Of a stretch of 64,000 nt of DNA, positions 1 to 64,000 are shown piece by piece. Numbering within the stretch: the first letter of the stretch is position 1; each line of letters opens with the position of its first letter. The notes below the pieces were generated by a model that worked only from the letters and a program-made list of their open reading frames with translations, did no database searches and was not told the DNA's origin. This DNA comes from Albimonas donghaensis (GTDB lineage Bacteria; Pseudomonadota; Alphaproteobacteria; Rhodobacterales; Rhodobacteraceae): contig NZ_FNMZ01000002.1 in the NCBI RefSeq assembly GCF_900106695.1, forward strand, positions 733,544 through 797,543. Direction: 5' to 3'. The translations under genes were made by a program, and so were the position numbers.

Positions 1-1220
1 TACATCAGCACGCAGTCGGCGCTGAGCGGGTCGCGCTTCCATTTCCACCACGGGCCGATGGGGCGGCCGGCGGCGTAGGGGGCGTCCCGGCGCTTGACCA
101 TCAGCCCCTCCTGCCCCTCGGCGCGCTGGGCGTCGCGAAGCGCCGCGAGCTGGTCCCAGGTCTCGAACCGGATCTCGGGGGAGAGGTCGAGGCGGGCGGG
201 GGCGTGGGTCTCGATCCAGGCGGCGAGGCGCGCGCGGCGCTCGGCGAGGGGGAGCGCGCGCAGATCCCGTTCCCCGTCATGCAGCAGGTCATAGGCGCGG
301 ATATGGGCGGGCGCCTCGGCCAGCATCTTCGCGGTGACCCGCTTGCGGCCGAGCCGGGCCTGAAGCTCGGCGAAGGGGCGGGGGGCGCCGTCGATCGCCA
401 CCAGCAGCTCTCCGTCCACGCAACCCTGCCAGTCCATCGCCGCGAGAATGTCGGGGAAGGCGGGGGCGAGATCCTCGCCGGCGCGGGAATAGAGACGCCG
501 CCCGGCCCTGGTGGCGGCGGCCTGCACGCGGACGCCGTCCCACTTGATCTCCGCGATATGGTCCGCGGGGGCGAGGGTTTCGAACCGCTCGGGCTCCAGC
601 GGGTTGGCCAGCATCATCGGGCGGAAGGCGAGCGACAGGTCGGCCTCGGGCTCCTCCCCGCCCTCCAGCCAGGCGAAAAGGTCGGCATAGGGGGGGGAGA
701 GGGCGAACCACAGCTCCTCGATCCGGGAGAGGGGGCGGCCGAATTCCTCGGCCAGCGCCGTGCGGGCGAGGCGCGCGGAGACGCCGACCCGCATGCCCCC
801 CGCGCAGAGCTTGATCAGCGCGAAGCGGGCCGAGGGGTCGAGCCGGTCGAAAAGCTCGTCCAGCAGGCCGGGGCGGGCGGCGCGGGAGGCGGCGCGCAGA
901 CGCTCGACCGTTTCGGAGAGGCCCGGCGGGGGGCCGGGGGGCGTGGGCGGGTCGGGCCAGATCAGGGCCACCGTCTCGGCCAGGTCGCCCACGAAGTCAT
1001 GTGACAGCGCGAACAGGCGGGGGTCGACTCGGGCCTGCGCCACGCCCCGGATCACCGAGGGGGTGAGGCTCGGCATCTCCAGCGTGCCGGCCAGCGCGGC
1101 GAGCGCGTAGCCGCGGTCGGGATCGGGAGTGGCGCGGAAATAGGCGCGCAGCAGGGCCAGCTTTCGGGTGCGGCGCGGGGTGTGGACCAGCGTCTCCAGC
1201 AGGTCGGCGAAGGCGCGCAT
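1..1220 (-). CDS. ATP-dependent DNA ligase (ligase-associated repair system), 3' end outside window
   Basis: This is an ATP-dependent DNA ligase, open to the left edge, with about 406 residues visible. The adenylation motif reads EIKWDGVR, putting the AMP-accepting lysine near residue 226. Residues 1-180 form the helical ligase N-terminal region. A motif V-like PWWKWKRD lies near the visible end (about residue 392). The start at 1220 lies 4 bp after the stop of the exonuclease gene, so the two are probably co-transcribed. This exonuclease/ligase pairing defines the bacterial DNA-ligase-associated repair system, which often also has a Lhr-type helicase and the PdeM phosphoesterase; those could lie just left of the window. 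The usual length is about 530 residues, so the OB-fold domain is missing only because of the window edge. Confidence 0.93.
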   Translation of the reverse strand, partial: MRAFADLLETLVHTPRRTRKLALLRAYFRATPDPDRGYALAALAGTLEMPSLTPSVIRGVAQARVDPRLFALSHDFVGDLAETVALIWPDPPTPPGPPPGLSETVERLRAASRAARPGLLDELFDRLDPSARFALIKLCAGGMRVGVSARLARTALAEEFGRPLSRIEELWFALSPPYADLFAWLEGGEEPEADLSLAFRPMMLANPLEPERFETLAPADHIAEIKWDGVRVQAAATRAGRRLYSRAGEDLAPAFPDILAAMDWQGCVDGELLVAIDGAPRPFAELQARLGRKRVTAKMLAEAPAHIRAYDLLHDGERDLRALPLAERRARLAAWIETHAPARLDLSPEIRFETWDQLAALRDAQRAEGQEGLMVKRRDAPYAAGRPIGPWWKWKRDPLSADCVLM

Positions 1221-1224
1221 GGGC

Positions 1225-2229
1225 TCACATCGCCTCTTCCTCGCCCCGCCCGGCGAGGGCGAGAGGGCGGGCGTCGAGCCCCTGGTCGGCGCACCACAGG
1301 CACAGCGCCTCTTCCGCACCATGGGTGACCCAGACGGTCTGGGCGCCGGTCTCGGTGATGGTGGCGGTCAGCTCGTCCCAGTCGGCGTGGTCGGAGACGA
1401 CGAGGGGCAGTTCCACGCCGCGCTGTTTGGCGCGCTGGCGGACGCGCATCCAGCCCGAGGCGGCGCAGATCACCGGGTCCGGCAGGCGGCGCGCCCAGCG
1501 GTCGTTCAGCGCCGAAGGGGGGCCGAGCACGATCTCGCCCTTCAGCTCGGCGCCCTGGCCGCGCACGGTTTCGAGCGGGCCGAGGGGGATGCCGAGGCGC
1601 CCGTAGACAGTGCACAGGCCCACAAGCGCACCGTGCAGGTAGATGGTGCGGTCCCATCCGGCGCGGCGCAGTTCCGCGATCATCCGCTGGGCCTTGCCGA
1701 GGGCATAGGCGCCGATGGCGTGGCAGCGCTCCGGCTGGGCGCGGACGGAGGCGAGGAGGCGGGCGATCTCGTCCTGCACCGGGGGGTGGCGGAAGACCGG
1801 CAGGCCGAAGGTGGCCTCGGTGACGAAGAGGTCGCAGGGGACGGGTTCGAACGGCGCGCAGGTGGGGTCGGCGGCGCGCTTGTAGTCGCCCGAGACGACC
1901 GCCCGGGCGCCGCCGGCCTCGACCACCACCTGGGCGGAGCCGAGGACATGGCCGGCGGGAACCAGGGTTATGGTGGCGTCGCCGAGGCGCATGGGACGGC
2001 CGGCCGGGATCGCCTGGGTGGCGGCGAAGGCCGTGCGGCCGTAGCGGGCCTCGGCGATGGCCACGGTTTCGGGGGTGGCGAGCAGGGCGCGGGAGCCGGG
2101 TCGGCAGTGGTCGCCATGTCCATGCGTGACGATGGCCCGGTCGACCGGGCGCACCGGGTCGATGAAGGCGCCGGCGGGCGGGCACCACAGGCCCTGGGGC
2201 CGGAGTTCGAGGAGTTCGGTCGCCTTCAT
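1225..2229 (-). CDS. Ligase-associated DNA exonuclease (metallo-beta-lactamase/beta-CASP fold)
   Basis: A 334-residue metallo-hydrolase. The metal site THGHGDH (about residues 35-41) is the HxHxDH signature of the MBL fold. Later motifs VVSGDYKR, SDHADWDEL and WVTHG fit the beta-CASP nucleases related to SNM1 and CPSF73. It is the family named putative DNA-ligase-associated exonuclease and is expected to process DNA ends for the adjoining ligase. I chose the ATG at 2229 (MKATELLEL) over an upstream ATG at 2265 because homologous proteins begin near there. Its stop lies 4 bp before the ligase start. The 220 bp upstream separate it from flgI, which is transcribed in the same direction; no terminator is visible there. 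Confidence 0.9.
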   Translation of the reverse strand: MKATELLELRPQGLWCPPAGAFIDPVRPVDRAIVTHGHGDHCRPGSRALLATPETVAIAEARYGRTAFAATQAIPAGRPMRLGDATITLVPAGHVLGSAQVVVEAGGARAVVSGDYKRAADPTCAPFEPVPCDLFVTEATFGLPVFRHPPVQDEIARLLASVRAQPERCHAIGAYALGKAQRMIAELRRAGWDRTIYLHGALVGLCTVYGRLGIPLGPLETVRGQGAELKGEIVLGPPSALNDRWARRLPDPVICAASGWMRVRQRAKQRGVELPLVVSDHADWDELTATITETGAQTVWVTHGAEEALCLWCADQGLDARPLALAGRGEEEAM

Positions 2230-2449
2230 GGCGGGGAAACTGGCGCGGCCGAGGCGCTGCGGCAAGGGCCAGGTTCGCTTTTCGTTCAGCCGCGCAGCTT
2301 TCGCCGCCGATCGCGGGCTGCGATGGCAGCGAAGCGCCGCGTCGAACGCGCGCCGGCGGAACGGGACCGCCCGCGGCGCGAAGAACCGTGTCGCCTGGCT
2401 TCGCCGGGGACATCGGCTCGGCGTCGCGAGATCAGCCGGCGGATCGTAA

Positions 2450-3655
2450 CTACTGAACGATGAACTCGGCGTGCAGCGCGCCGGCCGCCTTGATGGTTTT
2501 CAGGATGTCGATCATGTCGCGCGGAGTGACGCCCAGCGCGTTGAGCCCTTCGACCAATTGCGACAGCGTCACGGTGTTGTCGATCACGGCCAGGCCGGTG
2601 CCCGGCTCCTCCTCGATCGCCGCCTCGGTGCGGGGGACCACGATGGTCTCCCCCTGCGGCGCGAAGGGGTTGGGCTGGGACACGACGGGCGTTTCCTGGA
2701 TGCGCAGGACCAGGTTGCCCTGGCTGATGGCGATGCGCGAGACGCGCACGTCGTCGCCCAGCACGATGGTGCCGGAGCGCTGGTCGACCACCACGCGGGC
2801 CTTGCGAGAGGGCGCGATCTCCAGGTTCTCCAGCGCGCTGATCAGGCGGGCCGGGGAGAGGCGCGAGCGCGGCACGTCGATCTCGATGGTGCCGGCGTCC
2901 AGCATCTGGGCGAGCTGCATGTCGGCCTGGCTGTTGATGGTGTCGGCGATCCGGGCGGCGGTTGTGAAGTCGGGGTCGCGCAGGGCGAGCCGCATGCGGC
3001 CCATCTGACTGAAGTCGAAGGGGATCTCACGTTCCACACGGGCGCCGTTGGGGATGCCGCCGGCGGTGGGCACGCCCTGCGTGACGGTGGCCGCCTCTCC
3101 TTCGGCGGTCACGCCGCCGGCGATGATCGAGCCCTGCGCCACCGCATAGATCTCTCCGTCCGCGGCGTTGAGCGGGGTCATCACCAGAGTGCCGCCGAGC
3201 AGGCTCGACGCGTCGCCGATGGCCGAAACGGTGACGTCGATCTGGCTGCCGGCCCGGGCGAAGGGGGGCAGCACCCCGGTGACCAGCACCGCGGCCACAT
3301 TGTTGGGGCGGAACTGCTCCCCCGAAACATTGATGCCCAGCCGTTCCAGCAGGTTGACCAGAGCCTCCTCGGTGAAGGGCGAGTTGCGCAGACCGTCGCC
3401 GGTTCCGTTGAGCCCGACCACGAGGCCGTAGCCGACCAGATCGTTGCCCCGGACGCCGTCGAATTCGACGAGGTCCTTGAGCCGGACGCGGATCGCGCCC
3501 TCCGGCGGCTCCATGACCGACATCGCGTCGCGGTTTTGCCCCGCGCGGGCCGGCAGGGGGCCGACCCAGGCGGAGACTATCAGCGCCAGGCTGGCCAGGG
3601 CCAGCACGGTCCAGTTCCGGATGCGCGAGCCCGCGCGGTCGGCGCAACCGATCAT
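2450..3655 (-). CDS. flgI: Flagellar P-ring protein FlgI
   Basis: A 401-residue P-ring subunit that assembles in the periplasm around the flagellar rod. An N-terminal signal peptide has a hydrophobic core of about residues 16-35 and an Ala-Arg-Ala-type cleavage region. It is followed by the conserved start of mature FlgI, containing RVRLKDLVEFDGVRGNDLVG and VVGLNGTGDG. The C-terminus keeps the typical LVEGLNALGVTPRDMIDIL segment. The ATG overlaps the flgL stop as ATGA, so the pair is translationally coupled. It is the last gene of the visible hook/filament-junction operon flgE-flgK-flgL-flgI. Confidence 0.96.
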   Translation of the reverse strand: MIGCADRAGSRIRNWTVLALASLALIVSAWVGPLPARAGQNRDAMSVMEPPEGAIRVRLKDLVEFDGVRGNDLVGYGLVVGLNGTGDGLRNSPFTEEALVNLLERLGINVSGEQFRPNNVAAVLVTGVLPPFARAGSQIDVTVSAIGDASSLLGGTLVMTPLNAADGEIYAVAQGSIIAGGVTAEGEAATVTQGVPTAGGIPNGARVEREIPFDFSQMGRMRLALRDPDFTTAARIADTINSQADMQLAQMLDAGTIEIDVPRSRLSPARLISALENLEIAPSRKARVVVDQRSGTIVLGDDVRVSRIAISQGNLVLRIQETPVVSQPNPFAPQGETIVVPRTEAAIEEEPGTGLAVIDNTVTLSQLVEGLNALGVTPRDMIDILKTIKAAGALHAEFIVQ

Positions 3656-4662
3656 CGCAGGAAATCGAGCAAGGTGAGGCGCGACATGCGCGCGGTGACC
3701 GCGAAGACCCGCTCAAGCTGTTGTTCTACGGCCTGAAATTCCGTGGCCGCGTCGAAGGGGTCGCGCGAGGTGGCGTCGTTCCAGGCGATGTCGAGCGCGT
3801 CGCGACGCGCGGAGATGCGGACCGACGCCTCCTCCAGCCGTTGTTCCGACAGGCCGAGCATGGCCTGGGACTGAACGATCAACTCTCGCGAGGCGACCGT
3901 GACGTCGGCCGCGTGACCCAGCAGGTCGGTCTCCGCATCCGCCGGACCGGCATAGGCCGGGTCCACCGTCGCCGCGGCCAGGGCCAGGCCCTTGAGCAAC
4001 GCGCGCACCTCCGGATCGTCCGCCCGGCGGGAAATGTCCACCGAGGCCCCCTCGTCGATCGTGGCGCGCGGCGCGTCTTCCGCCGATCCAAGGAACCGGG
4101 TGGCGGCGAACCCTCCGGCCGGGTCATCGAAGTAGAAATCCACCTGGGCGATGGCGTCGGCCGCGTCGACCGCGCCGGCCAGCAGCGCGGAGACGTCCGC
4201 CAGGATGTCGTCGGGCGGCGCCAATGCCGGCTGATCGACGGCGGCGCCCGCGAACAGCGTCCGGCCGCCATAGCGCGTGTTGAGGTTCTGCACCGCTGCC
4301 CGGAACGCATCCTGCGCCCCGGCCGCGTGAATGCGGGCGCTGTTGTAATCGCCCCGGGCCAGCGAGGCCGAAAGCTCCAGCCCCAGTTCGTTGGCGAGCT
4401 CGCCGAGCCCGCCCATCACCGACTGGGTCAGGGAAACGCGTCCCTGGGACAGGCTGACGCCCTCGGATTCCCGGGCCGCGCGAGCCTGCGAGGCCTCGAT
4501 GGCCAGCAAACGGCGCGGATCGTGACCGGAGGCCGCGAAGAGGTCGTCCTTGCGGCCGGTCGACAACTCCCGGCCCGCGCGTTCCAGCGCCGCGCGCACG
4601 TCGCCCGCGTCGCGCTGCAAACGCAGCGCCGAAGCGAGATCGGGAAGCGGAGAGGTCATCAT
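3652..4662 (-). CDS. flgL: Flagellar hook-associated protein FlgL (HAP3)
   Basis: A 336-residue flagellin-like protein linking the hook to the filament. The sequence is Ala-rich and predominantly helical, with conserved flagellin-type ends: an N-terminal ALERAGRELSTGRKDD stretch and a C-terminal coiled segment containing LSEQRLEEASVRISARRD. A GGRTLFAGA motif occurs mid-protein, as in other HAP3 proteins. Two consecutive ATG codons (4662 and 4659) follow a GGGAG ribosome site; I used the first. It overlaps flgI by four bases and lies 82 bp after flgK. Alphaproteobacterial FlgL proteins diverge strongly, so the call also rests on its place between flgK and flgI. Confidence 0.88.
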   Translation of the reverse strand: MMTSPLPDLASALRLQRDAGDVRAALERAGRELSTGRKDDLFAASGHDPRRLLAIEASQARAARESEGVSLSQGRVSLTQSVMGGLGELANELGLELSASLARGDYNSARIHAAGAQDAFRAAVQNLNTRYGGRTLFAGAAVDQPALAPPDDILADVSALLAGAVDAADAIAQVDFYFDDPAGGFAATRFLGSAEDAPRATIDEGASVDISRRADDPEVRALLKGLALAAATVDPAYAGPADAETDLLGHAADVTVASRELIVQSQAMLGLSEQRLEEASVRISARRDALDIAWNDATSRDPFDAATEFQAVEQQLERVFAVTARMSRLTLLDFLR

Positions 4663-4744
4663 CTGCAGTCTCCCGTCAGGTCTGGAACAGGCCGGCGTCC
4701 GGGCGCGATGCCGGTCCGGAATGGGGTCAGGGCGTATCGCACGA

Positions 4745-6205
4745 TCAGATCTCCAGCAGGCGCTTGAGCAGGCCGTCGACAGTCTCGATCACCCGCGCAT
4801 TGGCCGCATAGGCGTTCTCGACCACGAGCAGATCCGAGAGCTCCTTGTCGGTGTCGACGCCGGTGACCGCGGCCTCGGCCTCCTGCAACAGGGTGAAGCG
4901 CCCCCCCGAGAAAGCGGCGAGGGATTCGAGATCGGCGCTGGCCTGCTCGCGCCCCGCGACGGCGGACTGGACCAGGTCGAGAAAACCGAACATGCCGGAG
5001 AAGCCCACGCCGGCCGGGGCTGAGACAGGGTCCGCCAGCGCCGCCATCAGGGCGCGCGGCAGGGTGTCGAGGCCGACCGGCCCCTGCGCCGCCGCGTTGA
5101 TGCCGTCGCGAAGCCGCCAGGCCTCGCCGCCCTGCGCGGGGTCGACGGCCGCGTTGACCTGGAGCCGCCCCGCCAGGCCGATCACGTCCAGCGCGTCGAA
5201 AGCCCCGCCCTCATCGGTGAAAATGCCGGGATCGCCGACCGCCAGGGTAGGGTCCACGGCGGGATCCTCGAAGCGTAGGATCAAGTCCTGGGCGAGCGCG
5301 TCGAGCTGGCCCTGCGCCTCCGGCGCAAGGGTGTCGCGGATCGCGAACTGGGCGCCCAGCGCGCCGCCGTCGAGCGGACCGTCGCCGGTTCCCGCCGAGA
5401 TCGGCTCTCCGTTCAGGGTCAGACCAGACAGCGCCCCGGAGCCAAGCGTCATGTCCGCGGTGATCTGGCCCGTCGCTTCGAAGCCCAGCAGGTTGGCGCG
5501 CCCGTCAAGCAGGATCCCCCCGTCCGGAGTGTAGAGGGCGATCTTGCCGTTCTCCCGCCCCGCGATTCTCACGGGGACCAGCGAAGAGATGCGGTCGATC
5601 TCCCGCGAGCGCGCGTCGTCGAGCGCAGCGGTGTCGCGGCCGGAGATGGTCATCCGCTCGATGTCCGAGTTCAGCTCCCTGATCGATTCGAGGGCGCTGT
5701 TGATCTCCGAAACCATCAGGCCGATCTGGCCATCGGCATCCATGCGCACGCGCTGGGTCTCCTGGCTCGCGGCGTTGAGACCGCTGACCAGCCCGCGCGC
5801 CGCCGCCGCCGCGTCGGCCTGCAGGGCCGCGCTTTCGGGCGAGTCCGCCAGCCGGGCCAGCGCCGATTCCCAGGTCACCGCGCGGGCCGAGATCGAACCC
5901 GCGTCGGCGATGCCGCCGATGCTTCCCAGAAGGCGGGATTCGGCGCTGGCGAGAGCCGCGCTCTCCCCGCTCGCGGCTTCGGCGCGGCGGCGATCGCCGG
6001 TGGCGCGCGGATCGGTGGCCCGGGCGACGCCGGTCACGGTCACGCCGGCGCCCTCCCCGGCCGCGACCCGCGGCGCGGTGGACACGCTTCGCCGCGCGTA
6101 GCCAGGCGTCAGCGCGTTGGCGACGTTGTCGGAGATGACCTGCGTCCGGCGCGCATTCGTGTTCAGGCCGGACAGGGCGTTGGTGAGGGCGGCGGACATG
6201 CTCAT
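4745..6205 (-). CDS. flgK: Flagellar hook-associated protein FlgK (HAP1)
   Basis: A 486-residue hook-filament junction protein. The N-terminus carries the rod/hook family motif NTNARRTQVISDNVANALTPGY, and the C-terminus has the matching flg_bbr_C helix DLLVVENAYAANARVIETVDGLLKRLLEI. The central region is long and Ala/Asp-rich, as in alphaproteobacterial FlgK. A second in-frame ATG two codons in leaves the exact start slightly open. It lies 67 bp downstream of flgE and is expected to be secreted by the flagellar export apparatus and to cap the hook. Confidence 0.94.
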   Translation of the reverse strand: MSMSAALTNALSGLNTNARRTQVISDNVANALTPGYARRSVSTAPRVAAGEGAGVTVTGVARATDPRATGDRRRAEAASGESAALASAESRLLGSIGGIADAGSISARAVTWESALARLADSPESAALQADAAAAARGLVSGLNAASQETQRVRMDADGQIGLMVSEINSALESIRELNSDIERMTISGRDTAALDDARSREIDRISSLVPVRIAGRENGKIALYTPDGGILLDGRANLLGFEATGQITADMTLGSGALSGLTLNGEPISAGTGDGPLDGGALGAQFAIRDTLAPEAQGQLDALAQDLILRFEDPAVDPTLAVGDPGIFTDEGGAFDALDVIGLAGRLQVNAAVDPAQGGEAWRLRDGINAAAQGPVGLDTLPRALMAALADPVSAPAGVGFSGMFGFLDLVQSAVAGREQASADLESLAAFSGGRFTLLQEAEAAVTGVDTDKELSDLLVVENAYAANARVIETVDGLLKRLLEI

Positions 6206-6272
6206 GGCGCGGTCTCGTCAGCTCCGGGTTCAGGGGGCTCCGGGCGGCGGACCGCCCGGAGAGCTCAGCGCC

Positions 6273-7574
6273 TCAGCGCTTGATGTTGGTGGTTTCCTGC
6301 AGCATCTCGTCCACGGTCTGCACGACCTTGGCGTTGGACGAATAGGCGCGCTGCGTCTCGATCAGCGACGTCAGCTCGCCGGCGATGTCGGTGGTCGACT
6401 GCTCCAGCGCAAAGCCGGTGAGAATGCCGGCCGGGCCGGAGCCGCTGTCCCAGAGGTAGAACGGTCCGCTCTGCGGGGTCACCGTGAAGGTCTGCCCATC
6501 CTGCACCGCCAGCCCGTCGAAATTGGGCACGTCGACGATCGGAACCTGGTAGATCCGGCGGGTGAAGCCGGTGTCGTAGATGGCATTCAGGTAGCCGTCC
6601 GGATCGAATTCCAGGCTGGTCAGGATACCGGCCCTGTTGCCGTTCTTGCGGATCGAGGACGGGGCGAATTCCGCCGACAGCTGGGTGAGGGACGAGCCCG
6701 GCCCCAGCGGCCCGAAGGTCACGTCGATCGGGCCGCCATCGACGTCCAGCTGCACCGTGCCGTCGGCCGGGACGTAGGCGTTGCCCGTCACCGTGGCGAC
6801 GCTCAGCAGCGAGCCCCCGCTGCCGCGGGCGCTGTCGAAGGTCAGCGTATAGGTCGCGATCGGGTTCGAGGCCGCCGCGGTGGCGCTGTCATCGAAGCTC
6901 AACGTCCATTCGTTGGACGCTCCGGTGGCGGGCACCGTCGGCGTGAAGGTCGCGGTCAGCGTCTGGGAGGAGCCGAAATTGTCGAAATATTCGATCGGCA
7001 CGCTGAGCGTGTCGCCCGAAGCGCCGGCCCGCGTATCCTCCGCCGACAGGTTCACGCCCAGATCCATCTCGGTGGTCGGCGAGGCGACGAACTGGCTGGA
7101 GGCCACGGAGATCGGCTCCATCCCCGTGGTGGAATCACGCAGCTGGGTGATGACGTTGCCCGAATTGTCCAGCGGCCAGCCGAGCAGCGCGAAGCCGGAG
7201 GCGGAGACCAGCGTGCCGTTCTGATCGGGCGAGAAGGAATCGGTCGGCTTGAGCCGCAGTTCCGGATTGCTGAGGTTGAGCGATGCGGCCGGGGTGACCG
7301 GAAGCATGCCGCGCCCGACGACGGCGAGGTCCAGCGCCTGCTCGGTGGAGACGATCGAGCCCTGGGCCGAGATCTCCCGGGTCGCGGTGGCGGTGACGCC
7401 GCCTGCGGTGTAGCCGCCATTGCCCGAAGACACGACCAGCGCGGAGAAATCCGCATCGGCGCGCTTGTAGCCGTAGGTCCCGGCGTTCGCGATGTTGTCC
7501 GAGATGGTCGCAAGCTTGCTCGCGTTCACGTTCAGCCCGGCGACGCTGGCGTTGAGCGAGGAGGAGATGGTCAT
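6273..7574 (-). CDS. flgE: Flagellar hook protein FlgE
   Basis: A 433-residue hook subunit. The N-terminal flg_bb_rod helix reads LNVNASKLATISDNIANAGT, followed by a GYKRADADFSALV segment. The C-terminal helix has TDIAGELTSLIETQRAYSSN and KVVQTVDEMLQETTNIKR. The middle is a Ser/Thr/Gly-rich beta region, as expected for the exposed hook domains. An AAGGAA ribosome site precedes the ATG at 7574. It is first in the visible operon; the 641 bp upstream separate it from the chemotaxis operon read in the same direction. Confidence 0.94.
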   Translation of the reverse strand: MTISSSLNASVAGLNVNASKLATISDNIANAGTYGYKRADADFSALVVSSGNGGYTAGGVTATATREISAQGSIVSTEQALDLAVVGRGMLPVTPAASLNLSNPELRLKPTDSFSPDQNGTLVSASGFALLGWPLDNSGNVITQLRDSTTGMEPISVASSQFVASPTTEMDLGVNLSAEDTRAGASGDTLSVPIEYFDNFGSSQTLTATFTPTVPATGASNEWTLSFDDSATAAASNPIATYTLTFDSARGSGGSLLSVATVTGNAYVPADGTVQLDVDGGPIDVTFGPLGPGSSLTQLSAEFAPSSIRKNGNRAGILTSLEFDPDGYLNAIYDTGFTRRIYQVPIVDVPNFDGLAVQDGQTFTVTPQSGPFYLWDSGSGPAGILTGFALEQSTTDIAGELTSLIETQRAYSSNAKVVQTVDEMLQETTNIKR

Positions 7575-8215
7575 CGCTATTCCTTCAGGTTCGGTCCGGC
7601 GGCGCCGGCTCCACGTACTGCGGATCTCCGGGGCGCGGGGCCGCGGAGAAGGTCGATGGGCCTGGACCGTCGCCGGGCGCGCCCTTGGGCGGGTCCCGTA
7701 TCCGGGCCGCGACTCGTCTGGCGACGGCGCGGCTGGCCCGGTCCTGAAAATCGGCCGGGACTCTTACCCGGCCCTTAATGCGGGGCGGCGGGATAGGATG
7801 AATTGGAGGCAAGAGGGTTCCGGTCGGCGCGCCCGGTGCGAGGTCGAGACGCACGGGCGAAGGCGCACGGGCGAAGGCGCACGGGCGAAGGCTGGGCCGG
7901 CTGGCCGGGGCGGCGACCCGATGGGCTTGCGAACAGACGGCGGGAGGCGGCGGCGAGGAATCGCCCGCCCTGGAGGCCGCCGAGGGGATCGCCGAGGGGA
8001 CCGCCCCGAAACGTGAATTCTCATGGCGCTCCGCCCACGGCCCGCCATATCGGACCGCGTTCCGGAGCCGGGCTTCGCGACAGGTCAGGCTTCGCGACAG
8101 GATCGCGGGCGCGCGTGTCGACATCCTGCGCGGGGCTTGGGCCCGCGATGATCGGATGCGCCCCGGCGCCGGCCCGCCGGCCCGGCGGATCGCGCGACGC
8201 CGGGCCGGGCGAGGG
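7575..8215. other. 641-bp non-coding gap between cheY and flgE
   Basis: No convincing gene is present in either strand. The region holds a 14-bp x 3 tandem repeat (7850-7891), a 12-bp pair around 7979-8003 and a second direct repeat at about 8069-8101 (two copies of GGCTTCGCGACAGG). It must contain the promoter for the flgE operon if that operon is not read through from the che genes. I looked for sigma-54 and sigma-28 flagellar promoter motifs on the minus strand and found none with correct spacing. Confidence 0.6.
7850..7891. repeat. 14-bp tandem repeat, three exact copies
   Basis: Three exact head-to-tail copies of CGCACGGGCGAAGG occupy 7850-7863, 7864-7877 and 7878-7891. They lie upstream of flgE on its 5' side. 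The unit is not a multiple of three and no gene crosses it. Confidence 0.9.
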
Positions 8216-8596
8216 TCAGGTCAGCGCGCCCAGATGCGCCTCGATCGCCGTGCGCATGTCGGCCACCGAGAACGGCTTGGCCACGAAGTGGTCCACCGTG
8301 TCGACAGCCGCCTGGTCGCGATAGGCGTCGGACGTGGCCAGGAACACCGGCGTCGCCTTGAAGACCGGATGCTCCTTGATCTTCTGGGCCAGTTCGACCC
8401 CGGTCAGACCGGGCATGTTGAGGTCCGAGATGACCACGTCGAATTTCTTGGTCATCATCGCCTCGAGCGCCTGGTCGCCGGCCGCGGCGAGCGTCACGTC
8501 GACCACGCCGAGCCGCTTCAGGCACTGTCGCGCGAGGCCGCGCATGGTCTGCTGGTCATCCACGACCAGCACCTTCAGGGATTTTGCTGCGGGCAT
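8216..8596 (-). CDS. cheY: CheY-type single-domain response regulator
   Basis: A 126-residue receiver domain with no output domain. The acidic pocket is D13-D14, the phospho-accepting Asp is D58 in VVISDLNMPG, the switch Thr/Ser is in FLATSDAY and the conserved Lys is K107 in VAKPF. A GAGGAG ribosome site precedes the ATG. It lies 11 bp after cheB at the end of the che operon. It is one of two CheY proteins in the operon; the other is upstream of cheA. Which one binds the motor switch and which acts as a phosphate sink cannot be told from sequence alone. Confidence 0.95.
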   Translation of the reverse strand: MPAAKSLKVLVVDDQQTMRGLARQCLKRLGVVDVTLAAAGDQALEAMMTKKFDVVISDLNMPGLTGVELAQKIKEHPVFKATPVFLATSDAYRDQAAVDTVDHFVAKPFSVADMRTAIEAHLGALT

Positions 8597-8607
8597 TTCA
8601 GGTCTCC

Positions 8608-9816
8608 TCAGTTTCCCGGGGCGGCGCGCCGGGACGGCGCGCTGCGGGCGAAATCGCAGATACGGGCGGCGAGCCGGTCGAGGTCATGCTCTTCCTCCAC
8701 CGCGCCCAGCTCGCGGGCGGCGCGGGGCATTCCGTAGACCACGCAAGTCCGCTCGGACTGGCCCAATGTGGCGGCCCCGGCGCCGCGCATGGCGCGCAGC
8801 CCGGCGGCGCCGTCCCGGCCCATGCCGGTCAGGATCACGCCGACGGCGCCGGGACCGGCGGCGCGGGCGACCGAGCCGAACAGCACGTCCACCGACGGGC
8901 AGTGACCGGTGACCGGGGTCGAATCTCCCAACCGTGTCAGCAGCCTGCGGCCGCCGATCTGAACCTCCAGATGGCGGGAGCCGGGGGCGATGCGGACCAT
9001 GCCGCTGGTCAGGGGCTCGGCGTCGCGGGCCTCGGCCACGTCGCGGCCGAGCTTGTCGCGAAGGCGCCGCGCGAAGCGGTCGGTGTATCCCTCCGGCATG
9101 TGCTGGGTGATCACCACCGGAGGCAGGTCATGCGGCAGCCCCTCCAGCAGCTCGGCCAGGGCGCCGACGCCGCCGGTGGAGGCGCCGACGGCGATCAGCG
9201 CGCGCTTCCAGGCGCTGGCACGGGTCGGTTCCGGCGGCGCGGCTGGTCTGTCGGCGAGCGCGGGCGCGGGCGCCGGCTGCCGCCCCTGCCCGACGCGCGC
9301 CGGATCGGGCCGGCTCGACGCGGGGCGGCCCGTTCGAAGCGGAGGCGCGGCCTTGCCGGCGCCGTCGCCGGGAAGAGGGACCGGCGGCGCCGCAAGCGGC
9401 GCGCGACGCCGGACCTGGGCGCGGGCGGCGGTGCGCACTTTCTCCCGCAGCTCACGCCCGAAGGGCCCCATCGGATCCGGCCCGCTGGGCTTGCGGACCA
9501 CGTCCACCGCGCCGATCTGCAGCGCGGCGAGGGTGATTTCCGTCCCCTCGGCGGTCAGCGAGCTGACCATGACCACCGGCGTCGGCCGCAGGGTCATGAT
9601 CTTTTCCAGGAACTCCAGGCCGTTCATGCCCGGCATCTCCACGTCCAGCGTCACCGCGTCGGGGTCGGTCTCCTTGATCATCCGACGCCCTTCGGCGACG
9701 TTCCCGGCCTTCGCCGCGACCTTGATGTCGCCCTCCGCCTCAAGCGCGGCGGTGATGATGCCTTGCATCAGTCGGCTGTCGTCGACCACGACCACCCGGA
9801 TCGGTCCGCCGGACAT
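8608..9816 (-). CDS. cheB: Chemotaxis protein-glutamate methylesterase/glutamine deamidase CheB
   Basis: A 402-residue adaptation enzyme that removes methyl groups from receptor glutamates. The receiver domain (1-125) has D58 in LDVEMPGMNG. A Pro/Ala/Arg-rich linker (about 135-200) leads to the methylesterase domain, with Ser213 in GASTGG, His239 in TQHMPEG and Asp335 in GMGRDG as the catalytic triad. I preferred the ATG at 9816 to an upstream candidate at 9882 because GGAGGG lies at ribosome-site distance and the receiver fold starts right after it. It lies 13 bp downstream of cheD. Confidence 0.97.
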   Translation of the reverse strand: MSGGPIRVVVVDDSRLMQGIITAALEAEGDIKVAAKAGNVAEGRRMIKETDPDAVTLDVEMPGMNGLEFLEKIMTLRPTPVVMVSSLTAEGTEITLAALQIGAVDVVRKPSGPDPMGPFGRELREKVRTAARAQVRRRAPLAAPPVPLPGDGAGKAAPPLRTGRPASSRPDPARVGQGRQPAPAPALADRPAAPPEPTRASAWKRALIAVGASTGGVGALAELLEGLPHDLPPVVITQHMPEGYTDRFARRLRDKLGRDVAEARDAEPLTSGMVRIAPGSRHLEVQIGGRRLLTRLGDSTPVTGHCPSVDVLFGSVARAAGPGAVGVILTGMGRDGAAGLRAMRGAGAATLGQSERTCVVYGMPRAARELGAVEEEHDLDRLAARICDFARSAPSRRAAPGN

Positions 9817-9829
9817 CAGGAACCCTCCA

Positions 9830-10429
9830 TCAGAACAGCTCCACCCCGCCGCCGCGCGGCGCCTGCTGGACCTTCCGCTCAAGCTGGGTCTCGGTCCGCC
9901 GCATGGTCCGGGTTTCCGAAGCCGGCAGGCGCAGCACCGAGACGCGCCCGGAAGACGGGAAGAAATAGACCCGCCGCGCCCGGTCTCCGCCGGTGTCCGA
10001 AGCCGCGAGACGGATGCCCTCCGAGCGGAGATAATCCTTCACGAACTGGGCGTTGCGGATGCCGACCGTATCCTTGGCCGACACGTCGATCACGTTGGCG
10101 CCGCCGAACACCTTGGCCTCCATCCGCGATTTCTGGCCGCCGCGCTTGAGGATGTCGTTGATCAGGACCTCCATGGCGTGGACCCCGTAGCGCGCCGAGC
10201 GGGCGCCGGCCTCGGACCTGTCCTCGCCGGGCAGCAGGAAATGGTTGAGCCCGCCGATGCCCTTGTCCACATCGCGGATGCAGGCCGCGACGCAGGAGCC
10301 AAGCAGCGTGGTCACCGCGACGTCCGTCTCCTGGGTCACGTCGTGGTGCCCCGGCAGGACGGAGATCGCGCGCGCGCCGATCTTGGGGTCGAAATAGGAG
10401 GCCGATCCCCCCCCGGCCCGCGAGCTCAT
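9830..10429 (-). CDS. cheD: Chemoreceptor glutamine deamidase CheD
   Basis: A 199-residue deamidase that converts specific receptor glutamines to glutamate. The family's catalytic Cys is C46 in LLGSCVAAC and the His is H63 in GGLNHFLLPG. The later motifs GGANVIDVSAKDTVG and GGDRARRVYFFPSSGRV are typical. The ATG overlaps the cheR stop as ATGA, so translation is coupled. Together with cheR and cheB it gives a full receptor-modification set for the neighbouring receptor. Confidence 0.96.
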   Translation of the reverse strand: MSSRAGGGSASYFDPKIGARAISVLPGHHDVTQETDVAVTTLLGSCVAACIRDVDKGIGGLNHFLLPGEDRSEAGARSARYGVHAMEVLINDILKRGGQKSRMEAKVFGGANVIDVSAKDTVGIRNAQFVKDYLRSEGIRLAASDTGGDRARRVYFFPSSGRVSVLRLPASETRTMRRTETQLERKVQQAPRGGGVELF

Positions 10430-11295
10430 CGGCGCCTCCGATAGATGGTGCGGCCCTCGGAGCTCAGCAGCGGGTGTTCCCCCAGCAGCGATTCCGAGTG
10501 GCCGAGATAAAGGATGCCGTCGTCGGTCAGCGCCTCCGCATAGCGGCGCACCAGGCCCGCCTTGGTCTCGGCGTCGAAATAGATCAGCACGTTGCGGCAG
10601 AAGATGACGTCGAACGGCCCGCGGAATGGCCAGGCGTGCAGCAGGTTGAGCTGGCGGAAGGCGATCATCGACTTGAGCTGCGCCGACATCTCCACATCCG
10701 CGCCGCGCCGGGACATGGCGCCGGATCGCAGCTCGGACGGCACGTCGGCGGCCCGGGCCTCCGGATAGATGCCCGCCTTGGCCTTGGCCAGGACGTTGGT
10801 GTCGAGATCGGTGGCCAGGATCCGGAAATCGGCCCCGCCCATGCTGCGCGCCGCCGCGCGGGCGGTCAGCGCGATGGAATAGGGCTCCTCCCCCGTCGAA
10901 CACCCTGCGGACCAGACCCGGATCCGGGATTTCCCGGCCTTTCCCAGGGGCTCCAGCACCTCGTGGCGGAGGTGGTCGAAATGGTGGGACTCCCGGAAGA
11001 AGGACGTCAGGTTGGTGGTCACCGCATTGGAGAACTCGGTGATCTCCCGGGATCCGGCCCCGCTTTCCAGATGGTCCATGTAGTCGGTGAAGCTGGTCAT
11101 GCCGAGCGCGCGCAGACGGCGCGACAGGCGAGTGTAGACCATCTGGCGCTTGTGGTCCTTGAGCACGATGCCGGCGATCTCGAACACCTTGTCGGCGACG
11201 CGCTGGAACTCGGCGTCCGACATGTTGAACTCGCCGCCATAGGCGCCGGTGTCCCGGCTGTCGGAAACGCGGGGGGCGGAGGAACGGGGGGTCAT
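10426..11295 (-). CDS. cheR: Chemotaxis protein-glutamate O-methyltransferase CheR
   Basis: A 289-residue SAM-dependent methyltransferase for receptor glutamates. The N-terminal helical domain contains GIVLKDHKRQMVYTRLSRRL. The SAM-binding loop is VWSAGCSTGEEPYSIAL, followed by ATDLDTNVLAKA and FCRNVLIYFD. I chose the ATG at 11295, 4 bp after the mcp stop, over an in-frame ATG at 11361 that would lie inside mcp. The upstream receptor ends with an aromatic pentapeptide of the kind that tethers CheR, which suggests these two products work together. Confidence 0.95.
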   Translation of the reverse strand: MTPRSSAPRVSDSRDTGAYGGEFNMSDAEFQRVADKVFEIAGIVLKDHKRQMVYTRLSRRLRALGMTSFTDYMDHLESGAGSREITEFSNAVTTNLTSFFRESHHFDHLRHEVLEPLGKAGKSRIRVWSAGCSTGEEPYSIALTARAAARSMGGADFRILATDLDTNVLAKAKAGIYPEARAADVPSELRSGAMSRRGADVEMSAQLKSMIAFRQLNLLHAWPFRGPFDVIFCRNVLIYFDAETKAGLVRRYAEALTDDGILYLGHSESLLGEHPLLSSEGRTIYRRRR

Positions 11296-11299
11296 GGGA

Positions 11300-14200
11300 T
11301 CAGAACTCCGACCAGTCCTGGTCGTCCGCGACCGCCGCGGCCTGCACGGCGGCGGGCGCACGGGCCGGGGTCGGACGCGGGGCAGGCTCGGGATGGGCGT
11401 TCTCGGAGACCGCGGCGGGCTTGCGCATCGGCACGGCGAGCTTGTCCGCCGGCTTGGGCGCGAGCTGGGGCGCGAGCTGGGGCGCCGGCTTCAAGGCCGG
11501 TTTCGGCGCAGGTTTCGGCGCGGGCTTGAACGCCGTTCCGGCTGCGGCCGCCGCGGACGGAGCCCTGGGCCGCGGCGCCGCGGCGGCGCCGGGGCGGGCG
11601 GCGATCGACGACGCGCCTGGCTTCGGGGTCGGCTTCGGGGCAGGCTTGGCCGCCGCCTGCCGGCCCGCCGACGGGGCCAGGGACCCGGACGCCGCGGAGG
11701 AGGAAGAGATCCCGTCGCCGGCCCGGGCTGCGCCCCCCCCGGCCTTGCGGCTCGCCGCGGACAGGCCGGTGTCGAAGAAGCCCACCCGTTCGATCAGCCA
11801 GCGCGCCTCGTTCTGCAGCCGGCGCGCGGCCGCGGCGCTCTGCTCCGCCATCGCCGAGTTGCGCTGGGTCGCCTCGTCCATATGGCTGACCGCCTGGCTG
11901 GTCTCCTGCACGCCCGAGCTCTGCTCGCGCACCGCGGAGGAGATGTCTTCGATGGTCGCCGCGGTGCGGGCGATGCCGTCCGCGATATCCTCCAGCGCCT
12001 TGCCGGTGCCCTGCACGAGGCGGACGCCTTCGACCACATGGCCCGAGGAGGTCTGGATCAGGCCCGAGATGTCCTTGGCCGCCTGGCTGGAGCGCTGCGC
12101 CAGCGTGCGCACTTCGGCCGCCACCACCGCGAAGCCCTTGCCGGCCTCCCCGGCGCGGGCCGCCTCCACCGCCGCGTTCAGCGCCAGCAGGTTGGTCTGG
12201 AAGGCGATCGAGTCGATCACCGAGATGATGTCCGAGATCTTGGTCGAGCTGTCCTCGATCCGGCCCATCGCCGACACCGCGTCCGACATCACCGAACGGC
12301 CCGACTGGGCGCGCTGGGCGGCGTCGCGGGCGAGATTTTCGGCGCTCGACGCGTTCTCGGCGGTGGTTTTCACATTGGCGGCCATCTCCTCCATCGTCGC
12401 CGCGGTCTCCTCCAGCGAGGAGGCCTGGGCCTCGGTGCGGGCGGAGAGCTGGCCGGCTTCCTCGGAGATCGAGTCCGCCGCGCCGCGCATGCCGTCGGCC
12501 GCACTCTCGATATCCGCGATGGTCTCCGCCAGCCGGCCGACGGCCTTGTTGAGATTGCCCGCGGCCTCGCCGAAGCGGCCGGAATGCGTCTCCACCATCC
12601 GGTGAGACAGGCGGCCGGTGGCGAGCGCGTCGACCATCTTCTCGAGATCCGCGAAGAAGCCGCCGGCGACCTCGCCCATCCGGTTGATCGACTTGGACAC
12701 ATGCTGGGTGAAGCGGTCTCCCGTGGCGCCGTCCAGCCGCCGCGAGAAGTCGCCGTTCACCGTGGCGTCGAGCACCTCGTTGACCTGGGTCTCCGAGAGC
12801 ATCGGGGTCGAGCGGTCGCGCCAGGTGATCGCGCGGCCGATCATGTCGCCATGCTCGTCACGCATCTCCGTGATGGCGAGGCCGAACTGCTTGTCGCCGA
12901 TCTCGACCAGCGGCGCGCCGCGACGGTCCGGGCTCAGGAACTGCGAGGTGTCCTTGACGAAGGCCGAGGCCGGCAGGCCCACCAGCCCGTCGGGCCCCTC
13001 GGCCTGCTTGCCCAGCAGGGGCCGGAACCCGTCCTCCATCGCCTGGTTGGCGAAGACCACCTTCATGTCGTTGTCGAGGATCATCACCATGTCCGCCGAG
13101 GCGGTGAGCGCGGTGGCTATGCGCCGGGCGGCGACCGCATTCCCGTGGATCCGGTTGAGCGAGCGGGCCAGCCCGCCCAGTTCGTCCGTCCGCTCCGCGC
13201 CGGGCACGTCGTGGCGACGCCCTTCCAGCAGCTCGCCCACCGCCTGCGCCATCTCGCGCACCGGGCGTGCGAAACCGCGCGCCATCAGCCAGCCCAGCAG
13301 CAGCGCCACGCCAAGCGCCGGCAGAATGGTCAGGGCCAGGGCCATCGCGGCCTCGTTCAGGCGCCCGGCGATCAGCGATCCCCGCTCCTCCGTCACCAGC
13401 GTCCAGTCGAGCCCGTCGCGCGTGATGCGCCGGGTGACCACATAGGCGTCCTCCCCGTCGCTGCCGGGACCGAAGGCGACGTCGGCGCCCGGCTCGGCCG
13501 GGGGCGGGGCGTAGCGGGTCCTGAGCACGTCGTCGCCGGAGGTCGAGGCGAGCTCGGTGCGCAGGATGCCGTCGGCGCCGGTCAGGAAGACCGTGAGCCC
13601 GCTCTCCGCCCCTGCGAAGGACAGGGCCTCGGCCAGCCGCTCGGCGCCCAGCTGCGCCGCGACCACCCCGATGCGTCGTCCGTCTTCGTCGAACATCGGC
13701 GAAGCGGCGAAGGCCGCGGGCGCGCCGGCGGAGGGCGCGTAGGCCGCGTAATCCGCGAAGATCACCTGCCCGGCCGAAAGGTCCCTGGCCCGCCTGAACA
13801 CCTCGCCAAGGCCCGAATCCGCGTAGGGGCCATTGGTCAGGTTGGTTCCGAAATCCGCTTCCTTCGCGACCGTGTAGACCACGTCGCCCGCCGGGTTGAT
13901 CAGGAACAGGTCGTAGTAGCCCCGCTGCTCCTGAAACGCGCGAAGGGTGACATGGTGGCGCCGGTGCGCGTCCGACCAGTCGGAGCCGTCGCCGGCGTCG
14001 CGCAGGGCCTGGCGCTGCCCCAGCGGATGCGGGTTGCCGTCCAGGTAGAGCGGAACGATCGCCTCGGCATCCCAGGTCGTCGAGAATTCGAGGAGGTGGT
14101 CCGTCCCCAGTTCGGACGCATCGAGCAGCGCCATGTCGCGGCGCACGTCGTCGAGCAGGAACTCGACCCGCGCGCCGGCGCCGTCCGCCATGGACGCCAG

Positions 14201-14362
14201 CCGGTTCGCCGCCTCATGACGCAGGGCCTCGGCCTCGAGCATGTAGCTGACCGCGCCCACGGTCACGCCGGTCAGCAACGCCAGGCCTCCGGCCGCGGCC
14301 GTCAGGCGCGGTCCGATGCCCGGACCCTTGGTCAAGGCGGAGGCGGGAGGGGGGTTGTTCAT
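11300..14362 (-). CDS. Large methyl-accepting chemotaxis protein with C-terminal docking pentapeptide
   Basis: A 1020-residue transmembrane chemoreceptor. TM1 is at about 18-40, followed by a large periplasmic sensor of double-Cache size (about 41-330), TM2 (about 334-357) and HAMP (360-405). A PAS-like segment containing [17 protein letters not shown] begins near residue 430. The cytoplasmic hairpin tip, with [20 protein letters not shown] and [12 protein letters not shown], is near 715-745. Residues about 870-1015 are a Pro/Ala/Lys-rich tail with KPAPKP-type repeats, and the last five residues are DWSEF, resembling the CheR/CheB-binding NWETF of enteric receptors. The ATG at 14362 follows GGAG; an earlier in-frame ATG at 14425 lacks such support. 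Confidence 0.95.
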
Positions 14363-14452
14363 GCTCGTCTCCGTTCGTCGCAGCGTCATCGGCGCGCCGG
14401 GGCGCGGCCGGGCCGGGACCGTCATGGGGCGGGAGGCTTTCCGGGCGCGTCT

Positions 14453-14968
14453 TCAGACCATGCCCATCGACGCCCCGCCGAACAGCGCCTTGAGGTCGAG
14501 CAGCGCGACCATGCCGGATTCCGCGTTCACCAGGCCGCCGATCGAGGACTGGTCGAGATCCGCCTCGGAGGGCGGGACCGGCCGGATGTCGTCGGAGCTC
14601 ACGGTGATGATGTCGGACACCGCGTCGACCAGAACGCCGACCGTCTGGTCGCCGATCCAGACGATGACGACGACATGGGTCTCGGTCGCCTCGGTCAGGT
14701 TGCCGCCGAAGCGGGCGCGCAGGTCATGCACCGGCACGATGGTGCCGCGCAGGTTCAGCACGCCGCGCATGTAGTGCGGCTGGTTGGGCAGGGCCGTGGT
14801 CGGGGTCCACTGCTTGATCTCGCGCACCAGCACGATGTCGACCCCGTAGGCCCGGTCGCCGACCAGGAAGGTGACATACTGCTTGTAGCGCGCCGCGCCC
14901 GCGGGCTCCGTCTCACCCGGAAGGGCGGCGGCAGGGGCGGGCTCGGTCTGCATCGCGGCTTCGGTCAA
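14453..14968 (-). CDS. cheW: Chemotaxis coupling protein CheW (TTG start)
   Basis: A 171-residue CheW-fold protein that couples receptors to CheA. Core motifs are YVTFLVGDRAYGVDI, VREIKQW, RGVLNLRGTIVPVHDLR and VGVLVDAVSDI. A short Ala/Pro/Glu-rich N-terminus precedes the fold. The start is probably TTG at 14968, overlapping the cheA stop as TTGA: a full AGGAGG lies 7 bases upstream, whereas the first ATG (14953) has no ribosome site. It lies between cheA and the receptor gene, as expected for a dedicated signalling array. Confidence 0.95.
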   Translation of the reverse strand: MTEAAMQTEPAPAAALPGETEPAGAARYKQYVTFLVGDRAYGVDIVLVREIKQWTPTTALPNQPHYMRGVLNLRGTIVPVHDLRARFGGNLTEATETHVVVIVWIGDQTVGVLVDAVSDIITVSSDDIRPVPPSEADLDQSSIGGLVNAESGMVALLDLKALFGGASMGMV

Positions 14969-17064
14969 TGGAACACCTCCTGGATCGGGGCGCGCGCGGA
15001 GCCGCCCATGGAAACGAGCGACGGGATGTCGAGGATCAGGGCCACCCGTCCATCGCCCAGGATCGTGGCGCCGGAGACGCCCTCGACCCGCTTGAAGTTC
15101 GCCTCGAGGCTTTTCAGGACGACCTGGCGCTGGCCGATCAGCTCATCGACCAGCAGCGCGACATGGCCGTTGGTCTCGGTGTCGACGACGATCGCCATCT
15201 CCTCGCGCTTGTCGCCGAGGTCGATGCCCAGCGCGTTGCGCAGGCTGATCAGGCGCAGGTACTGGCCGCGGCGGGCGAGCACCTGGGACCGGTCGGGCAG
15301 CACCTCCACCCGCTCCCCGTCGATGCGCAGCGCCTCGACCACCGAGCTGAGCGGCAGGATGAAGCGTTCGTCGCCCACGCAGATGGTCATGCCGTCCAGC
15401 ACCGCCAGCGTCAGCGGCAGGGTGATCTGGAAGCGCGTGCCCTTGCCGGGGTCCGAGCGCAGGTGGCATCGGCCGCCCAGCGCCTGGATCTTCTTCTTGA
15501 CCACGTCCATGCCGACGCCGCGGCCGGAGACCGAGCTGATCTCCTTCGCCGTGGAGAAGCCGGGATGGAAGATCAGCTGATCGATGTCTTCGGGCGTCAG
15601 GTTGTCGTCGGGGCCGATCAGGCCGTTTTCGATGGCCTTCTCCACCACCCGCTCGCGGTTGATGCCGCGGCCGTCGTCCTCGATGATGATGATCACGCGC
15701 TCACCGCGATGTTCCGCGGCCAGTCGGATGGTCCCGGTGCGCGGCTTGCCGGCGGCGGCGCGCTCGTCCGGCAGCTCCAGCCCGTGATCCATGGAGTTGC
15801 GCAGCATGTGGGTGAGGGGCTCGGCGAGTTCCTCGATCACCGTGGTGTCGACCTCGGTATGCTCGCCGGCCAGCACCAGCCTGGCCTCCTTGCCGAGCTT
15901 GTCGGCCAGGTCCCGGACCACGCGGGGCATGCGCGAGAACACCGATTTCACCGGCTGGGCGCGAATCGCCATGACCGATTCCTGAAGCTCCCGGGTCTGC
16001 CGCGACATCGCCTCGACCGAATGACCGACCTCCAGGGCGGTGGCGGCGTCGGTCTCCGACAGTTTCTGCGCCAGCACCGCCTGGGTGATGACGATCTCGC
16101 CGACAAGGTTCACCAGCCGGTCGATGCGCGGAAGCTCCACCCGCAAGGTCTTGGCGGCGGAGTGGCGCGCGCCGTCCTTGCCCGCATCCTTGCCGCCCGC
16201 CTCGGGAGGCGCGGCCGCGGCGGAGGGCGCGGGGTCGCCCTTCGCCTCGGTCGGCGCGACGGAGGCCGGAGCGGCCTCGGCGCCCGCGGGCGCGGCGGGG
16301 GCTTCGGACCAGTTCTCGTCCACGATCTCGACGACCGCGATATGCTCGTAGACCGAGAAGAAATCGGTGAAGGCCGAGGGCGGGCGATCGGTCTCGAAGC
16401 GCAGCTTCCAGCCGATGGGGCAGCCTTCCGGCGTCAACTCCGCCAGCGGCGGCAGGTCGCCGATCGGTTCGGCCGCCACAAGGTCGAGTTCGCGCGCCGC
16501 CCGGATCACCCGAAGGGGATCGTGGCCGCCATGGATGAAATCCTCGCTCGGGATCAAGGAGACGATGACCTCGCGCGGCTCGCCGGGTTCAGGCTCGGCC
16601 TCGGCCGGCGCGGGCGGCGGCGGGGCGGCCGAGGCCGGGGCGGAGGGGCCGTCCTCGGGCGCTTCCTCGGCCGAGGATCGGCCGATCTGCTCCTCCAGCT
16701 CCTGGCGGACACGGTCGACATGCCCGGAATCGACGTCGCCGCCGTCGCGGGCCTGTTCGATCAGGGTCTCCATCACGTCGCCGGACCGCATCAGCAGGTT
16801 CACGATGTCCGAGCCCAGCTGGAGACGACCGGACCGCAGTCCGTCCATCACCGTCTCGAACACATGCGCGAAGCCGATCAGATGGTCGAAGCCGAAGGCC
16901 GCCGCGCCGCCCTTGACCGAATGCACGGCGCGGAAGGCGGCGTTCACCAGCTCCGGATCGCGTTCGCCGTCCATCAGGCGGTCGAGCTGCTCCTGCAGAT
17001 CCGCCAGAAGCTCCCCGCATTCCGTGAAGAACAGGGCGAGATAGTCTTCGTTGTCGTCGTCCAT
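14965..17064 (-). CDS. cheA: Chemotaxis sensor histidine kinase CheA
   Basis: A 699-residue kinase. The HPt domain (1-110) carries the phosphorylated His48 in RAVHSVKGGAAAFG. An acidic Pro/Ala linker and a P2-like region follow. The dimerisation domain begins near residue 300 with LPRIDRLVNLVGEIVITQAV. The ATPase domain (about 375-550) has HMLRNSMDHGLE, IIEDDGRGI and SGRGVGMDVV. The CheW-like regulatory domain fills the C-terminus. It phosphorylates the CheY proteins and CheB. The gene follows the upstream cheY after 30 bp and overlaps cheW. Confidence 0.97.
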   Translation of the reverse strand: MDDDNEDYLALFFTECGELLADLQEQLDRLMDGERDPELVNAAFRAVHSVKGGAAAFGFDHLIGFAHVFETVMDGLRSGRLQLGSDIVNLLMRSGDVMETLIEQARDGGDVDSGHVDRVRQELEEQIGRSSAEEAPEDGPSAPASAAPPPPAPAEAEPEPGEPREVIVSLIPSEDFIHGGHDPLRVIRAARELDLVAAEPIGDLPPLAELTPEGCPIGWKLRFETDRPPSAFTDFFSVYEHIAVVEIVDENWSEAPAAPAGAEAAPASVAPTEAKGDPAPSAAAAPPEAGGKDAGKDGARHSAAKTLRVELPRIDRLVNLVGEIVITQAVLAQKLSETDAATALEVGHSVEAMSRQTRELQESVMAIRAQPVKSVFSRMPRVVRDLADKLGKEARLVLAGEHTEVDTTVIEELAEPLTHMLRNSMDHGLELPDERAAAGKPRTGTIRLAAEHRGERVIIIIEDDGRGINRERVVEKAIENGLIGPDDNLTPEDIDQLIFHPGFSTAKEISSVSGRGVGMDVVKKKIQALGGRCHLRSDPGKGTRFQITLPLTLAVLDGMTICVGDERFILPLSSVVEALRIDGERVEVLPDRSQVLARRGQYLRLISLRNALGIDLGDKREEMAIVVDTETNGHVALLVDELIGQRQVVLKSLEANFKRVEGVSGATILGDGRVALILDIPSLVSMGGSARAPIQEVFH
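14976..14981 (-). promoter_or_regulatory. Ribosome binding site that selects the TTG start of cheW
   Basis: A perfect AGGAGG on the minus strand lies inside the last codons of cheA, 7 bases before TTG at 14968. No similar site precedes the ATG five codons later, so this decides the start and implies coupled cheA-cheW translation. Confidence 0.75.
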
Positions 17065-17094
17065 CTGCGATGTCCGTCCTTGGATTGCGGGGCG

Positions 17095-17454
17095 TCAGGC
17101 GAGCCGGGCCACGAGGCCCAGGATCTGGTCGGGGTCGAAGGGCTTGGTCAGCCAGCCCGTCGCCTTCACCTCCCGCGCCCGGTCCTTGAGCTCCTGCGCG
17201 GTCTCGGTGGTCAGCAGAAGGATCGGCAGGGCCCGGCCCGAGGGCTCGCCCCGCGCGGCGGCGATGAACTCCAGGCCGTTCATGCGCGGCATGTTGAGGT
17301 CGGTGATCACCAGATCGGGCTCGTGCTCACGCAGCTTTTCCAGCGCCTCGACCCCGTCCTTGGCGGTGAACACCTCGTGTCCGCCGCGCTCCAGGCAGGC
17401 CTTGAGCATGTTGAGGAGCGACCGGGTGTCGTCCACGGCGAGGATGCGGCTCAT
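17095..17454 (-). CDS. cheY: CheY-type response regulator (second copy, upstream of cheA)
   Basis: A 119-residue receiver domain with acidic residues D8-D9, phospho-accepting D52 in VITDLNMPRMNG, a TTET switch region and the conserved Lys in WLTKPF. It is clearly different from the CheY at the other end of the operon, so the two are not a recent duplication. Its ATG overlaps the stop of the STAS gene as ATGA. The PRMNGLEFI stretch matches the CheY that commonly neighbours cheA in alphaproteobacterial che operons. Confidence 0.95.
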   Translation of the reverse strand: MSRILAVDDTRSLLNMLKACLERGGHEVFTAKDGVEALEKLREHEPDLVITDLNMPRMNGLEFIAAARGEPSGRALPILLLTTETAQELKDRAREVKATGWLTKPFDPDQILGLVARLA

Positions 17455-18035
17455 GGGCGGATCTCCATTTTCATGAGGTCCCCGAACAGGCCGAGGTCCG
17501 AGAAGGCGTCCACGAAGGCCGGGGAGGGGCTGCGCACGGCGGCCGGGCTCCCCGCCTCGGCCCGGGCGCGCGCGGCGCCGACGATGGCCAGGACATAGGG
17601 GGTCGAGATGTTGTCCACCTCGGAGGCGTCGAATTCCAACGGGGCGTCGGCCGGCGCGGCGAGCAGCCAGGCCAGCAGCGCTTCCGTCTCCTCCAGCCGG
17701 GCGCGCCGGTGGAGCTTGAAGGGCCCGCCGGCCGCCGCGTCGGGGTCGGGGGCGGCGGCGTCTTCCGGCGCGAGCGCTTCGGGCCTGGCGTCTTCTTCGT
17801 CATCGGGCGCGGGGTCGGAGGCCTCGGGGTCGCTCTCATCCCCCGCCACGGCGGCGAGCTCTCCGGGCGCGTCGGCGTCGGCGTCCTCGGCAGCGGCCTC
17901 GGCATCGGGCGCGGCGGATGCCTCCGACGCCAGGTCATCGGCCGCCGCCTTTTCAGGCGCCTCCGCGCCGGGGTCCGCCGAGGCGTCGTCCGGAACGACC
18001 TTCGATGTCGCCTCCGCGTCCTTGTTCATGGTCAT
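17451..18035 (-). CDS. STAS-domain protein of the chemotaxis operon, acidic N-terminus
   Basis: About 194 residues. The first 110 or so are a low-complexity Asp/Glu/Ala/Pro stretch. The last 90 form a STAS-like domain, with LEFDASEVDNISTPYVLAIV matching the region that holds the phosphorylatable Ser/Thr in anti-sigma-factor antagonists. Such proteins occur at the head of alphaproteobacterial che operons, but their role is not settled. The start is uncertain: ATG codons exist at 18059, 18035 and 18029, and I chose 18035 because AAGGA lies about 10 bases upstream. It overlaps cheY by four bases. Confidence 0.8.
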   Translation of the reverse strand: MTMNKDAEATSKVVPDDASADPGAEAPEKAAADDLASEASAAPDAEAAAEDADADAPGELAAVAGDESDPEASDPAPDDEEDARPEALAPEDAAAPDPDAAAGGPFKLHRRARLEETEALLAWLLAAPADAPLEFDASEVDNISTPYVLAIVGAARARAEAGSPAAVRSPSPAFVDAFSDLGLFGDLMKMEIRP

Positions 18036-18108
18036 CGCCCGATCCTTCCCCGGCTCCATTTGCGGTCAGGGGCTTGCGCCCCGCAGTTCCGCCACGCCTG
18101 CGCGCGGC

Positions 18109-19107
18109 TCATCCCTTGGCGTCCTTGGCGGCGTCCTTTTCCTTCACGTCCTTGGCCGCCAGCATCCGCTTGAGCCCCGCCAGCAACGTCCGGTCCGGCG
18201 GTTCGGTCAGCTTCACGGCCTTGCCGCCGTCCATCGCGCCGATGCGCCCGACCGCGAAGGATCCGCCGGAGGGCCCTTCGATCACCAGTTCCGCCGCCTC
18301 CCGAGCCTCCTGCGGCAGGGGAAGCAGGTCCCCGACCTCCAGCGCCTGAAGCTGCGCGACGTTGAGCTTCTGGCGGTGCAGCACCGCGCGCAGCCGCACC
18401 GGCGCGTCGTTCGCCGCCTTGGCCATGTGGCGCGACCAGATGTCGGAGCGCACGCGACCGCCGCCCGACTGGGACGTGCCCGGCGCCGCCGCGCGATAGG
18501 AATCGAGCACCGCCAGCGGCAGCACGAAGTCGAATTCGCCGCTGCGCGCGGCCTCCCCCATGTCGAGGCTGAGCTTCAGCACCAGCACGTCGGAATGGTC
18601 CGGCGCGATGCGCACCATGGTGACGTGCTGCTCGAAGTGATCGAGCTTCATGGCCGAGCGGATGCCCGGGCCCAGATGCACGCGGAGCGACGCTTCGAAC
18701 GCCTCCAGCACCACGCGGATGAAATCCTCGCACAAGGCGCAGTCGATCGAGGTCACCGAGCGGGTGATCGCCCCCGGGGCCGCGGCCGGATCGCCGCCCA
18801 TGCGCAGGTCGACGACATTGAACAGCAGGTCCATGCCGATGTTCATCAGCGCCGAGTTCTGGGACCCGCGCACGTCGACCACCGCGATCATCGCGGGGAC
18901 CGGGATCTCCTCCAGCACGGAGGAGAGTTTCTTCACCTCGCAGTCGATGACGATGGTGGAGGTCAGGGTCCGCATCAGTCCGCGCAGCCGTTCGTCGAGC
19001 AGCGTGGCGAAGTTTTCGCCGATCTCCTCGATCCCCGGAATCGGCGCGCGGCCCACCCGGTTGCCGGCCACTTTGCGGCGAATCGCGCTGTCCTCGGCAA
19101 GGTCCAT
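18109..19107 (-). CDS. fliM: Flagellar motor switch protein FliM
   Basis: A 332-residue C-ring protein. The central FliM domain includes FATLLDERLRGLMRTLTSTI, PVPAMIAVVDVRGSQNSALM and VTSIDCALCEDFIRVVLEAF. The C-terminal SpoA domain includes LRAVLHRQKLNVAQLQALEVGDLLPL. It ends in a short Lys/Asp-rich tail. AGGAGA precedes the ATG at 19107; longer in-frame extensions lie in GC-rich sequence without family similarity. The usual N-terminal CheY-binding peptide of FliM is not obvious. It heads the che operon and faces motB. Confidence 0.9.
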   Translation of the reverse strand: MDLAEDSAIRRKVAGNRVGRAPIPGIEEIGENFATLLDERLRGLMRTLTSTIVIDCEVKKLSSVLEEIPVPAMIAVVDVRGSQNSALMNIGMDLLFNVVDLRMGGDPAAAPGAITRSVTSIDCALCEDFIRVVLEAFEASLRVHLGPGIRSAMKLDHFEQHVTMVRIAPDHSDVLVLKLSLDMGEAARSGEFDFVLPLAVLDSYRAAAPGTSQSGGGRVRSDIWSRHMAKAANDAPVRLRAVLHRQKLNVAQLQALEVGDLLPLPQEAREAAELVIEGPSGGSFAVGRIGAMDGGKAVKLTEPPDRTLLAGLKRMLAAKDVKEKDAAKDAKG

Positions 19108-19450
19108 ATGGCCCGTCTCCTGTCGCGCGCTCGGCGCCTCCGGTTCTCCTGCCGCGGAAACTCGTCTGCATTCGTTAGAAACGGGTGAACGTCGGGGCCG
19201 TCGTCTCGCTTCGGCGCGGTTTTCCTGCGCCCCCCTCGCGTGCGGGCGCGCGTGCCCGCCCCCCCGGCGGACGCGCCGACCGCCGGCCCCCGCCCCTGGG
19301 CCGCGGCGCGCGCCGCACCACGACCCGCCGCCATCAACTTCCGGGAAACCCTGAAACTTTTGGGCAACCGCGTTCCGAAAGCCGCCCGCAAGTCGGCGCG
19401 GCGCAGAACGGCGCTGGGTCTGGTGATTGGCAAACAGCGAGGACACGATC
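19108..19450. other. 343-bp divergent intergenic region, fliM/motB
   Basis: This must hold outward promoters for both the fliM-che operon and motB. Apart from the ribosome sites next to each start, I see no clear promoter boxes or inverted repeats. A slightly less GC-rich patch lies around 19165-19190. Confidence 0.55.
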
Positions 19451-20290
19451 ATGGCTGCTGGCGGAACGACGATAATCAAACGCAAGAAGGTCTCGGGCGG
19501 CGACGGCCATCATGGCGGCGCCTGGAAAGTGGCCTACGCCGACTTCGTGACCGCGATGATGGCCTTCTTCCTGCTGATGTGGCTGCTCAACGCCACGTCC
19601 GAGGAGCAGAAGCAGGGCCTGGCCGAGTATTTCGATCCCAAGGTCCCGATCGCCCGCCTCTCGGGCGGCGGCACCGGCGCGTTCGGGGGCGACTCGATGA
19701 TGTCCGAGGACACGATGGCGCAGAACGGCACCGGCGCCTCGAAGAACACGCCCAGCGACAACGACAAGGCCAAGGGCGAGACCGGCGCGTCCCCCGACGC
19801 CGCCGACAGGGAAGGCGTCGCCGAGGCGATGACCGCCCTGGACAACATGTTCCGCGGCATGTCCGGCGAATCCGAGCAGGCCAACGCCCTGCTGCAGCAC
19901 ATCCGCACCCGGGTGACGGACGAGGGCCTGGTGATCGAGCTCTTCGACACCGCCGAGCGTCCGCTCTACGAAAAGGGCACGGCCCGTCCCACGGCCCAGA
20001 TGCGGGCCCTGCTGAAGATGGTCGGCCAGGTCACCGAGCTGGTCACCAACAAGGTCGCCATCGACGGGCATACCGACGACCGGACCTTCCCCGGCGGCGA
20101 CTACACCAACTGGGAGCTGTCCAGCGACCGCGCCCTGAGCGCTCGCCGCGCCCTGGTCACCGCCGGCCTGGCGGAGGACCGCGTGGCCCGGGTGGTGGGC
20201 AAGGCCGACCGCGATCCCTCGGACGTCGAGCATCCGAGCGGCCCCCGCAACCGACGGGTGGAGATCATCCTGCTGCGTTCGGATCTCTGA
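19451..20290 (+). CDS. motB: Flagellar motor stator protein MotB
   Basis: A 279-residue stator subunit. The Lys-rich cytoplasmic N-terminus leads into a single TM segment (about 33-48) that begins with the proton-carrying Asp31 in YADFVTAMMAFFLLMWLL. A Ser/Asp/Gly-rich linker is followed by an OmpA-like peptidoglycan-binding domain (about 190-279) with IDGHTDDRTF, LSSDRALSARRAL and NRRVEIILL. A TTG 24 bases upstream could extend it, but the ATG at 19451 has GAGGA at ribosome-site distance. motA is not adjacent. Confidence 0.95.
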   Translation: MAAGGTTIIKRKKVSGGDGHHGGAWKVAYADFVTAMMAFFLLMWLLNATSEEQKQGLAEYFDPKVPIARLSGGGTGAFGGDSMMSEDTMAQNGTGASKNTPSDNDKAKGETGASPDAADREGVAEAMTALDNMFRGMSGESEQANALLQHIRTRVTDEGLVIELFDTAERPLYEKGTARPTAQMRALLKMVGQVTELVTNKVAIDGHTDDRTFPGGDYTNWELSSDRALSARRALVTAGLAEDRVARVVGKADRDPSDVEHPSGPRNRRVEIILLRSDL

Positions 20291-20343
20291 TCCGGTCGCC
20301 AGACCCCGGAGCGCGGCCCGCCAGACCCGCGCTCCAGCCCCGC

Positions 20344-20371
20344 GAGGCCCCGGACTTCGGTCCGGGGCCTC
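20344..20371 (+). terminator. UUCG-capped hairpin after motB
   Basis: A perfect 12-bp stem (GAGGCCCCGGAC and its complement) is closed by a TTCG tetraloop 53 bp after the motB stop. No T-run follows, so it may act as a Rho-assisted end or 3' stabiliser. It separates motB from ivd. Confidence 0.65.
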
Positions 20372-20437
20372 TGCGATTCCGGGGGCCGGTTCCGCCCGGG
20401 GACGCCCCGAGCGGCCGCCCCGTTTCGACGCCCCGGC

Positions 20438-20464
20438 TTGCGCCCTCCGCCCGGTCCGCTACCA
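20438..20464 (+). promoter_or_regulatory. Possible promoter for ivd
   Basis: TTGCGC at 20438-20443 and CTACCA at 20459-20464, spaced 15 bp, lie about 65 bp before the ivd start. This is a weak match to the TTGC / TAT pattern seen before other genes in the window. Confidence 0.3.
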
Positions 20465-20526
20465 ATTCCCCGGCGGCCCCGTCCCGAAGCGACGGCCCGC
20501 GCCGCGGCAAACCGGGAGGACGCGCC

Positions 20527-21693
20527 ATGTTCCACGCCACGCTCGACCACGCCCTGGGCGAGGACATCGACGCGATTCGCGACACCGCCCATCGCTGGGC
20601 GCAGGAGCGGGTGAAGCCGATCGCCGCCGAGATCGACCGCGACAACGTCTTCCCCGCGCATCTGTGGTCGGAGATGGGCGCGCTCGGCCTGCTGGGAATC
20701 ACCGTGGAGGAGGAGTTCGGCGGCCTCGGCCTCGGCTATCTCGCCCATGCCGTGGCGGTGGAGGAGGTGGCCCGCGCCTCGGCCTCGGTCAGCCTCAGCT
20801 ACGGGGCGCATTCGAATCTCTGCGTCAACCAGATCCGCCTCAACGGCTCGCCCGAGCAGAAGGCGAAATACCTGCCGAAGCTGGTCTCTGGCGAACATGT
20901 GGGCGCGCTGGCCATGTCGGAGACCGGCGCCGGGTCGGACGTGGTCGGCTCGATGAAGCTGCGGGCCGAGAAGCGCAACGACCGCTACGTGCTCAACGGC
21001 TCGAAATACTGGATCACCAACGGCCCCGACGCCGACGTGCTGGTGGTCTACGCCAAGACCGACCCGGATGCCGGCCCCCGCGGGATGACCGCCTTCCTGA
21101 TCGAGAAATCCATGGCCGGCTTCGCCCAGGGCCCGCATTTCGACAAGCTCGGGATGCGCGGCTCCAACACCGGCGAGCTGATCTTCGACGATTGCGAGGT
21201 CCCCTTCGAGCAGGTGCTGAAGGAGGAGGGCAAGGGCGTCAACGTGCTGATGTCCGGGCTGGATTACGAGCGCGTGGTGCTGTCGGGAATCGGCACCGGG
21301 CTGATCCACGCCATGCTGGACGAAGTCATGCCCTACATGCATGAGCGCAGGCAGTTCGGGCAGAAGATCGGCGATTTCCAGCTGATGCAGGCCAAGATCG
21401 CCGACATGTACACGGCCCTGAACACCGCGCGGGCCTATCTCTATGCCGTGGCGCGGGCCTGCGACCGGGGCGAGGTCACCCGTCAGGACGCCGCGGCCTG
21501 CGTGCTTTATTGCTCCGAGGTCGCCATGCAGCAGGCGGTGCAGGCGGTGCAGGCCTTCGGCGGCGCCGGCTATCTCGCCGACAGCGCCGTCAGCCGGATT
21601 TTCCGCGACGCCAAGTTGATGGAGATCGGGGCCGGCACCTCCGAGATCCGCCGGATGCTCTGCGGGCGCGAACTGATGAAGGCCACCGCGTAA
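20527..21693 (+). CDS. ivd: Isovaleryl-CoA dehydrogenase
   Basis: A 388-residue acyl-CoA dehydrogenase that oxidises isovaleryl-CoA to 3-methylcrotonyl-CoA in leucine breakdown. It shows the flavin/substrate motifs LAMSETGAGSDV and KYWITNGPDAD and the C-terminal QAFGGAGYLADSAVSRIFRD. The catalytic Glu is placed at about residue 248 within LDYERVVLSG, which is where isovaleryl-CoA dehydrogenases carry it. GGGAGGA precedes the ATG. mccB and mccA, encoding the next enzyme, lie 2.5 and 6 kb downstream on the same strand. Confidence 0.93.
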   Translation: MFHATLDHALGEDIDAIRDTAHRWAQERVKPIAAEIDRDNVFPAHLWSEMGALGLLGITVEEEFGGLGLGYLAHAVAVEEVARASASVSLSYGAHSNLCVNQIRLNGSPEQKAKYLPKLVSGEHVGALAMSETGAGSDVVGSMKLRAEKRNDRYVLNGSKYWITNGPDADVLVVYAKTDPDAGPRGMTAFLIEKSMAGFAQGPHFDKLGMRGSNTGELIFDDCEVPFEQVLKEEGKGVNVLMSGLDYERVVLSGIGTGLIHAMLDEVMPYMHERRQFGQKIGDFQLMQAKIADMYTALNTARAYLYAVARACDRGEVTRQDAAACVLYCSEVAMQQAVQAVQAFGGAGYLADSAVSRIFRDAKLMEIGAGTSEIRRMLCGRELMKATA

Positions 21694-21884
21694 CCCCAGG
21701 CGGCCCCTGCGGCGGGCCGACGCTCCCGCCGCTGGAACCCGGCCCCGATTCCGGTTCGCGCGCTCGAATCCCGACAGATCCGCCCTAGGTGGAGGGTCAT
21801 TCGGGGGGCGCGCGGCGGCGGGGCCGCCATCGCAACCCGCTCCTGCGCGCCCTCCCGTTCCGCGACACGGGAAAGGAGCGCCCC

Positions 21885-22676
21885 ATGCCCTTCGATGAGA
21901 CCCGCCCCAAGGCCAGGGCCGCCGAGACCGACGGCGCCGACCGCAAGACCGCCGCGCTGTATCGAATGGCGATGCCGGACCATCTCTGCCCCTTCGGCCT
22001 CAAGTCGCTCAGCCTGCTGAAGCGCGCGGGCTACGAGGTCGAGGATCACCCCCTGGAAACCCGCGAGGCGACCGACGCCTTCATGGAGTCGCATGGCGTG
22101 AAGACCACGCCGCAGACCTTCGTGGGGGGAGAGCGCATCGGCGGCTACGACGACTTGCGCGCCTGGCTCGGGAAACCCCTGCCGGATCCGGAGGCGACCA
22201 CCTACCGGCCCATCATCGCCCTGCTGGCGGTGGCGGCGCTGATGGGGCTCGGCATCGCCTGGGCGGCGCCCGGCGGGTTCGAGGCCGGGCGTGCGCTGGT
22301 CGCCGCCGTCGCCTCGGCCATGTGCCTGCTTGGGCTTCAGAAATTGCAGGACGTCGAGGGATTCTCGACCATGTTCCTGGGCTATGACCTGCTGGCCCGG
22401 CGCCACGTCCCCTACGCCTACGCCTACCCGTATCTGGAGACGGGGGCCGGCCTGCTGATGCTGGCGGGGATCGCGCCCTGGCTGTCCGGCCCGGTGGCGC
22501 TGGCGATCGGCGGGATCGGCGCGGCCTCGGTGATCAAGGCGGTGTGGATCGACGGGCGGGAGCTGACCTGCGCCTGCCTCGGCGCCGGCAGCCGCACCCC
22601 GCTGGGCGCGGTCTCGCTGGGCGAGAACCTGGGCATGGCCGCCATGGGCCTCTGGGCGCTGGCCGGGCTGGTCTGA
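21885..22676 (+). CDS. Glutaredoxin domain fused to a MauE/DoxX-like membrane domain
   Basis: A 263-residue fusion. Residues about 20-95 form a glutaredoxin fold with a monothiol CPFG motif (Cys35), a glutathione-site-like KTTPQTF and GGYDDL. Residues about 105-263 contain four to five hydrophobic segments and a CAC motif (Cys229, Cys231), like the MauE/DoxX redox-associated membrane proteins. A GGAG site precedes the ATG. It may move electrons or reduce cysteines at the inner membrane; the partner is unknown. It lies between ivd and the LprI-like genes with no shared operon signal beyond strand. Confidence 0.8.
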   Translation: MPFDETRPKARAAETDGADRKTAALYRMAMPDHLCPFGLKSLSLLKRAGYEVEDHPLETREATDAFMESHGVKTTPQTFVGGERIGGYDDLRAWLGKPLPDPEATTYRPIIALLAVAALMGLGIAWAAPGGFEAGRALVAAVASAMCLLGLQKLQDVEGFSTMFLGYDLLARRHVPYAYAYPYLETGAGLLMLAGIAPWLSGPVALAIGGIGAASVIKAVWIDGRELTCACLGAGSRTPLGAVSLGENLGMAAMGLWALAGLV

Positions 22677-22775
22677 GGCCGGGCCGCGGGTGGCGCCGAG
22701 GTTGCGCGGCCGGCCGGGGCGGGCCAAGCTCCGCCCCGCATCTCCCGCCCGCCGCATCCGGAGCCGGCCCCGCCC

Positions 22776-23363
22776 ATGAGCCTTCCGCGCCTTTCCCGGC
22801 CCCGCATGCCGCCCCTCGCCGCCGCCCTGACCGCATCCGGGCTGATCGCCTTCGGAATAGCGGGGCCGCCGGGCATGGCCGCGGCGGACACCAGCCAGCG
22901 AATCCCCGCGCCCAGCGTCATGCGAACCGCCATCGAGGCCTGCCTCGACGCCGCCTCCGCGGCGGGCGGCGATGCGGACGGGGCCGGCGCCCGGAGCTGC
23001 GTGGGGCAGGAGACCTCCGCCTGCATCGACCGCCCCGAGAACCAGACGACGACCGGCATGATGGCCTGCGCCCTGGCCGAGCGCGACGCCTGGGACGCCC
23101 TGCTGAACCTGTGGTGGAAACCGCTGCGCGCCCATGCCCTGAAGCTGGACGAGGCGTCGGGCGACACCGGCTTTCCCCCCGCCGCGCCGATGCTGCAGGA
23201 GGCGCAGAGGGCCTGGCTCGCCTTCCGCGACGCCGAATGCGCCTATGATTACGCGCTGGCCGGGGGCGGCACGATTCGCCAGGTCTACGGGGCCGAATGC
23301 CAGCTTCGGCTGACCGCCGCGCGGGCCCTGCGGTTTCGCGAGCGGCTGGCGGCGGCGCCGTGA
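22776..23363 (+). CDS. Exported LprI-like (DUF1311) protein, first copy
   Basis: 195 residues with an N-terminal signal sequence (hydrophobic core about 13-35, Ala-Ala-Ala cleavage region). The mature part has spaced Cys residues and the LprI pattern: an AWDALLNLWW helix, then EAQRAWLAFRDAECAYDYAL and a final AECQLRLTAARAL. LprI N-terminal domains are linked to lysozyme inhibition in some bacteria; that role is not shown here. An in-frame ATG at codon 11 is an alternative start. A paralogue follows 190 bp downstream. Confidence 0.75.
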   Translation: MSLPRLSRPRMPPLAAALTASGLIAFGIAGPPGMAAADTSQRIPAPSVMRTAIEACLDAASAAGGDADGAGARSCVGQETSACIDRPENQTTTGMMACALAERDAWDALLNLWWKPLRAHALKLDEASGDTGFPPAAPMLQEAQRAWLAFRDAECAYDYALAGGGTIRQVYGAECQLRLTAARALRFRERLAAAP

Positions 23364-23550
23364 GCCCGCGGCCGGTCGCGCCATCTTCGCGCCTTCTCCG
23401 CGCCCGACCCGCGCCGCGCCGCACGGGTCACCTGCGTTCGCGCCGCGTCGCGCCGGGGCCGCCCCCGCCGACGCCCCCGCGCCCGCCCTCGCGAACGCGA
23501 ACGCCGCGCCCCTTGGCGCCCCGCCCGCGCCGCGTCACAAAGGAGCCGTC

Positions 23551-24183
23551 ATGCAACGCCTCTCCCGACACCCCGCCCCGCCGGCCCGGCCCCGCGCCAT
23601 CGCCCGCCGCGCCCCGGCGCCCCGCCTGTCGCGCGGGCCGACCGCGCTGATGCTCGCCTCTCTGGCGCTGGCCGCGGGGCTCGCCGCGCTGTTCGCCGCC
23701 CCCCCGGCGCGCGCCGACGCCATCGACGACAGCCGCTTCATCGGCCAATGCGTCGAATCCCATCTCTCGCAGGGGACCGCCGCCGCGGAGGCCGCCTGCC
23801 TCGGCCTCATCGCCCTGCCCTGCGCCGAGGCCCCGCTGGGCGACCCGGCCGAGGACCAGAGCCCGACCCAGGCCCGCGAGGCCGCCGAATCCGCCTGCCT
23901 CGCCCGCGAAACCGCCGCCTGGGACAGCCTGATGAGCGAATGGTGGCCGGACCTTCTGGCCTCCGCCGTGTCGCTCGACGCCCGCGACGACCGGCAGAGC
24001 GCCTCCTCCGACGCCCTGCGCCGCGCCCAGCGCGCCTGGGAGAGCTTCGCCGAGGCCGAATGCGGCTACGCCTACGCGCTCTGGGGCCGTTCCGATTTCC
24101 GCAACGTGGCGAAAGCCGATTGCGAGATGCGCACCCTCGCCCGCCGCGCGATTCAATTGCGCGGCCAGACCGGATTGGACTGA
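23551..24183 (+). CDS. Exported LprI-like (DUF1311) protein, second copy
   Basis: 210 residues with an Arg/Pro-rich N-region, a hydrophobic export segment (about 31-50) ending in a PARA cleavage region, and the same architecture as the upstream gene: [31 protein letters not shown] and [13 protein letters not shown]. The pair probably arose by tandem duplication but is now well diverged. AAGGAG lies 8 bases before the ATG. Its stop is 4 bp before the mccB start, so it may share a transcript with the carboxylase although the functions seem unrelated. Confidence 0.75.
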
Positions 24184-24187
24184 CCTG

Positions 24188-25795
24188 ATGACCGTGCTCG
24201 CCTCCGCCCTCTCCCCCGCCTCGGACGAGGCCCGCGCCAACCGCGCGGCGCATCTGGACGCGATCGCGCAGGTCTCCGAGGCCGCCGGGCTCGCCGCCGC
24301 GGGGGGCGGGGAGGCGGCGCGCGCCCGGCACGAGAGCCGCGGCAAGATGCTGCCCCGCGACCGGGTGGCGGCCCTGCTCGACCCCGGCTCGCCCTTTCTT
24401 GAAACCGGGATGACGGCGGCGCATGGCATGTATGACGGGGCCGCGCCCTGCGCCGGCATCATCACCGGCGTCGGAAGGGTGGCGGGGCGCGAGGTCATGG
24501 TGGTGTGCAACGACGCCACCGTGAAGGGCGGCACCTACTACCCGGTGACGGTGAAGAAGCACCTTCGCGCGCAGGAGATCGCCGCCGAGAACGGGCTGCC
24601 CTGCGTATACCTGGTGGATTCCGGCGGCGCCAACCTGCCCCAGCAGGACGAGGTCTTTCCCGACCGCGAGCATTTCGGGCGCATCTTCTACAATCAGGCC
24701 AACATGTCGGCCCGCGGCATCCCCCAGATCGCCGCCGTTCTGGGCTCCTGCACCGCCGGCGGCGCCTATGTGCCCGCGATGTCGGACGAAACCGTCATCG
24801 TGAAGGAGCAGGGGACGATCTTCCTCGCCGGCCCGCCGCTGGTGAAGGCCGCGACGGGAGAGGTCGTCTCCGCCGAGGATCTGGGCGGCGGCGACGTGCA
24901 TACGCGCCTGTCGGGCGTCGCCGACCACCTGGCCGAGGACGACGCCCACGCCCTGGCGCTCGTGCGCCGGATGATCGGCAACCTGAACCGCCCCAAGCCG
25001 GTGACGGTGGAGATGCAGGCCCCCGAACCCCCGGCCTACGACCCCGAGGAGATCCTCGACGTGGTCCCCGCCGACCTGCGCCAGCCCTATGACATCCGCG
25101 AGCTGATCGCGCGGGTGGTGGACGGCTCGCGCTTCGACGAATTCAAGGCCCGCTTCGGCACGACGCTGGTCTGCGGCTTCGCCCATATCGAGGGCATTCC
25201 GGTCGGCATCGTGGCCAATAACGGGATCCTGTTCTCCGAGTCCGCCGTGAAGGGCGCGCATTTCGTGGAGCTGTGCAGCCAGCGCAAGATCCCGCTGGTG
25301 TTCCTGCAGAACATCACCGGCTTCATGGTCGGCCGGAAATACGAGGCCGAGGGCATCGCCCGCCACGGCGCCAAGCTGGTGACGGCGGTCGCCACGACTT
25401 CCGTGCCCAAGGTGACGATGATCGTCGGCGGCTCCTTCGGGGCGGGGAATTACGGGATGTGCGGGCGGGCCTACTCGCCGCGCTTCCTGTGGACCTGGCC
25501 GACCTCGCGCATCTCGGTCATGGGCGGAGAACAGGCGGCCGGCGTGCTCGCCACCGTCCGGCGCGAGGGCATGGAGCGCAAGGGCGAGACCTGGTCGGCC
25601 GAGGCCGAGGCCGATTTCAAGCGCCCGGTGATCGACATGTTCGAGCAGCAGGGCCACCCGCTCTACGCCTCCGCGCGGCTCTGGGACGACGGCATCGTGG
25701 ACCCCCGCCAGACCCGGCGCGCGCTGGCCCTGTCGCTGTCGGCGGCCCTGAACGCGCCGATCCCGGACACGAAGTTCGGCGTCTTCCGCATGTGA
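24188..25795 (+). CDS. mccB: 3-methylcrotonyl-CoA carboxylase beta (carboxyltransferase) subunit
   Basis: A 535-residue carboxyltransferase that transfers CO2 from carboxybiotin to 3-methylcrotonyl-CoA in leucine catabolism. Motifs include [29 protein letters not shown] (hallmark of methylcrotonyl-CoA carboxylases), [27 protein letters not shown] and [20 protein letters not shown]. The length matches the family. The ATG follows the LprI-like gene by 4 bp. The alpha subunit gene lies 2 kb further on, separated by two redox genes, unlike the usual adjacent mccB-mccA order. Confidence 0.95.
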
Positions 25796-25945
25796 GGGAG
25801 CGGCGCGTCGGACCGCCCGCCGCCGGCGCCGTCGCGCCCGCGCCGCGCGGGACCGGAGACGCGGGTCGAGAGGTATCCCGCCCGCAGGCTTGCCAAATGC
25901 TTCGGATCAGGCGCATGTTTTCGCCGACCTGATGGGAGCCCCGCC

Positions 25946-26917
25946 ATGATCTCCACCCGCCTCACCGCGCAGTTCGGCCTGACCCATCCGGTGATCTCGG
26001 CGCCCATGGCGCTGGCCTCCGGCGGCCGGCTGGCCGCCGCGGTGAGTCGGGCCGGCGGCCTCGGCCTGATCGGCGGCGGCTATGGCGACGGCGCCTGGCT
26101 GGAGCGGGAATACGCCGAAGCCGGGAACGAGGGCGTCGGCGTCGGCTTCATCACCTGGTCGCTCGCCAACGCCCCCGAGCTGCTGGACGCCGCGCTGGCC
26201 CGCCGCCCGCGGGCGCTGTTCCTCTCTTTCGGCGATCCCGCGCCCTTCGCCCCCGCCATCCATGCCGCCGACACGCCCCTGATCTGCCAGGTCCAGACCC
26301 TCGACGACGCCCGCGCCGCGCTTGATGCGGGCGCCGCCGTGCTCGTAGCCCAGGGGACCGAGGCCGGCGGCCACGGCGCCCGCCGCGCCACCATGACCCT
26401 GGTTCCGGAGGTCGCCGACCTGCTCACCGCCCGCGCCCCCGACGTCCTGCTCTGCGCCGCGGGGGGGATCGCGGACGGGCGCGGGCTCGCCGCCGCGCTG
26501 GCGCTGGGGGCGGATGGCGCGGTGGTCGGCTCGCGCTTCTGGGCCTCCGAGGAATGCCTCGTCCATCCCGGCCTTCAGGCGGCGGCGGTGGCGGCGTCGG
26601 GCGACGACACGCTGCGCACCTCCGCCGTGGACATCGCGCGGGGCCGCGACTGGCCCGAGCGCTTCGACATAAGGGTGCTGCGCAACGGCTTCACCGACCG
26701 CTGGCACGCCGACCCCGAGGGCCTGCGCGCCGCGATCGGGACCGAGGGGCCACGCTGGGGCGACGCGGCGGCGGCGGGCGACGCCTCGGTCGCCAACCCC
26801 ATCATCGGCGAGGCCGCCGGCCTGATGCGCGACATCCGTCCCGCCGCCGAACTGCTGGAGCGGATGACGGCGGAGGCCGAGGCGATCCTGACAGCCGGCG
26901 CCGCGCGGGTGACCTGA
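25946..26917 (+). CDS. Nitronate monooxygenase-family FMN enzyme
   Basis: 323 residues with a TIM-barrel flavoprotein pattern: HPVISAPMALASGGRLAAAV at the N-terminus, LICQVQTLDDARAALDAGA, the catalytic-His loop QGTEAGGHGA, CAAGGIADGRGLAAALALGADGAVVGSRF and a C-terminal helix. These match the 2-nitropropane dioxygenase/nitronate monooxygenase family, which oxidises nitronates such as propionate-3-nitronate. The substrate is not certain. It stands alone between mccB and a peroxiredoxin-like gene. Confidence 0.88.
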   Translation: MISTRLTAQFGLTHPVISAPMALASGGRLAAAVSRAGGLGLIGGGYGDGAWLEREYAEAGNEGVGVGFITWSLANAPELLDAALARRPRALFLSFGDPAPFAPAIHAADTPLICQVQTLDDARAALDAGAAVLVAQGTEAGGHGARRATMTLVPEVADLLTARAPDVLLCAAGGIADGRGLAAALALGADGAVVGSRFWASEECLVHPGLQAAAVAASGDDTLRTSAVDIARGRDWPERFDIRVLRNGFTDRWHADPEGLRAAIGTEGPRWGDAAAAGDASVANPIIGEAAGLMRDIRPAAELLERMTAEAEAILTAGAARVT

Positions 26918-27022
26918 ATAGGCGCGCTTCCGCCAGGCCCTGCGCCCTGCGCGCCGGGGTGGGCGGGCGGGAGGCTGCGCAGGGCGCAGGGCGACCCGCG
27001 AGCTCGGCGCGCCGTTCGGACA

Positions 27023-27046
27023 TGCCCGCGAACGTGCCCGCGAACG
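27023..27046. repeat. 12-bp direct repeat, two copies
   Basis: Two adjacent copies of TGCCCGCGAACG (27023-27034, 27035-27046) lie just upstream of the inverted repeat at 27059. Confidence 0.7.
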
Positions 27047-27058
27047 TGATCGACAGAA

Positions 27059-27078
27059 ACTTGACCAATCGCTCAAGT
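27059..27078. promoter_or_regulatory. Inverted repeat, probable operator
   Basis: ACTTGA-N8-TCAAGT, a perfect 6-bp dyad with 14-bp centre spacing, lies 58 bp before the peroxiredoxin-like gene. It contains TTGACC, which could serve as a -35 box. Arms and spacing suit a dimeric helix-turn-helix repressor (MarR, HxlR or LysR type), but no regulator gene is nearby. It does not fit the FNR box, whose arms are two bases closer. Confidence 0.45.
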
Positions 27079-27136
27079 CGGCGCCTCCTGCGCGCAACCG
27101 GCCCGCAGCGGCCCGCCCCCTGAAGGAGACGCCTCC

Positions 27137-27667
27137 ATGCCCCGCCTCGCCCCCGGCTCCGCCTTCCCTGACGTTTCGGTCCCCCGCCTGGGCGGCGGAA
27201 CCCTGGCGCTCGGCCGTCCCGCCCCGGATTCGGGCCGCGACTGGGCCATGCTCGTGGTCTATCGCGGCAAGCACTGCCCGATCTGCGCGCGCTACCTGAA
27301 GACGCTGGAAACGCTGCTCCCCCGTCTGCACGGCCTCGGCGTCGACGTCGCCACCGTCTCCGCCGACCCGCTGGACAAGGCCGAGGCCTTCGCCGCCGAC
27401 AACGCCCTCACCCTGCCCGTCGGCCACGACCTGAGCCCGGAGCAGATGGCCGCGCTCGGACTGTGGATCTCCGACCCGCGCTCCCCGCAGGAGACCGACC
27501 GCCCCTTCCCCGAACCCGCCGTCTTCGTGACCAACGCCGAGGGCCGCGTGCAGATCCTCGACATCTCCAACGCCCCCTTCGCGCGCCCGGACCTCGAATC
27601 CCTGACCAACGGCATCGCCTTCGTGCGCGAGAAGGGCTACCCGATCCGCGGAACCCACGCCGCCTGA
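27137..27667 (+). CDS. Peroxiredoxin-like (AhpC/TSA-related) protein
   Basis: 176 residues with a thioredoxin-like fold. The start has the redoxin pattern PGSAFPDVSVPRLGGGTL. The active-site region is VVYRGKHCPICARYL, so two cysteines are spaced CPIC, unlike the single peroxidatic Cys of typical AhpC. Later elements include VSADPLDKAEAFAADNAL and PAVFVTNAEGRVQILDIS. It may reduce peroxides or act as a thiol oxidoreductase; I cannot say which. AAGGAG precedes the ATG and a dyad operator candidate lies upstream. Confidence 0.78.
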   Translation: MPRLAPGSAFPDVSVPRLGGGTLALGRPAPDSGRDWAMLVVYRGKHCPICARYLKTLETLLPRLHGLGVDVATVSADPLDKAEAFAADNALTLPVGHDLSPEQMAALGLWISDPRSPQETDRPFPEPAVFVTNAEGRVQILDISNAPFARPDLESLTNGIAFVREKGYPIRGTHAA

Positions 27668-27682
27668 GCCCCCCGCCCGGCC

Positions 27683-27712
27683 TTGCGCGTTCCGCCCCGG
27701 CCGGGCGATACC
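27683..27712 (+). promoter_or_regulatory. Probable promoter for mccA
   Basis: TTGCGC at 27683-27688 and GATACC at 27707-27712, 18 bp apart, lie about 60 bp before the mccA start. The pattern recurs before several operons in the window. Confidence 0.45.
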
Positions 27713-27770
27713 TGTCCACGTAGGCGCCCGCGAAGGCCGCCGCGACGGTGAAAAACCGGGGAGGACGGGC

Positions 27771-29774
27771 ATGTTCGGAAAAATCCTGATCGCCAATCGC
27801 GGCGAGATCGCGGTCCGCGTGATCCGCACCGCGCGCCGCATGGGGGTCGCGACCGTCGCCGTCCATTCCGACGCCGACGCCGCCGCCCTGCATGTGGCGG
27901 AGGCCGACGAGGCCGTGCGCATCGGCCCGGCGGGCGTGTCCGAGAGCTACCTGCGCGGCGACCGGATCATCGCCGCCGCGCTGGCGACCGGCGCCCAGGC
28001 CATCCACCCCGGCTACGGCTTCCTCTCCGAGAACCCGGATTTCGCCGACGCGGTCGCCGCCGCCGGGCTGCGCTTCATCGGCCCGCCGGCCTCCGCGATC
28101 CGCGCCATGGGGCTGAAGGACGCCGCCAAGGCCCTGATGGAAAAGGCCGGCGTGCCCGTCGTGCCCGGCTATCACGGCGCCGAGCAGGACCCCGCCTTCC
28201 TCGCCGAACGGGCCGCCGAGATCGGCTATCCGGTGCTGATCAAGGCCCGCGCCGGCGGCGGCGGCAAGGGCATGCGCCGGGTCGACGAACCCGGCGGCTT
28301 CGCCGAGGCGCTGGATTCCGCCCGCCGCGAGGCCGCCTCGGCCTTCGGCGACGACGCGGTGTTGATCGAGAAATACGTGACCCGCCCGCGCCATGTCGAA
28401 GTGCAGGTCTTCGCCGACGACCACGGCGACGCGGTGCATCTGTTCGAGCGCGACTGCTCTCTCCAGCGCCGCCACCAGAAGGTGATCGAGGAGGCCCCCG
28501 CCCCCGGCATGTCCCCGGAAATGCGCACGGAAATCGGCGCCGCCGCGGTCCGCGCCGCCAAGGCCATCGGCTATTCCGGGGCGGGGACGGTGGAGTTCAT
28601 CGCGGATGGGTCGGAGGGGCTGAGGGCGGATCGGGTGTGGTTCATGGAAATGAACACGCGCCTGCAGGTGGAGCATCCGGTGACCGAGGCGATCACCGGG
28701 ACCGATCTTGTGGAATGGCAGCTCCGCGTGGCGGCCGGCGAGGCTCTGCCAGCGGCGCAGGAGGACCTGTCGATCCGCGGCGCGGCGATGGAGGCGCGGC
28801 TCTACGCCGAGGACCCGGCCCGCGGGTTCCTGCCCCAGATCGGACGGCTCGCGCATCTCGCCCTGCCCGACCGCGCGGCGCGGATCGACTCGGGCGTGCG
28901 GGCCGGCGACGCGATCACCCCGCACTATGACCCGATGATCGCCAAGATCATCGCCACCGGCGCGACGCGGGAGGAGGCGCGGACCCGGCTGCTCGCGGCG
29001 CTGCGGGCGTCCGAGATCGCCGGGCTGGTGACGAACCTGCCGTTCCTGCGCGCGCTCGTGGACCATCCGGCGTTCACGGCCGGCGAGATGGATACCGGGC
29101 TCGTGGACCGGGAGCTGGAGGCGCTGACGGCGCCTCCGCCGATGCCCGAGGCCGCGCCGGCGCTGGCCGCGGTGGCGGCGCTGGGGCTGGCCGGAACGGC
29201 GCCGGACGGCGCGGAACCCTTTGGAATGGCAGACGGATTCCGGCTCTGGGCGCCGGAGCGGCGACGGGTGGTGCTGGACGGGCCGGAGGGGCCGACGGAG
29301 GTGGTTCTGGAGATCCGGGGCCCCGGCCGCTTCGCCGTCATCGGGGCGGAGGGCGCGGTTCCGCTGAGCCTCGACCGTCCGGCGGAGGCGCTGCGCATGA
29401 CCTGGGGCGAGGCCGCGCCGGCGCGCCCGGTGCGGCTGGTCCGGCATGACGGCAAGGCGACGGTGATCCTCGACGGCGCCGCCACGACCTGGACGCTTCC
29501 GGACCCGATCGCGGCGGCGGAGGCGGCGGCCTCGGGCGGGGGCGACGCGCTGTCGGCGCCGATGCCGGGGCTGATCAAACTGGTCTCGGCGGCGCCGGGC
29601 GACCGCGTGACCGAGGGCCAGACGCTGATCGTCATGGAGGCGATGAAGATGGAGCACCGCCTGACCGCCCCCCGCGACGGCGAGGTCCTGGACCTGCTCT
29701 GCGCCGAGGGGTCCCAGGTGGCCGAGGGCGCGGTTCTGCTGCGGCTGGCGGAGGTCGAGGCGGCGGCGGAGTGA
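27771..29774 (+). CDS. mccA: 3-methylcrotonyl-CoA carboxylase alpha (biotin carboxylase/biotin carrier) subunit
   Basis: A 667-residue biotin-dependent carboxylase subunit. Residues 1-446 are biotin carboxylase: MFGKILIANRGEIAVRVIRT, GYGFLSENPDFADAV, the Gly-rich ARAGGGGKGM ATP loop and EMNTRLQVEHPVTEAITG. The C-terminal biotinyl domain has VMEAMKMEHRL with the biotinylated Lys at about residue 626. It feeds carboxybiotin to MccB. Pairing with ivd and mccB identifies it as methylcrotonyl- rather than acetyl- or propionyl-CoA carboxylase. It is the last GC-rich gene before the AT-rich island. Confidence 0.94.
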   Translation: MFGKILIANRGEIAVRVIRTARRMGVATVAVHSDADAAALHVAEADEAVRIGPAGVSESYLRGDRIIAAALATGAQAIHPGYGFLSENPDFADAVAAAGLRFIGPPASAIRAMGLKDAAKALMEKAGVPVVPGYHGAEQDPAFLAERAAEIGYPVLIKARAGGGGKGMRRVDEPGGFAEALDSARREAASAFGDDAVLIEKYVTRPRHVEVQVFADDHGDAVHLFERDCSLQRRHQKVIEEAPAPGMSPEMRTEIGAAAVRAAKAIGYSGAGTVEFIADGSEGLRADRVWFMEMNTRLQVEHPVTEAITGTDLVEWQLRVAAGEALPAAQEDLSIRGAAMEARLYAEDPARGFLPQIGRLAHLALPDRAARIDSGVRAGDAITPHYDPMIAKIIATGATREEARTRLLAALRASEIAGLVTNLPFLRALVDHPAFTAGEMDTGLVDRELEALTAPPPMPEAAPALAAVAALGLAGTAPDGAEPFGMADGFRLWAPERRRVVLDGPEGPTEVVLEIRGPGRFAVIGAEGAVPLSLDRPAEALRMTWGEAAPARPVRLVRHDGKATVILDGAATTWTLPDPIAAAEAAASGGGDALSAPMPGLIKLVSAAPGDRVTEGQTLIVMEAMKMEHRLTAPRDGEVLDLLCAEGSQVAEGAVLLRLAEVEAAAE

Positions 29775-30133
29775 TTCTTCAGGAGACTGAGGGTCGTTCA
29801 GGTTCACGTTAACGCTTTCGGCGTTTCGGCGGGGGTGACACCCGTGCACCGTGCGTGCACCGGGCGTATGCCTAGTAAAATCGTCAGGATTGAGGGGCAA
29901 GATGGCTAATCAACCTAGCCTCTGCGAGAGTCAAACATCGGCTCAACGTAATTAGGAATGACAGACTTGGCCCTTCAGCAGCCAACCTTTAGCAGATAGT
30001 AGATATAAAGAGCGGCCAATCCCTCAGTATCTCTGGAAATTTGCCCGCCGCAATGGATAATTCATATCCCTTGCTCGCTAAAGCGTGAGCGCGCTATATT
30101 ATAATAGCACAAATAGTGGAGGAGCGGAGTGCC
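29775..30133. other. 359-bp AT-rich intergenic stretch, left part of an island
   Basis: Base composition drops sharply from about 29785. The stretch contains a CGTGCACCG direct repeat around 29842-29860, a 17-codon ORF (29902-29955) with a GAGGGG in front but no other support, and the promoter of the gene at 30134. No attachment-site duplication or integrase is visible. Confidence 0.6.
30071..30105 (+). promoter_or_regulatory. AT-rich promoter of the orphan gene
   Basis: A perfect TATAAT lies at 30100-30105, overlapping a TATATT at 30095-30100. TTGCTC at 30071-30076 gives an 18-bp spacer to TATATT. The -10 region sits inside a short dyad, GCTAT-N6-ATAGC (30093-30108), a possible repressor site. 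Confidence 0.5.
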
Positions 30134-31018
30134 TTGGCTGAGATAGAGAACATTTGGATTAGCTACGCCCTAAATTTCGATGGACGCGATGCGGACCGAA
30201 ACATGCTTGAGGCTCACTCCGCAGGACAAAGCATTGAAGGCCTATCTTGGGCCATTGCGCTAGTATTAAACTATGGCATCACAGGGAGAACTCGATACTC
30301 GCGAGACCTGAGCAAATCGGCAAAGATTTTCATTTCGCCGCCACGCCGAGGCAGCGTCCTGTATGATCTAAACATCCTCGTTCAGCAGAACCCCTTCCTA
30401 GCTTTAGTTGTCGGAGGAATTGCAGTAAATGTCGTAACACCCTACATCAGCGGCCTGATTAGCTACCTCTTTAACCAAGTAGTAGGACTAGGTGACAATC
30501 CCTCAGATGAATTAGGCACTTTTCTTGAAAAGCTCAATCGAAACGATCTCAATACAATCACTCAGCGAATCGAGCCCCCCCTTACTCGAGCCCACGCAGC
30601 GATCGGACGAACAGCAGAGACGATTACGTTAAGAACGGGCGCACGCGAAATCTTCTGCTTTGACTCAAACACCAAGGAAAATCTGAAATCCAGGCCGACT
30701 GGCGACTTCGACACGATCGACAGCAATATTACATCTTTTAATTTATTAACAAGAAACGGGCGACTATTCAGCAATGAAATAGACGCCACGATCCCCTTCA
30801 GTCTTCGTGATTTCACACAGCACGACACCACAACTGCCTTGATTTTAAGCATGGAGCAATACTCAATCGGTCGAAACGGACATATTCGCATAACTGGTGA
30901 AAGAGTAGAGACTCAAGCAGGAAGATTAGTGAAGTATATTGTAGGATCCGCCAGTCAGATTCCGCCCGCTGATTGGATCGATGGCGTCGACCCATTGAGG
31001 CAGAGACGGCCGAGCTAG
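30134..31018 (+). CDS. Unrecognised membrane-anchored protein in an AT-rich island
   Basis: A 294-residue protein I cannot assign with confidence. The N-terminus (SYALNFDGRDADRN, GQSIEGLSWAIALVLNYG, FISPPRRGSVLYDL) resembles an uncharacterised family of roughly 300-residue bacterial proteins that I recall only loosely (possibly DUF7946). A hydrophobic stretch at about 87-115 is probably one or two TM segments, leaving a soluble C-terminal half. I chose TTG at 30134 because GGAGGAG lies 9 bases upstream; an upstream GTG (30116) would overlap that site. GC content and codon use are far below the neighbours (AGA, TTA, ATA are common), which points to recent transfer. No partner gene is adjacent. 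Confidence 0.75.
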   Translation: MAEIENIWISYALNFDGRDADRNMLEAHSAGQSIEGLSWAIALVLNYGITGRTRYSRDLSKSAKIFISPPRRGSVLYDLNILVQQNPFLALVVGGIAVNVVTPYISGLISYLFNQVVGLGDNPSDELGTFLEKLNRNDLNTITQRIEPPLTRAHAAIGRTAETITLRTGAREIFCFDSNTKENLKSRPTGDFDTIDSNITSFNLLTRNGRLFSNEIDATIPFSLRDFTQHDTTTALILSMEQYSIGRNGHIRITGERVETQAGRLVKYIVGSASQIPPADWIDGVDPLRQRRPS

Positions 31019-31064
31019 TGATACCGCTTCAAAGGCACCGCATTTACAACTAATGCCCTTCCCT

Positions 31065-31077
31065 CCCCCCCCCCCCC
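31065..31077. repeat. 13-base poly-C tract upstream of puuE
   Basis: An uninterrupted run of 13 C lies 39 bp before the allantoinase start, at the right boundary of the AT-rich island. Tracts this long are prone to slippage; here it could alter promoter spacing but not a reading frame. Confidence 0.85.
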
Positions 31078-31116
31078 GGCGCCATTATCCCCCGGACACC
31101 ACCCCGGAGGCCCCCC

Positions 31117-32037
31117 ATGCTCGACCCCGACTACCCGCGCGACCTGATCGGCTACGGCGCCAACCCGCCCGACCCCGAATGGCCGAAGGGCGCGAAACTG
31201 GCGCTCAACTTCGTGATCAATTACGAAGAGGGCTCCGAATACTCGCTGCTGCATGGGGATGACCAGTCGGAGGCGTTCCTCTCGGAAGTCACCCAGGCGA
31301 CGAACTGGCCCGGCCAGCGGCACTGGAACATGGAGAGCATGTACGAATACGGCTCACGCGCCGGGTTCTGGCGGCTGCACCGGATTTTCACCCAGCGAGA
31401 CCTTCCCGTCACCGTCTACGGCGTGGCCATGGCGCTGGCGCGCAACCCCGAGGCGGTGGCCGGGATGAAGGCGGCGGGGTGGGAGATCGCCTCGCACGGG
31501 CTGCGCTGGATCGAATACAAGGATTTCACGGTGGAGGCGGAGCGGGCGCATCTCCACCAGGCGATCGCGATGCATACCGAGGCGACTGGGGAGCGGCCGC
31601 TGGGATGGTATACGGGACGATGCTCGGTCAACACGGTGGATATCGTGGCGGCGGAGGGGGGGTTCGAGTACGCGGCGGACAGTTACGCGGACGACCTGCC
31701 CTACTGGCATCACGCGCCGACGGGGCCTCAGCTGATCCTGCCCTACACTCTGGATGCGAACGACGCGCGGTTCATCTCCTCGCAGGGCTGGGGCGGGCCG
31801 CGGGATTTCCACGAATACCTGTCCAACTCGGTGGAGGTGCTGCTGGAGGAGGGGCGCGACGGGGCGCCCAAGATGATGACCGTGGGGCTGCATTGCCGGC
31901 TGGTCGGGCGGCCCGGGCGGGCGGCGGCGCTGAAGCGGTTTCTCGATGAGGTGGCGGGGCGCCCGGAGATCTGGGTGACCACGCGGCTGGAGATCGCGCG
32001 GCACTGGAAGGCGAGGTTCCCGGCGCCGGCGGCGTGA
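31117..32037 (+). CDS. puuE: Allantoinase, PuuE polysaccharide-deacetylase type
   Basis: A 306-residue NodB-like deacetylase-fold protein of the PuuE group, which hydrolyses allantoin to allantoate without the metal site of classical allantoinase. Diagnostic stretches are FVINYEEGSEYSLLHGD, WNMESMYEYGSRAGFWRLHR, EIASHGLRWIEYKDF, GWYTGRCSVNT and YADDLPYWH. GGAGG precedes the ATG. Allantoicase and ureidoglycolate lyase genes 3-5 kb downstream on the same strand complete the route from allantoin to glyoxylate plus urea. The intervening genes run the other way. Confidence 0.92.
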   Translation: MLDPDYPRDLIGYGANPPDPEWPKGAKLALNFVINYEEGSEYSLLHGDDQSEAFLSEVTQATNWPGQRHWNMESMYEYGSRAGFWRLHRIFTQRDLPVTVYGVAMALARNPEAVAGMKAAGWEIASHGLRWIEYKDFTVEAERAHLHQAIAMHTEATGERPLGWYTGRCSVNTVDIVAAEGGFEYAADSYADDLPYWHHAPTGPQLILPYTLDANDARFISSQGWGGPRDFHEYLSNSVEVLLEEGRDGAPKMMTVGLHCRLVGRPGRAAALKRFLDEVAGRPEIWVTTRLEIARHWKARFPAPAA

Positions 32038-32067
32038 GGGGAGGGGCGCGGGGCCCCTCCGCCCCGG

Positions 32068-33081
32068 TCAGCCGGGCTTGCGGCCCATGGCGAGCATGGT
32101 GAGGCCGGGGATCATCGGGCCGACGGTCACGTCCTCGAACCCGGCCTTGCCCAGCGCCTCGGCCAGCCAGGCGTCGTCGAGCGAGCGCGCGGTGGGCGTG
32201 AAGGCGGTGTGCTGGAGCTGCCAGAGCGCGGCGAGCTTGGGGCCGGTGCGGTCGGACTCGACCACGAAATCATGGATCATGATGCGGCCGCCCGGGTTCA
32301 GCGCGGTCATGGCGTCGGCGATCAGGCCCTCATGCGCGTCTCCGGGGACGCCGGAGAACAGGTAGGACATCAGCACCGCGTCCTGCCCGCCGGGCCAGCC
32401 GAGCTCCAGCGCGTCGCCGTCGTCATAGGCGATGCGGTCGGACAGGCCGGCCTCGGCGACGTATTTGCGGCCGAGGCTGGCGACGTTGGGGAAGTCGACG
32501 ATGGTCGCCGTCAGCTCCGGATTGGCGCTGCAGAGGGTGATCGAGAACGCCCCGGTGCCGCCGCCCACGTCCAGCAGCTTGCGGGCCTCGGAGAGGTCCA
32601 CCAGCTTGGCGAGGCCGCGGGCCGGGCCGAGGGAGCCGGCGTGCTGGCTCTCGGAATAGAGGCGGGCTTCCTCGGGGTCGGAGAACCACTCGGCGTAGGA
32701 GCCGGTGTCGGCGTCGGACAGCTTGTTGGCCAGCGCCGGCTCGATCTGGTCGAGCAGCCGGTACATCTGGCGATCCACCTGCAGGCGCAGATAGTCGCCG
32801 AAGTCGTATTTGGCGCCCTGCACCAGGAAGGCTTCGGAGGCGGGGGCGTTGGCGAACTTGCCGTCCTCGACCGACACCAGCCCCAGCGAAGCGACGGCGG
32901 TGAGCAGGGTGCGGGCGCGCTCCACCGGCAGATCGGACCTGGCGGCGACCTCCTCGGCGCAGAGCGGACCGTCCCCGAGATGGGTGAACACCCCGTAATG
33001 GAGCGCGGCGAACAGCGCCTTGGAGCCCATGAAGCCGAAGGCGATATCCGAAATCTCCTCGGCCGAGGTCAGCAGGGTCAT
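32068..33081 (-). CDS. Family-2 O/S-methyltransferase (acetylserotonin-methyltransferase-like)
   Basis: A 337-residue SAM-dependent methyltransferase with the two-part layout of family 2: an N-terminal winged-helix dimerisation domain (about 10-100, with AALHYGVFTHL and ARTLLTAVASLGLV) and a Rossmann domain with KLLDVGGGTGAFS, ATIVDFPNV, YDDGDALELGWP and GGRIMIHDFVV. The substrate is unknown. Small-molecule O-methyltransferases and DsyB, the methylthiohydroxybutyrate methyltransferase of marine alphaproteobacteria that leads to DMSP, share this architecture. It converges with puuE (31 bp apart) and follows sigJ in the same direction. Confidence 0.85.
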   Translation of the reverse strand: MTLLTSAEEISDIAFGFMGSKALFAALHYGVFTHLGDGPLCAEEVAARSDLPVERARTLLTAVASLGLVSVEDGKFANAPASEAFLVQGAKYDFGDYLRLQVDRQMYRLLDQIEPALANKLSDADTGSYAEWFSDPEEARLYSESQHAGSLGPARGLAKLVDLSEARKLLDVGGGTGAFSITLCSANPELTATIVDFPNVASLGRKYVAEAGLSDRIAYDDGDALELGWPGGQDAVLMSYLFSGVPGDAHEGLIADAMTALNPGGRIMIHDFVVESDRTGPKLAALWQLQHTAFTPTARSLDDAWLAEALGKAGFEDVTVGPMIPGLTMLAMGRKPG

Positions 33082-33168
33082 CGCGCGCGTCTCCGTGTTG
33101 TTTCGAATGCGACAAGCCTAGCCTGTTTGCGACGCGGGAAACCACCCCGCAGCGCAACATGGACAAAA

Positions 33169-33180
33169 TTCATGCATGAA
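33169..33180. promoter_or_regulatory. Perfect 12-bp palindrome upstream of the methyltransferase
   Basis: TTCATGCATGAA is fully self-complementary and lies 88 bp upstream of the methyltransferase start, 8 bp past the sigJ stop. It is a candidate operator. Confidence 0.35.
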
Positions 33181-33187
33181 CGGGCGC

Positions 33188-34291
33188 TCAGGACGGGGGA
33201 GCGGGCGCGTTTTCGGGCAGGTAGGCGCGCAGATGCGCCAATTTATGCGGATTGCGGGTCATGTAGACCGCGACCACCCGGCCGGCGGCGATCTCGACGG
33301 ACAGGGTCTGAAGGGCGCCGTCGGCCCCGAGACTCAGCAGGCCGGGCAGACCGTTGAGCGTCAGGCGGCGGGCGAGGACCGGGGCGGCGTCGGTGTAGAG
33401 CCGGCTGCGCTTGGCGGCGATGCCGGCGAAGAAACGGGCGACGCGGTCGCGGCCCAGGATCGGGTTCAGCGCCGCGCGCGCCCGCCCGCCGCCATCCGAA
33501 ACCAGCGCCGCCCCTTCGGCCAGCAGCGCGGCCAGCGCGCCGGCATCGCCGCTGCGCGCCGCGGCGAAGAAGGCGTCGGCGATGCGCGCGGCCTCGGGGT
33601 CGGAGGGCGCGGCGGCGCGGGGAACGGAGGGGGCGGCGTCCGCCAGCCGGGCGCGGGCGCGGGCGGCGAGCTGCCGGCAGCCGGCCTCGGTCCGGCCCAG
33701 GGTGGCGGCGATGTCGGCGAAGCGGGCGCCGAACACGTCATGCAGCAGGAAGGCGGCGCGCTCGGCCGGGCCGAGCCGGTCCAGCGCCAGCATCAGGGCG
33801 AGCGACACCGCCTCGGCCCGCTCCAGCGCCACGTCGGGGCCGGGGGCGGGGTCGGGCGGCTCCTCGCGAAAGGCGCCGCGCGGCAGGTGGGGCGGCATGT
33901 GGGGCGGAAGGTCGGTCGGCAGGTCGGGCGGCAGGTCGGGCGCCGCATCCGGCAGCGGATCGGGCAGCCAGGACCCGACATAGAGCGCCCGCGCCCGCCG
34001 CGCCGCCCGCAGCCGGTCGAGGCAGAGCCGCGTCGCCGCGGTGGCGAGCCATGCGCCGGGGCGCGCGACCCCGGCGCGATCGGCGGCGAGCCAGCGCAGG
34101 AAGGCGTCCTGCACCACATCCTCGGCCTCGGCCACCGAGCCGAGCATCCGGTAGGCGAGGCCGAAGAGCCGCCGTCGGTAGGCCTCGAAGATCTCCGCCG
34201 CATCGGGCCCCGCATCGGGAACAGGACCGCGTGCGAGGTCGGGGGAGGGGTCGGGGGAGGGGGGCGTCCCCCTCCCCCGCGCGCCGCTCAT
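33188..34291 (-). CDS. sigJ: ECF41-like sigma factor (SigJ type) with SnoaL-like C-terminal domain
   Basis: A 367-residue extracytoplasmic-function sigma factor. Region 2 has FEAYRRRLFGLAYRMLGSVA and AEDVVQDAFLRWL; region 4 has LGPAERAAFLLHDVFGARFADIAATLGRTEAGCRQL. The last 130 residues form the SnoaL/NTF2-like domain (ADAFFAAARSGDAGALAALL) that replaces an anti-sigma factor in ECF41. The linker between regions 2 and 4 is lengthened by a repeat of DLPP-type tetrapeptides. The ATG overlaps the carboxymuconolactone decarboxylase stop (ATGA). ECF41 factors are typically found with such genes, which supports the subgroup call. Confidence 0.9.
   Translation of the reverse strand: MSGARGRGTPPSPDPSPDLARGPVPDAGPDAAEIFEAYRRRLFGLAYRMLGSVAEAEDVVQDAFLRWLAADRAGVARPGAWLATAATRLCLDRLRAARRARALYVGSWLPDPLPDAAPDLPPDLPTDLPPHMPPHLPRGAFREEPPDPAPGPDVALERAEAVSLALMLALDRLGPAERAAFLLHDVFGARFADIAATLGRTEAGCRQLAARARARLADAAPSVPRAAAPSDPEAARIADAFFAAARSGDAGALAALLAEGAALVSDGGGRARAALNPILGRDRVARFFAGIAAKRSRLYTDAAPVLARRLTLNGLPGLLSLGADGALQTLSVEIAAGRVVAVYMTRNPHKLAHLRAYLPENAPAPPS
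33882..33941. repeat. 12-bp tandem repeat (five units) inside sigJ
   Basis: Five degenerate copies of GGCAGGTCGGGC lie in the coding sequence between sigma regions 2 and 4. They encode Leu-Pro-Pro-x repeats on the minus strand. The last two copies are identical, so copy number could change in frame. Confidence 0.8.
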
Positions 34292-34755
34292 GCCCGGGCC
34301 GGAACAGCGCCCGCCCGCGCCGGATGCGGCACGGCGAAGCCGACGCTGAGCCGGTTCCAGAGGTTGATCGCCCCGATCAGGAAGGTCAGTTCAGCCAGCG
34401 CGCGGTCATCGAAAGCGGCGCGCGCCGGGGCGAAGGCGGCGTCGGGCGCGCCCTTTTCGGCGAGGCGGGTGAGCTGCTCGGTCCAGGCCAGCGCCGCGCG
34501 CTCCTGCTCCGAGAACAGGGGCGACTCGCGCCAGGCGGCGAGCACGTGCAGGCGGGTCGGATCCTCGCCCGCCGCCAGCGCCTCGCGGGTATGCATCTCC
34601 AGGCAATAGGCGCAGCCGTTGATCTGGGAGGCGCGGATCTTGACCAGTTCGCGCAGGGCGGGCGCGAGGCTGGCGGCGGCGAGCGCGCGTTCCAGCCCGA
34701 TCATGGCCTTGAGCGGGTCAGGGGCGGCGGCGGCGTAGTCGAGACGGGCGTGCAT
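34288..34755 (-). CDS. Carboxymuconolactone decarboxylase/AhpD-family protein
   Basis: A 155-residue AhpD-like protein. The active-site region INGCAYCLEMHTREAL has the CxxCxxxH pattern used for thiol-based peroxide or disulfide chemistry. The second half has LAWTEQLTRLAEKGAPDA and AELTFLIGAINLWNRLSV. I chose the ATG at 34755; an in-frame ATG at 34878 would place the ECF-type promoter inside the gene. It is the first gene of a two-gene operon with sigJ, matching the conserved pairing of ECF41 factors with carboxymuconolactone decarboxylases, oxidoreductases or epimerases. Confidence 0.9.
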   Translation of the reverse strand: MHARLDYAAAAPDPLKAMIGLERALAAASLAPALRELVKIRASQINGCAYCLEMHTREALAAGEDPTRLHVLAAWRESPLFSEQERAALAWTEQLTRLAEKGAPDAAFAPARAAFDDRALAELTFLIGAINLWNRLSVGFAVPHPARAGAVPARA

Positions 34756-34791
34756 GGCGGAGGTCCTTCTGCCGGGGAGTGTCGAAGCGAA

Positions 34792-34818
34792 GACGTTCCC
34801 GGGCAAGCGAACGTGACG
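34792..34818 (-). promoter_or_regulatory. ECF41-type promoter for the carboxymuconolactone decarboxylase-sigJ operon
   Basis: On the minus strand CGTCACG (34818-34812), a 16-bp spacer and CGTC (34795-34792) match the form published for ECF41 promoters, TGTCACA then CGTC. The -10 element lies 37 bp before the start at 34755. This implies that SigJ activates its own operon. Confidence 0.65.
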
Positions 34819-35102
34819 GGTCGGCGCGGAAAAATTTTGGAAACCCGGCGGGGCGCCCCCGGCGACCGCCTTCGTCATGCGGAAGGCGCAGGCCCGGCGG
34901 GCGCGACGCGGGCGGGGCGGCGGGGGGGCGCTGAACGGCTGTTCCCGCCGCGACAGGGACGGCCGCGGCCCGCCGCCCCGGCCCTTCCATCAGGCGGCGC
35001 CTTTCGCCGCCCCTCGACGGCGCCGCGAGACTTGCGCGGCGCCGCAACCGCGTCCAAGAGGTAAGGGATCCCGAACATCCGCCGCCCCAGACCGGAGAAT
35101 CC

Positions 35103-36119
35103 ATGGCCCAGGACGTCATCGCCCCGCTTCCCGAGCTCCCCGAATGGGCGGCCACGCATATCAACCTGGCCTCCCCGCGCCTGGGCGCCGAGGCGGCGGC
35201 CTGCACCGACGATTTCTTCGCGCCGATGGACCGGATGCTCCAGGACGCGCCGCCGATCTGGCGCCCGGAGGAATTCGACGACAACGGCAAGTGGATGGAC
35301 GGGTGGGAAAGCCGGCGGCGGCGCGACTCGGGCCATGACTGGTGCGTGCTGAAGCTGGGCGGCAAGGGGTCGATCCACGGGGTCGACATCGACACCTCGT
35401 TCTTCACCGGCAACTACCCCCGCGCCGCCTCGGTCTGGGCCGTGTATTCGGAGGCGCCGCCGACCGAAAGCTCCGCGTGGACGGAGATCATCCCCTCCAC
35501 CACGCTGGGCCCGAACGCGCATCACTTCGTGGAGACCCGCAATCCGGGCCTCTACAACTGGGTGCGGTTGAACATTTTCCCCGATGGCGGCGTGGCCCGG
35601 CTGCGGGTCTACGGCAACCCGGCGCCGTCCTGGGAGGGGTCGGACCGCGAAGGGATCGTGGAGCTGTCGGCCCTGCGCAACGGCGGCCGCGTGCTGGGCT
35701 GGAACGACGCGCATTACGGCGACGTGTGGGCGGTGCTGTCCGAGGGCCGGGGCCGCAACCAGGCCGATGGCTGGGAGACGCGGCGCCGGCGCGAGCCGGG
35801 CTATGACTGGCTGATCGTGCAGCTGGGCGCGCCCGGGATCGTCGAGCGGATCGAGGTCGACACCGCCAATTTCAAGGGCAATTACCCGGACCGCTGCTCG
35901 ATCCAGGCGGCGGATGTGGGCTGGGGGACGGATCAGAGCGTCGTCACCCAGTCGATGTTCTGGCCCCGGCTGATGCAGGAGCGAAAGCTCGGCCCCGACA
36001 AGATCCATGTCTTCGGCAAGGAGCATCTGGAGACGCTGGCCCCGGTCACGCATATCAAGCTGAACATCCACCCCGATGGCGGCATCTCGCGCATCCGGGT
36101 GTTCGGGCGGCGCACGTGA
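35103..36119 (+). CDS. alc: Allantoicase
   Basis: A 338-residue allantoate amidinohydrolase producing ureidoglycolate and urea. It is built of two homologous jelly-roll halves: the first has GWESRRRRDSGHDWCVLKLG and DTSFFTGNYP, the second GWETRRRREPGYDWLIVQLG and DTANFKGNYPD. Both are followed by an HVKLNI/HIKLNIHPDGG-type end that includes RVFG. The stop overlaps the ureidoglycolate lyase GTG start, so the two are co-translated. It is the middle step of the ureide route begun by PuuE. Confidence 0.95.
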   Translation: MAQDVIAPLPELPEWAATHINLASPRLGAEAAACTDDFFAPMDRMLQDAPPIWRPEEFDDNGKWMDGWESRRRRDSGHDWCVLKLGGKGSIHGVDIDTSFFTGNYPRAASVWAVYSEAPPTESSAWTEIIPSTTLGPNAHHFVETRNPGLYNWVRLNIFPDGGVARLRVYGNPAPSWEGSDREGIVELSALRNGGRVLGWNDAHYGDVWAVLSEGRGRNQADGWETRRRREPGYDWLIVQLGAPGIVERIEVDTANFKGNYPDRCSIQAADVGWGTDQSVVTQSMFWPRLMQERKLGPDKIHVFGKEHLETLAPVTHIKLNIHPDGGISRIRVFGRRT

Positions 36120-36580
36120 GGACGCTGGTCCCGACGCCGCTGACGGCGGAGGGCTTCGCGCCCTTCGGGTCGGTGATCGAGGCGGACCCCGCCTCGGCGG
36201 TCGGGATCAATGCGGGCTTCACCACGCGGTTTCACGGGCTGGCGGAAATCGACGTGGAGGGGGCGGCCCCGATCCTGTCGATCTTCCGCGGGCGGCCGCG
36301 GCCGCTGGTCATCGACATGCTGGAGCGGCATCCGCAGGGGAGCCAGGCGTTCTTCCCGCTCGGCGGACATCCCTGGCTGGTGGTCTGCGCCGAGGCGCCG
36401 GGGGAGGCGTTGCACGCCTTTCTGTGCCGCGGCGACCAGGGCGCGCAGATCGGGCGCGGGATCTGGCATTTCCCGCTGCTGACCCTGGCGAGCCAGGATT
36501 TCCTGGTGGCGGACCGCGCGGCGCCGGAGGCGAATGTGGAGATCGCGGCGCTGTCGGACCCGGCCGAGCTGGTGATCTGA
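36116..36580 (+). CDS. allA: Ureidoglycolate lyase
   Basis: A 154-residue cupin-fold enzyme that splits ureidoglycolate to glyoxylate and urea. It shows LTAEGFAPFGSVIE at the start, NAGFTTRFHGLAEID, the LSIFRGRPR segment, LERHPQGSQAFFPLGGHPWLVV and GIWHFPLLTL. The GTG start overlaps the allantoicase stop as GTGA. The glyoxylate made could feed the glycerate pathway, and a glycerate 2-kinase gene lies 18 kb downstream, although linkage by pathway is only inferred. Confidence 0.93.
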   Translation: MRTLVPTPLTAEGFAPFGSVIEADPASAVGINAGFTTRFHGLAEIDVEGAAPILSIFRGRPRPLVIDMLERHPQGSQAFFPLGGHPWLVVCAEAPGEALHAFLCRGDQGAQIGRGIWHFPLLTLASQDFLVADRAAPEANVEIAALSDPAELVI

Positions 36581-36680
36581 GCCGTCTTTTTCGGGCACGC
36601 CCGCGGTTCGGCCGCGTCTCCGCCTGAATTCCGCCGGCCGGGCGTGGAAGTCCTTGAGCATTCAAGCCAAGGAGATCGAC

Positions 36681-37130
36681 ATGACCCGCCGCGCCCGCCC
36701 CCTGCCGACCGTCGCCGCTTTCGCGGTCCTCGTCGCGCTGGCGTCGCCCGGCGTCGGGGCGGCCCAGACGCGGGAACCGGCGCCGGGACCGCTGGACGCC
36801 GCCGCCGCCGCGCTGTCCGCGCCCGCCCCGGCCTCCGTTTCGGCCCCCGTTGGAACCCCCGTCGCAACCCCCGGCGCGACGCAGCCGCCGGGCGCCGACG
36901 AGATCACCTTCCGCAAACTGCCCTACGGGACCACGCAGCGGTTCAACGCCCGCAACGCCGCCTCGCCGGTGGATGCGACGCCGGAGATCCGGGCGTTGCA
37001 GGACCCGGACGCCGAGGGCCGCTACCAGCAGCAGGTCGAACGCGCCCGCGCTCTGAAGGCGCTGCGCGAGGCGGGAAGCTCCAGCCTGTCGCACCTGCCC
37101 GACATGACCTCGGGCGCGCCGCGGAACTGA
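36681..37130 (+). CDS. Exported protein of unknown function
   Basis: 149 residues with a signal peptide (Arg-rich start, hydrophobic 10-25, ending GVGAAQ), an Ala/Pro-rich stretch to about residue 70, and a small C-terminal segment with [18 protein letters not shown] and [22 protein letters not shown] that looks helical. AAGGAG lies 7 bases before the ATG. I do not recognise the family. It lies between the ureide genes and accA. Confidence 0.65.
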
Positions 37131-37161
37131 GGCGCGGATGCGGGCGGCGGGGCGCCCGCCC

Positions 37162-37191
37162 TTGCCTCCCGACCCCTTCCCGCCCTACATG
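37162..37191 (+). promoter_or_regulatory. Possible promoter for accA
   Basis: TTGCCT at 37162-37167 and TACATG at 37186-37191 with an 18-bp spacer. The transcript would begin just before the chosen accA start and favours the ATG at 37225 over earlier in-frame codons. Confidence 0.35.
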
Positions 37192-37224
37192 CCCCCGGAC
37201 CAAAGCCCGGGAGCGCGCCCCCCC

Positions 37225-38184
37225 ATGCAGACCTATCTCGACTTTGAAAAATCCCTCGCCGAGATCGAAGGCAAGGCCGAAGAGCTTCGCGCCATGGCGC
37301 GCCACGACCCCGAGATGGACGTGGCGAACGAGGCGAAGGCGCTCGACAGCCGTGCCAAGACCATGCTGTCGGATCTCTACAAGGGGCTGACGCCGTGGCG
37401 GAAATGCCAGGTGGCGCGGCACCCGCAGCGGCCCCATGCGCTGGACTATATCGGGGCGCTGTTCACCGAATACACGCCGCTGGCCGGCGATCGCGGCTTC
37501 GCCGAGGATCGCGCCGTGGTGGGGGGCCTCGCCCGGTTCGAGGATCGCCCCGTGGTGGTCTTCGGCCATGAGAAGGGTCACGACACCCAGTCCCGCCTGG
37601 ACCGCAATTTCGGCATGGCCCGGCCCGAGGGCTACCGCAAGGCGATCCGGCTGATGCGGCTGGCGGACCGGTTCGGGCTGCCGGTGATCACGCTGGTCGA
37701 CACCGCCGGCGCCTATCCGGGCAAGGGCGCGGAGGAGCGCGGGCAGGCCGAGGCCATCGCGCGCGCCACCGAGACCGGGCTGGAGATCACCGCGCCGTCG
37801 ATCTCGGTCATCATCGGCGAGGGCGGCTCCGGCGGCGCCGTGGCCTTCGCCACCGCGGACCGCGTGGCGATGCTGGAGCATTCGGTCTACTCGGTGATTT
37901 CGCCGGAGGGCTGCGCCTCGATCCTGTGGAAGAACGCCGAGAAGATGCGCGAGGCCGCGGAGGCCCTGCGGCTGACCGCGCAGGACCTGCACAAGCTGGG
38001 CGTGATCGACCGCATCATCCCCGAGCCGGTCGGCGGCGCCCAGCGCGACCGCGGGCTGGCGCTGGCGCGGGTCGGGCAGGCCATCGGCGACATGCTGGGC
38101 GAGCTCGACGCGATGACCCCGGATGAGCGGCGCGCGGCCCGGCGGCGCAAGTTCCTGGAGATCGGGTCGCGCGGCCTGGCCTGA
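37225..38184 (+). CDS. accA: Acetyl-CoA carboxylase carboxyltransferase subunit alpha
   Basis: A 319-residue alpha subunit of the malonyl-CoA-forming carboxyltransferase of fatty-acid synthesis. The N-terminus [19 protein letters not shown] is typical. Core motifs are [67 protein letters not shown] and [13 protein letters not shown]. The start at 37225 matches the family; upstream in-frame codons lie before the likely promoter. Its partner accD is not in the window. Confidence 0.97.
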
Positions 38185-38295
38185 GCGGGTCGGCCCCATC
38201 CCGGCCGGACGGGGCGCAGACAAGCCGCCGCGGCGAGGCGCCCGTTTTCCTGCTGCGGCGACGCCAGGACCAAGGTAAGGTTCCCGCTGTTCCGT

Positions 38296-38330
38296 TTGCT
38301 TGCGCCCCGCCACCTGTATGCGGGGCTTTT
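38296..38330 (+). terminator. Hairpin plus T-run that overlaps a promoter-like motif
   Basis: GCCCCGC (38304-38310), a 9-base loop, GCGGGGC (38320-38326) and TTTT resemble a short intrinsic terminator 120 bp after accA. The same bases contain TTGCTT (38296-38301) and TATGCG (38317-38322), 15 bp apart, close to the promoter form seen elsewhere. The next gene's ribosome site begins immediately after the T-run. Both readings are open. Confidence 0.45.
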
Positions 38331-38344
38331 GGAAGGAGGCATCG

Positions 38345-39139
38345 ATGCGCATCGCCTTGCGCCTCGCCTTGTTCGCGTTCGCGTTCGTTGTCCCCGGAAT
38401 CGCCCTCGGCGGTTCCGTTTCGCCGCTGGACGGCCCGCCGGCGATCGCCGTCGCGGCGCCTGAAACCCTGGCCTCGCCGCTCTCCGCCGACTTTCCCCAG
38501 ACCCTTGTGCGCGCGCCGCGGATCACCCCCGTCCGAATCGAGGCGCTGGCCGACGTCAGCGCCATCCCCCAGGCTCTGCGCGACACCGCCGCCCCGGACC
38601 CGGAACGCGCGGCGCTGAGCCGGGCGGTGGAGTCCTCGGACCTGCTGGGCCCGCGCGAGCCGTTTATGGCGCGGATCAGCGGCGGCCCGCAGGTCGAAAG
38701 CCTGATCGCGCAACTGCTGGCCAACGCGCCGGCGGCGCTGCTGCGCACGTTGCAGGCGGGACGGCTGGACCCGATCGCCACCGGCCGCGCGGCCCAGGCG
38801 GCCGAGACAGGGCTGAACGCCCGCGTCCCCGACGACCTGGCCAACCAGCCGCCCCTGCCCGGGACGCCCAACCGCGAGGCCGCGCGCGACACGCAGACCG
38901 AGAGCGTCGACGCCCGCGCCGTGCTGATCGGCGTGGCGGTGCTGCTGGCGCTGGCCGTGGCCATGGCGGTGGTGCTGCGCCGGCCCGGCGCGAAGCCGCG
39001 CCTCCGGTCCTATCGCGATCGGTCGAAACCCGGGCGCGTGGTGGGCCCCAACGCCCGCCCGCCGGGCATGCGCGCGCCGTTCGTCTCGCAATCCGCCGCC
39101 ATCGTCGGCCCCGCGCCCGAGGCCGGGACGCCCGGCTGA
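38345..39139 (+). CDS. Membrane-anchored exported protein of unknown function
   Basis: 264 residues with an N-terminal signal sequence (about 1-22), a periplasmic Ala/Pro-rich part with a helical ESLIAQLLANAPAALLRTLQ stretch, one TM segment near residues 197-216 (ARAVLIGVAVLLALAVAMAV) and a basic C-terminus, probably cytoplasmic. GAAGGAGG lies close before the ATG. I do not recognise the family. It is convergent with glutamate dehydrogenase, 46 bp between stops. Confidence 0.7.
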   Translation: MRIALRLALFAFAFVVPGIALGGSVSPLDGPPAIAVAAPETLASPLSADFPQTLVRAPRITPVRIEALADVSAIPQALRDTAAPDPERAALSRAVESSDLLGPREPFMARISGGPQVESLIAQLLANAPAALLRTLQAGRLDPIATGRAAQAAETGLNARVPDDLANQPPLPGTPNREAARDTQTESVDARAVLIGVAVLLALAVAMAVVLRRPGAKPRLRSYRDRSKPGRVVGPNARPPGMRAPFVSQSAAIVGPAPEAGTPG

Positions 39140-39185
39140 CCCGGGGGCCGAAGCCCGCCCTGCGGCGAGGGGCGCGCCCCTCGCC

Positions 39186-40601
39186 TCAAAGCCCCATGGC
39201 GCGGTAGCTGGCGGCGATCCGCTCGATCGACACCAGATAGGCGGCGATGCGCAGGTCGGGGACCTCGGGGCGCGCGCGCCAGATCTCCCGCATCTCCTGA
39301 TAGCCTTCGCGCATCGTGTCATCGAGGCCGGAGCGGACGAATTCCAGCTCTCCCGCCCCCTTGAGATAGGCCTGCTTGAAGCCGTCGGAGAGGCCGTCGC
39401 CCAGCCGCTCCAGCTCATCCACCAGCATCTGGTGGCGGGCTTCCTCGCGCCGCCGCTCCATGCGGCCGAAGCGGATGTGGCTGAGGTTCTTGACCCATTC
39501 GAAATAGCTGACCGTGACCCCGCCGGCATTGGCGAAGAGGTCGGGGATGATCACGCAGCCGCGGGCGCGCAGGATCTCGTCCGCCCCGGCGGTGACGGGG
39601 CCGTTGGCGGCCTCCACGATCAGGGGCGCGCGGATGCGGGCGGCGTTGCCGAGATGGATCGCGCCCTCGAACGCGGCGGGGATGAGGATGTCGCATTCCG
39701 TCTCCAGCGCCGCGGCGCCGTCGGGGGAGACCCGGCCGTCGGGAAACCCTCCGACCCCGCCGGTGGCGGTGATATGCGCCTTCAGCGCCACGATGGGCAG
39801 GCCGTCGGGATTGTGGACGGCGCCGTCGCGCTCGATCACCGTGGTGATCTTGCAGCCGTCCTCCTCCGACAGGAAGCGGGCGGTGTGGTAGCCGACATTG
39901 CCCAGCCCCTGCACCACCACCCGCTTGCCGCCCAGTCCGGGGGTGAGGCCGGCTTCGGCCACGTCCTCCGCGTGCCGGAAGAACTCACGCAGGGCGTATT
40001 GAATGCCGCGGCCGGTGGCCTCGGTCCGGCCGCGGATACCGCCCATGGAGGTCGGCTTGCCGGTCACGCAGGCGCGGGCGTTGATGTCGGTGGTGGCCAT
40101 GCGGCGATACTGGTCGGCGATCCAGGCCATCTCCCGCTCCGACGTGCCCATGTCGGGGGCCGGGACGTTCTGGGAGGGGTGGATCAGGTCGCGCTTGATC
40201 AGCTCGTAGGCGAAGCGACGGGTGATGCGCTCCAGCTCCTCCTCCGTCCAGTCGAGCGGGTCGATGCAAAGCCCCCCCTTGGAGCCGCCGAAAGGCGCTT
40301 TCACCAGCGCGCATTTGAAGGTCATCAGGGCGGCCAGCGCCTCGACCTCATCCTGGTTGACCGAGAGCGCGTAGCGGATGCCCCCCTTGACCGGCTCCAG
40401 ATGCTCGGAATGCACGGCGCGATAGCCGGTGAAGGTGTGCATGGCCCCGCGCAGGCGCACCCCGAAGCGGACGATATAGGTGGAGTTGCAGACCCTTATC
40501 TTCTCCTGCAACCCTGGGGAGAGGTCCATAAGCGCGGCGGCGCGGTTGAACATCAGCTCCACCGACTGGCGGAAGCCCGGCTCCGTGGAAAAGTCTCTCA
40601 T
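39186..40601 (-). CDS. gdhA: Glutamate dehydrogenase (Glu/Leu/Phe/Val family)
   Basis: A 471-residue dehydrogenase interconverting glutamate and 2-oxoglutarate plus ammonia. It shows GYRAVHSEHLEPVKGGIRY, the catalytic-Lys segment FKCALVKAPFGGSKGGL, NVPAPDMGTSEREMAW, GRTEATGRGIQYALRE, a Rossmann GxGNVG (VVVQGLGNVGYHTARF) and VEAANGPVT. The length is between the classic 450-residue and longer forms. NAD or NADP preference cannot be read with certainty. AGGA precedes the ATG. It runs opposite to accA and is separate from hrpB by 242 bp. Confidence 0.95.
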   Translation of the reverse strand: MRDFSTEPGFRQSVELMFNRAAALMDLSPGLQEKIRVCNSTYIVRFGVRLRGAMHTFTGYRAVHSEHLEPVKGGIRYALSVNQDEVEALAALMTFKCALVKAPFGGSKGGLCIDPLDWTEEELERITRRFAYELIKRDLIHPSQNVPAPDMGTSEREMAWIADQYRRMATTDINARACVTGKPTSMGGIRGRTEATGRGIQYALREFFRHAEDVAEAGLTPGLGGKRVVVQGLGNVGYHTARFLSEEDGCKITTVIERDGAVHNPDGLPIVALKAHITATGGVGGFPDGRVSPDGAAALETECDILIPAAFEGAIHLGNAARIRAPLIVEAANGPVTAGADEILRARGCVIIPDLFANAGGVTVSYFEWVKNLSHIRFGRMERRREEARHQMLVDELERLGDGLSDGFKQAYLKGAGELEFVRSGLDDTMREGYQEMREIWRARPEVPDLRIAAYLVSIERIAASYRAMGL

Positions 40602-40843
40602 GGCTGCGTTTCCTCGCCCCGGACGAATGTCCTCCGCGAAGGCGCGGCGGGCCGAGTTCGGAAACGCGGTCGGTTTCGCGGTCGGGGCCGACGCTGCGCG
40701 GGGTCCGCGAGGTCCGGTCCCGCGGGTCTCGATGCTGCCCGCTCATGGTTTACGGAATGTGAAGGAGGCGCAACCCGAGCGCGATCACGATGCGTTACGC
40801 CGGGTATCAGGGGCGTGTTCAGGCGACCGTATCAGGTCGCGCG

Positions 40844-43453
40844 TCAGGTCCCGCGCGGCTTGGCGCGCTGGGTGGGCTCGGCCTCCCACGGGGCGTCGGG
40901 CCAGGGGTGGCGCAGGTAGCGACCGCGCAGGTCGCGGCGCACGTCGGCATAGGCGCCGCGCCAGAAGCCGGGAAGGTCCCGGGTGGTCGCCGCCGGGCGC
41001 CTTGCGGGGGAGAGCAGGTCGAGCAGCAGGGGCGTGTCGCCGGCGGCGGTGCGCAGCGACGGGTGACGGTCGAGGCCGTAAAGCTCCTGGATGCGCACCG
41101 AGATGGCGGGCGGATCGCGGTCGTAGTCGATGGGACAGCGCGTGCCCGTGGGCGCGGTCCAGGCGCCCGGCGCGGCGCGGTCCAGCGCCTGCCGCGCCTC
41201 CCAGTCCAGCCCGCCTTCGAGAATGGCGGCGAGGTCCAGCCCCGCGAGGTCGTTCACCCCGCGCATTTTCCCCAGGAACGGGGTCAGCCACTGGTCGAGG
41301 GAGGCGATGAGGCCTTCGTCCGACCAGTCGGGAAGGGTTTCTCCATGGCCGCGGGCGAAGGCGGCGCGGGCGCGCAGCCGGGCGGCGGCGCGGGACCAGG
41401 GCAGGCAGGCGAGGCCCAGCGCCCGGACGCCCTCGGCCATGGCGGCGGCGCGGGCGTCTTCCGGGGCCTCGGGCCAGGGGCGGTCGTCGAGCGCGAGGGC
41501 GCCGAACATGCGCCGGCGGCGGGCCAGCACGGCGCGGTCGCGGGGGGACCATTCGCAGGTGTTCTCAGAGCGGATCCGGTCGCCGAACAGGTCTTCGAGG
41601 TCGGAGGCGGCGAGCGGAGCGGCGCGGCGGATGCGGGCTTCGCGCGGGTCGCCGTCGGTATCGGCCACGGCGAGCAGGCGCGGGGCGGCGAGCGGGTCGC
41701 CGGCCTCCAGCCGCGCGCCCTTGCCGCCGGACAGCAGGTAGCGCGCGCCCTGCCCTTCCGCGCCCCCGGGGCGGCGCAGGGCGATGCGGTCCGGGTAGGC
41801 GCGGGCGGCGTGGCGGGCGAGGGTCGCGGGGTCGAAGCGCGCGGGGCGGCCCGGTTGCGGGGCCTTGCGGCCGGCGGCCCGGGCGGCGGCGGCGGCGAGA
41901 CGGCGGGCGGCCTCGCGCAGCGCCTCGATGCGGCCGCGGTCGGGCGGGGCGCCGGCGCGCTCACGCGCGTAGCGGGCCGGGTCGCGCAGGGCCTCGATGC
42001 GCAGCGCGAGGTCGGCGGGGGCGCGGGCGGAGAGCGGGTCGCGCTCCTCCAGCACCGCGGCGAGCTCGGCGGCGAGCGCCGGGTCCTCGCCGGTCTCCAG
42101 CGCGCGCAGCATCATGTGGGCGAGCCGCGGATGGGCGGGCAGCGCCGACAGCGCGCGCCCATGGGCGGTGATCCGCCCGCCCCCGTCCAGCGCGCCGAGC
42201 CCGGCCAGCAGGTCGCGCGCCATGGTCAGCGCGGCGGGGGGCGGGGGGTCGAGGAAGGGCATCGCCTCCGGCTCCGCCCCCCAGACGGCGCATTCGAGCA
42301 CGAGGGCGGCGAGGTCGGCCTCGGCGATCTCCGGGGACGGATGGGCGGCGAGCGCGCCTTCCTCCCCCCTCGTCCACAGGCGGAAGCAGACGCCCGGCTC
42401 CAGCCGTCCGGCGCGGCCGCGGCGCTGCTCGGCCTCGGCGCGGGTGACGGGGGTGGTGACGAGCCGCTGCATGCCGGAGGCCGGGTCGAAGCGGGCGCGC
42501 CGCGCGAGGCCGCCGTCGATGACCACCCGCACGCCCTCGACGGTCAGCGAGGTCTCCGCGATGGCGGTGGCGAGCACCAGTTTGCGCCCCCCCGGCGCGA
42601 GGGCTGCGCGTTGGTCGGCAAGCGGCATCGAGCCATGGAGGCGGCGCAGCTCCATCCCCTTGGGCAGGCGGCCGGAGAGATTGCGGGCCACCCGCTCGAT
42701 CTCCCCCACGCCCGGCAGAAAGGCCAGCGCCGAGCCGGGTTCGGCCGCCACCGCCTCCGCGATCAGGTCGGCCATGGCGTCCTCGAACCGGGGGCCGCGG
42801 CCGCGGCCGGGAGGCGTGCGCCAGGCGCGGGGGAGCCAGCGGGTTTCGACCGGGTATGCCCGCCCCTGCGAGGCGATGACGGGGGCGGAGAGGTGCTCCG
42901 CCAGCCGCCCCGTCTCCAGCGTCGCGGACATGGCGAGCAGGCGCAGGTCGGGGCGCAGCGCGGCGCGGATCTCCAGCGCCAGCGCGAGGCCGAGATCGGC
43001 GGTCAGGGCGCGCTCGTGGATCTCGTCGAAGATCAGGCAGGCGACGCCGGGGAGTTCGGGATCCGACTGGATCATGCGGGTGAGCACGCCCTCGGTGACC
43101 ACCTCGATGCGGGCGCCGGGGCGGGAGTCGCCCCGGATGCGGTAGCCGACGGAGGCGCCGGGGGACTCGCCCAGCAGGGAGGCGAGCCGGTCGGCGGCGG
43201 CGCGGGCGGCGACGCGGCGGGGTTCGAGCATGACGATGCGGCCGCCCTCGGGGCCGGTCGCCCAGGGCTCCGCGGCCAGCGCCAGCGGGACCAGCGTGGT
43301 CTTGCCGGCGCCCGGCGGGGCCTGGAGCACCGCGACCCCCGCCCCCGCCATCGCCGCGCGCAGCTCGGGCAGCGCAGCCTCCACGGGCAGACCCTGGGAG
43401 GGCACGCCCGGGGCGATGGGGAGCGGGATGGGGGGGGAGGTGTCGGGCGGCAT
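40844..43453 (-). CDS. hrpB: ATP-dependent helicase HrpB
   Basis: An 869-residue DEAH/DEIH-box helicase. Motifs are APPGAGKTTLVPLAL (Walker A), LIFDEIHERAL (Walker B), LLAMSATLE, LVLATAIAETSLTVEGV and EQRRGRAGRLEPGVCFRLW. The C-terminal third is the HrpB-specific region, ending in the conserved RRPAATTRDLPGFWRGAYADVRRDLRGRYLRHPWPDAP stretch (quoted here only by its ends: RRPAATTRDL and RHPWPDAP). The cellular role of HrpB is poorly defined. The ATG at 43453 follows CGGAG; a 12-bp repeat lies just upstream. Confidence 0.95.
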   Translation of the reverse strand: MPPDTSPPIPLPIAPGVPSQGLPVEAALPELRAAMAGAGVAVLQAPPGAGKTTLVPLALAAEPWATGPEGGRIVMLEPRRVAARAAADRLASLLGESPGASVGYRIRGDSRPGARIEVVTEGVLTRMIQSDPELPGVACLIFDEIHERALTADLGLALALEIRAALRPDLRLLAMSATLETGRLAEHLSAPVIASQGRAYPVETRWLPRAWRTPPGRGRGPRFEDAMADLIAEAVAAEPGSALAFLPGVGEIERVARNLSGRLPKGMELRRLHGSMPLADQRAALAPGGRKLVLATAIAETSLTVEGVRVVIDGGLARRARFDPASGMQRLVTTPVTRAEAEQRRGRAGRLEPGVCFRLWTRGEEGALAAHPSPEIAEADLAALVLECAVWGAEPEAMPFLDPPPPAALTMARDLLAGLGALDGGGRITAHGRALSALPAHPRLAHMMLRALETGEDPALAAELAAVLEERDPLSARAPADLALRIEALRDPARYARERAGAPPDRGRIEALREAARRLAAAAARAAGRKAPQPGRPARFDPATLARHAARAYPDRIALRRPGGAEGQGARYLLSGGKGARLEAGDPLAAPRLLAVADTDGDPREARIRRAAPLAASDLEDLFGDRIRSENTCEWSPRDRAVLARRRRMFGALALDDRPWPEAPEDARAAAMAEGVRALGLACLPWSRAAARLRARAAFARGHGETLPDWSDEGLIASLDQWLTPFLGKMRGVNDLAGLDLAAILEGGLDWEARQALDRAAPGAWTAPTGTRCPIDYDRDPPAISVRIQELYGLDRHPSLRTAAGDTPLLLDLLSPARRPAATTRDLPGFWRGAYADVRRDLRGRYLRHPWPDAPWEAEPTQRAKPRGT

Positions 43454-43462
43454 GGGGCTCCG

Positions 43463-43492
43463 GCGGGGATATGGGCGGGGATATGGGCGGGG
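43463..43492. repeat. 12-bp tandem repeat in the hrpB leader
   Basis: Two and a half copies of GCGGGGATATGG lie 10-40 bp upstream of the hrpB start. On the minus strand they would form part of the 5' leader and hold CATAT boxes that could act as a -10 element. Confidence 0.7.
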
Positions 43493-43630
43493 GGCCTCTC
43501 TCCCTAGCCCCGCGCCGACGCGCTGTCACCCGCGGCCCCCGGCGACCCGCGCCGACGAAGGCCGCGCGCCGCGGGCGCCCGGGTTCCGCAGGCGCGACCG
43601 GGGCGCGGCGCCTCCCCCCCCTCGCGGCGA

Positions 43631-43659
43631 TTGCCGCCCTCCGCCCGCGCCGCTACCCC
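43631..43659 (+). promoter_or_regulatory. Possible promoter for the VOC gene
   Basis: TTGCCG at 43631-43636 and TACCCC at 43654-43659 with a 17-bp spacer, about 45 bp before the start. Confidence 0.4.
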
Positions 43660-43703
43660 TGTCCCACCCGGCGCCACGACCGGGAGCACAGGGAGGCGGC
43701 GAC

Positions 43704-44204
43704 ATGGCGCCCGAAACGCCCCGGATGATGTGGGGGCATATCAACATCAACGTCTCGGACCTCGACCGGGCGCGGGCGTTCTACGCGCTGCTGGGCTTCA
43801 CCGAGTATCGGGCCGGCATCCCTTATCTGGGGCTTGAGGACGGAGCCGAGCCGCGCCCCCTTCCCCCCCAATGCGCCGAGGCGCTGGGGGTTCCGCCGGG
43901 CGCGACCGGACGGGCCTGCATCCTGGAGCTGGGCGGCGGCTATCCGAAGCTGGATCTGACCGAGTTCCGCGGGCTGGCGGCGCGACCGCCGCTGGAGACG
44001 TCCGATCTCGGCGTGGCGCGGATCTGCCTGGGGACCCGCGACCTGGCGGCGGAGCACGCCCGGCTGTCCGCGGCGGGGGTCGCCTTCGTCTCGCCCCCCC
44101 GGGAATGTCCCGAGGGGATGGCGAAGATCGCGCTGGCCCGCGACCCGGACGGGACGCTCATCGAGCTGATCGAGGTGGTCCGCGACCGCTGGCCGGCCCC
44201 GTGA
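43704..44204 (+). CDS. VOC (glyoxalase/dioxygenase-fold) protein
   Basis: A 166-residue vicinal-oxygen-chelate protein. The first module starts HININVSDLDRARAFYALLGF, and the second has LGTRDLAAEHARLSAAGV and ends with ALARDPDGTLIELIEV, where the final Glu is the usual metal ligand. The His early in the first module is a second candidate ligand. The substrate is unknown. GGGAGG precedes the ATG. It faces hrpB and precedes leuC by 248 bp. Confidence 0.82.
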   Translation: MAPETPRMMWGHININVSDLDRARAFYALLGFTEYRAGIPYLGLEDGAEPRPLPPQCAEALGVPPGATGRACILELGGGYPKLDLTEFRGLAARPPLETSDLGVARICLGTRDLAAEHARLSAAGVAFVSPPRECPEGMAKIALARDPDGTLIELIEVVRDRWPAP

Positions 44205-44251
44205 CCCCGCGGATCGCCGCCCCCTCCGGCCCCGCCGCCGCCGAATCCGGC

Positions 44252-44280
44252 TTGCGACCAAGCGCCGCCGGGCATAGGTT
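44252..44280 (+). promoter_or_regulatory. Possible promoter upstream of leuC
   Basis: TTGCGA at 44252-44257 and TAGGTT at 44275-44280 with a 17-bp spacer. The transcript would start near 44287 and carry about 165 bases of leader, including a 28-codon ORF. Confidence 0.4.
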
Positions 44281-44287
44281 CCGCGGC

Positions 44288-44374
44288 ATGTCCGGACCCT
44301 TCGTCATATCCGATCGCGCCCGCCTGCCCTGGCGGTTCTACGCGCGGCTCGCCGAGCTCCCCCTTCGAGGCTGA
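44288..44374 (+). CDS. Short upstream ORF in the leuC leader (28 codons)
   Basis: ATG at 44288 opens a 28-residue frame (MSGPFVISDRARL to AELPLRG) that ends 78 bp before leuC. It has four Leu codons, three of them near its end, but no run of Leu codons as in classic leu attenuators, and no clear antiterminator hairpins follow. No good ribosome site precedes it. It may be only chance. Confidence 0.2.
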   Translation: MSGPFVISDRARLPWRFYARLAELPLRG

Positions 44375-44452
44375 GCCCGCATGCCCGCGCGCGCCCGCGC
44401 CGCCGGCCGATGACGCCTCCCCCGCGACGACCCCAATTCCGGAGACCATCCG

Positions 44453-45859
44453 ATGTCCGCCCCCAAAACGCTGTATGACAAGATCTGGGACGCCCACCTG
44501 GTGAACCAGGCCGAGGACGGCACCTGTCTGATCTATATCGACCGGCACCTGGTCCACGAAGTGACGTCCCCCCAGGCCTTCGAGGGCCTGCGCATGGCCG
44601 GCCGCAAGGTCCGCCGCCCCGACGCGACCGTGGCCGTGCCCGACCATAACGTGCCCACCACGCTCGACCGCGCCAAGGGCATCGAGAACGAGGAAAGCCG
44701 CATCCAGGTCGAGGCGCTGGAGAAGAACGCCAAGGAAAACGGCATCACCTATTACGGCGTGGACGACGTGCGTCAGGGCATCGTCCACATCATCGGGCCG
44801 GAGCAGGGCTGGACCCAGCCCGGCATGACCATCGTGTGCGGCGACAGCCACACCGCGACGCATGGCGCCTTCGGGTCGCTGGCGCACGGGATCGGCACGT
44901 CGGAGGTCGAGCATGTGCTCGCCACCCAGACGCTGATCCAGCGCAAGGCCAAGAACATGCTGGTGAAGGTGGAGGGCGAGCTGCCCCCCGGCGTCACCGC
45001 CAAGGACATCACGCTGACCATCATCGGCAGGACCGGCACCGCCGGCGGCACCGGCTACGTCATCGAATACGCGGGCTCGGCGATCCGCGCGCTGTCGATG
45101 GAAGGCCGCATGACCCTGTGCAACATGGCGATCGAGGGCGGCGCCCGCGCGGGTCTGGTCGCCCCGGACGAGAAGACCTTCGCCTATGTCATGGGCCGGC
45201 CGCACGCCCCCAAGGGCGCGGCCTGGGAGCAGGCGCTGGACTACTGGAAGACCCTCTATTCCGACGACGGCGCCCATTACGACAAGATCATCGAGATCGA
45301 CGCTTCCGAGATCGCGCCGGTGGTGACCTGGGGCACCTCGCCCGAGGACGTTCTGCCGATCACCGCCGCGGTCCCCGCGCCCGGCGACTTCGCCGGCGGC
45401 AAGGTCGACGCGGTTCAGCGCTCGCTGGACTACATGGGTCTGACGGCGGGAACCAGGCTGTCGGATATCGAGATCGACGCGGTGTTCATCGGGTCCTGCA
45501 CCAACGGCCGCATCGAGGATCTGCGCGAAGTCGCGAAGGTGATGGAGGGCCGCAAGGTCAAGGACGGCCTGCGGGCGATGATCGTGCCGGGCTCGGGCCT
45601 GGTGCGCGCGCAGGCGGAGGAGGAGGGCATCGCCCAGAAGCTCATCGACGCGGGCTTCGAATGGCGGATGGCCGGCTGCTCCATGTGCCTGGCGATGAAC
45701 CCGGACCAGCTGGCGCCGGGGGAGCGCTGCGCCTCGACCTCGAACCGCAATTTCGAGGGCCGTCAGGGCCGCGGCGGCCGCACCCACCTGCTGAGCCCGG
45801 CCATGGCCGCGGCCGCGGCGGTGACCGGCAAGCTGACCGACGTGCGCGACCTGGTCTGA
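44453..45859 (+). CDS. leuC: 3-isopropylmalate dehydratase large subunit
   Basis: A 468-residue aconitase-family protein isomerising isopropylmalate in leucine biosynthesis. It shows [53 protein letters not shown] and the three [4Fe-4S] ligands: the GDSHT-region Cys, one in [14 protein letters not shown] and a CSMC pair region in [21 protein letters not shown] lies before the ATG. It ends at a strong terminator, so leuD is not co-transcribed directly downstream and is not in this window. Confidence 0.97.
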
Positions 45860-45885
45860 GGCCGCGCCCGCGGATCCGACGCAGG

Positions 45886-45912
45886 AAAGGGCGGCCCCCG
45901 GGCCGCCCTTTT
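45886..45912 (+). terminator. Intrinsic terminator after leuC
   Basis: A 9-bp GC stem (GGGCGGCCC and complement) with a 2-base loop, flanked by AAA on the left and TTTT on the right, lies 27 bp after the leuC stop. The symmetric A/T flanks mean it could work from both sides. Confidence 0.88.
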
Positions 45913-46061
45913 CGCATTCCGGCGCCCGGACCGGGAGCGAGCGGCCGCCTCTGACCTGGCGAGGTCTCGCCGGGACCGGAGCGGCTGCAACCGGGCTGCG
46001 CGGGCGGCGGCGCTCCCCCTGCCGAAGGCGCCTGCGCGGGCGACGCAGCGCGCCATGGGCC

Positions 46062-46619
46062 ATGTTCTCGAAGTCGGCCCTGCCGGGGATCCGCTTGGCG
46101 ATCACCCGGCTCCGGGTCTCGGCCCAGGTCGAGGAGACCGCCGGGGATCTCATCCTCAAACGTCTGAAATCAGGCCGGACGCATTATCGGTTCGAGCATC
46201 ATCGTTTCGAGCATTTCGGGGCGCATCCGCTGACCTGCATGGGGTATCACGCACGGGTCACCAAGGCCTCGGGCGACGGCCGGGTGGACGTGATCGCGCA
46301 TCGCGACGAGCTGGGCTTCGAGCCGCCGATCATCAAGGTGCAGGTGAAGCAGGTTCTGGACCAGATCGGCCGGCCCGCGGTGCAGCAGCTGCATGGCGCG
46401 ATCGAGACCGGCGAGCATGGGCTGTTCGAGACGCTGGGCGGGTTCACCAACGACGCGCGGGTGTTCGAGCGCAGCAAACCGAACCTGCGGCTGGTCGATG
46501 GCGATGCGCTCATCGCCTTGATCTACAATCACTATCACAAGTTCGAGCCGCGCTGGCAGCGGCTGATCCCGCTGCGGCGGGTGTATATTCCCGGCGGCGG
46601 CGCGGCCTCGGAGGACTGA
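46062..46619 (+). pseudogene. Mrr-like restriction endonuclease, C-terminal catalytic domain, probably truncated
   Basis: 185 residues. From about residue 59 it matches the Mrr-type catalytic domain: MGYHARVTKASGDGRVDVIAH, LGFEPPIIKVQVKQ (the Q-x-K half of the PD-(D/E)xK-like site), GEHGLFETLGGFTNDARVFE and NLRLVDGDALIALI. Whole proteins of this group are near 300 residues with an N-terminal domain that is absent here. A small duplication gives FEHHRFEHF where relatives have one FEH. No in-frame continuation upstream was found in the 200 bp after leuC. It may still fold but looks like a decaying remnant. Confidence 0.6.
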
Positions 46620-46700
46620 GCGCCCTCGCCCCGCCTCGCGCCTCACCGCCACCGCGCCCCGTCATGCCTCGCGCGGCCCGCGGCCGCGTCCCGCTGCGGG

Positions 46701-46745
46701 GACGGCCGGGCGGGGCGATGGGGCGCGCAGCGACCCGAGGGCCGC
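46701..46745. repeat. Dispersed repeat R1, copy 1 (diverged)
   Basis: About 45 bp that begin GACGGCCGGGCGGGGCGATG and end GAGGGCCGC. It lies 27 bp beyond the stop of the minus-strand gene ending at 46773. Two closer copies occur at 48811 and 50831. Confidence 0.75.
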
Positions 46746-46772
46746 CCGCGACGTCCCCCGCCGCCCGAAACT

Positions 46773-47099
46773 TCAGCCCCGAAGACGGCGCGCGTTGCTG
46801 CGCACCCGCACGGCCACCGGCTCGGTCGCGTCGTAAAGCGCGTGCTCGGGCGTCGCCCCGGAGGCCAGGGCCAGCGCCGCCGCCTCGATCCCCCGCGTGA
46901 AGGCGGTGTGCTTTTCCGTGACCATCCGCATGGCCTCTTCCGTGGTCATCGACCCGGTCATCATCATCATGGACCGCCGCGCGATGACCTCGGCCGAAGC
47001 GACCGCCGTCTCCGTCTGCTGGGTCCACAGGTCCGTCCAGATCCGCCACGGGCCCAGAGGATCCGCCTTCTTGCTTCGTCCGCCCGACCGCTTGTTCAT
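46773..47099 (-). CDS. Small helical protein of unknown function, coupled to MFS gene
   Basis: 108 residues. After a basic start it has a Trp-rich WRIWTDLWTQQTETAV and a helical MTTEEAMRMVTEKHTAFTRG, ending RVRSNARRLRG. Rhodobacterales encode many small proteins with this arrangement (Met-rich middle, AxxMVxEKxxAF, C-terminal RxRxNARRL), some annotated as phasin-like; I do not claim a function. The ATG overlaps the MFS stop as ATGA, so the two are translated together. Confidence 0.75.
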   Translation of the reverse strand: MNKRSGGRSKKADPLGPWRIWTDLWTQQTETAVASAEVIARRSMMMMTGSMTTEEAMRMVTEKHTAFTRGIEAAALALASGATPEHALYDATEPVAVRVRSNARRLRG

Positions 47100-48403
47100 T
47101 TCACCCTTTCCAAGAGGTCGGGATCACGTCCCGCCCTCCGATCCACCCACCGGAACACGCCGGCCATCAGAAGACTGTATAACGACATTCCTGACAATTG
47201 GGTTTCCAATCCGACTCCTGCGTCGATGAGCATACCTGACAATCCAGGGCCCAGCGCCGTCGCGAAGACCATGACCGAGGCCGCCGCCGCCCGGATCGCG
47301 CCCAGGTGGCGGGTCCCGTAGATCTCGGGCCACCAGGCCCCGGCGACCGCGGACCCGTAGCCCTGCATGGCCCCCATCAGCGCCATGATCGCCGCCGCGG
47401 CGGCCAGCCCCTGCCCGAAGGACGCCGCGCCGAGCGCCAGCGCCAGCAGCAGCGGCCAGGCGGGCGCCGCGCGGCGCGCCCCCACCCGGTCCACGATCCA
47501 GCCGCCGAGGAAGGTCATCGGGATCGCCGCGGCGACGTAGAGCGGGAACAGCGCCACGAACTGGGCGAGCGTCCAGCCCTTGATGTCGGCCAGATGCGCC
47601 TGCTGGAAGAAGAAGGCGGTGGAGAACACCGGCTGCGCGAGGAAGGCGGGGAAGGTGGCGATGAACAGCCAGTGCCGCAGCGCCTGCGGCCGGGTCCAGT
47701 GGCGGCCGCCGAGGCCTGGGGTCTCGGAGGCCGCGCCGGGGGCGCCCGGACGCCGCTCGCGCCGCAGCCAGAGCGGGGCGAGGGGCGCGAGGGCCAGCGC
47801 CAGGCAGGCCGCCGCGATCCAGCCGCCGCGCCAGCCCACCAGCCCGGTCAGCGCCACGAAGCCCAGCGGCAGCAGCGCCTCGCCGACCGCGATGCCGAGC
47901 CCGGCGATGGCCACGGCGCGGCCGCGGCGGCGGGCGAACCAGCGCCCCATGCAGACCATGGCGGTGTGGTAGAGCATCCCCTGCCCGAAGAGCCGCAGCA
48001 GGAACACCGCGCCGACCAGGGCGGCGGCGACGGGCGAGGCGGCCATGACCAGGCAGGCCCCGGCCAGCAGGGCCATCAGCGCGCCGGCCAGCCGCCCGGC
48101 GCGGACCCGATCGGCGAGCCCGCCGGCCCAGAGCATGGTGGCGGCGGAGGCGAGGGTGCCCAGCGTGTAGATCCCGCCCCATTCGCCATGGCTGAGCCCG
48201 AACTCGCCCCGGATCTCGCCGGCCGAGAGCGAGATGAAGAAGGTCTGCCCGAAGGAGGACGCGAAGGTCATCAGCGCCCCGGCCCCCAACCAGCGGGCGT
48301 TGGCGGAGAGGAAGCCGCCGAGCCCGCCCTCGATATCGCCCGCGGGCCCGGAGGCGTCCTGCGCGGCCGGTCGGGAGGGCGGAGATGCGGGCGGCGTGAG
48401 CAT
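47096..48403 (-). CDS. Major facilitator superfamily transporter
   Basis: About 435 residues with 12 predicted membrane segments. Early motif A-like GGLADRVRAGRLAGALMAL follows TM2, and the second half repeats it as LGGWIVDRVGARRAAP. The N-terminus is Pro/Ser-rich. The substrate is unknown; the IRGEFGLSHGEWGGIYTLGT region is like MFS members annotated as sugar or drug transporters. The ATG at 48403 has a weak ribosome site, and a GTG 15 bases upstream is possible. The small gene at 46773-47099 is overlapped at the 3' end. Confidence 0.88.
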   Translation of the reverse strand: MLTPPASPPSRPAAQDASGPAGDIEGGLGGFLSANARWLGAGALMTFASSFGQTFFISLSAGEIRGEFGLSHGEWGGIYTLGTLASAATMLWAGGLADRVRAGRLAGALMALLAGACLVMAASPVAAALVGAVFLLRLFGQGMLYHTAMVCMGRWFARRRGRAVAIAGLGIAVGEALLPLGFVALTGLVGWRGGWIAAACLALALAPLAPLWLRRERRPGAPGAASETPGLGGRHWTRPQALRHWLFIATFPAFLAQPVFSTAFFFQQAHLADIKGWTLAQFVALFPLYVAAAIPMTFLGGWIVDRVGARRAAPAWPLLLALALGAASFGQGLAAAAAIMALMGAMQGYGSAVAGAWWPEIYGTRHLGAIRAAAASVMVFATALGPGLSGMLIDAGVGLETQLSGMSLYSLLMAGVFRWVDRRAGRDPDLLERVK

Positions 48404-48868
48404 GGGCTTACTGACCACGCACCCGGCCGGAAGGCGAGCCCTCACGCGTCGGGGGAGGCGCCGCGTCGAGGCCGCGCCCGGTTGCGCCGAAGCGCCCGCG
48501 GCGCGGGGCGGCGGCGGCGCGGGTCGAGAGGGCGGAGGCGGGAGGGCGAAGGCAGGAAGCCGACCCGCCGGGCGGGGATTCGGGACCGGTCGCGCTTGAG
48601 CGGGGCTTGCGCGGCGCCCCGACCCTCCGGGACCCGCGGGGCGATCCGCGGTCTTCGCTCGGCGCGGGGGCCCTGGCGGGATGCGGAGGCAGGGCCGTCC
48701 GGGGAGCGTCCGGGATCCGGGCCCTGGCGGGCTGGGATCTGCCGGGGGACGGTCGCCCCTCCCCGCCCCCTGCCCGCAGTCGAGACGCCCCCGGCGACAT
48801 GCCCAGGAAAGGGGACGGCCGGGCGGGGCGATGCGGAGCGCAGCGGAGCGAGGGCCGCGCGCGCCGGC
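48404..48868. other. 465-bp gap between P450 and MFS genes
   Basis: No gene is supported. It holds R1 repeat copy 2 near its right end and otherwise very GC-rich sequence. Confidence 0.6.
48811..48858. repeat. Dispersed repeat R1, copy 2
   Basis: About 48 bp, nearly identical to the copy at 50831 (one substitution in the core: CAGCGGAGCG against CAGCGAAGCG). It lies 10 bp beyond the P450 stop on the gene's 3' side. Confidence 0.9.
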
Positions 48869-50383
48869 CTAGCCCTCCGCCGCGCGGCGCAGAGCGACAT
48901 GCAGGCGCACGGGCGCCTTGGTGCGCAGGGTGATCTTGCCCAGCGGGTCGGGCGGCGGGCCGGCGGGGCTGAGGCGCAGGTCGGGCAGCGCGCGGGCCAG
49001 AACCATCAGCCCCTCCAGCCGCGCCAGCGCAAGGCCGACGCAGATCCGCGGCCCCGCCCCGAAGGGGATATGCGCGAAGGGGTGCCGGCCGGTCTTCGCA
49101 TCGCCCAGGAAGCGCCCCGGGTCGAACTTGCCCGGCGCCTCCCACAGGCGCGCGTTGCGGTGGATGAGCCCGATCACCACCTGCATGCGGGCGCCGGCGG
49201 GGATCTCCAGGTCCTCGAACCGGTCGGCCTCGATCGCCTGTCGCCCGACGGTGAAGGCCGGCGGGTAGAGGCGCAGGATCTCGTCATAGGCGGCGGGAAG
49301 CTCCGCCGCCGCCTTGGCTCCGGCGGGGTCCAGCGGCGCGCCCGCGGCCTCGGCCGCCGCCCCCGCGACGCCGGCCAGGCGGTCCTGCCACACGGGCTCC
49401 CGCGACAGCCGGTCGAGGCCCCAGACCAGCGACAGGGCCGTGGTCTCGTGCCCGGCGGCGAAGAGGGTCAGCACCTCGTTGCGGATGGCGCCGCGGTCGA
49501 GCAGGGCGCCGGTCTCCTCGTCGCGGGCATGGACCAGGATGTCGAGCAGGTCGGGGGAATCGGGCTCTCCCGCCCCGTCCGCCCGCCGCGCGAGACGGGC
49601 GTCGATCAGCGGCAGCAGCCAGGCGTCGAGCGCCTCCAGCGCCTCCATCGCCGCCTTGCGGGACCGGCGCGGCGCCCATTTCCCCAGCCCCATCACGTCG
49701 GCGAAGGGCGGCGAGCCGGCATCGGTGATGGTGATGTCCATGAGCCGGCCGATGCGCGCCGTCTCCTCGCCCATGTCCGAGGAGAAGAACGCCTCCATCG
49801 CCACCCGCATGGCGAGTTCGGAGACCTCGGCGCTGAGGTCGATCTCGCCGCCCTGCGGGGAGGCTCCGGCGACGGCGCGCCAGCGGTCCAGCATGGCCTC
49901 CACATGGCGGGCCACGATGTCCTCGACCCCGCGGATGGCGCGGGCGTTGAAGGCGGGCGAGATCAGGCGGCGGCGCTGACGCCAGGCGGGGCCGTCCAGC
50001 GTCAGGCTGGAGGCGCCGAGGAATTTCGCGAAGACGATATCGTAGAAGCGGCCCTTCACGTAGTTGCCGGCGTTGGCCTGGAGGACGTGGCGGGCGAGGT
50101 CGGGGTCGTTGATGGTGATGACGACCTCGGGCCCGACGCGGGTGGCGTGCCAGCGGCGATGGGCGAGGTCCGGATGCACCATGTCCAGCAGGTTGCGCGA
50201 GGCGCGGCGGATGGTGCGGATGGTGTTGATCCGGCGCAGGAGGCGCGAGGAGGCCAGCCGCTCCAGCGAGGGCGGCGGGCTGTCGGGCAGGTAGAGCATG
50301 TCGCGTTCCAGCAGCGCGCGCTCGGCCGGGGTCTCGGTCCAGAGCGGGGCCGGGGCGGGTTTGGGCGCGGCGGCGTCGGTCAT
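48869..50383 (-). CDS. Cytochrome P450
   Basis: A 504-residue soluble P450. It shows an oxygen-binding I helix (LFAAGHETTALSLVWGL), the K-helix ExxR in YDEILRLYPP, a PGKFDPGRFL meander-type motif and the heme-thiolate loop HIPFGAGPRICVGLALARLE. An N-terminal NVKGRFYDIV-like segment with AFLGASSLTLDGPAWRQRRR is like the bacterial CYP group that includes fatty-acid hydroxylases, but the substrate is unknown. No TM anchor. The R1 repeat follows its stop. Confidence 0.93.
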   Translation of the reverse strand: MTDAAAPKPAPAPLWTETPAERALLERDMLYLPDSPPPSLERLASSRLLRRINTIRTIRRASRNLLDMVHPDLAHRRWHATRVGPEVVITINDPDLARHVLQANAGNYVKGRFYDIVFAKFLGASSLTLDGPAWRQRRRLISPAFNARAIRGVEDIVARHVEAMLDRWRAVAGASPQGGEIDLSAEVSELAMRVAMEAFFSSDMGEETARIGRLMDITITDAGSPPFADVMGLGKWAPRRSRKAAMEALEALDAWLLPLIDARLARRADGAGEPDSPDLLDILVHARDEETGALLDRGAIRNEVLTLFAAGHETTALSLVWGLDRLSREPVWQDRLAGVAGAAAEAAGAPLDPAGAKAAAELPAAYDEILRLYPPAFTVGRQAIEADRFEDLEIPAGARMQVVIGLIHRNARLWEAPGKFDPGRFLGDAKTGRHPFAHIPFGAGPRICVGLALARLEGLMVLARALPDLRLSPAGPPPDPLGKITLRTKAPVRLHVALRRAAEG

Positions 50384-50470
50384 GGGGCGGGTCCTTCGCT
50401 GGCGCGGGGCATGCGCATGGTGGCGCAGCCTATGCGCGCGGCGTGCCGCATGTCACGCCGCCTGCGCCCC

Positions 50471-50505
50471 GTGTCCCGCGCCCCGTGTCCCGTGTCCCGT
50501 GTCCC
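50471..50505. repeat. GTGTCCC heptamer repeats
   Basis: GTGTCCC occurs at 50471-50477, 50485-50491, 50492-50498 and 50499-50505. The last three are contiguous. It lies about 90 bp upstream of the P450 start. Confidence 0.75.
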
Positions 50506-50830
50506 GCCTCCCGCGCCGGGCGGTCGCCGCGCGGCGTGACGGCTGAGCGGCCCGCGACGCGCGCGGGGATCGGCGTCGGGCCGAAGGTCGGCCGGATCGC
50601 AGGCGCCGCGTCCAGGGCGCGCGGGCTGCACCGGGGCGCCCGCGGCGCGCGGAGATGTGGCGCCAGGGCGCGAGCGGCGAGGGGCCCGCGACCTCGGCGG
50701 ACCCAGCTTTCCCCCAGCGTGGGAGAGGGGCGGCTCGCGGCAGGCGGGCGAAACGGATGGGAGGGCGCGGCGCGCCGGGTTCCGCCCCGCCGGAAGCCCG
50801 GGCGACGCAGGCTCCGCCGGGCGCAGGAGC

Positions 50831-50878
50831 GGGGACGGCCGGGCGGGGCGATGCGGAGCGCAGCGAAGCGAGGGCCGC
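50831..50878. repeat. Dispersed repeat R1, copy 3
   Basis: About 48 bp matching the copy at 48811. Its ends CGGGCGG and CCGCCCG are complementary across about 28 bases, so RNA could fold a long hairpin. It lies 32 bp beyond the hslU stop on the 3' side. Confidence 0.9.
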
Positions 50879-50910
50879 CCGCGCCGCCCCTGCGAACCCG
50901 AAGCCCCGGC

Positions 50911-52212
50911 TCAGAGCACGTAGCGGCTCATGTCCGTGGACCTGGCCAGCGAGGCGACGCGGGCCTCGACATAGGCCCGGTCGATCTCCACGGCCTGGCC
51001 GTCGCGGTCGGGGGCCTCGAAGCTCAGCTCCTCGAACACCCGCTCCAGGATGGTGTAGAGGCGCCGGGCGCCGATATTCTCCACCGTCCGATTCACCTCC
51101 GCCGCGATCTCGGCCAGCGCCGCCACGCCGCTTTCGGCGAAGGTCACGGTCACGCCCTCGGTCGCCAGCAGGGCGGTGTACTGGCCGGTCAGCGCGTTGT
51201 CGGTCTCGGTCAGGATGCGCACGAAATCGGCCTCGGTCAGCGCGCCCAGCTCCACCCGGATCGGCAGACGGCCCTGCAGTTCCGGCAGCAGGTCCGAGGG
51301 CTTGGCGACGTGGAACGCCCCCGAGGCGATGAACAGCACATGGTCGGTCTTCACCGGCCCGTGCTTGGTGGAAACCGTCGTGCCCTCGATCAGCGGCAGC
51401 AGATCGCGCTGCACGCCTTCGCGGGAGACGTCGGCCCCCCGGGCGCCCTCACGCGCGCAGACCTTGTCGATCTCGTCGAGGAAGACGATGCCCGACTGCT
51501 CCACCGCCTCGACCGCATCGCGGGTGACGCGTTCCTGGTCCACGAGCTTGTCGGCCTCCTCGGCGATCAGCAGGTCATGGCTGTCGCGGACCTTGACCTT
51601 GCGCTTCCTGGTGCGCCCGCCCATCGCCTTGCCGAAGATCGCGCCCAGATCCGCCATCTGCCCTGGCTGCTGGCCGGGAATGTCGAACATGGCCAGCGGG
51701 TTGGACTGGTCGGAGACCTCGATCTCGATCTCGGTGTCGTCCAGCTCCCCCGCCCGCAGCTTGCGGCGGAACATCTCCCGCGTGCCCTCGCGCGAGCCGG
51801 GGCCGGTGAGCGCGTCGAGCACGCGCTCCTCCGCCGCCTGGTGGGCGCGGGCCTGCATCTCCTCGCGCCGCTGCTCGCGGACCATGACGATGGCGGATTC
51901 CACCAGGTCGCGCACGATCTGCTCCACGTCGCGGCCGACATAGCCGACCTCGGTGAACTTGGTGGCCTCGACCTTCAGGAAGGGCGCGCGGGCGAGCTTC
52001 GCCAGCCGGCGGCTGATCTCGGTCTTGCCGACGCCGGTCGGCCCGATCATCAGGATGTTCTTGGGGGTGACCTCGGGCTGCATCTCGGCGGGCAGGCGGC
52101 GGCGGCGCCAGCGGGCGCGCAGGGCCACCGCGACGGCGCGCTTGGCGTCGGCCTGGCCGATGATGAAGCGGTCGAGCTCCGAGACGATCTCGCGCGGGGT
52201 CAGGTCGGTCAT
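50911..52212 (-). CDS. hslU: ATPase subunit of the HslUV protease
   Basis: A 433-residue AAA+ unfoldase that feeds substrates to HslV. It begins [20 protein letters not shown] and has [16 protein letters not shown] (Walker A), [31 protein letters not shown] (Walker B), [15 protein letters not shown] and the C-terminal SRYVL tail that activates HslV. The ATG overlaps the stop of the inserted membrane-protein gene (ATGA). The length fits the family. Confidence 0.98.
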
Positions 52213-53333
52213 AGAGGGGTCTCCGGGAGGTTCGGCGTCCAGGGCGGCAGGCGGTCCTTGCCGGGGAAATCGGGCAGCGCCCGCATCAGGAGGGCGCGCA
52301 GGCCGGTCCAGCCGGCGCCGAGGCCCACCACGGCGGCGCCCAGCAGCATCAGCCCGCCGGCCGGCCCCAGCGTCGCGGCCTGGGCGACGCCCCAGACCAT
52401 GGAGGCGAGATAGGCCGCCGCCGCCAGCAGCAGCGAGCGACGGTCGAGCGCCAGCGCGAGGCCGGCCAGCGCCGCCAGGAACAGGCCCATGGCGGCGCCC
52501 GAGGCGGGGCCGGGATCGCGCAGCAGCGACAGGGCGACGGTGTTGACGATGGCGGGCCCGGCGGCGAGGTGCAGCCAGAACCCGCAGGCGGAAAGCCGCG
52601 TGACCCGGTGCGGGTCGCGCAGGTCGAAGGACAGCGCCAGCGCGAAGCAGGCCAGCCCGAAGACCAGCGTGGCGATGGCGAAGGCCGAGGAGGCGCCGAG
52701 GTCGAACAGCGCCTCGATCCCGCCGCCCTCGATCACCTGGATGGCGACCGCGTCGATGTCGATGATCAGCGCGCTCATCAACGCCGCGTAGGCCGCGAGC
52801 GCGGCGAGGAACAGCGCGAAGGGCAGGCGGAAGCGCAGGAAGAAGGCGATCGCGGCGGCGCCGGCTGCGGCCGAGGCGAGGCCGCCCTGCAGGGCCAGCG
52901 CCCCGTGCCCGACCATGGGCGCGAAGCCGGCGGCGGCTATGGCGGCGGAGGCCGCGAAGCCGATGGCGAGCAGCAGGCTGGGCAGCGTCATGCGGCGGAT
53001 GCGGGTGAGATACTCGGCCAGCGCCCAGGACCCGGCCATGCCCAGCAGGCCCGGCCCGGCGTCCCCGAAGGCGAGGCCGAGCAGCCACAGCCCCAGGCCC
53101 AGCGCCGCGACGCCGACCGCCACGAAGACGTCGTTGAGGCCGCGGAACAGCTCGAACGGCTCGTCGCCGACCCGCGCGCGCAGACCGCGGCGGGACTGGC
53201 CGAGGGCGGCGAGCCGCACGGCCTGCGCCTCGGTCACCAGCCCGGCGCCGACGGCGGCGCGCAGGTCGCCGGCGTTCAGAACGGCGTCGGAGGGGGGCGC
53301 GTCCGGAGCGGTCGGCGCGGCGTCAGGCGGCAA
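52209..53333 (-). CDS. Polytopic membrane protein inserted between hslV and hslU
   Basis: A 374-residue protein. The N-terminal 60 residues ([17 protein letters not shown]) resemble the soluble start of DUF2157-type membrane proteins, followed by about ten to twelve hydrophobic segments rich in Ala, Gly and Leu. The start is probably TTG at 53333, inside the end of hslV (11-base overlap); its stop overlaps the hslU start by four bases. This double overlap implies co-translation with both protease subunits. The function is unknown; I infer a possible membrane link for the protease but have no direct evidence. Confidence 0.75.
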
Positions 53334-53880
53334 TGGATTCCACCGTCAGGTTGCCGTTGGTGTAGACGCAGATATCGGCGGCGATGGCCATGGCGGCGCG
53401 GGCCACGGCCTCGGCGTCCAGATCCGTCTCCATCAGCCCGCGGGCGGCGGCGAGCGCGAAATTCCCGCCCGAGCCGATGGCGGCCACGTCATGCTCGGGC
53501 TCCAGCACATCGCCGGCGCCGGTGATGACGAACAGCTGGGCGCCGTCGGTGACGATCAGCATGGCCTCGAGATTTCGCAGGTACTTGTCGGTGCGCCAGT
53601 CCTTGGCGAGGTCGACGCAGGCGCGCAGAAGCTGGCCGGGCTGGGCTTCGAGCTTGGTCTCCAGCCGCTCCAGCAGGGTGAAGGCGTCGGCGGTGGAGCC
53701 GGCGAAGCCCGCCACCACTTCCTGGCCGCCGGGGGCGAGGCGGCGGACCTTGCGGGCCGAGCCCTTGATGACGGTCTGGCCGAGGCTGACCTGGCCGTCG
53801 CCGGCGACGACGACGCGGCCGCCGCGGCGCACCGCGAGGATGGTGGTGCCGTGCCAGCCGGGGAAGGTGTCGTCGCTCAT
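53323..53880 (-). CDS. hslV: Proteolytic subunit of the HslUV protease
   Basis: A 185-residue N-terminal-nucleophile peptidase. The catalytic Thr is the first of [10 protein letters not shown] (about residue 12), preceded by an 11-residue extension [11 protein letters not shown] like that of other alphaproteobacterial HslV proteins, which must be removed for activity. Further family motifs are [34 protein letters not shown] and [16 protein letters not shown]. It is the first gene of the hslV-membrane protein-hslU operon. Confidence 0.97.
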
Positions 53881-53935
53881 GGGTCTCCGCCTTGCTTGGT
53901 GATGGGGTTCGGATGGGGCGTTGCGGCTCGGCCCG

Positions 53936-53964
53936 CATATAGGGAAGCGGGGGCGGGGACGCCA
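53936..53964 (-). promoter_or_regulatory. Probable promoter for hslV
   Basis: On the minus strand TGGCGT (53964-53959) and TATATG (53941-53936) lie 17 bp apart, about 55 bp before the hslV start. TATATG stands out in otherwise very GC-rich DNA. Confidence 0.5.
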
Positions 53965-54187
53965 CCCGGGGGGGCGGTCGGGGCGGGGCGCGCGCCGGCC
54001 GGCCAGTTCCACCGGGGGCGCGCGGAACGGACCCCGGGCGAGCGCTCGGACCATGGCCGGGACTCGGGAGCGAGCCCGTTCGAGGGCGCGCCCGGTGGAG
54101 CGTCGGGCCGGGGCCGGGAGATCCACGCTCGCCGCCGCTCCCCGGCCCCGGCGACCCGAGACCTCGCCGCCCGCGCCTTCGTCGCAG

Positions 54188-54206
54188 CGCGCCGCGGGCG
54201 CCCGGG
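54188..54206. repeat. Dispersed repeat R3, core copy
   Basis: Shares the core CGCGCCGCGGGCGCCCGGG with copies at 43565-43589 and 60583-60607 (opposite strand). Confidence 0.6.
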
Positions 54207-54369
54207 CGCCGCCGGGCGCTTCAGCGGACGCGGCGCCCCCGCCCTGCCTCCGCCCCGGCCCTCGCCCCCGCTCCCGCCGCGCCCGCCCTTGCGCCCGCCC
54301 GCCCGCGACGCGACACTGCCCGCTCCACAACGGCCCGGGCGCCCGCCCCAGGCCGAAACCGGAGGACCC

Positions 54370-55626
54370 ATGGACCCGCGCGCCCTGCTCGGCACCCTGT
54401 TCCGCGCCGCCCTCGACGCCGCCGGACCGGAAGGCCGCTACGCCCCCCTCCCCTCCCCCCCGCGCGGCCGCACCCTGGTGCTGGGCGCCGGCAAGGCCGC
54501 CGCCCGCATGGCCGCCGCCTTCGAGGACGCGTGGGAGGCCCATGCCGGCGCCCTGCCCGAGGGCCTCGTGGTCACCCGCCGCGGCCATGGCGCGCCCACC
54601 CGCGCCATCGAGGTCGCCGAGGCCTCCCACCCCGTCCCCGACGCCGCCGGAGAGACCGCCGCCCGCCGCATCCTGGCGCTGGCGGCCGAGGCCGGGCCCG
54701 ACGACCTGGTGGTGTTCCTGATGTCGGGCGGCGCCTCGGCCCTGCTGGCGGCGCCGGCGGCGGGGGTGAGCCTGGGCGACAAGCAGGCGATCGGGCGGGC
54801 GCTGCTGCGCTCCGGCGCGCCGATCGACGAGATGAACCGGGTGCGCCAGGCGCTGTCCGCGGTGAAGGGCGGGCGGCTGGCCGCGGTCGCCGGGGCGCGG
54901 GGCGCGGCCTGCGTGACCTGGGCGATCTCGGACGTGCCCGGCGACGCGCCGGCGGTGATCGGCTCGGGCCCCACGGTCCCTCTGCCCGAAGGCGAGGCGC
55001 CCGAGGCCATCCTCGCCCGGCGCGGGGTGGCCCTGCCGGACCACCTGGCGGAGGCCATGGCCGCGAACCCGGCCCCGGCGCTCGCCCCCCAGGACTTCCG
55101 GATGCTCGCCACCCCGCAAATGGCGCTGGAGGCCGCCGCCGCCGCCGCGCGCAAGGCCGGGCTGACCCCGTTGATCCTGGGCGATTCCCTCGAAGGCGAG
55201 GCCCGCGAGGTCGCCACGGTCATGGCCGGCATCGCCCGTCAGGTCCTGCGCCACGGCCAGCCCGCGGCGCGGCCCTGCGTGCTGCTCTCGGGCGGGGAGA
55301 CCACGGTGACGGTGCGCGGCGACGGGCGGGGTGGGCGCAACGCGGAGTTCCTGCTGGCCCTCGCGCTGGCGCTGGGCGAGGATCTTGCGGGCGGCGGCAT
55401 CCACGCGCTGGCCGCCGATACCGACGGCATCGACGGGGTGGAGACCAATGCCGGCGCGATGATCGGCCCCGACACCCGCGCCCGGGCCGCGACGCTGGGC
55501 CTGAACCTGCGCCAGCAGCTGGACGCCAACGACGCCTTCTCGGCCTTCGAGGCGCTGGGCGACCTGGTGACCACTGGCCCGACCCTGACCAATGTCAACG
55601 ATTTCAGGGCGATCCTGATACCGTAG
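54370..55626 (+). CDS. Glycerate 2-kinase (MOFRL family)
   Basis: A 418-residue kinase making 2-phosphoglycerate from D-glycerate. It shows [88 protein letters not shown] and a DTDGIDG loop near the C-terminus, all marks of the TtuD/GckA type. GGAGG precedes the ATG. It could take up glyoxylate carbon from ureide breakdown, but nearby genes do not show a glycerate pathway. Confidence 0.93.
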
Positions 55627-55697
55627 GCCGGCGCCCTGACCGCGCCGAGAGACGTCGACCGCCTCAAGGCCCGCGCAGCGTCCGGCCCGGCCCAGCC

Positions 55698-55896
55698 CGG
55701 CCTCGAGGCGGACGAAGGCTCGCCTCACGCTCCCGCAAGGCCGGCTTCCGGGCCTTCTCGGCGCAACGGCGCTCTGGCCCGCCACACGCGCCCGGCCCGC
55801 CGGTCACCGGGTCGGCCGCCGCCCGCTCCCCTCTCCCCCACCGGGGAGAGGGACAGGGAGAGGGGCGCCCCGAAGGCCGCCTGCGGCCGCAGACAT
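55698..55896. repeat. Dispersed repeat R2, copy A (upstream of argG)
   Basis: About 200 bp shared with copy B at 58990-59191. It runs from GGCCTCGAGGCGG to CCTGCGGCCGCAGA. Inside is a perfect 10-bp hairpin CCCTCTCCCC-CACC-GGGGAGAGGG (55829-55852) and a second matching arm GGGAGAGGGG (55856-55865), which allow two alternative stems. Confidence 0.88.
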
Positions 55897-55955
55897 GGGC
55901 TTGCCCCGCAAGGGGCGCCGCCGGGCTGCCCGCCCGCGCCGAAACGCGCTCCGGC

Positions 55956-55984
55956 TTGAACCCGCCGCGCCCGCGCGCTATGCG
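55956..55984 (+). promoter_or_regulatory. Probable promoter for argG
   Basis: TTGAAC at 55956-55961 and TATGCG at 55979-55984 with a 17-bp spacer, about 100 bp before the argG start and after repeat R2. Confidence 0.55.
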
Positions 55985-56085
55985 CGGGGCCGACCCCGCG
56001 GGGTCGCGCGTCCGGGGCCCTGCGCCCCGGCCCGGCCCCGCTCCCGATCCCGGCCCCTCGCCCGGCCTGACCCGAGAGCCCGCCC

Positions 56086-57312
56086 ATGTCCGCCCCCAAG
56101 AAAGTCGTCCTGGCCTATTCCGGCGGCCTCGACACCTCGATCATCCTCAAATGGCTGGAGGTCGAATACGGCTGCGAGGTGGTGACCTTCACCGCCGATC
56201 TCGGCCAGGGCGAGGAGCTGGAGCCGGCGCGCGCCAAGGCCGAGCTGCTGGGCATCAAGCCCGAGAACATCTTCATCGAGGACGTGCGCGAGGAATTCGT
56301 GCGCGATTTCGTCTTCCCCATGTTCCGCGCCAACGCGGTCTATGAGGGGCTGTATCTGCTCGGCACCTCCATCGCCCGCCCGCTGATCTCCAAGCGCCTG
56401 GTGGAGATCGCCGAGATGACCGGCGCCGACGCCGTGGCCCACGGGGCCACCGGCAAGGGCAACGACCAGGTGCGGTTCGAGCTGTCGGCCTATGCGCTGA
56501 ACCCCGACATCAAGGTGATCGCGCCCTGGCGGCTGTGGGACCTGACCTCGCGCACCTCGCTGATCGCCTGGGCCGAGAAGCACCAGGTGCCGGTGCCCAC
56601 CGACAAGCGCAACGAGGCCCCGTTCTCGGTCGACGCGAACCTTCTGCACACCTCGTCGGAGGGCAAGGTGCTGGAGGATCCGGCGGTGGACGCGCCCGAT
56701 TACGTCTACCAGCGCACCGTGAACCCCGAGGACGCGCCCGACGCGCCCGAGTTCATCGAGGTGGGCTTCGAGGCCGGCGACGCCGTGTCGATCAACGGCG
56801 AGGCGATGAGCCCCGCCACCGTCCTGACCGCGCTGAACGACTACGGCCGCAAGCATGGCATCGGCCGGCTCGACCTGGTGGAGGGCCGCTTCGTGGGCAT
56901 GAAGTCCCGCGGCATCTACGAGACGCCGGGCGGGACCATCCTGCTGATGGCGCATCGCGGGATCGAGCAGATCACGCTCGACCGCGGCGCGGCGCATCTC
57001 AAGGACGAGCTGATGCCCCGCTACGCGGAGCTGATCTACAACGGCTTCTGGTTCTCGCCCGAGCGGGAGATGCTGCAGGCGGCCATCGACCATTCCCAGA
57101 CCCATGTCTGCGGGACGGTGCGGCTGAAGCTCTACAAGGGCTCGGTCAACGTGGTGGGGCGGTGGTCGGAGCGGTCGCTCTATTCCGAGGCGCATGTGAC
57201 CTTCGAGGACGACGCCGGCGCCTATGACCAGAAGGACGCCCAGGGCTTCATCCAGCTCAACGCCCTGCGCCTGAAGCTGCTGGCCTCGCGGGAGCGCAAG
57301 CTGAAAGGCTGA
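56086..57312 (+). CDS. argG: Argininosuccinate synthase
   Basis: A 408-residue enzyme joining citrulline and aspartate in arginine biosynthesis. It shows [18 protein letters not shown] (PP-loop), [36 protein letters not shown]-region equivalents and a C-terminal [24 protein letters not shown]-type spacing is weak but the ATG agrees with the family. It is preceded by repeat R2 and a good promoter and appears to be transcribed alone. Confidence 0.98.
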
Positions 57313-57457
57313 GGCCCCGCCGGCGGGGGTCGGGGACGCCGCGCCCCGACCGGGCGCCCGGCCGCGCCCGCTCGCCTGCGCGGCGGGTCGACGGGGGCGC
57401 GGGCGTCGCCGTCGACCCGCCCCGCCGGTCGGGACGGGACGGAGGGCGCGCCCGCCC

Positions 57458-57485
57458 TTGCCCCGCGGCGCCGCGCGCCTATGCT
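57458..57485 (+). promoter_or_regulatory. Probable promoter for the N-formylglutamate amidohydrolase operon
   Basis: TTGCCC at 57458-57463 and TATGCT at 57480-57485 with a 16-bp spacer. The ATG at 57481 falls inside the -10 box, so the gene must start at 57511. Confidence 0.5.
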
Positions 57486-57510
57486 CGCGCCCGCAACCAA
57501 CGGAGCGCCC

Positions 57511-58284
57511 ATGCCCTCGATGCAAGCCTGCGAGATCGTCGCCCCCGACGCCGATCCCACGATCCTGCTGCTCTGCGATCACGCCGCCAACACGGTGCCG
57601 GCGGAGATCAACGGCGGCGACCTCGGCCTGCCGCCCGAGGACATGGCGCGCCATATCGCCTATGACGTCGGGGCCCGCGCCGTGACCCTGGCCCTGGCCG
57701 AGCGGCTGGGCTGCCCGGCGGTGCTGTCCACCTTCTCGCGGCTGGTGATCGACCCCAACCGGGGCGAGGACGATCCGACGCTGGTGATGCGGCTCAACGA
57801 CGGCTCGGTGATCCCGGCCAACCGCCATGCGGGGCCCGACGAGGTGGCGCGCAGGCTCGCCGACTGGCACCGGCCCTATCACGACGCGATCCGCGGGATC
57901 ATCGACCGGGCCGAGGCGCGGGGCGTGCGGCCGGTGCTGATCTCCATGCATTCGTTCACGCCGCAATTCCGCGGCCGCCCGCCCCGGCCCTGGCATGTGA
58001 GCGTGCTGTGGGACCGGGACGAGCGGCTGCCGGCCCCGCTGCTGGGCCTGCTGCGCGAGGAAGGCGACCTGGTGGTGGGGGACAACGAGCCCTATCTCGG
58101 CGCGCTCGACGGCGACACGATGAACGTGCACGGCACCCGCCGCGGGCTGATGCACGCGCTGATCGAGATTCGCAACGACCTGATCGCCAGCCCCGAGGGC
58201 CAGGCGGTCTGGGCCGAGCGCCTGGCCCCGATCCTGCGAAATGCCGTTGAGCTGGCACTGGATCGGGACCGCGAGGGCGCCTAG
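57511..58284 (+). CDS. N-formylglutamate amidohydrolase-family protein
   Basis: 257 residues. It shows LLLCDHAANTVPAEING, HIAYDVGARAVTLALAERL, NRGEDDPTLVMRLNDGSVIPANRHA, VLISMHSFTPQFRGR-type and VGDNEPYLG segments. The family contains histidine-pathway N-formylglutamate deformylases and relatives of unknown substrate; the histidine-use genes are absent here. A GGAG site precedes the ATG at 57511. It is followed after 88 bp by a DUF1244 gene, a pairing common in alphaproteobacteria. Confidence 0.88.
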   Translation: MPSMQACEIVAPDADPTILLLCDHAANTVPAEINGGDLGLPPEDMARHIAYDVGARAVTLALAERLGCPAVLSTFSRLVIDPNRGEDDPTLVMRLNDGSVIPANRHAGPDEVARRLADWHRPYHDAIRGIIDRAEARGVRPVLISMHSFTPQFRGRPPRPWHVSVLWDRDERLPAPLLGLLREEGDLVVGDNEPYLGALDGDTMNVHGTRRGLMHALIEIRNDLIASPEGQAVWAERLAPILRNAVELALDRDREGA

Positions 58285-58372
58285 ATCGGGGGGAGGCGCG
58301 CCCCACCCCCGCGCCACCGCTTGCGAAGCGGGGCGGGGCGGGGCGGGGACGAGCGCCGGACTGGAGGACGCC

Positions 58373-58693
58373 ATGGACGACGCCACACGCACCGAGCTCG
58401 AAGCCGCGCGCGAACAGCTGGAGGCCGCCGCCTTCCGCCGGCTTCTGGCGCATCTCGACGAACGCTCCGACGTGCAGAACATCGACCTGATGAACCTGGC
58501 GGGGTTCTGCCGCAACTGCCTGAGCCGCTGGTATCAGGAGGCGGCGAACGCCGAGGGCATCCCGCTGGGCAAGGAGGACGCCCGCGCGATCGTCTACGGG
58601 ATGCCCTACGAGGACTGGCGCGCGAAGCACCAGACCGAGGCGGCGCCGGACCAGCAGGCCGCGTTCGAGCGGAACCGCCCCAAGGACCACTGA
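58373..58693 (+). CDS. DUF1244 protein
   Basis: A 106-residue protein of the DUF1244 family. The diagnostic stretch is AFRRLLAHLDERSDVQNIDL then MNLAGFCRNCLSRWYQEAA, with a CRNC pair, and YGMPYEDWRAKHQT near the end. Its function is unknown. GGAGGA precedes the ATG. It is co-directional with, and probably co-transcribed from, the upstream amidohydrolase gene. Confidence 0.93.
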   Translation: MDDATRTELEAAREQLEAAAFRRLLAHLDERSDVQNIDLMNLAGFCRNCLSRWYQEAANAEGIPLGKEDARAIVYGMPYEDWRAKHQTEAAPDQQAAFERNRPKDH

Positions 58694-58989
58694 CCGCCCC
58701 GCGCCGCGGGTCCGGAGGGGGCCGCGCGCCGATCGTCGCGCCGCTTGCCGCCGCCCCGCCCGCGCGGCGGGGCGAGACCTGCGCGGATGGCCCGGTCTCC
58801 AGCCCGCGAGACGGGCGCCCTCCCTCGCATGGCGCTGAAGACCCGCCCCCTCTCCCCGCGCAACCGCAGGTCTTCTCCCCGCAGGGCCGGCGCAAGACCG
58901 CCCTCTCCCCGCGGCCCCCACCCCGCACGGAATCCGGCGGCGGGGCTTCGGCCGGGTCAAGGCTCGCGAAGCGACCGGCGCAGCCGGCC

Positions 58990-59191
58990 CGGCCTTGAGG
59001 CGGCCGAAGGCGCGCATCACGCTTGCACAAGGCCCGCCTCCGGGCCGTCTCAGCAAAACGGCGCTCTTGTGCCCGCCACCCGCGAGGCCCTCGCCGATCA
59101 CTGGGTCGGCGCCCCTCCCGCTCCCCTCTCCCCCGCCGGGGAGAGGGACAGGGAGAGGGGCGCCCGAAGGCCGCCTGCGGCCGCAGATATC
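58990..59191. repeat. Dispersed repeat R2, copy B (upstream of hisB)
   Basis: About 200 bp matching copy A in the same orientation, including the hairpin CCCTCTCCCC-CGCC-GGGGAGAGGG (59124-59147) and the second GGGAGAGGGG arm. The CCTGCGGCCGCAGA end is preserved. The middle (about 59040-59095) is the most diverged part. Confidence 0.88.
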
Positions 59192-59246
59192 CGAATGCCC
59201 GGAACGGGCGCCGCCGGCCTCCCCCGCCCCGCGGCCCCGCCGCCGC

Positions 59247-59275
59247 TTCCCTCGGCGCCGCCCGGCCGCTATACC
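59247..59275 (+). promoter_or_regulatory. Probable promoter for hisB
   Basis: TTCCCT at 59247-59252 and TATACC at 59270-59275 with a 17-bp spacer, about 35 bp before the ATG. Confidence 0.5.
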
Positions 59276-59308
59276 CCCTCCCGGTCCCGAAACCCGGAGG
59301 ATCCGCCC

Positions 59309-59896
59309 ATGCGCAGCGCCCGCGTCGCCCGCAAGACCAACGAGACCGACATCACCGTCGAGATCGATCTCGACGGGACCGGCCGGCATGACTGCCGCAC
59401 CGGGGTCGGGTTCTTCGACCACATGCTCGACCAGCTCGCCCGACACTCGCTCTGCGATCTCACCGTGCGCTGCGACGGGGACCTGCATATCGACGACCAC
59501 CACTCGGTGGAGGACGTGGGCATCGCGCTCGGCCAGGCGCTGGCCGAGGCGGTGGGCGACAAGCGCGGGATCCGGCGTTACGGGTCCTGCCTGCTGCCGA
59601 TGGACGAAGCGCTGGCCCGCGCCGCGCTGGACCTTTCGGGCCGGCCGTTCCTGGTGTGGAAAGTGGACTTCCCCACCCAGAAGATCGGGAGCTTCGACAC
59701 CGAGCTGGTGCGCGAGTTCTTCACCGCCTTCGCCATGAACGCCCGCATGACGCTCAACGTCGCGATGCTGGACGGGGACAATTCCCACCACATCGCCGAA
59801 AGCGCCTTCAAGGCCGTCGCCCGCGCCCTGCGCGAGGCGCTGGAGGTCGATCCGCGGCAGGCCGGCGCGATCCCGTCGACCAAGGGGACGCTATGA
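59309..59896 (+). CDS. hisB: Imidazoleglycerol-phosphate dehydratase
   Basis: A 195-residue monofunctional dehydratase of histidine synthesis. It shows [73 protein letters not shown] and [18 protein letters not shown]. The HisB phosphatase half seen in enterics is absent. The stop overlaps the hisH start as ATGA. Confidence 0.98.
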
Positions 59897-60531
59897 CCAC
59901 GGCGATCATCGACTACGGCTCGGGCAACCTGCATTCGGCCGCGAAGTCCTTCGAACGGATGGCGCGGGAGACGGGGACCGGCGGGCCGATCCTGGTGACC
60001 GCGAGCGCCGCCGAAGCCGCGCGGGCCGACCGCATCGTGCTGCCCGGCGTCGGCGCCTTCGGGGATTGCCGCGAGGGGCTGAAGGCCGTCCCCGAAATGT
60101 GGGAGACGATCGAGTCCCGCGTCGCCGCCGGCACGCCCTTCCTCGGCATCTGCGTCGGCCAGCAGCTGATGGCCAGCCGGGGGCTGGAGCATGGGGCGCA
60201 TGACGGGTTCGGCTGGATCGCCGGGGACGTGGACCTGATCCGGCCGTCGGATCCGGCCCTGAAGATCCCGCATATGGGCTGGAACGAGCTGGTCATCGAC
60301 CGCCCGCACCCGCTGCTGGAGGGGATTTCGGACGGGGATCACGCCTATTTCGTGCATTCCTTCCACCTGACCCCCGCCGATCCCGCGACCCGCTTCGCCC
60401 ATGTGGAGCATGGCGGCCCGGTGACCGCGATGATCGCGCGCGACAACATGGTCGGCACGCAGTTCCACCCGGAGAAAAGCCAGGCCACCGGCCTGCGCCT
60501 GATCGCCAACTTCCTGAGCTGGGCGCCCTGA
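59893..60531 (+). CDS. hisH: Imidazole glycerol phosphate synthase glutaminase subunit
   Basis: A 212-residue class-I glutamine amidotransferase that supplies ammonia to HisF. The nucleophile Cys is in [11 protein letters not shown], with His and Glu in TQFHPEKSQ. The N-terminus is [16 protein letters not shown]. It overlaps hisB by four bases. Its partner gene hisF is 1.2 kb downstream, after hisA. Confidence 0.98.
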
Positions 60532-60582
60532 GGGAGAGCCCCGCGCCGCCGGAGAGGGGGCGCCGCGTCAACCCGGACGCCG

Positions 60583-60607
60583 GCGGAACCCGGGCGCCCG
60601 CGGCGCG
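60583..60607. repeat. Dispersed repeat R3, copy in hisH-hisA gap
   Basis: 25 bp (GCGGAACCCGGGCG to CGCGGCGCG) matching the inverted copy at 43565-43589, with the palindromic core CCGGGCGCCCG-like centre. Confidence 0.7.
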
Positions 60608-60651
60608 TCGCGGGCCGGGCGAGGGCGGAACCGTCGCCTCTTGGCCCCGGC

Positions 60652-60679
60652 TTGCCTTCCGCCGCCGCGCGGTCCAAAT
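60652..60679 (+). promoter_or_regulatory. Possible promoter for hisA
   Basis: TTGCCT at 60652-60657 and CCAAAT at 60674-60679 with a 16-bp spacer, in the 250-bp hisH-hisA gap. It is weak. Confidence 0.3.
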
Positions 60680-60781
60680 CTGCGCCGCCCGCATTCCGCC
60701 CCCGCACGCCCCCCCCGCATCAGGCCCCCGCATCAGGCCCCCGCACCAGCCCCCCGCCCGCCAATCCAGGAGACCGGCGCC

Positions 60782-61504
60782 ATGATCCTCTACCCCGCCA
60801 TCGACCTGAAGGGCGGCGCCTGCGTGCGCCTGCTGCGCGGCGACATGGAGGCGGCCACCGTCTTCAACGACGACCCGGCCGCCCAGGCCCGCGCCTTCCA
60901 GGACGCCGGCTGCGGCTGGCTGCATATCGTCGACCTCGACGGCGCCTTCGCCGGCCAGTCGGCCAACGGCGCGGCGGTCGAGGCGATCCTCGGCGCGCTG
61001 ACCGTTCCCGCCCAGCTCGGCGGCGGCATCCGCGACATGGCGGGCGTCGAGGCCTGGCTGACCCGCGGCGTGGCCCGCGTCATCCTCGGCACCGCCGCGG
61101 TGCGCAACCCCGATTTCGTGAAGGAAGCCGCCCGCGCCTTCCCCGGCAAGGTGGCGGTCGGCATCGACGCCCGCGACGGCAAGGCCGCGGTGGAGGGCTG
61201 GGCCGAAACCACCGAGATCGACGCCCACGACCTCGCCCGCCGTTTCGAGGACGCCGGCGTCGCCGCCATCATCCACACCGACATCGACCGGGACGGGGCC
61301 ATGGGCGGCGCCAATATCGAGGCCTCGGCGGCGCTGGCCCATGCGGTTTCGATCCCGATCATCGTCTCGGGCGGGGTGGCGTCGATGGACGACATCCGCG
61401 CCGCCAAGGCCTGCGGGGCGCCGCTGGACGGGGTGATCTCGGGCCGCGCGCTCTATGACGGGCGGCTGGACCCGGCCGAAGCCGCGGCCTTCCTCGCCGC
61501 CTGA
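60782..61504 (+). CDS. hisA: Phosphoribosylformimino-5-aminoimidazole carboxamide ribotide isomerase
   Basis: A 240-residue TIM-barrel isomerase of histidine synthesis. Catalytic Asp8 is in [14 protein letters not shown]; the second Asp is in [14 protein letters not shown]. Phosphate loops are [15 protein letters not shown] and [10 protein letters not shown]. It is homologous to HisF by gene duplication. A 12-bp repeat with CCCCGCATCAGG units lies 30-70 bp upstream. About 250 bp separate it from both hisH and hisF, more than is usual in a his operon. Confidence 0.97.
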
Positions 61505-61690
61505 TCCCGCCCCCCCGAGGCCCGAAACGGCGCCGCTGGGCGCCACCGTATCCGCGCGCCGCGAGCGGAACCTGGCGGCGCGCGGAACCTCGACGCGGCG
61601 CCGGCCTGCGGCCCGGTCCCCCGCCCGCCCCCGTCTGACCACCGCCTGCCCCCCGACCGGCGCCCCCTGGCCCCGCGCCGCCCGGTCCCA

Positions 61691-61719
61691 TGGAATCCCC
61701 CGCGGCAAGGCGCTATAGG
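61691..61719 (+). promoter_or_regulatory. Possible promoter for hisF
   Basis: TGGAAT at 61691-61696 and TATAGG at 61714-61719 with a 17-bp spacer, about 35 bp before the hisF ATG. Confidence 0.45.
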
Positions 61720-61752
61720 GGCCGCAACCGCGCCCCCGAACGGGAATCCCCC

Positions 61753-62514
61753 ATGCTCAAGACCCGCGTCATCCCCTGCCTCGACGTCAAGGACGGCCGC
61801 GTGGTCAAGGGCGTCAATTTCGTCGACCTCATCGACGCCGGCGACCCGGTGGAGGCCGCCCGCGCCTATGACGCCGCCGGCGCCGACGAGCTGTGCTTTC
61901 TCGACATCGCCGCCTCCCACGAAAAGCGCGGCACCATCCTCGACATCGCCGCCCGCACCGCCGAGCAATGCTTCATGCCGCTGACCATCGGCGGCGGCGT
62001 GCGCACGCCCGAGGACGTCCGCGCCCTGCTGCTGGCCGGCGCCGACAAGGTGTCGTTCAACACCGCCGCCGTGGCCGATCCCGACGTGGTCGCCCGCGCC
62101 TCCGAGAAATTCGGCGCCCAGTGCATCACCGTCGCCATCGACGCCAAGACGGTCGAGCCCGGCCGCTGGGAGATCTTCACCCATGGCGGGCGCACCCGCA
62201 CCGGCATCGACGCGGTGGAGTTCGCCCTGCTCATGGAATCGAAAGGCGCGGGAGAGATCCTGCTGACCTCCATGGACCGCGACGGCACGCGGGCCGGCTA
62301 CAACCTGCCCCTGACCCGCGCCATCGCCGACGCCGTGGGCATCCCGGTCATCGCCTCGGGCGGGGTCGGGACGCTCGACCATCTGGTCGAAGGGGTGACG
62401 GAGGGCCATGCCTCCGCCGTGCTGGCCGCCTCGATCTTTCATTTCGGCCACCACACCATCGGCGAGGCCAAGGCGGTGATGGCCGGGGCCGGCATCCCCG
62501 TCCGCCCCGCCTGA
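61753..62514 (+). CDS. hisF: Imidazole glycerol phosphate synthase cyclase subunit
   Basis: A 253-residue TIM-barrel cyclase. Catalytic Asp11 is in [19 protein letters not shown], and the second Asp is in TVAIDAKTV. Other marks are [34 protein letters not shown] and [12 protein letters not shown]. It acts with HisH to make imidazole glycerol phosphate and AICAR. hisE follows 65 bp later. Confidence 0.98.
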
Positions 62515-62579
62515 AATTCGCCGCTCCCGCCCCCGCCTGTTCCCCGATTTCCGCGCCGCCGATTCCGCGAGGCTCCGCC

Positions 62580-62951
62580 ATGCCCACCAAGACCGCCCCC
62601 ACCCCCGCCGGCGCCGCCGTCGCCGACACGGACCTGGCCGTGATCGCCCGGCTCGACGCCGCGATCCGCGCCCGCCGCGGGGCCGATCCCGACAGCAGCC
62701 ACACCGCCCGGCTCTTCGCCAAGGGGCCGCTGAAATGCGCCCAGAAATTCGGCGAGGAAGCGGTGGAGGCGGTGATCGCCGCCTCGGTCGACGATCGCGA
62801 GGAACTGAAGCTCGAATCCGCCGACGCGCTCTATCACCTGATGGTCATGCTGGCCTCGCGCGGGCTGTCGCTGGCGGACGTGGCCCGGGTTCTGGAAGCG
62901 CGCGAGGGCGTGTCCGGCATCGCCGAGAAGGCCTCGCGCAAGAAGACCTGA
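62580..62951 (+). CDS. hisE: Phosphoribosyl-ATP pyrophosphohydrolase
   Basis: A 123-residue all-alpha MazG-like hydrolase catalysing the second step of histidine synthesis. It shows SHTARLFAKGPLKCAQKFGEEAVEAVIA (given by parts: SHTARLFAKG and KFGEEAVEAVIAA) and ESADALYHLMVMLASRGLSL. The EExxE metal-binding pattern is in FGEEAVEAV. The ATG at 62580 is preceded by a weak ribosome site. It ends the local his group; hisI is not present. Confidence 0.96.
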   Translation: MPTKTAPTPAGAAVADTDLAVIARLDAAIRARRGADPDSSHTARLFAKGPLKCAQKFGEEAVEAVIAASVDDREELKLESADALYHLMVMLASRGLSLADVARVLEAREGVSGIAEKASRKKT

Positions 62952-63026
62952 GCCAGCGCGGGGGCGGGGCGCCCGGCCGGTCGGCGGGCGGACGCGCGCA
63001 GGCGCGGGCTCCCTCGTTTTCCCGCG

Positions 63027-63055
63027 TTGCGCCGCGCCGACGCGTAGTCTATAGA
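63027..63055 (+). promoter_or_regulatory. Promoter for tRNA-Arg
   Basis: TTGCGC at 63027-63032 and TATAGA at 63050-63055 with a 17-bp spacer, 11 bp before the first tRNA base. It is the best-formed promoter in the GC-rich part of the window. Confidence 0.7.
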
Positions 63056-63066
63056 CCGGCGTCGAA

Positions 63067-63143
<77 letters not shown>

Positions 63144-63308
63144 AATCTCCCCTGTTCTCAGATACTTTATGCTGCGCCGGGATTCGCGCTGCGCCTTGTC
63201 GCCGTCCGAGAACGCCCGAGATTCAGGGGATTCCGGCACGAACTCGGTACAGCTTGGAGCGATCCAACGACATCGAGACATGCCGACGAAAGCTCCTGCG
63301 CCTGAACA

Positions 63309-63901
63309 TCATGATCCCGAAGCGGGCGGCCGCCTCACGCATGCGGCCATGTCGCAAGACCCTCTGCCGTGGCGACTGACGGGAGATACCGGCGAATCCT
63401 CGGAGTAATGTCCGCGCAGGCCGCAGGCCTCGGCGCTCCCAACCCGCGTCCGCCTTTCCGCTCCGCGTTGCGCATAGGCCGGCGGAGGCAGCCCGAACGC
63501 GTCGCCCGAGCGCTCAATCCATACCGAAAGGATTGAGACCGTCTCGCCGGCCACGCCCGTGTGGACCTGGCATTCCCGCACCGTCGCGACACACCAGCCG
63601 AGCTTAAGAAACGCACCTCGTTTCCGGGCGTCACGAGCAACGTCCTCTCCGAACCGCCGGGACCGGAATGCGACGCGGGTCGAGGGGGTGGTCGCGAAGC
63701 GGCGCCCAGCGTGGCGATGCCAGCAGCACCCGTGGACGAAGATCACGATGCGTCGGCCGGGGATCGCGATATCGGGTTTTCCCGGCAAATCGCGGCGATG
63801 GAGGCGGAATCGGCAGCCTCGCGCATGAAGGCCCTTCGCAGCGCCATTTCAGGCCCGGTGTCCGCGGCCTCGCCACCCGCTACGTTCGCAGGCCGGACAA
63901 C
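63309..63901 (-). pseudogene. vsr: Very-short-patch-repair endonuclease (vsr), frameshifted and 5'-truncated
   Basis: On the minus strand, one frame gives DTGPEMALRRAF (about 63860-63820), and the next frame continues GLHARGCRFRLHRRDLPGKP then DIAIPGRRIVIFVHGCCWHR, FATTPSTRVAF and KLGWCVATVRECQ. Joined, these match Vsr mismatch endonucleases, where the sequence runs as one. A single-base shift near 63820 breaks it, and the VWECE-like core is altered to VRECQ. The first codons are missing where an insertion-element end begins at 63902. Reading to 63309 continues past the usual domain end. I found no cytosine methyltransferase partner inside the window. Confidence 0.8.
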
Positions 63902-64000
63902 TGAGGTGGTCCCCGCTTCCCAGACAGGCGGCTAAGCTTGGTTCGTCGCAGATCGAGGACGAACGAGATGAAGACGAAGAGGCGGCATCACAGCGCCGCG
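63902..64000 (+). mobile_element. Left end of a probable IS3-family insertion sequence
   Basis: The sequence from TGAGGTGGTCCCCG looks like a terminal inverted repeat of the IS3 family (TG ends, GACAG motif inside). 66 bases in, an ATG begins a basic transposase-like start. The vsr reading frame stops being recognisable exactly at this boundary. The element runs off the right edge, so its other end and target duplication cannot be seen. Confidence 0.5.
63968..64000 (+). CDS. IS3-family transposase OrfA, first 11 codons
   Basis: MKTKRRHHSAA is a typical basic start of the helix-turn-helix OrfA protein of IS3-family elements, where the next residues are usually FKA or EFK. A GGACGAACGAG stretch may act as the ribosome site. 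The gene continues beyond the window. Confidence 0.45.
   Translation, partial: MKTKRRHHSAA

Follow-up and report, generated by a model that had tools for sequence, protein, structure and literature searches.

A lone AT-rich gene between mccA and puuE of Albimonas donghaensis encodes a DUF7946-DUF7947 protein that may act in phage exclusion

How did a single AT-rich gene come to lie between two GC-rich genes of Albimonas donghaensis, and what might its product do? The window that we analysed, a 64,000-nucleotide stretch of this genome, contains one such gene, flanked by genes that we take to be mccA and puuE, the names used in a preliminary description made from the sequence alone. That description saw in it foreign, single-gene cargo, and suggested that such cargo can be a stand-alone anti-phage or stress gene. 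Here, we have followed up these claims by comparing the locus with related genomes, delimiting the foreign DNA, and searching for relatives of the protein by sequence, profile, and predicted structure.

Results

A low-GC segment with one gene between mccA and puuE

The locus contains the following features (window positions).

27771..29774, plus strand: left host gene, mccA, 667 aa, GC 0.742; its homologous segment adjoins puuE in both genus-mates
29833..29890, plus strand: copy of a dispersed native repeat at the left edge of the foreign DNA, with matches elsewhere in the genome (six copies aligned)
29891..31060, no strand assigned: presumed foreign AT-rich segment, ~1.17 kb, with a single gene, delimited by GC steps and absent in both genus-mates
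30100..30105, plus strand: TATAAT, possible -10 element
30118..30124, plus strand: GGAGGAG, probable ribosome-binding site for the TTG start, read from the sequence
30134..31018, plus strand: DUF7946-DUF7947 gene, 294 aa, likely a phage-exclusion protein to judge from Pfam, homologues, model, and profile comparison
31117..32037, plus strand: right host gene, puuE, 306 aa, with an 81% identical match in both genus-mates

The low GC content and the rare codons that had drawn attention to this block are both borne out. The island gene has a GC of 0.482 and a GC3 of 0.497, versus 0.68-0.74 and 0.89-0.94, respectively, in three neighbour genes, which places it at z -7.6 relative to the DNA outside the island (mean 0.728, sd 0.032, minimum 0.657, in 1218 overlapping 900-bp windows). 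The codons AGA, TTA, and ATA occur 6, 8, and 3 times in its 294 codons (17 in total) and are missing from all three neighbours, 1310 codons together: mccA (667 codons), puuE (306), and the gene at 32068-33081 (337). This one ORF fills most of the island, and the gene is present in a single copy. The longest version of the ORF begins with a GTG at 30116 (300 aa); the likeliest start codon is the TTG at 30134, behind the GGAGGAG motif. The strings FDGRDADRN and GQSIEGL, singled out in the preliminary description, are found in the protein. Of the promoter proposed there, the TATAAT survives as the sole plus-strand copy in the window (one minus-strand copy, at 30098, overlaps it), but a promoter scan paired no -35 element with it and performed at chance, returning 1 site elsewhere in the island versus 1.1 expected and not beating shuffled sequence.

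At the right edge of the island, GC steps from 0.45 (31,019-31,060) to 0.82 (31,061-31,116). On the left, the block of roughly 1.3 kb given earlier has to be shortened: it is indeed an AT-rich island, but its left end (29,833-29,890) is a GC-rich repeat of ~55 bp with two GTGCACC units, which we consider native because further copies sit in the same genome. There are at least five other matches in the A. donghaensis genome (7 of 17 candidate places scored) and at least five in genome G020 (7 candidate places scored). Since this repeat is native, the foreign DNA narrows to ~29,890-31,060, within which neither a tRNA nor a convincing second gene was found, and which Rfam left unmatched at E ≤ 0.5. 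The ~55-bp repeat also recurs ~520 bp from a second lone AT-rich gene (L095 4899-5843; G000:C16:1052000-1060500), of GC 0.47, whose 314-aa product, presumably DUF2971-like as judged by eye, has no PDB match at E ≤ 0.01.

In both genus-mates compared (2/2), mccA and puuE are adjacent without the island gene, and DUF7946 occurs nowhere in either genome. A native gene of the mccA-puuE locus is ruled out, since both genus-mates lack the gene there. Their mccA-puuE spacer (L036 1130-1430 in G001; the same spacer, L037, in G002) consists of a GC-rich palindromic repeat with at least 75 and at least 77 matches in the respective genomes, counting both strands and scoring 40 of 381 and 40 of 430 candidate places; the A. 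donghaensis genome contains a single weak match to this repeat. The island is thus likely to be a ~1.17-kb, one-gene segment acquired horizontally, in keeping with the single-gene cargo originally described.

The protein has relatives and a predicted C-terminal OB fold

Three features of the protein are needed here.

30170..30679, plus strand, residues 13-182: DUF7946 (PF25678), 69.8 bits, cut-off 27
30392..30484, plus strand, residues 87-117: hydrophobic helical segment, from hydropathy and modelled helices 87-93 and 98-117
30692..30955, plus strand, residues 187-274: C-terminal OB-fold domain over DUF7947, from predicted structure

The label "orphan" does not hold: in addition to DUF7946, the protein matches DUF7947 (PF25679, residues 193-273, 44.2 bits, Pfam cut-off 27), and 49 other proteins, 38-68% identical, match it at E ≤ 1e-3. 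From the N terminus onwards, the predicted elements are a β-α-β-β domain, a hydrophobic stretch of helices, a linker that is likewise helical, and lastly an OB fold at the C terminus, recognised in the predicted structure as a barrel of five strands in which a helix separates strands 3 and 4. The hydrophobic stretch had been described as a membrane anchor. Its mean hydropathy peaks at 1.86 (residues 88-106) and reaches only 1.06-1.16 in the three nearest homologues with DNA compared, so a true membrane span appears doubtful.

A PDB sequence search with the window protein gave a best E of 0.89. The top structural match of its model is a phage protein named for DUF6575, A0A8S5QA00 (E 1.1e-6, probability 1.00), which is also matched by the model of an orthologue of gp29, a prophage protein discussed below (E 8.1e-10, probability 1.00); the TM-scores of these matches are low (0.23-0.37) and their rmsd values large (15.7 and 8.8 Å). 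Among the 21 systems of Vassallo et al. (2022), one reportedly contains the DUF6575 domain. Pfam gives the window protein no match to DUF6575 (PF20215) at E ≤ 1, and a scan for this domain found it in 2 of 249 genomes, both times as a partial match, so that we treat DUF6575 kinship of the modelled protein as a lead only. The third-ranked structural match is a truncated gp29 orthologue, with an E of 0.044 that is non-significant alone.

The family is sporadic and is found in varied settings

Carriers of DUF7946 are sporadic: 2 of 61 relatives, 9 of 394 genomes of the bacterial family (8 above the Pfam cut-off), and 7 of 398 genomes of the phylum (5 above it), each time counting A. donghaensis itself. 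Foreign cargo would have been contradicted had most relatives carried a homologue at this locus; they do not. We examined 16 loci outside the genome of A. donghaensis, leaving out G385 (21.7 bits, a partial match in a 702-aa frame); L025 duplicates L006, and L033 (24.4 bits) and L034 (21.9 bits) were retained below the Pfam cut-off. In all 16, GC of the homologue gene lies below that of its surroundings; the deficit is 0.09 or more at 12 loci and 0.012-0.054 at the other four. When 40 neighbour proteins from 15 of the 16 loci were searched against Pfam at E ≤ 1e-5, 20 matched, to families that vary by site: LepA, two-ATPase ABC proteins, DXS, PolA, MutL, M13 peptidase, ABC-3 permease, kynureninase, and ornithine cyclodeaminase.

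Elsewhere, the gene often stands alone, AT-rich, amid host genes, and some members have other surroundings. The homologue in L006, a plasmid-like contig, adjoins a plasmid relaxase and a ParA/VirC1-type gene; that in L033 is near a baseplate-hub-like gene (26.6 bits, just below the cut-off); L021 and L026 have integrases alongside; and the Vibrio sp. HDW18 homologue stands as a single gene within an integron-like array. A wider search, in which 7,995 candidates were scored, added 24 new proteins. Searches with the window protein gave no relatives in phage records, and none were found in IMG/VR viral contigs; phage records searched with relatives from other clades did contain members. With relatives in phages, plasmid-like contexts, and an integron-like array, the gene appears to travel, often alone.

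Defence-type neighbours were recognised at 3 of the 16 loci, as type I restriction genes (L031), a TIR protein (L004), and a SIR2 protein (the L020 array). The first assignment is confirmed by PDB matches of two L031 genes. These type I restriction-modification genes (L031 7329-12460) adjoin both the DUF7946 homologue and its 191-aa hydrophobic neighbour. A PADLOC scan of 181 of 201 neighbouring ORFs (all but 17 from the Vibrio array and 3 more) produced many raw matches, given per batch and not per ORF, the second batch being represented by the 25 of its 105 families that were listed. Defence-island enrichment around the homologues is weak.

A profile link to the prophage defence protein gp29

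The family had been called uncharacterised, and our literature search indeed found no paper naming DUF7946 or DUF7947, but the family reaches a described defence protein. Relatives from the wide alignment led to a Vibrio phage record in which the depositors had annotated a gene as "MMB_gp29_gp30__gp29". When the proteins of the gp29 region of mycobacteriophage MichelleMyBell (MMB) were scored with DUF7946 family profiles, gp29 ranked first of 14 (15.4 and 20.2 bits). In profile-profile comparison, the core family matched the gp29 family, built from gp29 and 119 of the 120 relatives listed, with P 1.2e-7 over residues 7-93 (reversed control 0.05), and alphaproteobacterial sequences alone did so with P 2.4e-7. 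An intermediate clade, made up of 20 of the 24 wide-search proteins (7 with precomputed DUF7946) and 3 proteins from phage and plasmid records, matched the gp29 family over nearly the whole length (P 8.4e-16) and the core family with P 3.7e-6 (reversed control 0.81). Other comparisons were weaker: three sub-clades gave P 0.0013, 0.0035, and 0.077 with the gp29 family, and the alphaproteobacterial clade alone gave P 0.062 with the intermediate clade. The window protein and gp29 have no direct sequence match, their profile match being confined to residues 7-93, and gp29 has no DUF7946 match in Pfam. As modelled, the window protein and the gp29 orthologue P0075 (the latter from 89 of the 120 listed relatives aligned) have the main element order in common, C-terminal OB fold included, and the proposed correspondence of the OB folds rests on these predicted structures.

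On hosts with the MichelleMyBell prophage, phage Tweety plates four to five orders of magnitude less well, according to the available part of a later paper (PMC8549241). Its defence is described, in the part we could consult, as "typical of abortive infection", in that phage adsorbs and injects and none is produced (PMC6426606). Within the gp29-gp30 system, the accessible text of a further paper presents gp29 as the "toxic protein" and gp30 as its membrane partner (PMC11856565), and nowhere in the available parts of the three sources is gp29 said to defend without gp30 (PMC6426606, PMC11856565, PMC8549241).

We found no gp30-like partner beside the window gene: no other ORF of at least 25 aa in 29775-31117 has a 19-residue hydropathy above 1.33, versus 2.61 for gp30. 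A co-transferred partner gene is ruled out there, and small membrane-protein genes do adjoin relatives, as gp30 itself and in L033 and L081. Hydrophobic neighbours are also found at relatives in L030, L031, L034, and a Helicobacter prophage. In L033, a phage-like locus (9025-9267 and 8513-9028), and in L081, a Vibrio phage (12374-12625 and 12615-13100), matching gene pairs follow the gp29-type genes, with a small hydrophobic protein first and a hydrophobic protein of 160-170 aa second. This layout is possibly a three-gene version of the gp29 system.

Relatives in phage phi80 and in PADLOC

Protein 40A of phage phi80 is a full-length relative of the family (72.3 bits; hhalign P 3.3e-13 over residues 6-287). 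Its gene (L085 4959-5825) lies directly after cI, in the place of rexA/rexB in lambda, with no annotated partner gene between 40A and the pL operators. Sequence homology to lambda RexA is rejected, as five family profiles gave P 0.36-0.83 with hhalign (0.36 for the core profile). The protein is annotated as "acetate kinase superfamily domain", yet it is a full-length DUF7946-type protein. No paper naming 40A was found among the matches listed in our literature search, and a review lists cor alone for phi80 in its available portion (PMC11436027).

Among nine gp29-type relatives tested, the PADLOC model PDC-S42 matched six, including MMB gp29 (1.6e-16), phi80 40A (1.1e-5), and P0063 (8.5e-37), and gave no match to the other three. 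No PADLOC model, PDC-S42 included, matches the window protein at E ≤ 1. We take PDC-S42 to be PADLOC's name for a single-gene phage defence candidate; our literature search found no paper naming it.

Discussion

Our preferred explanation, to which we give a probability of roughly 0.6, is that the island is a horizontally acquired one-gene segment whose product, a distant relative of gp29, would act alone to abort phage infections. We favour an anti-phage role because of the profile link to gp29, the position of phi80 40A at the rex place, and the PDC-S42 matches of relatives. The stand-alone anti-phage gene of the preliminary description is thereby upheld indirectly, but gp29 is reported as a defence only in its pair with gp30, and defence-island enrichment is weak. 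Judged by homology, the window protein probably represents a known kind of prophage defence in a variant form that lacks the partner.

In such a scheme, the ligand of the OB domain would be a product of phage replication, either a single-stranded nucleic acid or a protein bound to one. Binding would lead the N-terminal half, hydrophobic helices included, to shut down the infected cell, probably at the membrane, and no progeny would be made. The window protein would be a self-contained, one-gene version, dispensing with the separate membrane partner gp30. We infer each of these properties, namely sensing, killing, membrane action, and independence of a partner, and consider the membrane step the weakest part of the proposal because the hydrophobic peak of 1.86 drops to 1.06-1.16 in the three nearest relatives. 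A broader idea, which we advance tentatively and would rate at a little under even odds, is that DUF7946-DUF7947 proteins, gp29, and 40A form one ancient superfamily of OB-fold sensors, which would supply phi80 with an exclusion function unrelated in sequence to lambda Rex at the place of rexAB in lambda and would spread as bare single genes that have no membrane partner.

A phage lysogeny-module gene with a role other than defence, e.g. in single-stranded DNA handling or repressor-linked regulation, might have been stranded here after loss of the rest of a prophage. We regard this as unlikely, given that gp29 is reported, in the accessible parts of the papers cited, as part of a defence, and that at many unrelated sites no phage genes were recognised among the neighbours tested. 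A toxin or stress gene unrelated to phages, which might stabilise a plasmid or integron or respond to stress in general, would agree with the description of gp29 as toxic (in the available text) and with the homologues found on one plasmid-like contig and within an integron-like array; yet no antitoxin-like partner is recognised beside the window gene, and phage carriage and PDC-S42 point to defence, and we hold this to be quite unlikely as well.

Two further origins seem far less probable. Decay into a non-functional foreign gene would be compatible with a single copy of atypical composition that has no scan-supported promoter, but the 294-codon frame is intact, conserved motifs are retained, and in the two nearest loci protein identity (66-67%) slightly exceeds DNA identity (64%), as under purifying selection; we think it very improbable. 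The least probable is a former integron cassette at a secondary chromosomal site, with an incidental function. The Vibrio homologue, a single gene in an integron-like array, invites this idea, and the attC pattern has 8 matches in that 16-kb locus. The same pattern found 0 attC-like sites in 29775-31400, versus 0.26 expected in shuffles, and we reject the cassette because no such site lies beside the gene.

If the phage-exclusion reading is right, two Pfam families for which we found no paper would make up a likely phage-defence superfamily, and the 40A gene of phi80, a classic among laboratory phages, would gain a role where our literature search found no function. With a one-gene system, the sensing part of an unexplained abortive-infection mechanism would also become separable from the killing part. 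Likely defence genes that sit as single, partnerless inserts between housekeeping genes would be overlooked by searches for defence islands, and the PADLOC models that we used miss the window protein.

Among known systems, MichelleMyBell gp29/gp30 is a prophage system with a membrane partner, whereas the window gene is chromosomal, with no phage genes beside it and no such partner. The window protein lacks the strands inserted at residues 114-137 of the gp29 orthologue P0075 and has an extra short helix at residues 18-22. It resembles gp29 in the N-terminal domain, as detected by profile, and in the predicted order of elements. PDC-S42 matches the relatives gp29, 40A, and P0063 and leaves the window protein unmatched. 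Lambda RexA/RexB occupies the place after cI that corresponds to that of phi80 40A, which has no sequence relation to RexA. 40A is phage-borne and the window gene lies in a chromosome. As a gene with no annotated partner beside it, 40A is the nearest sign that a one-gene form can last.
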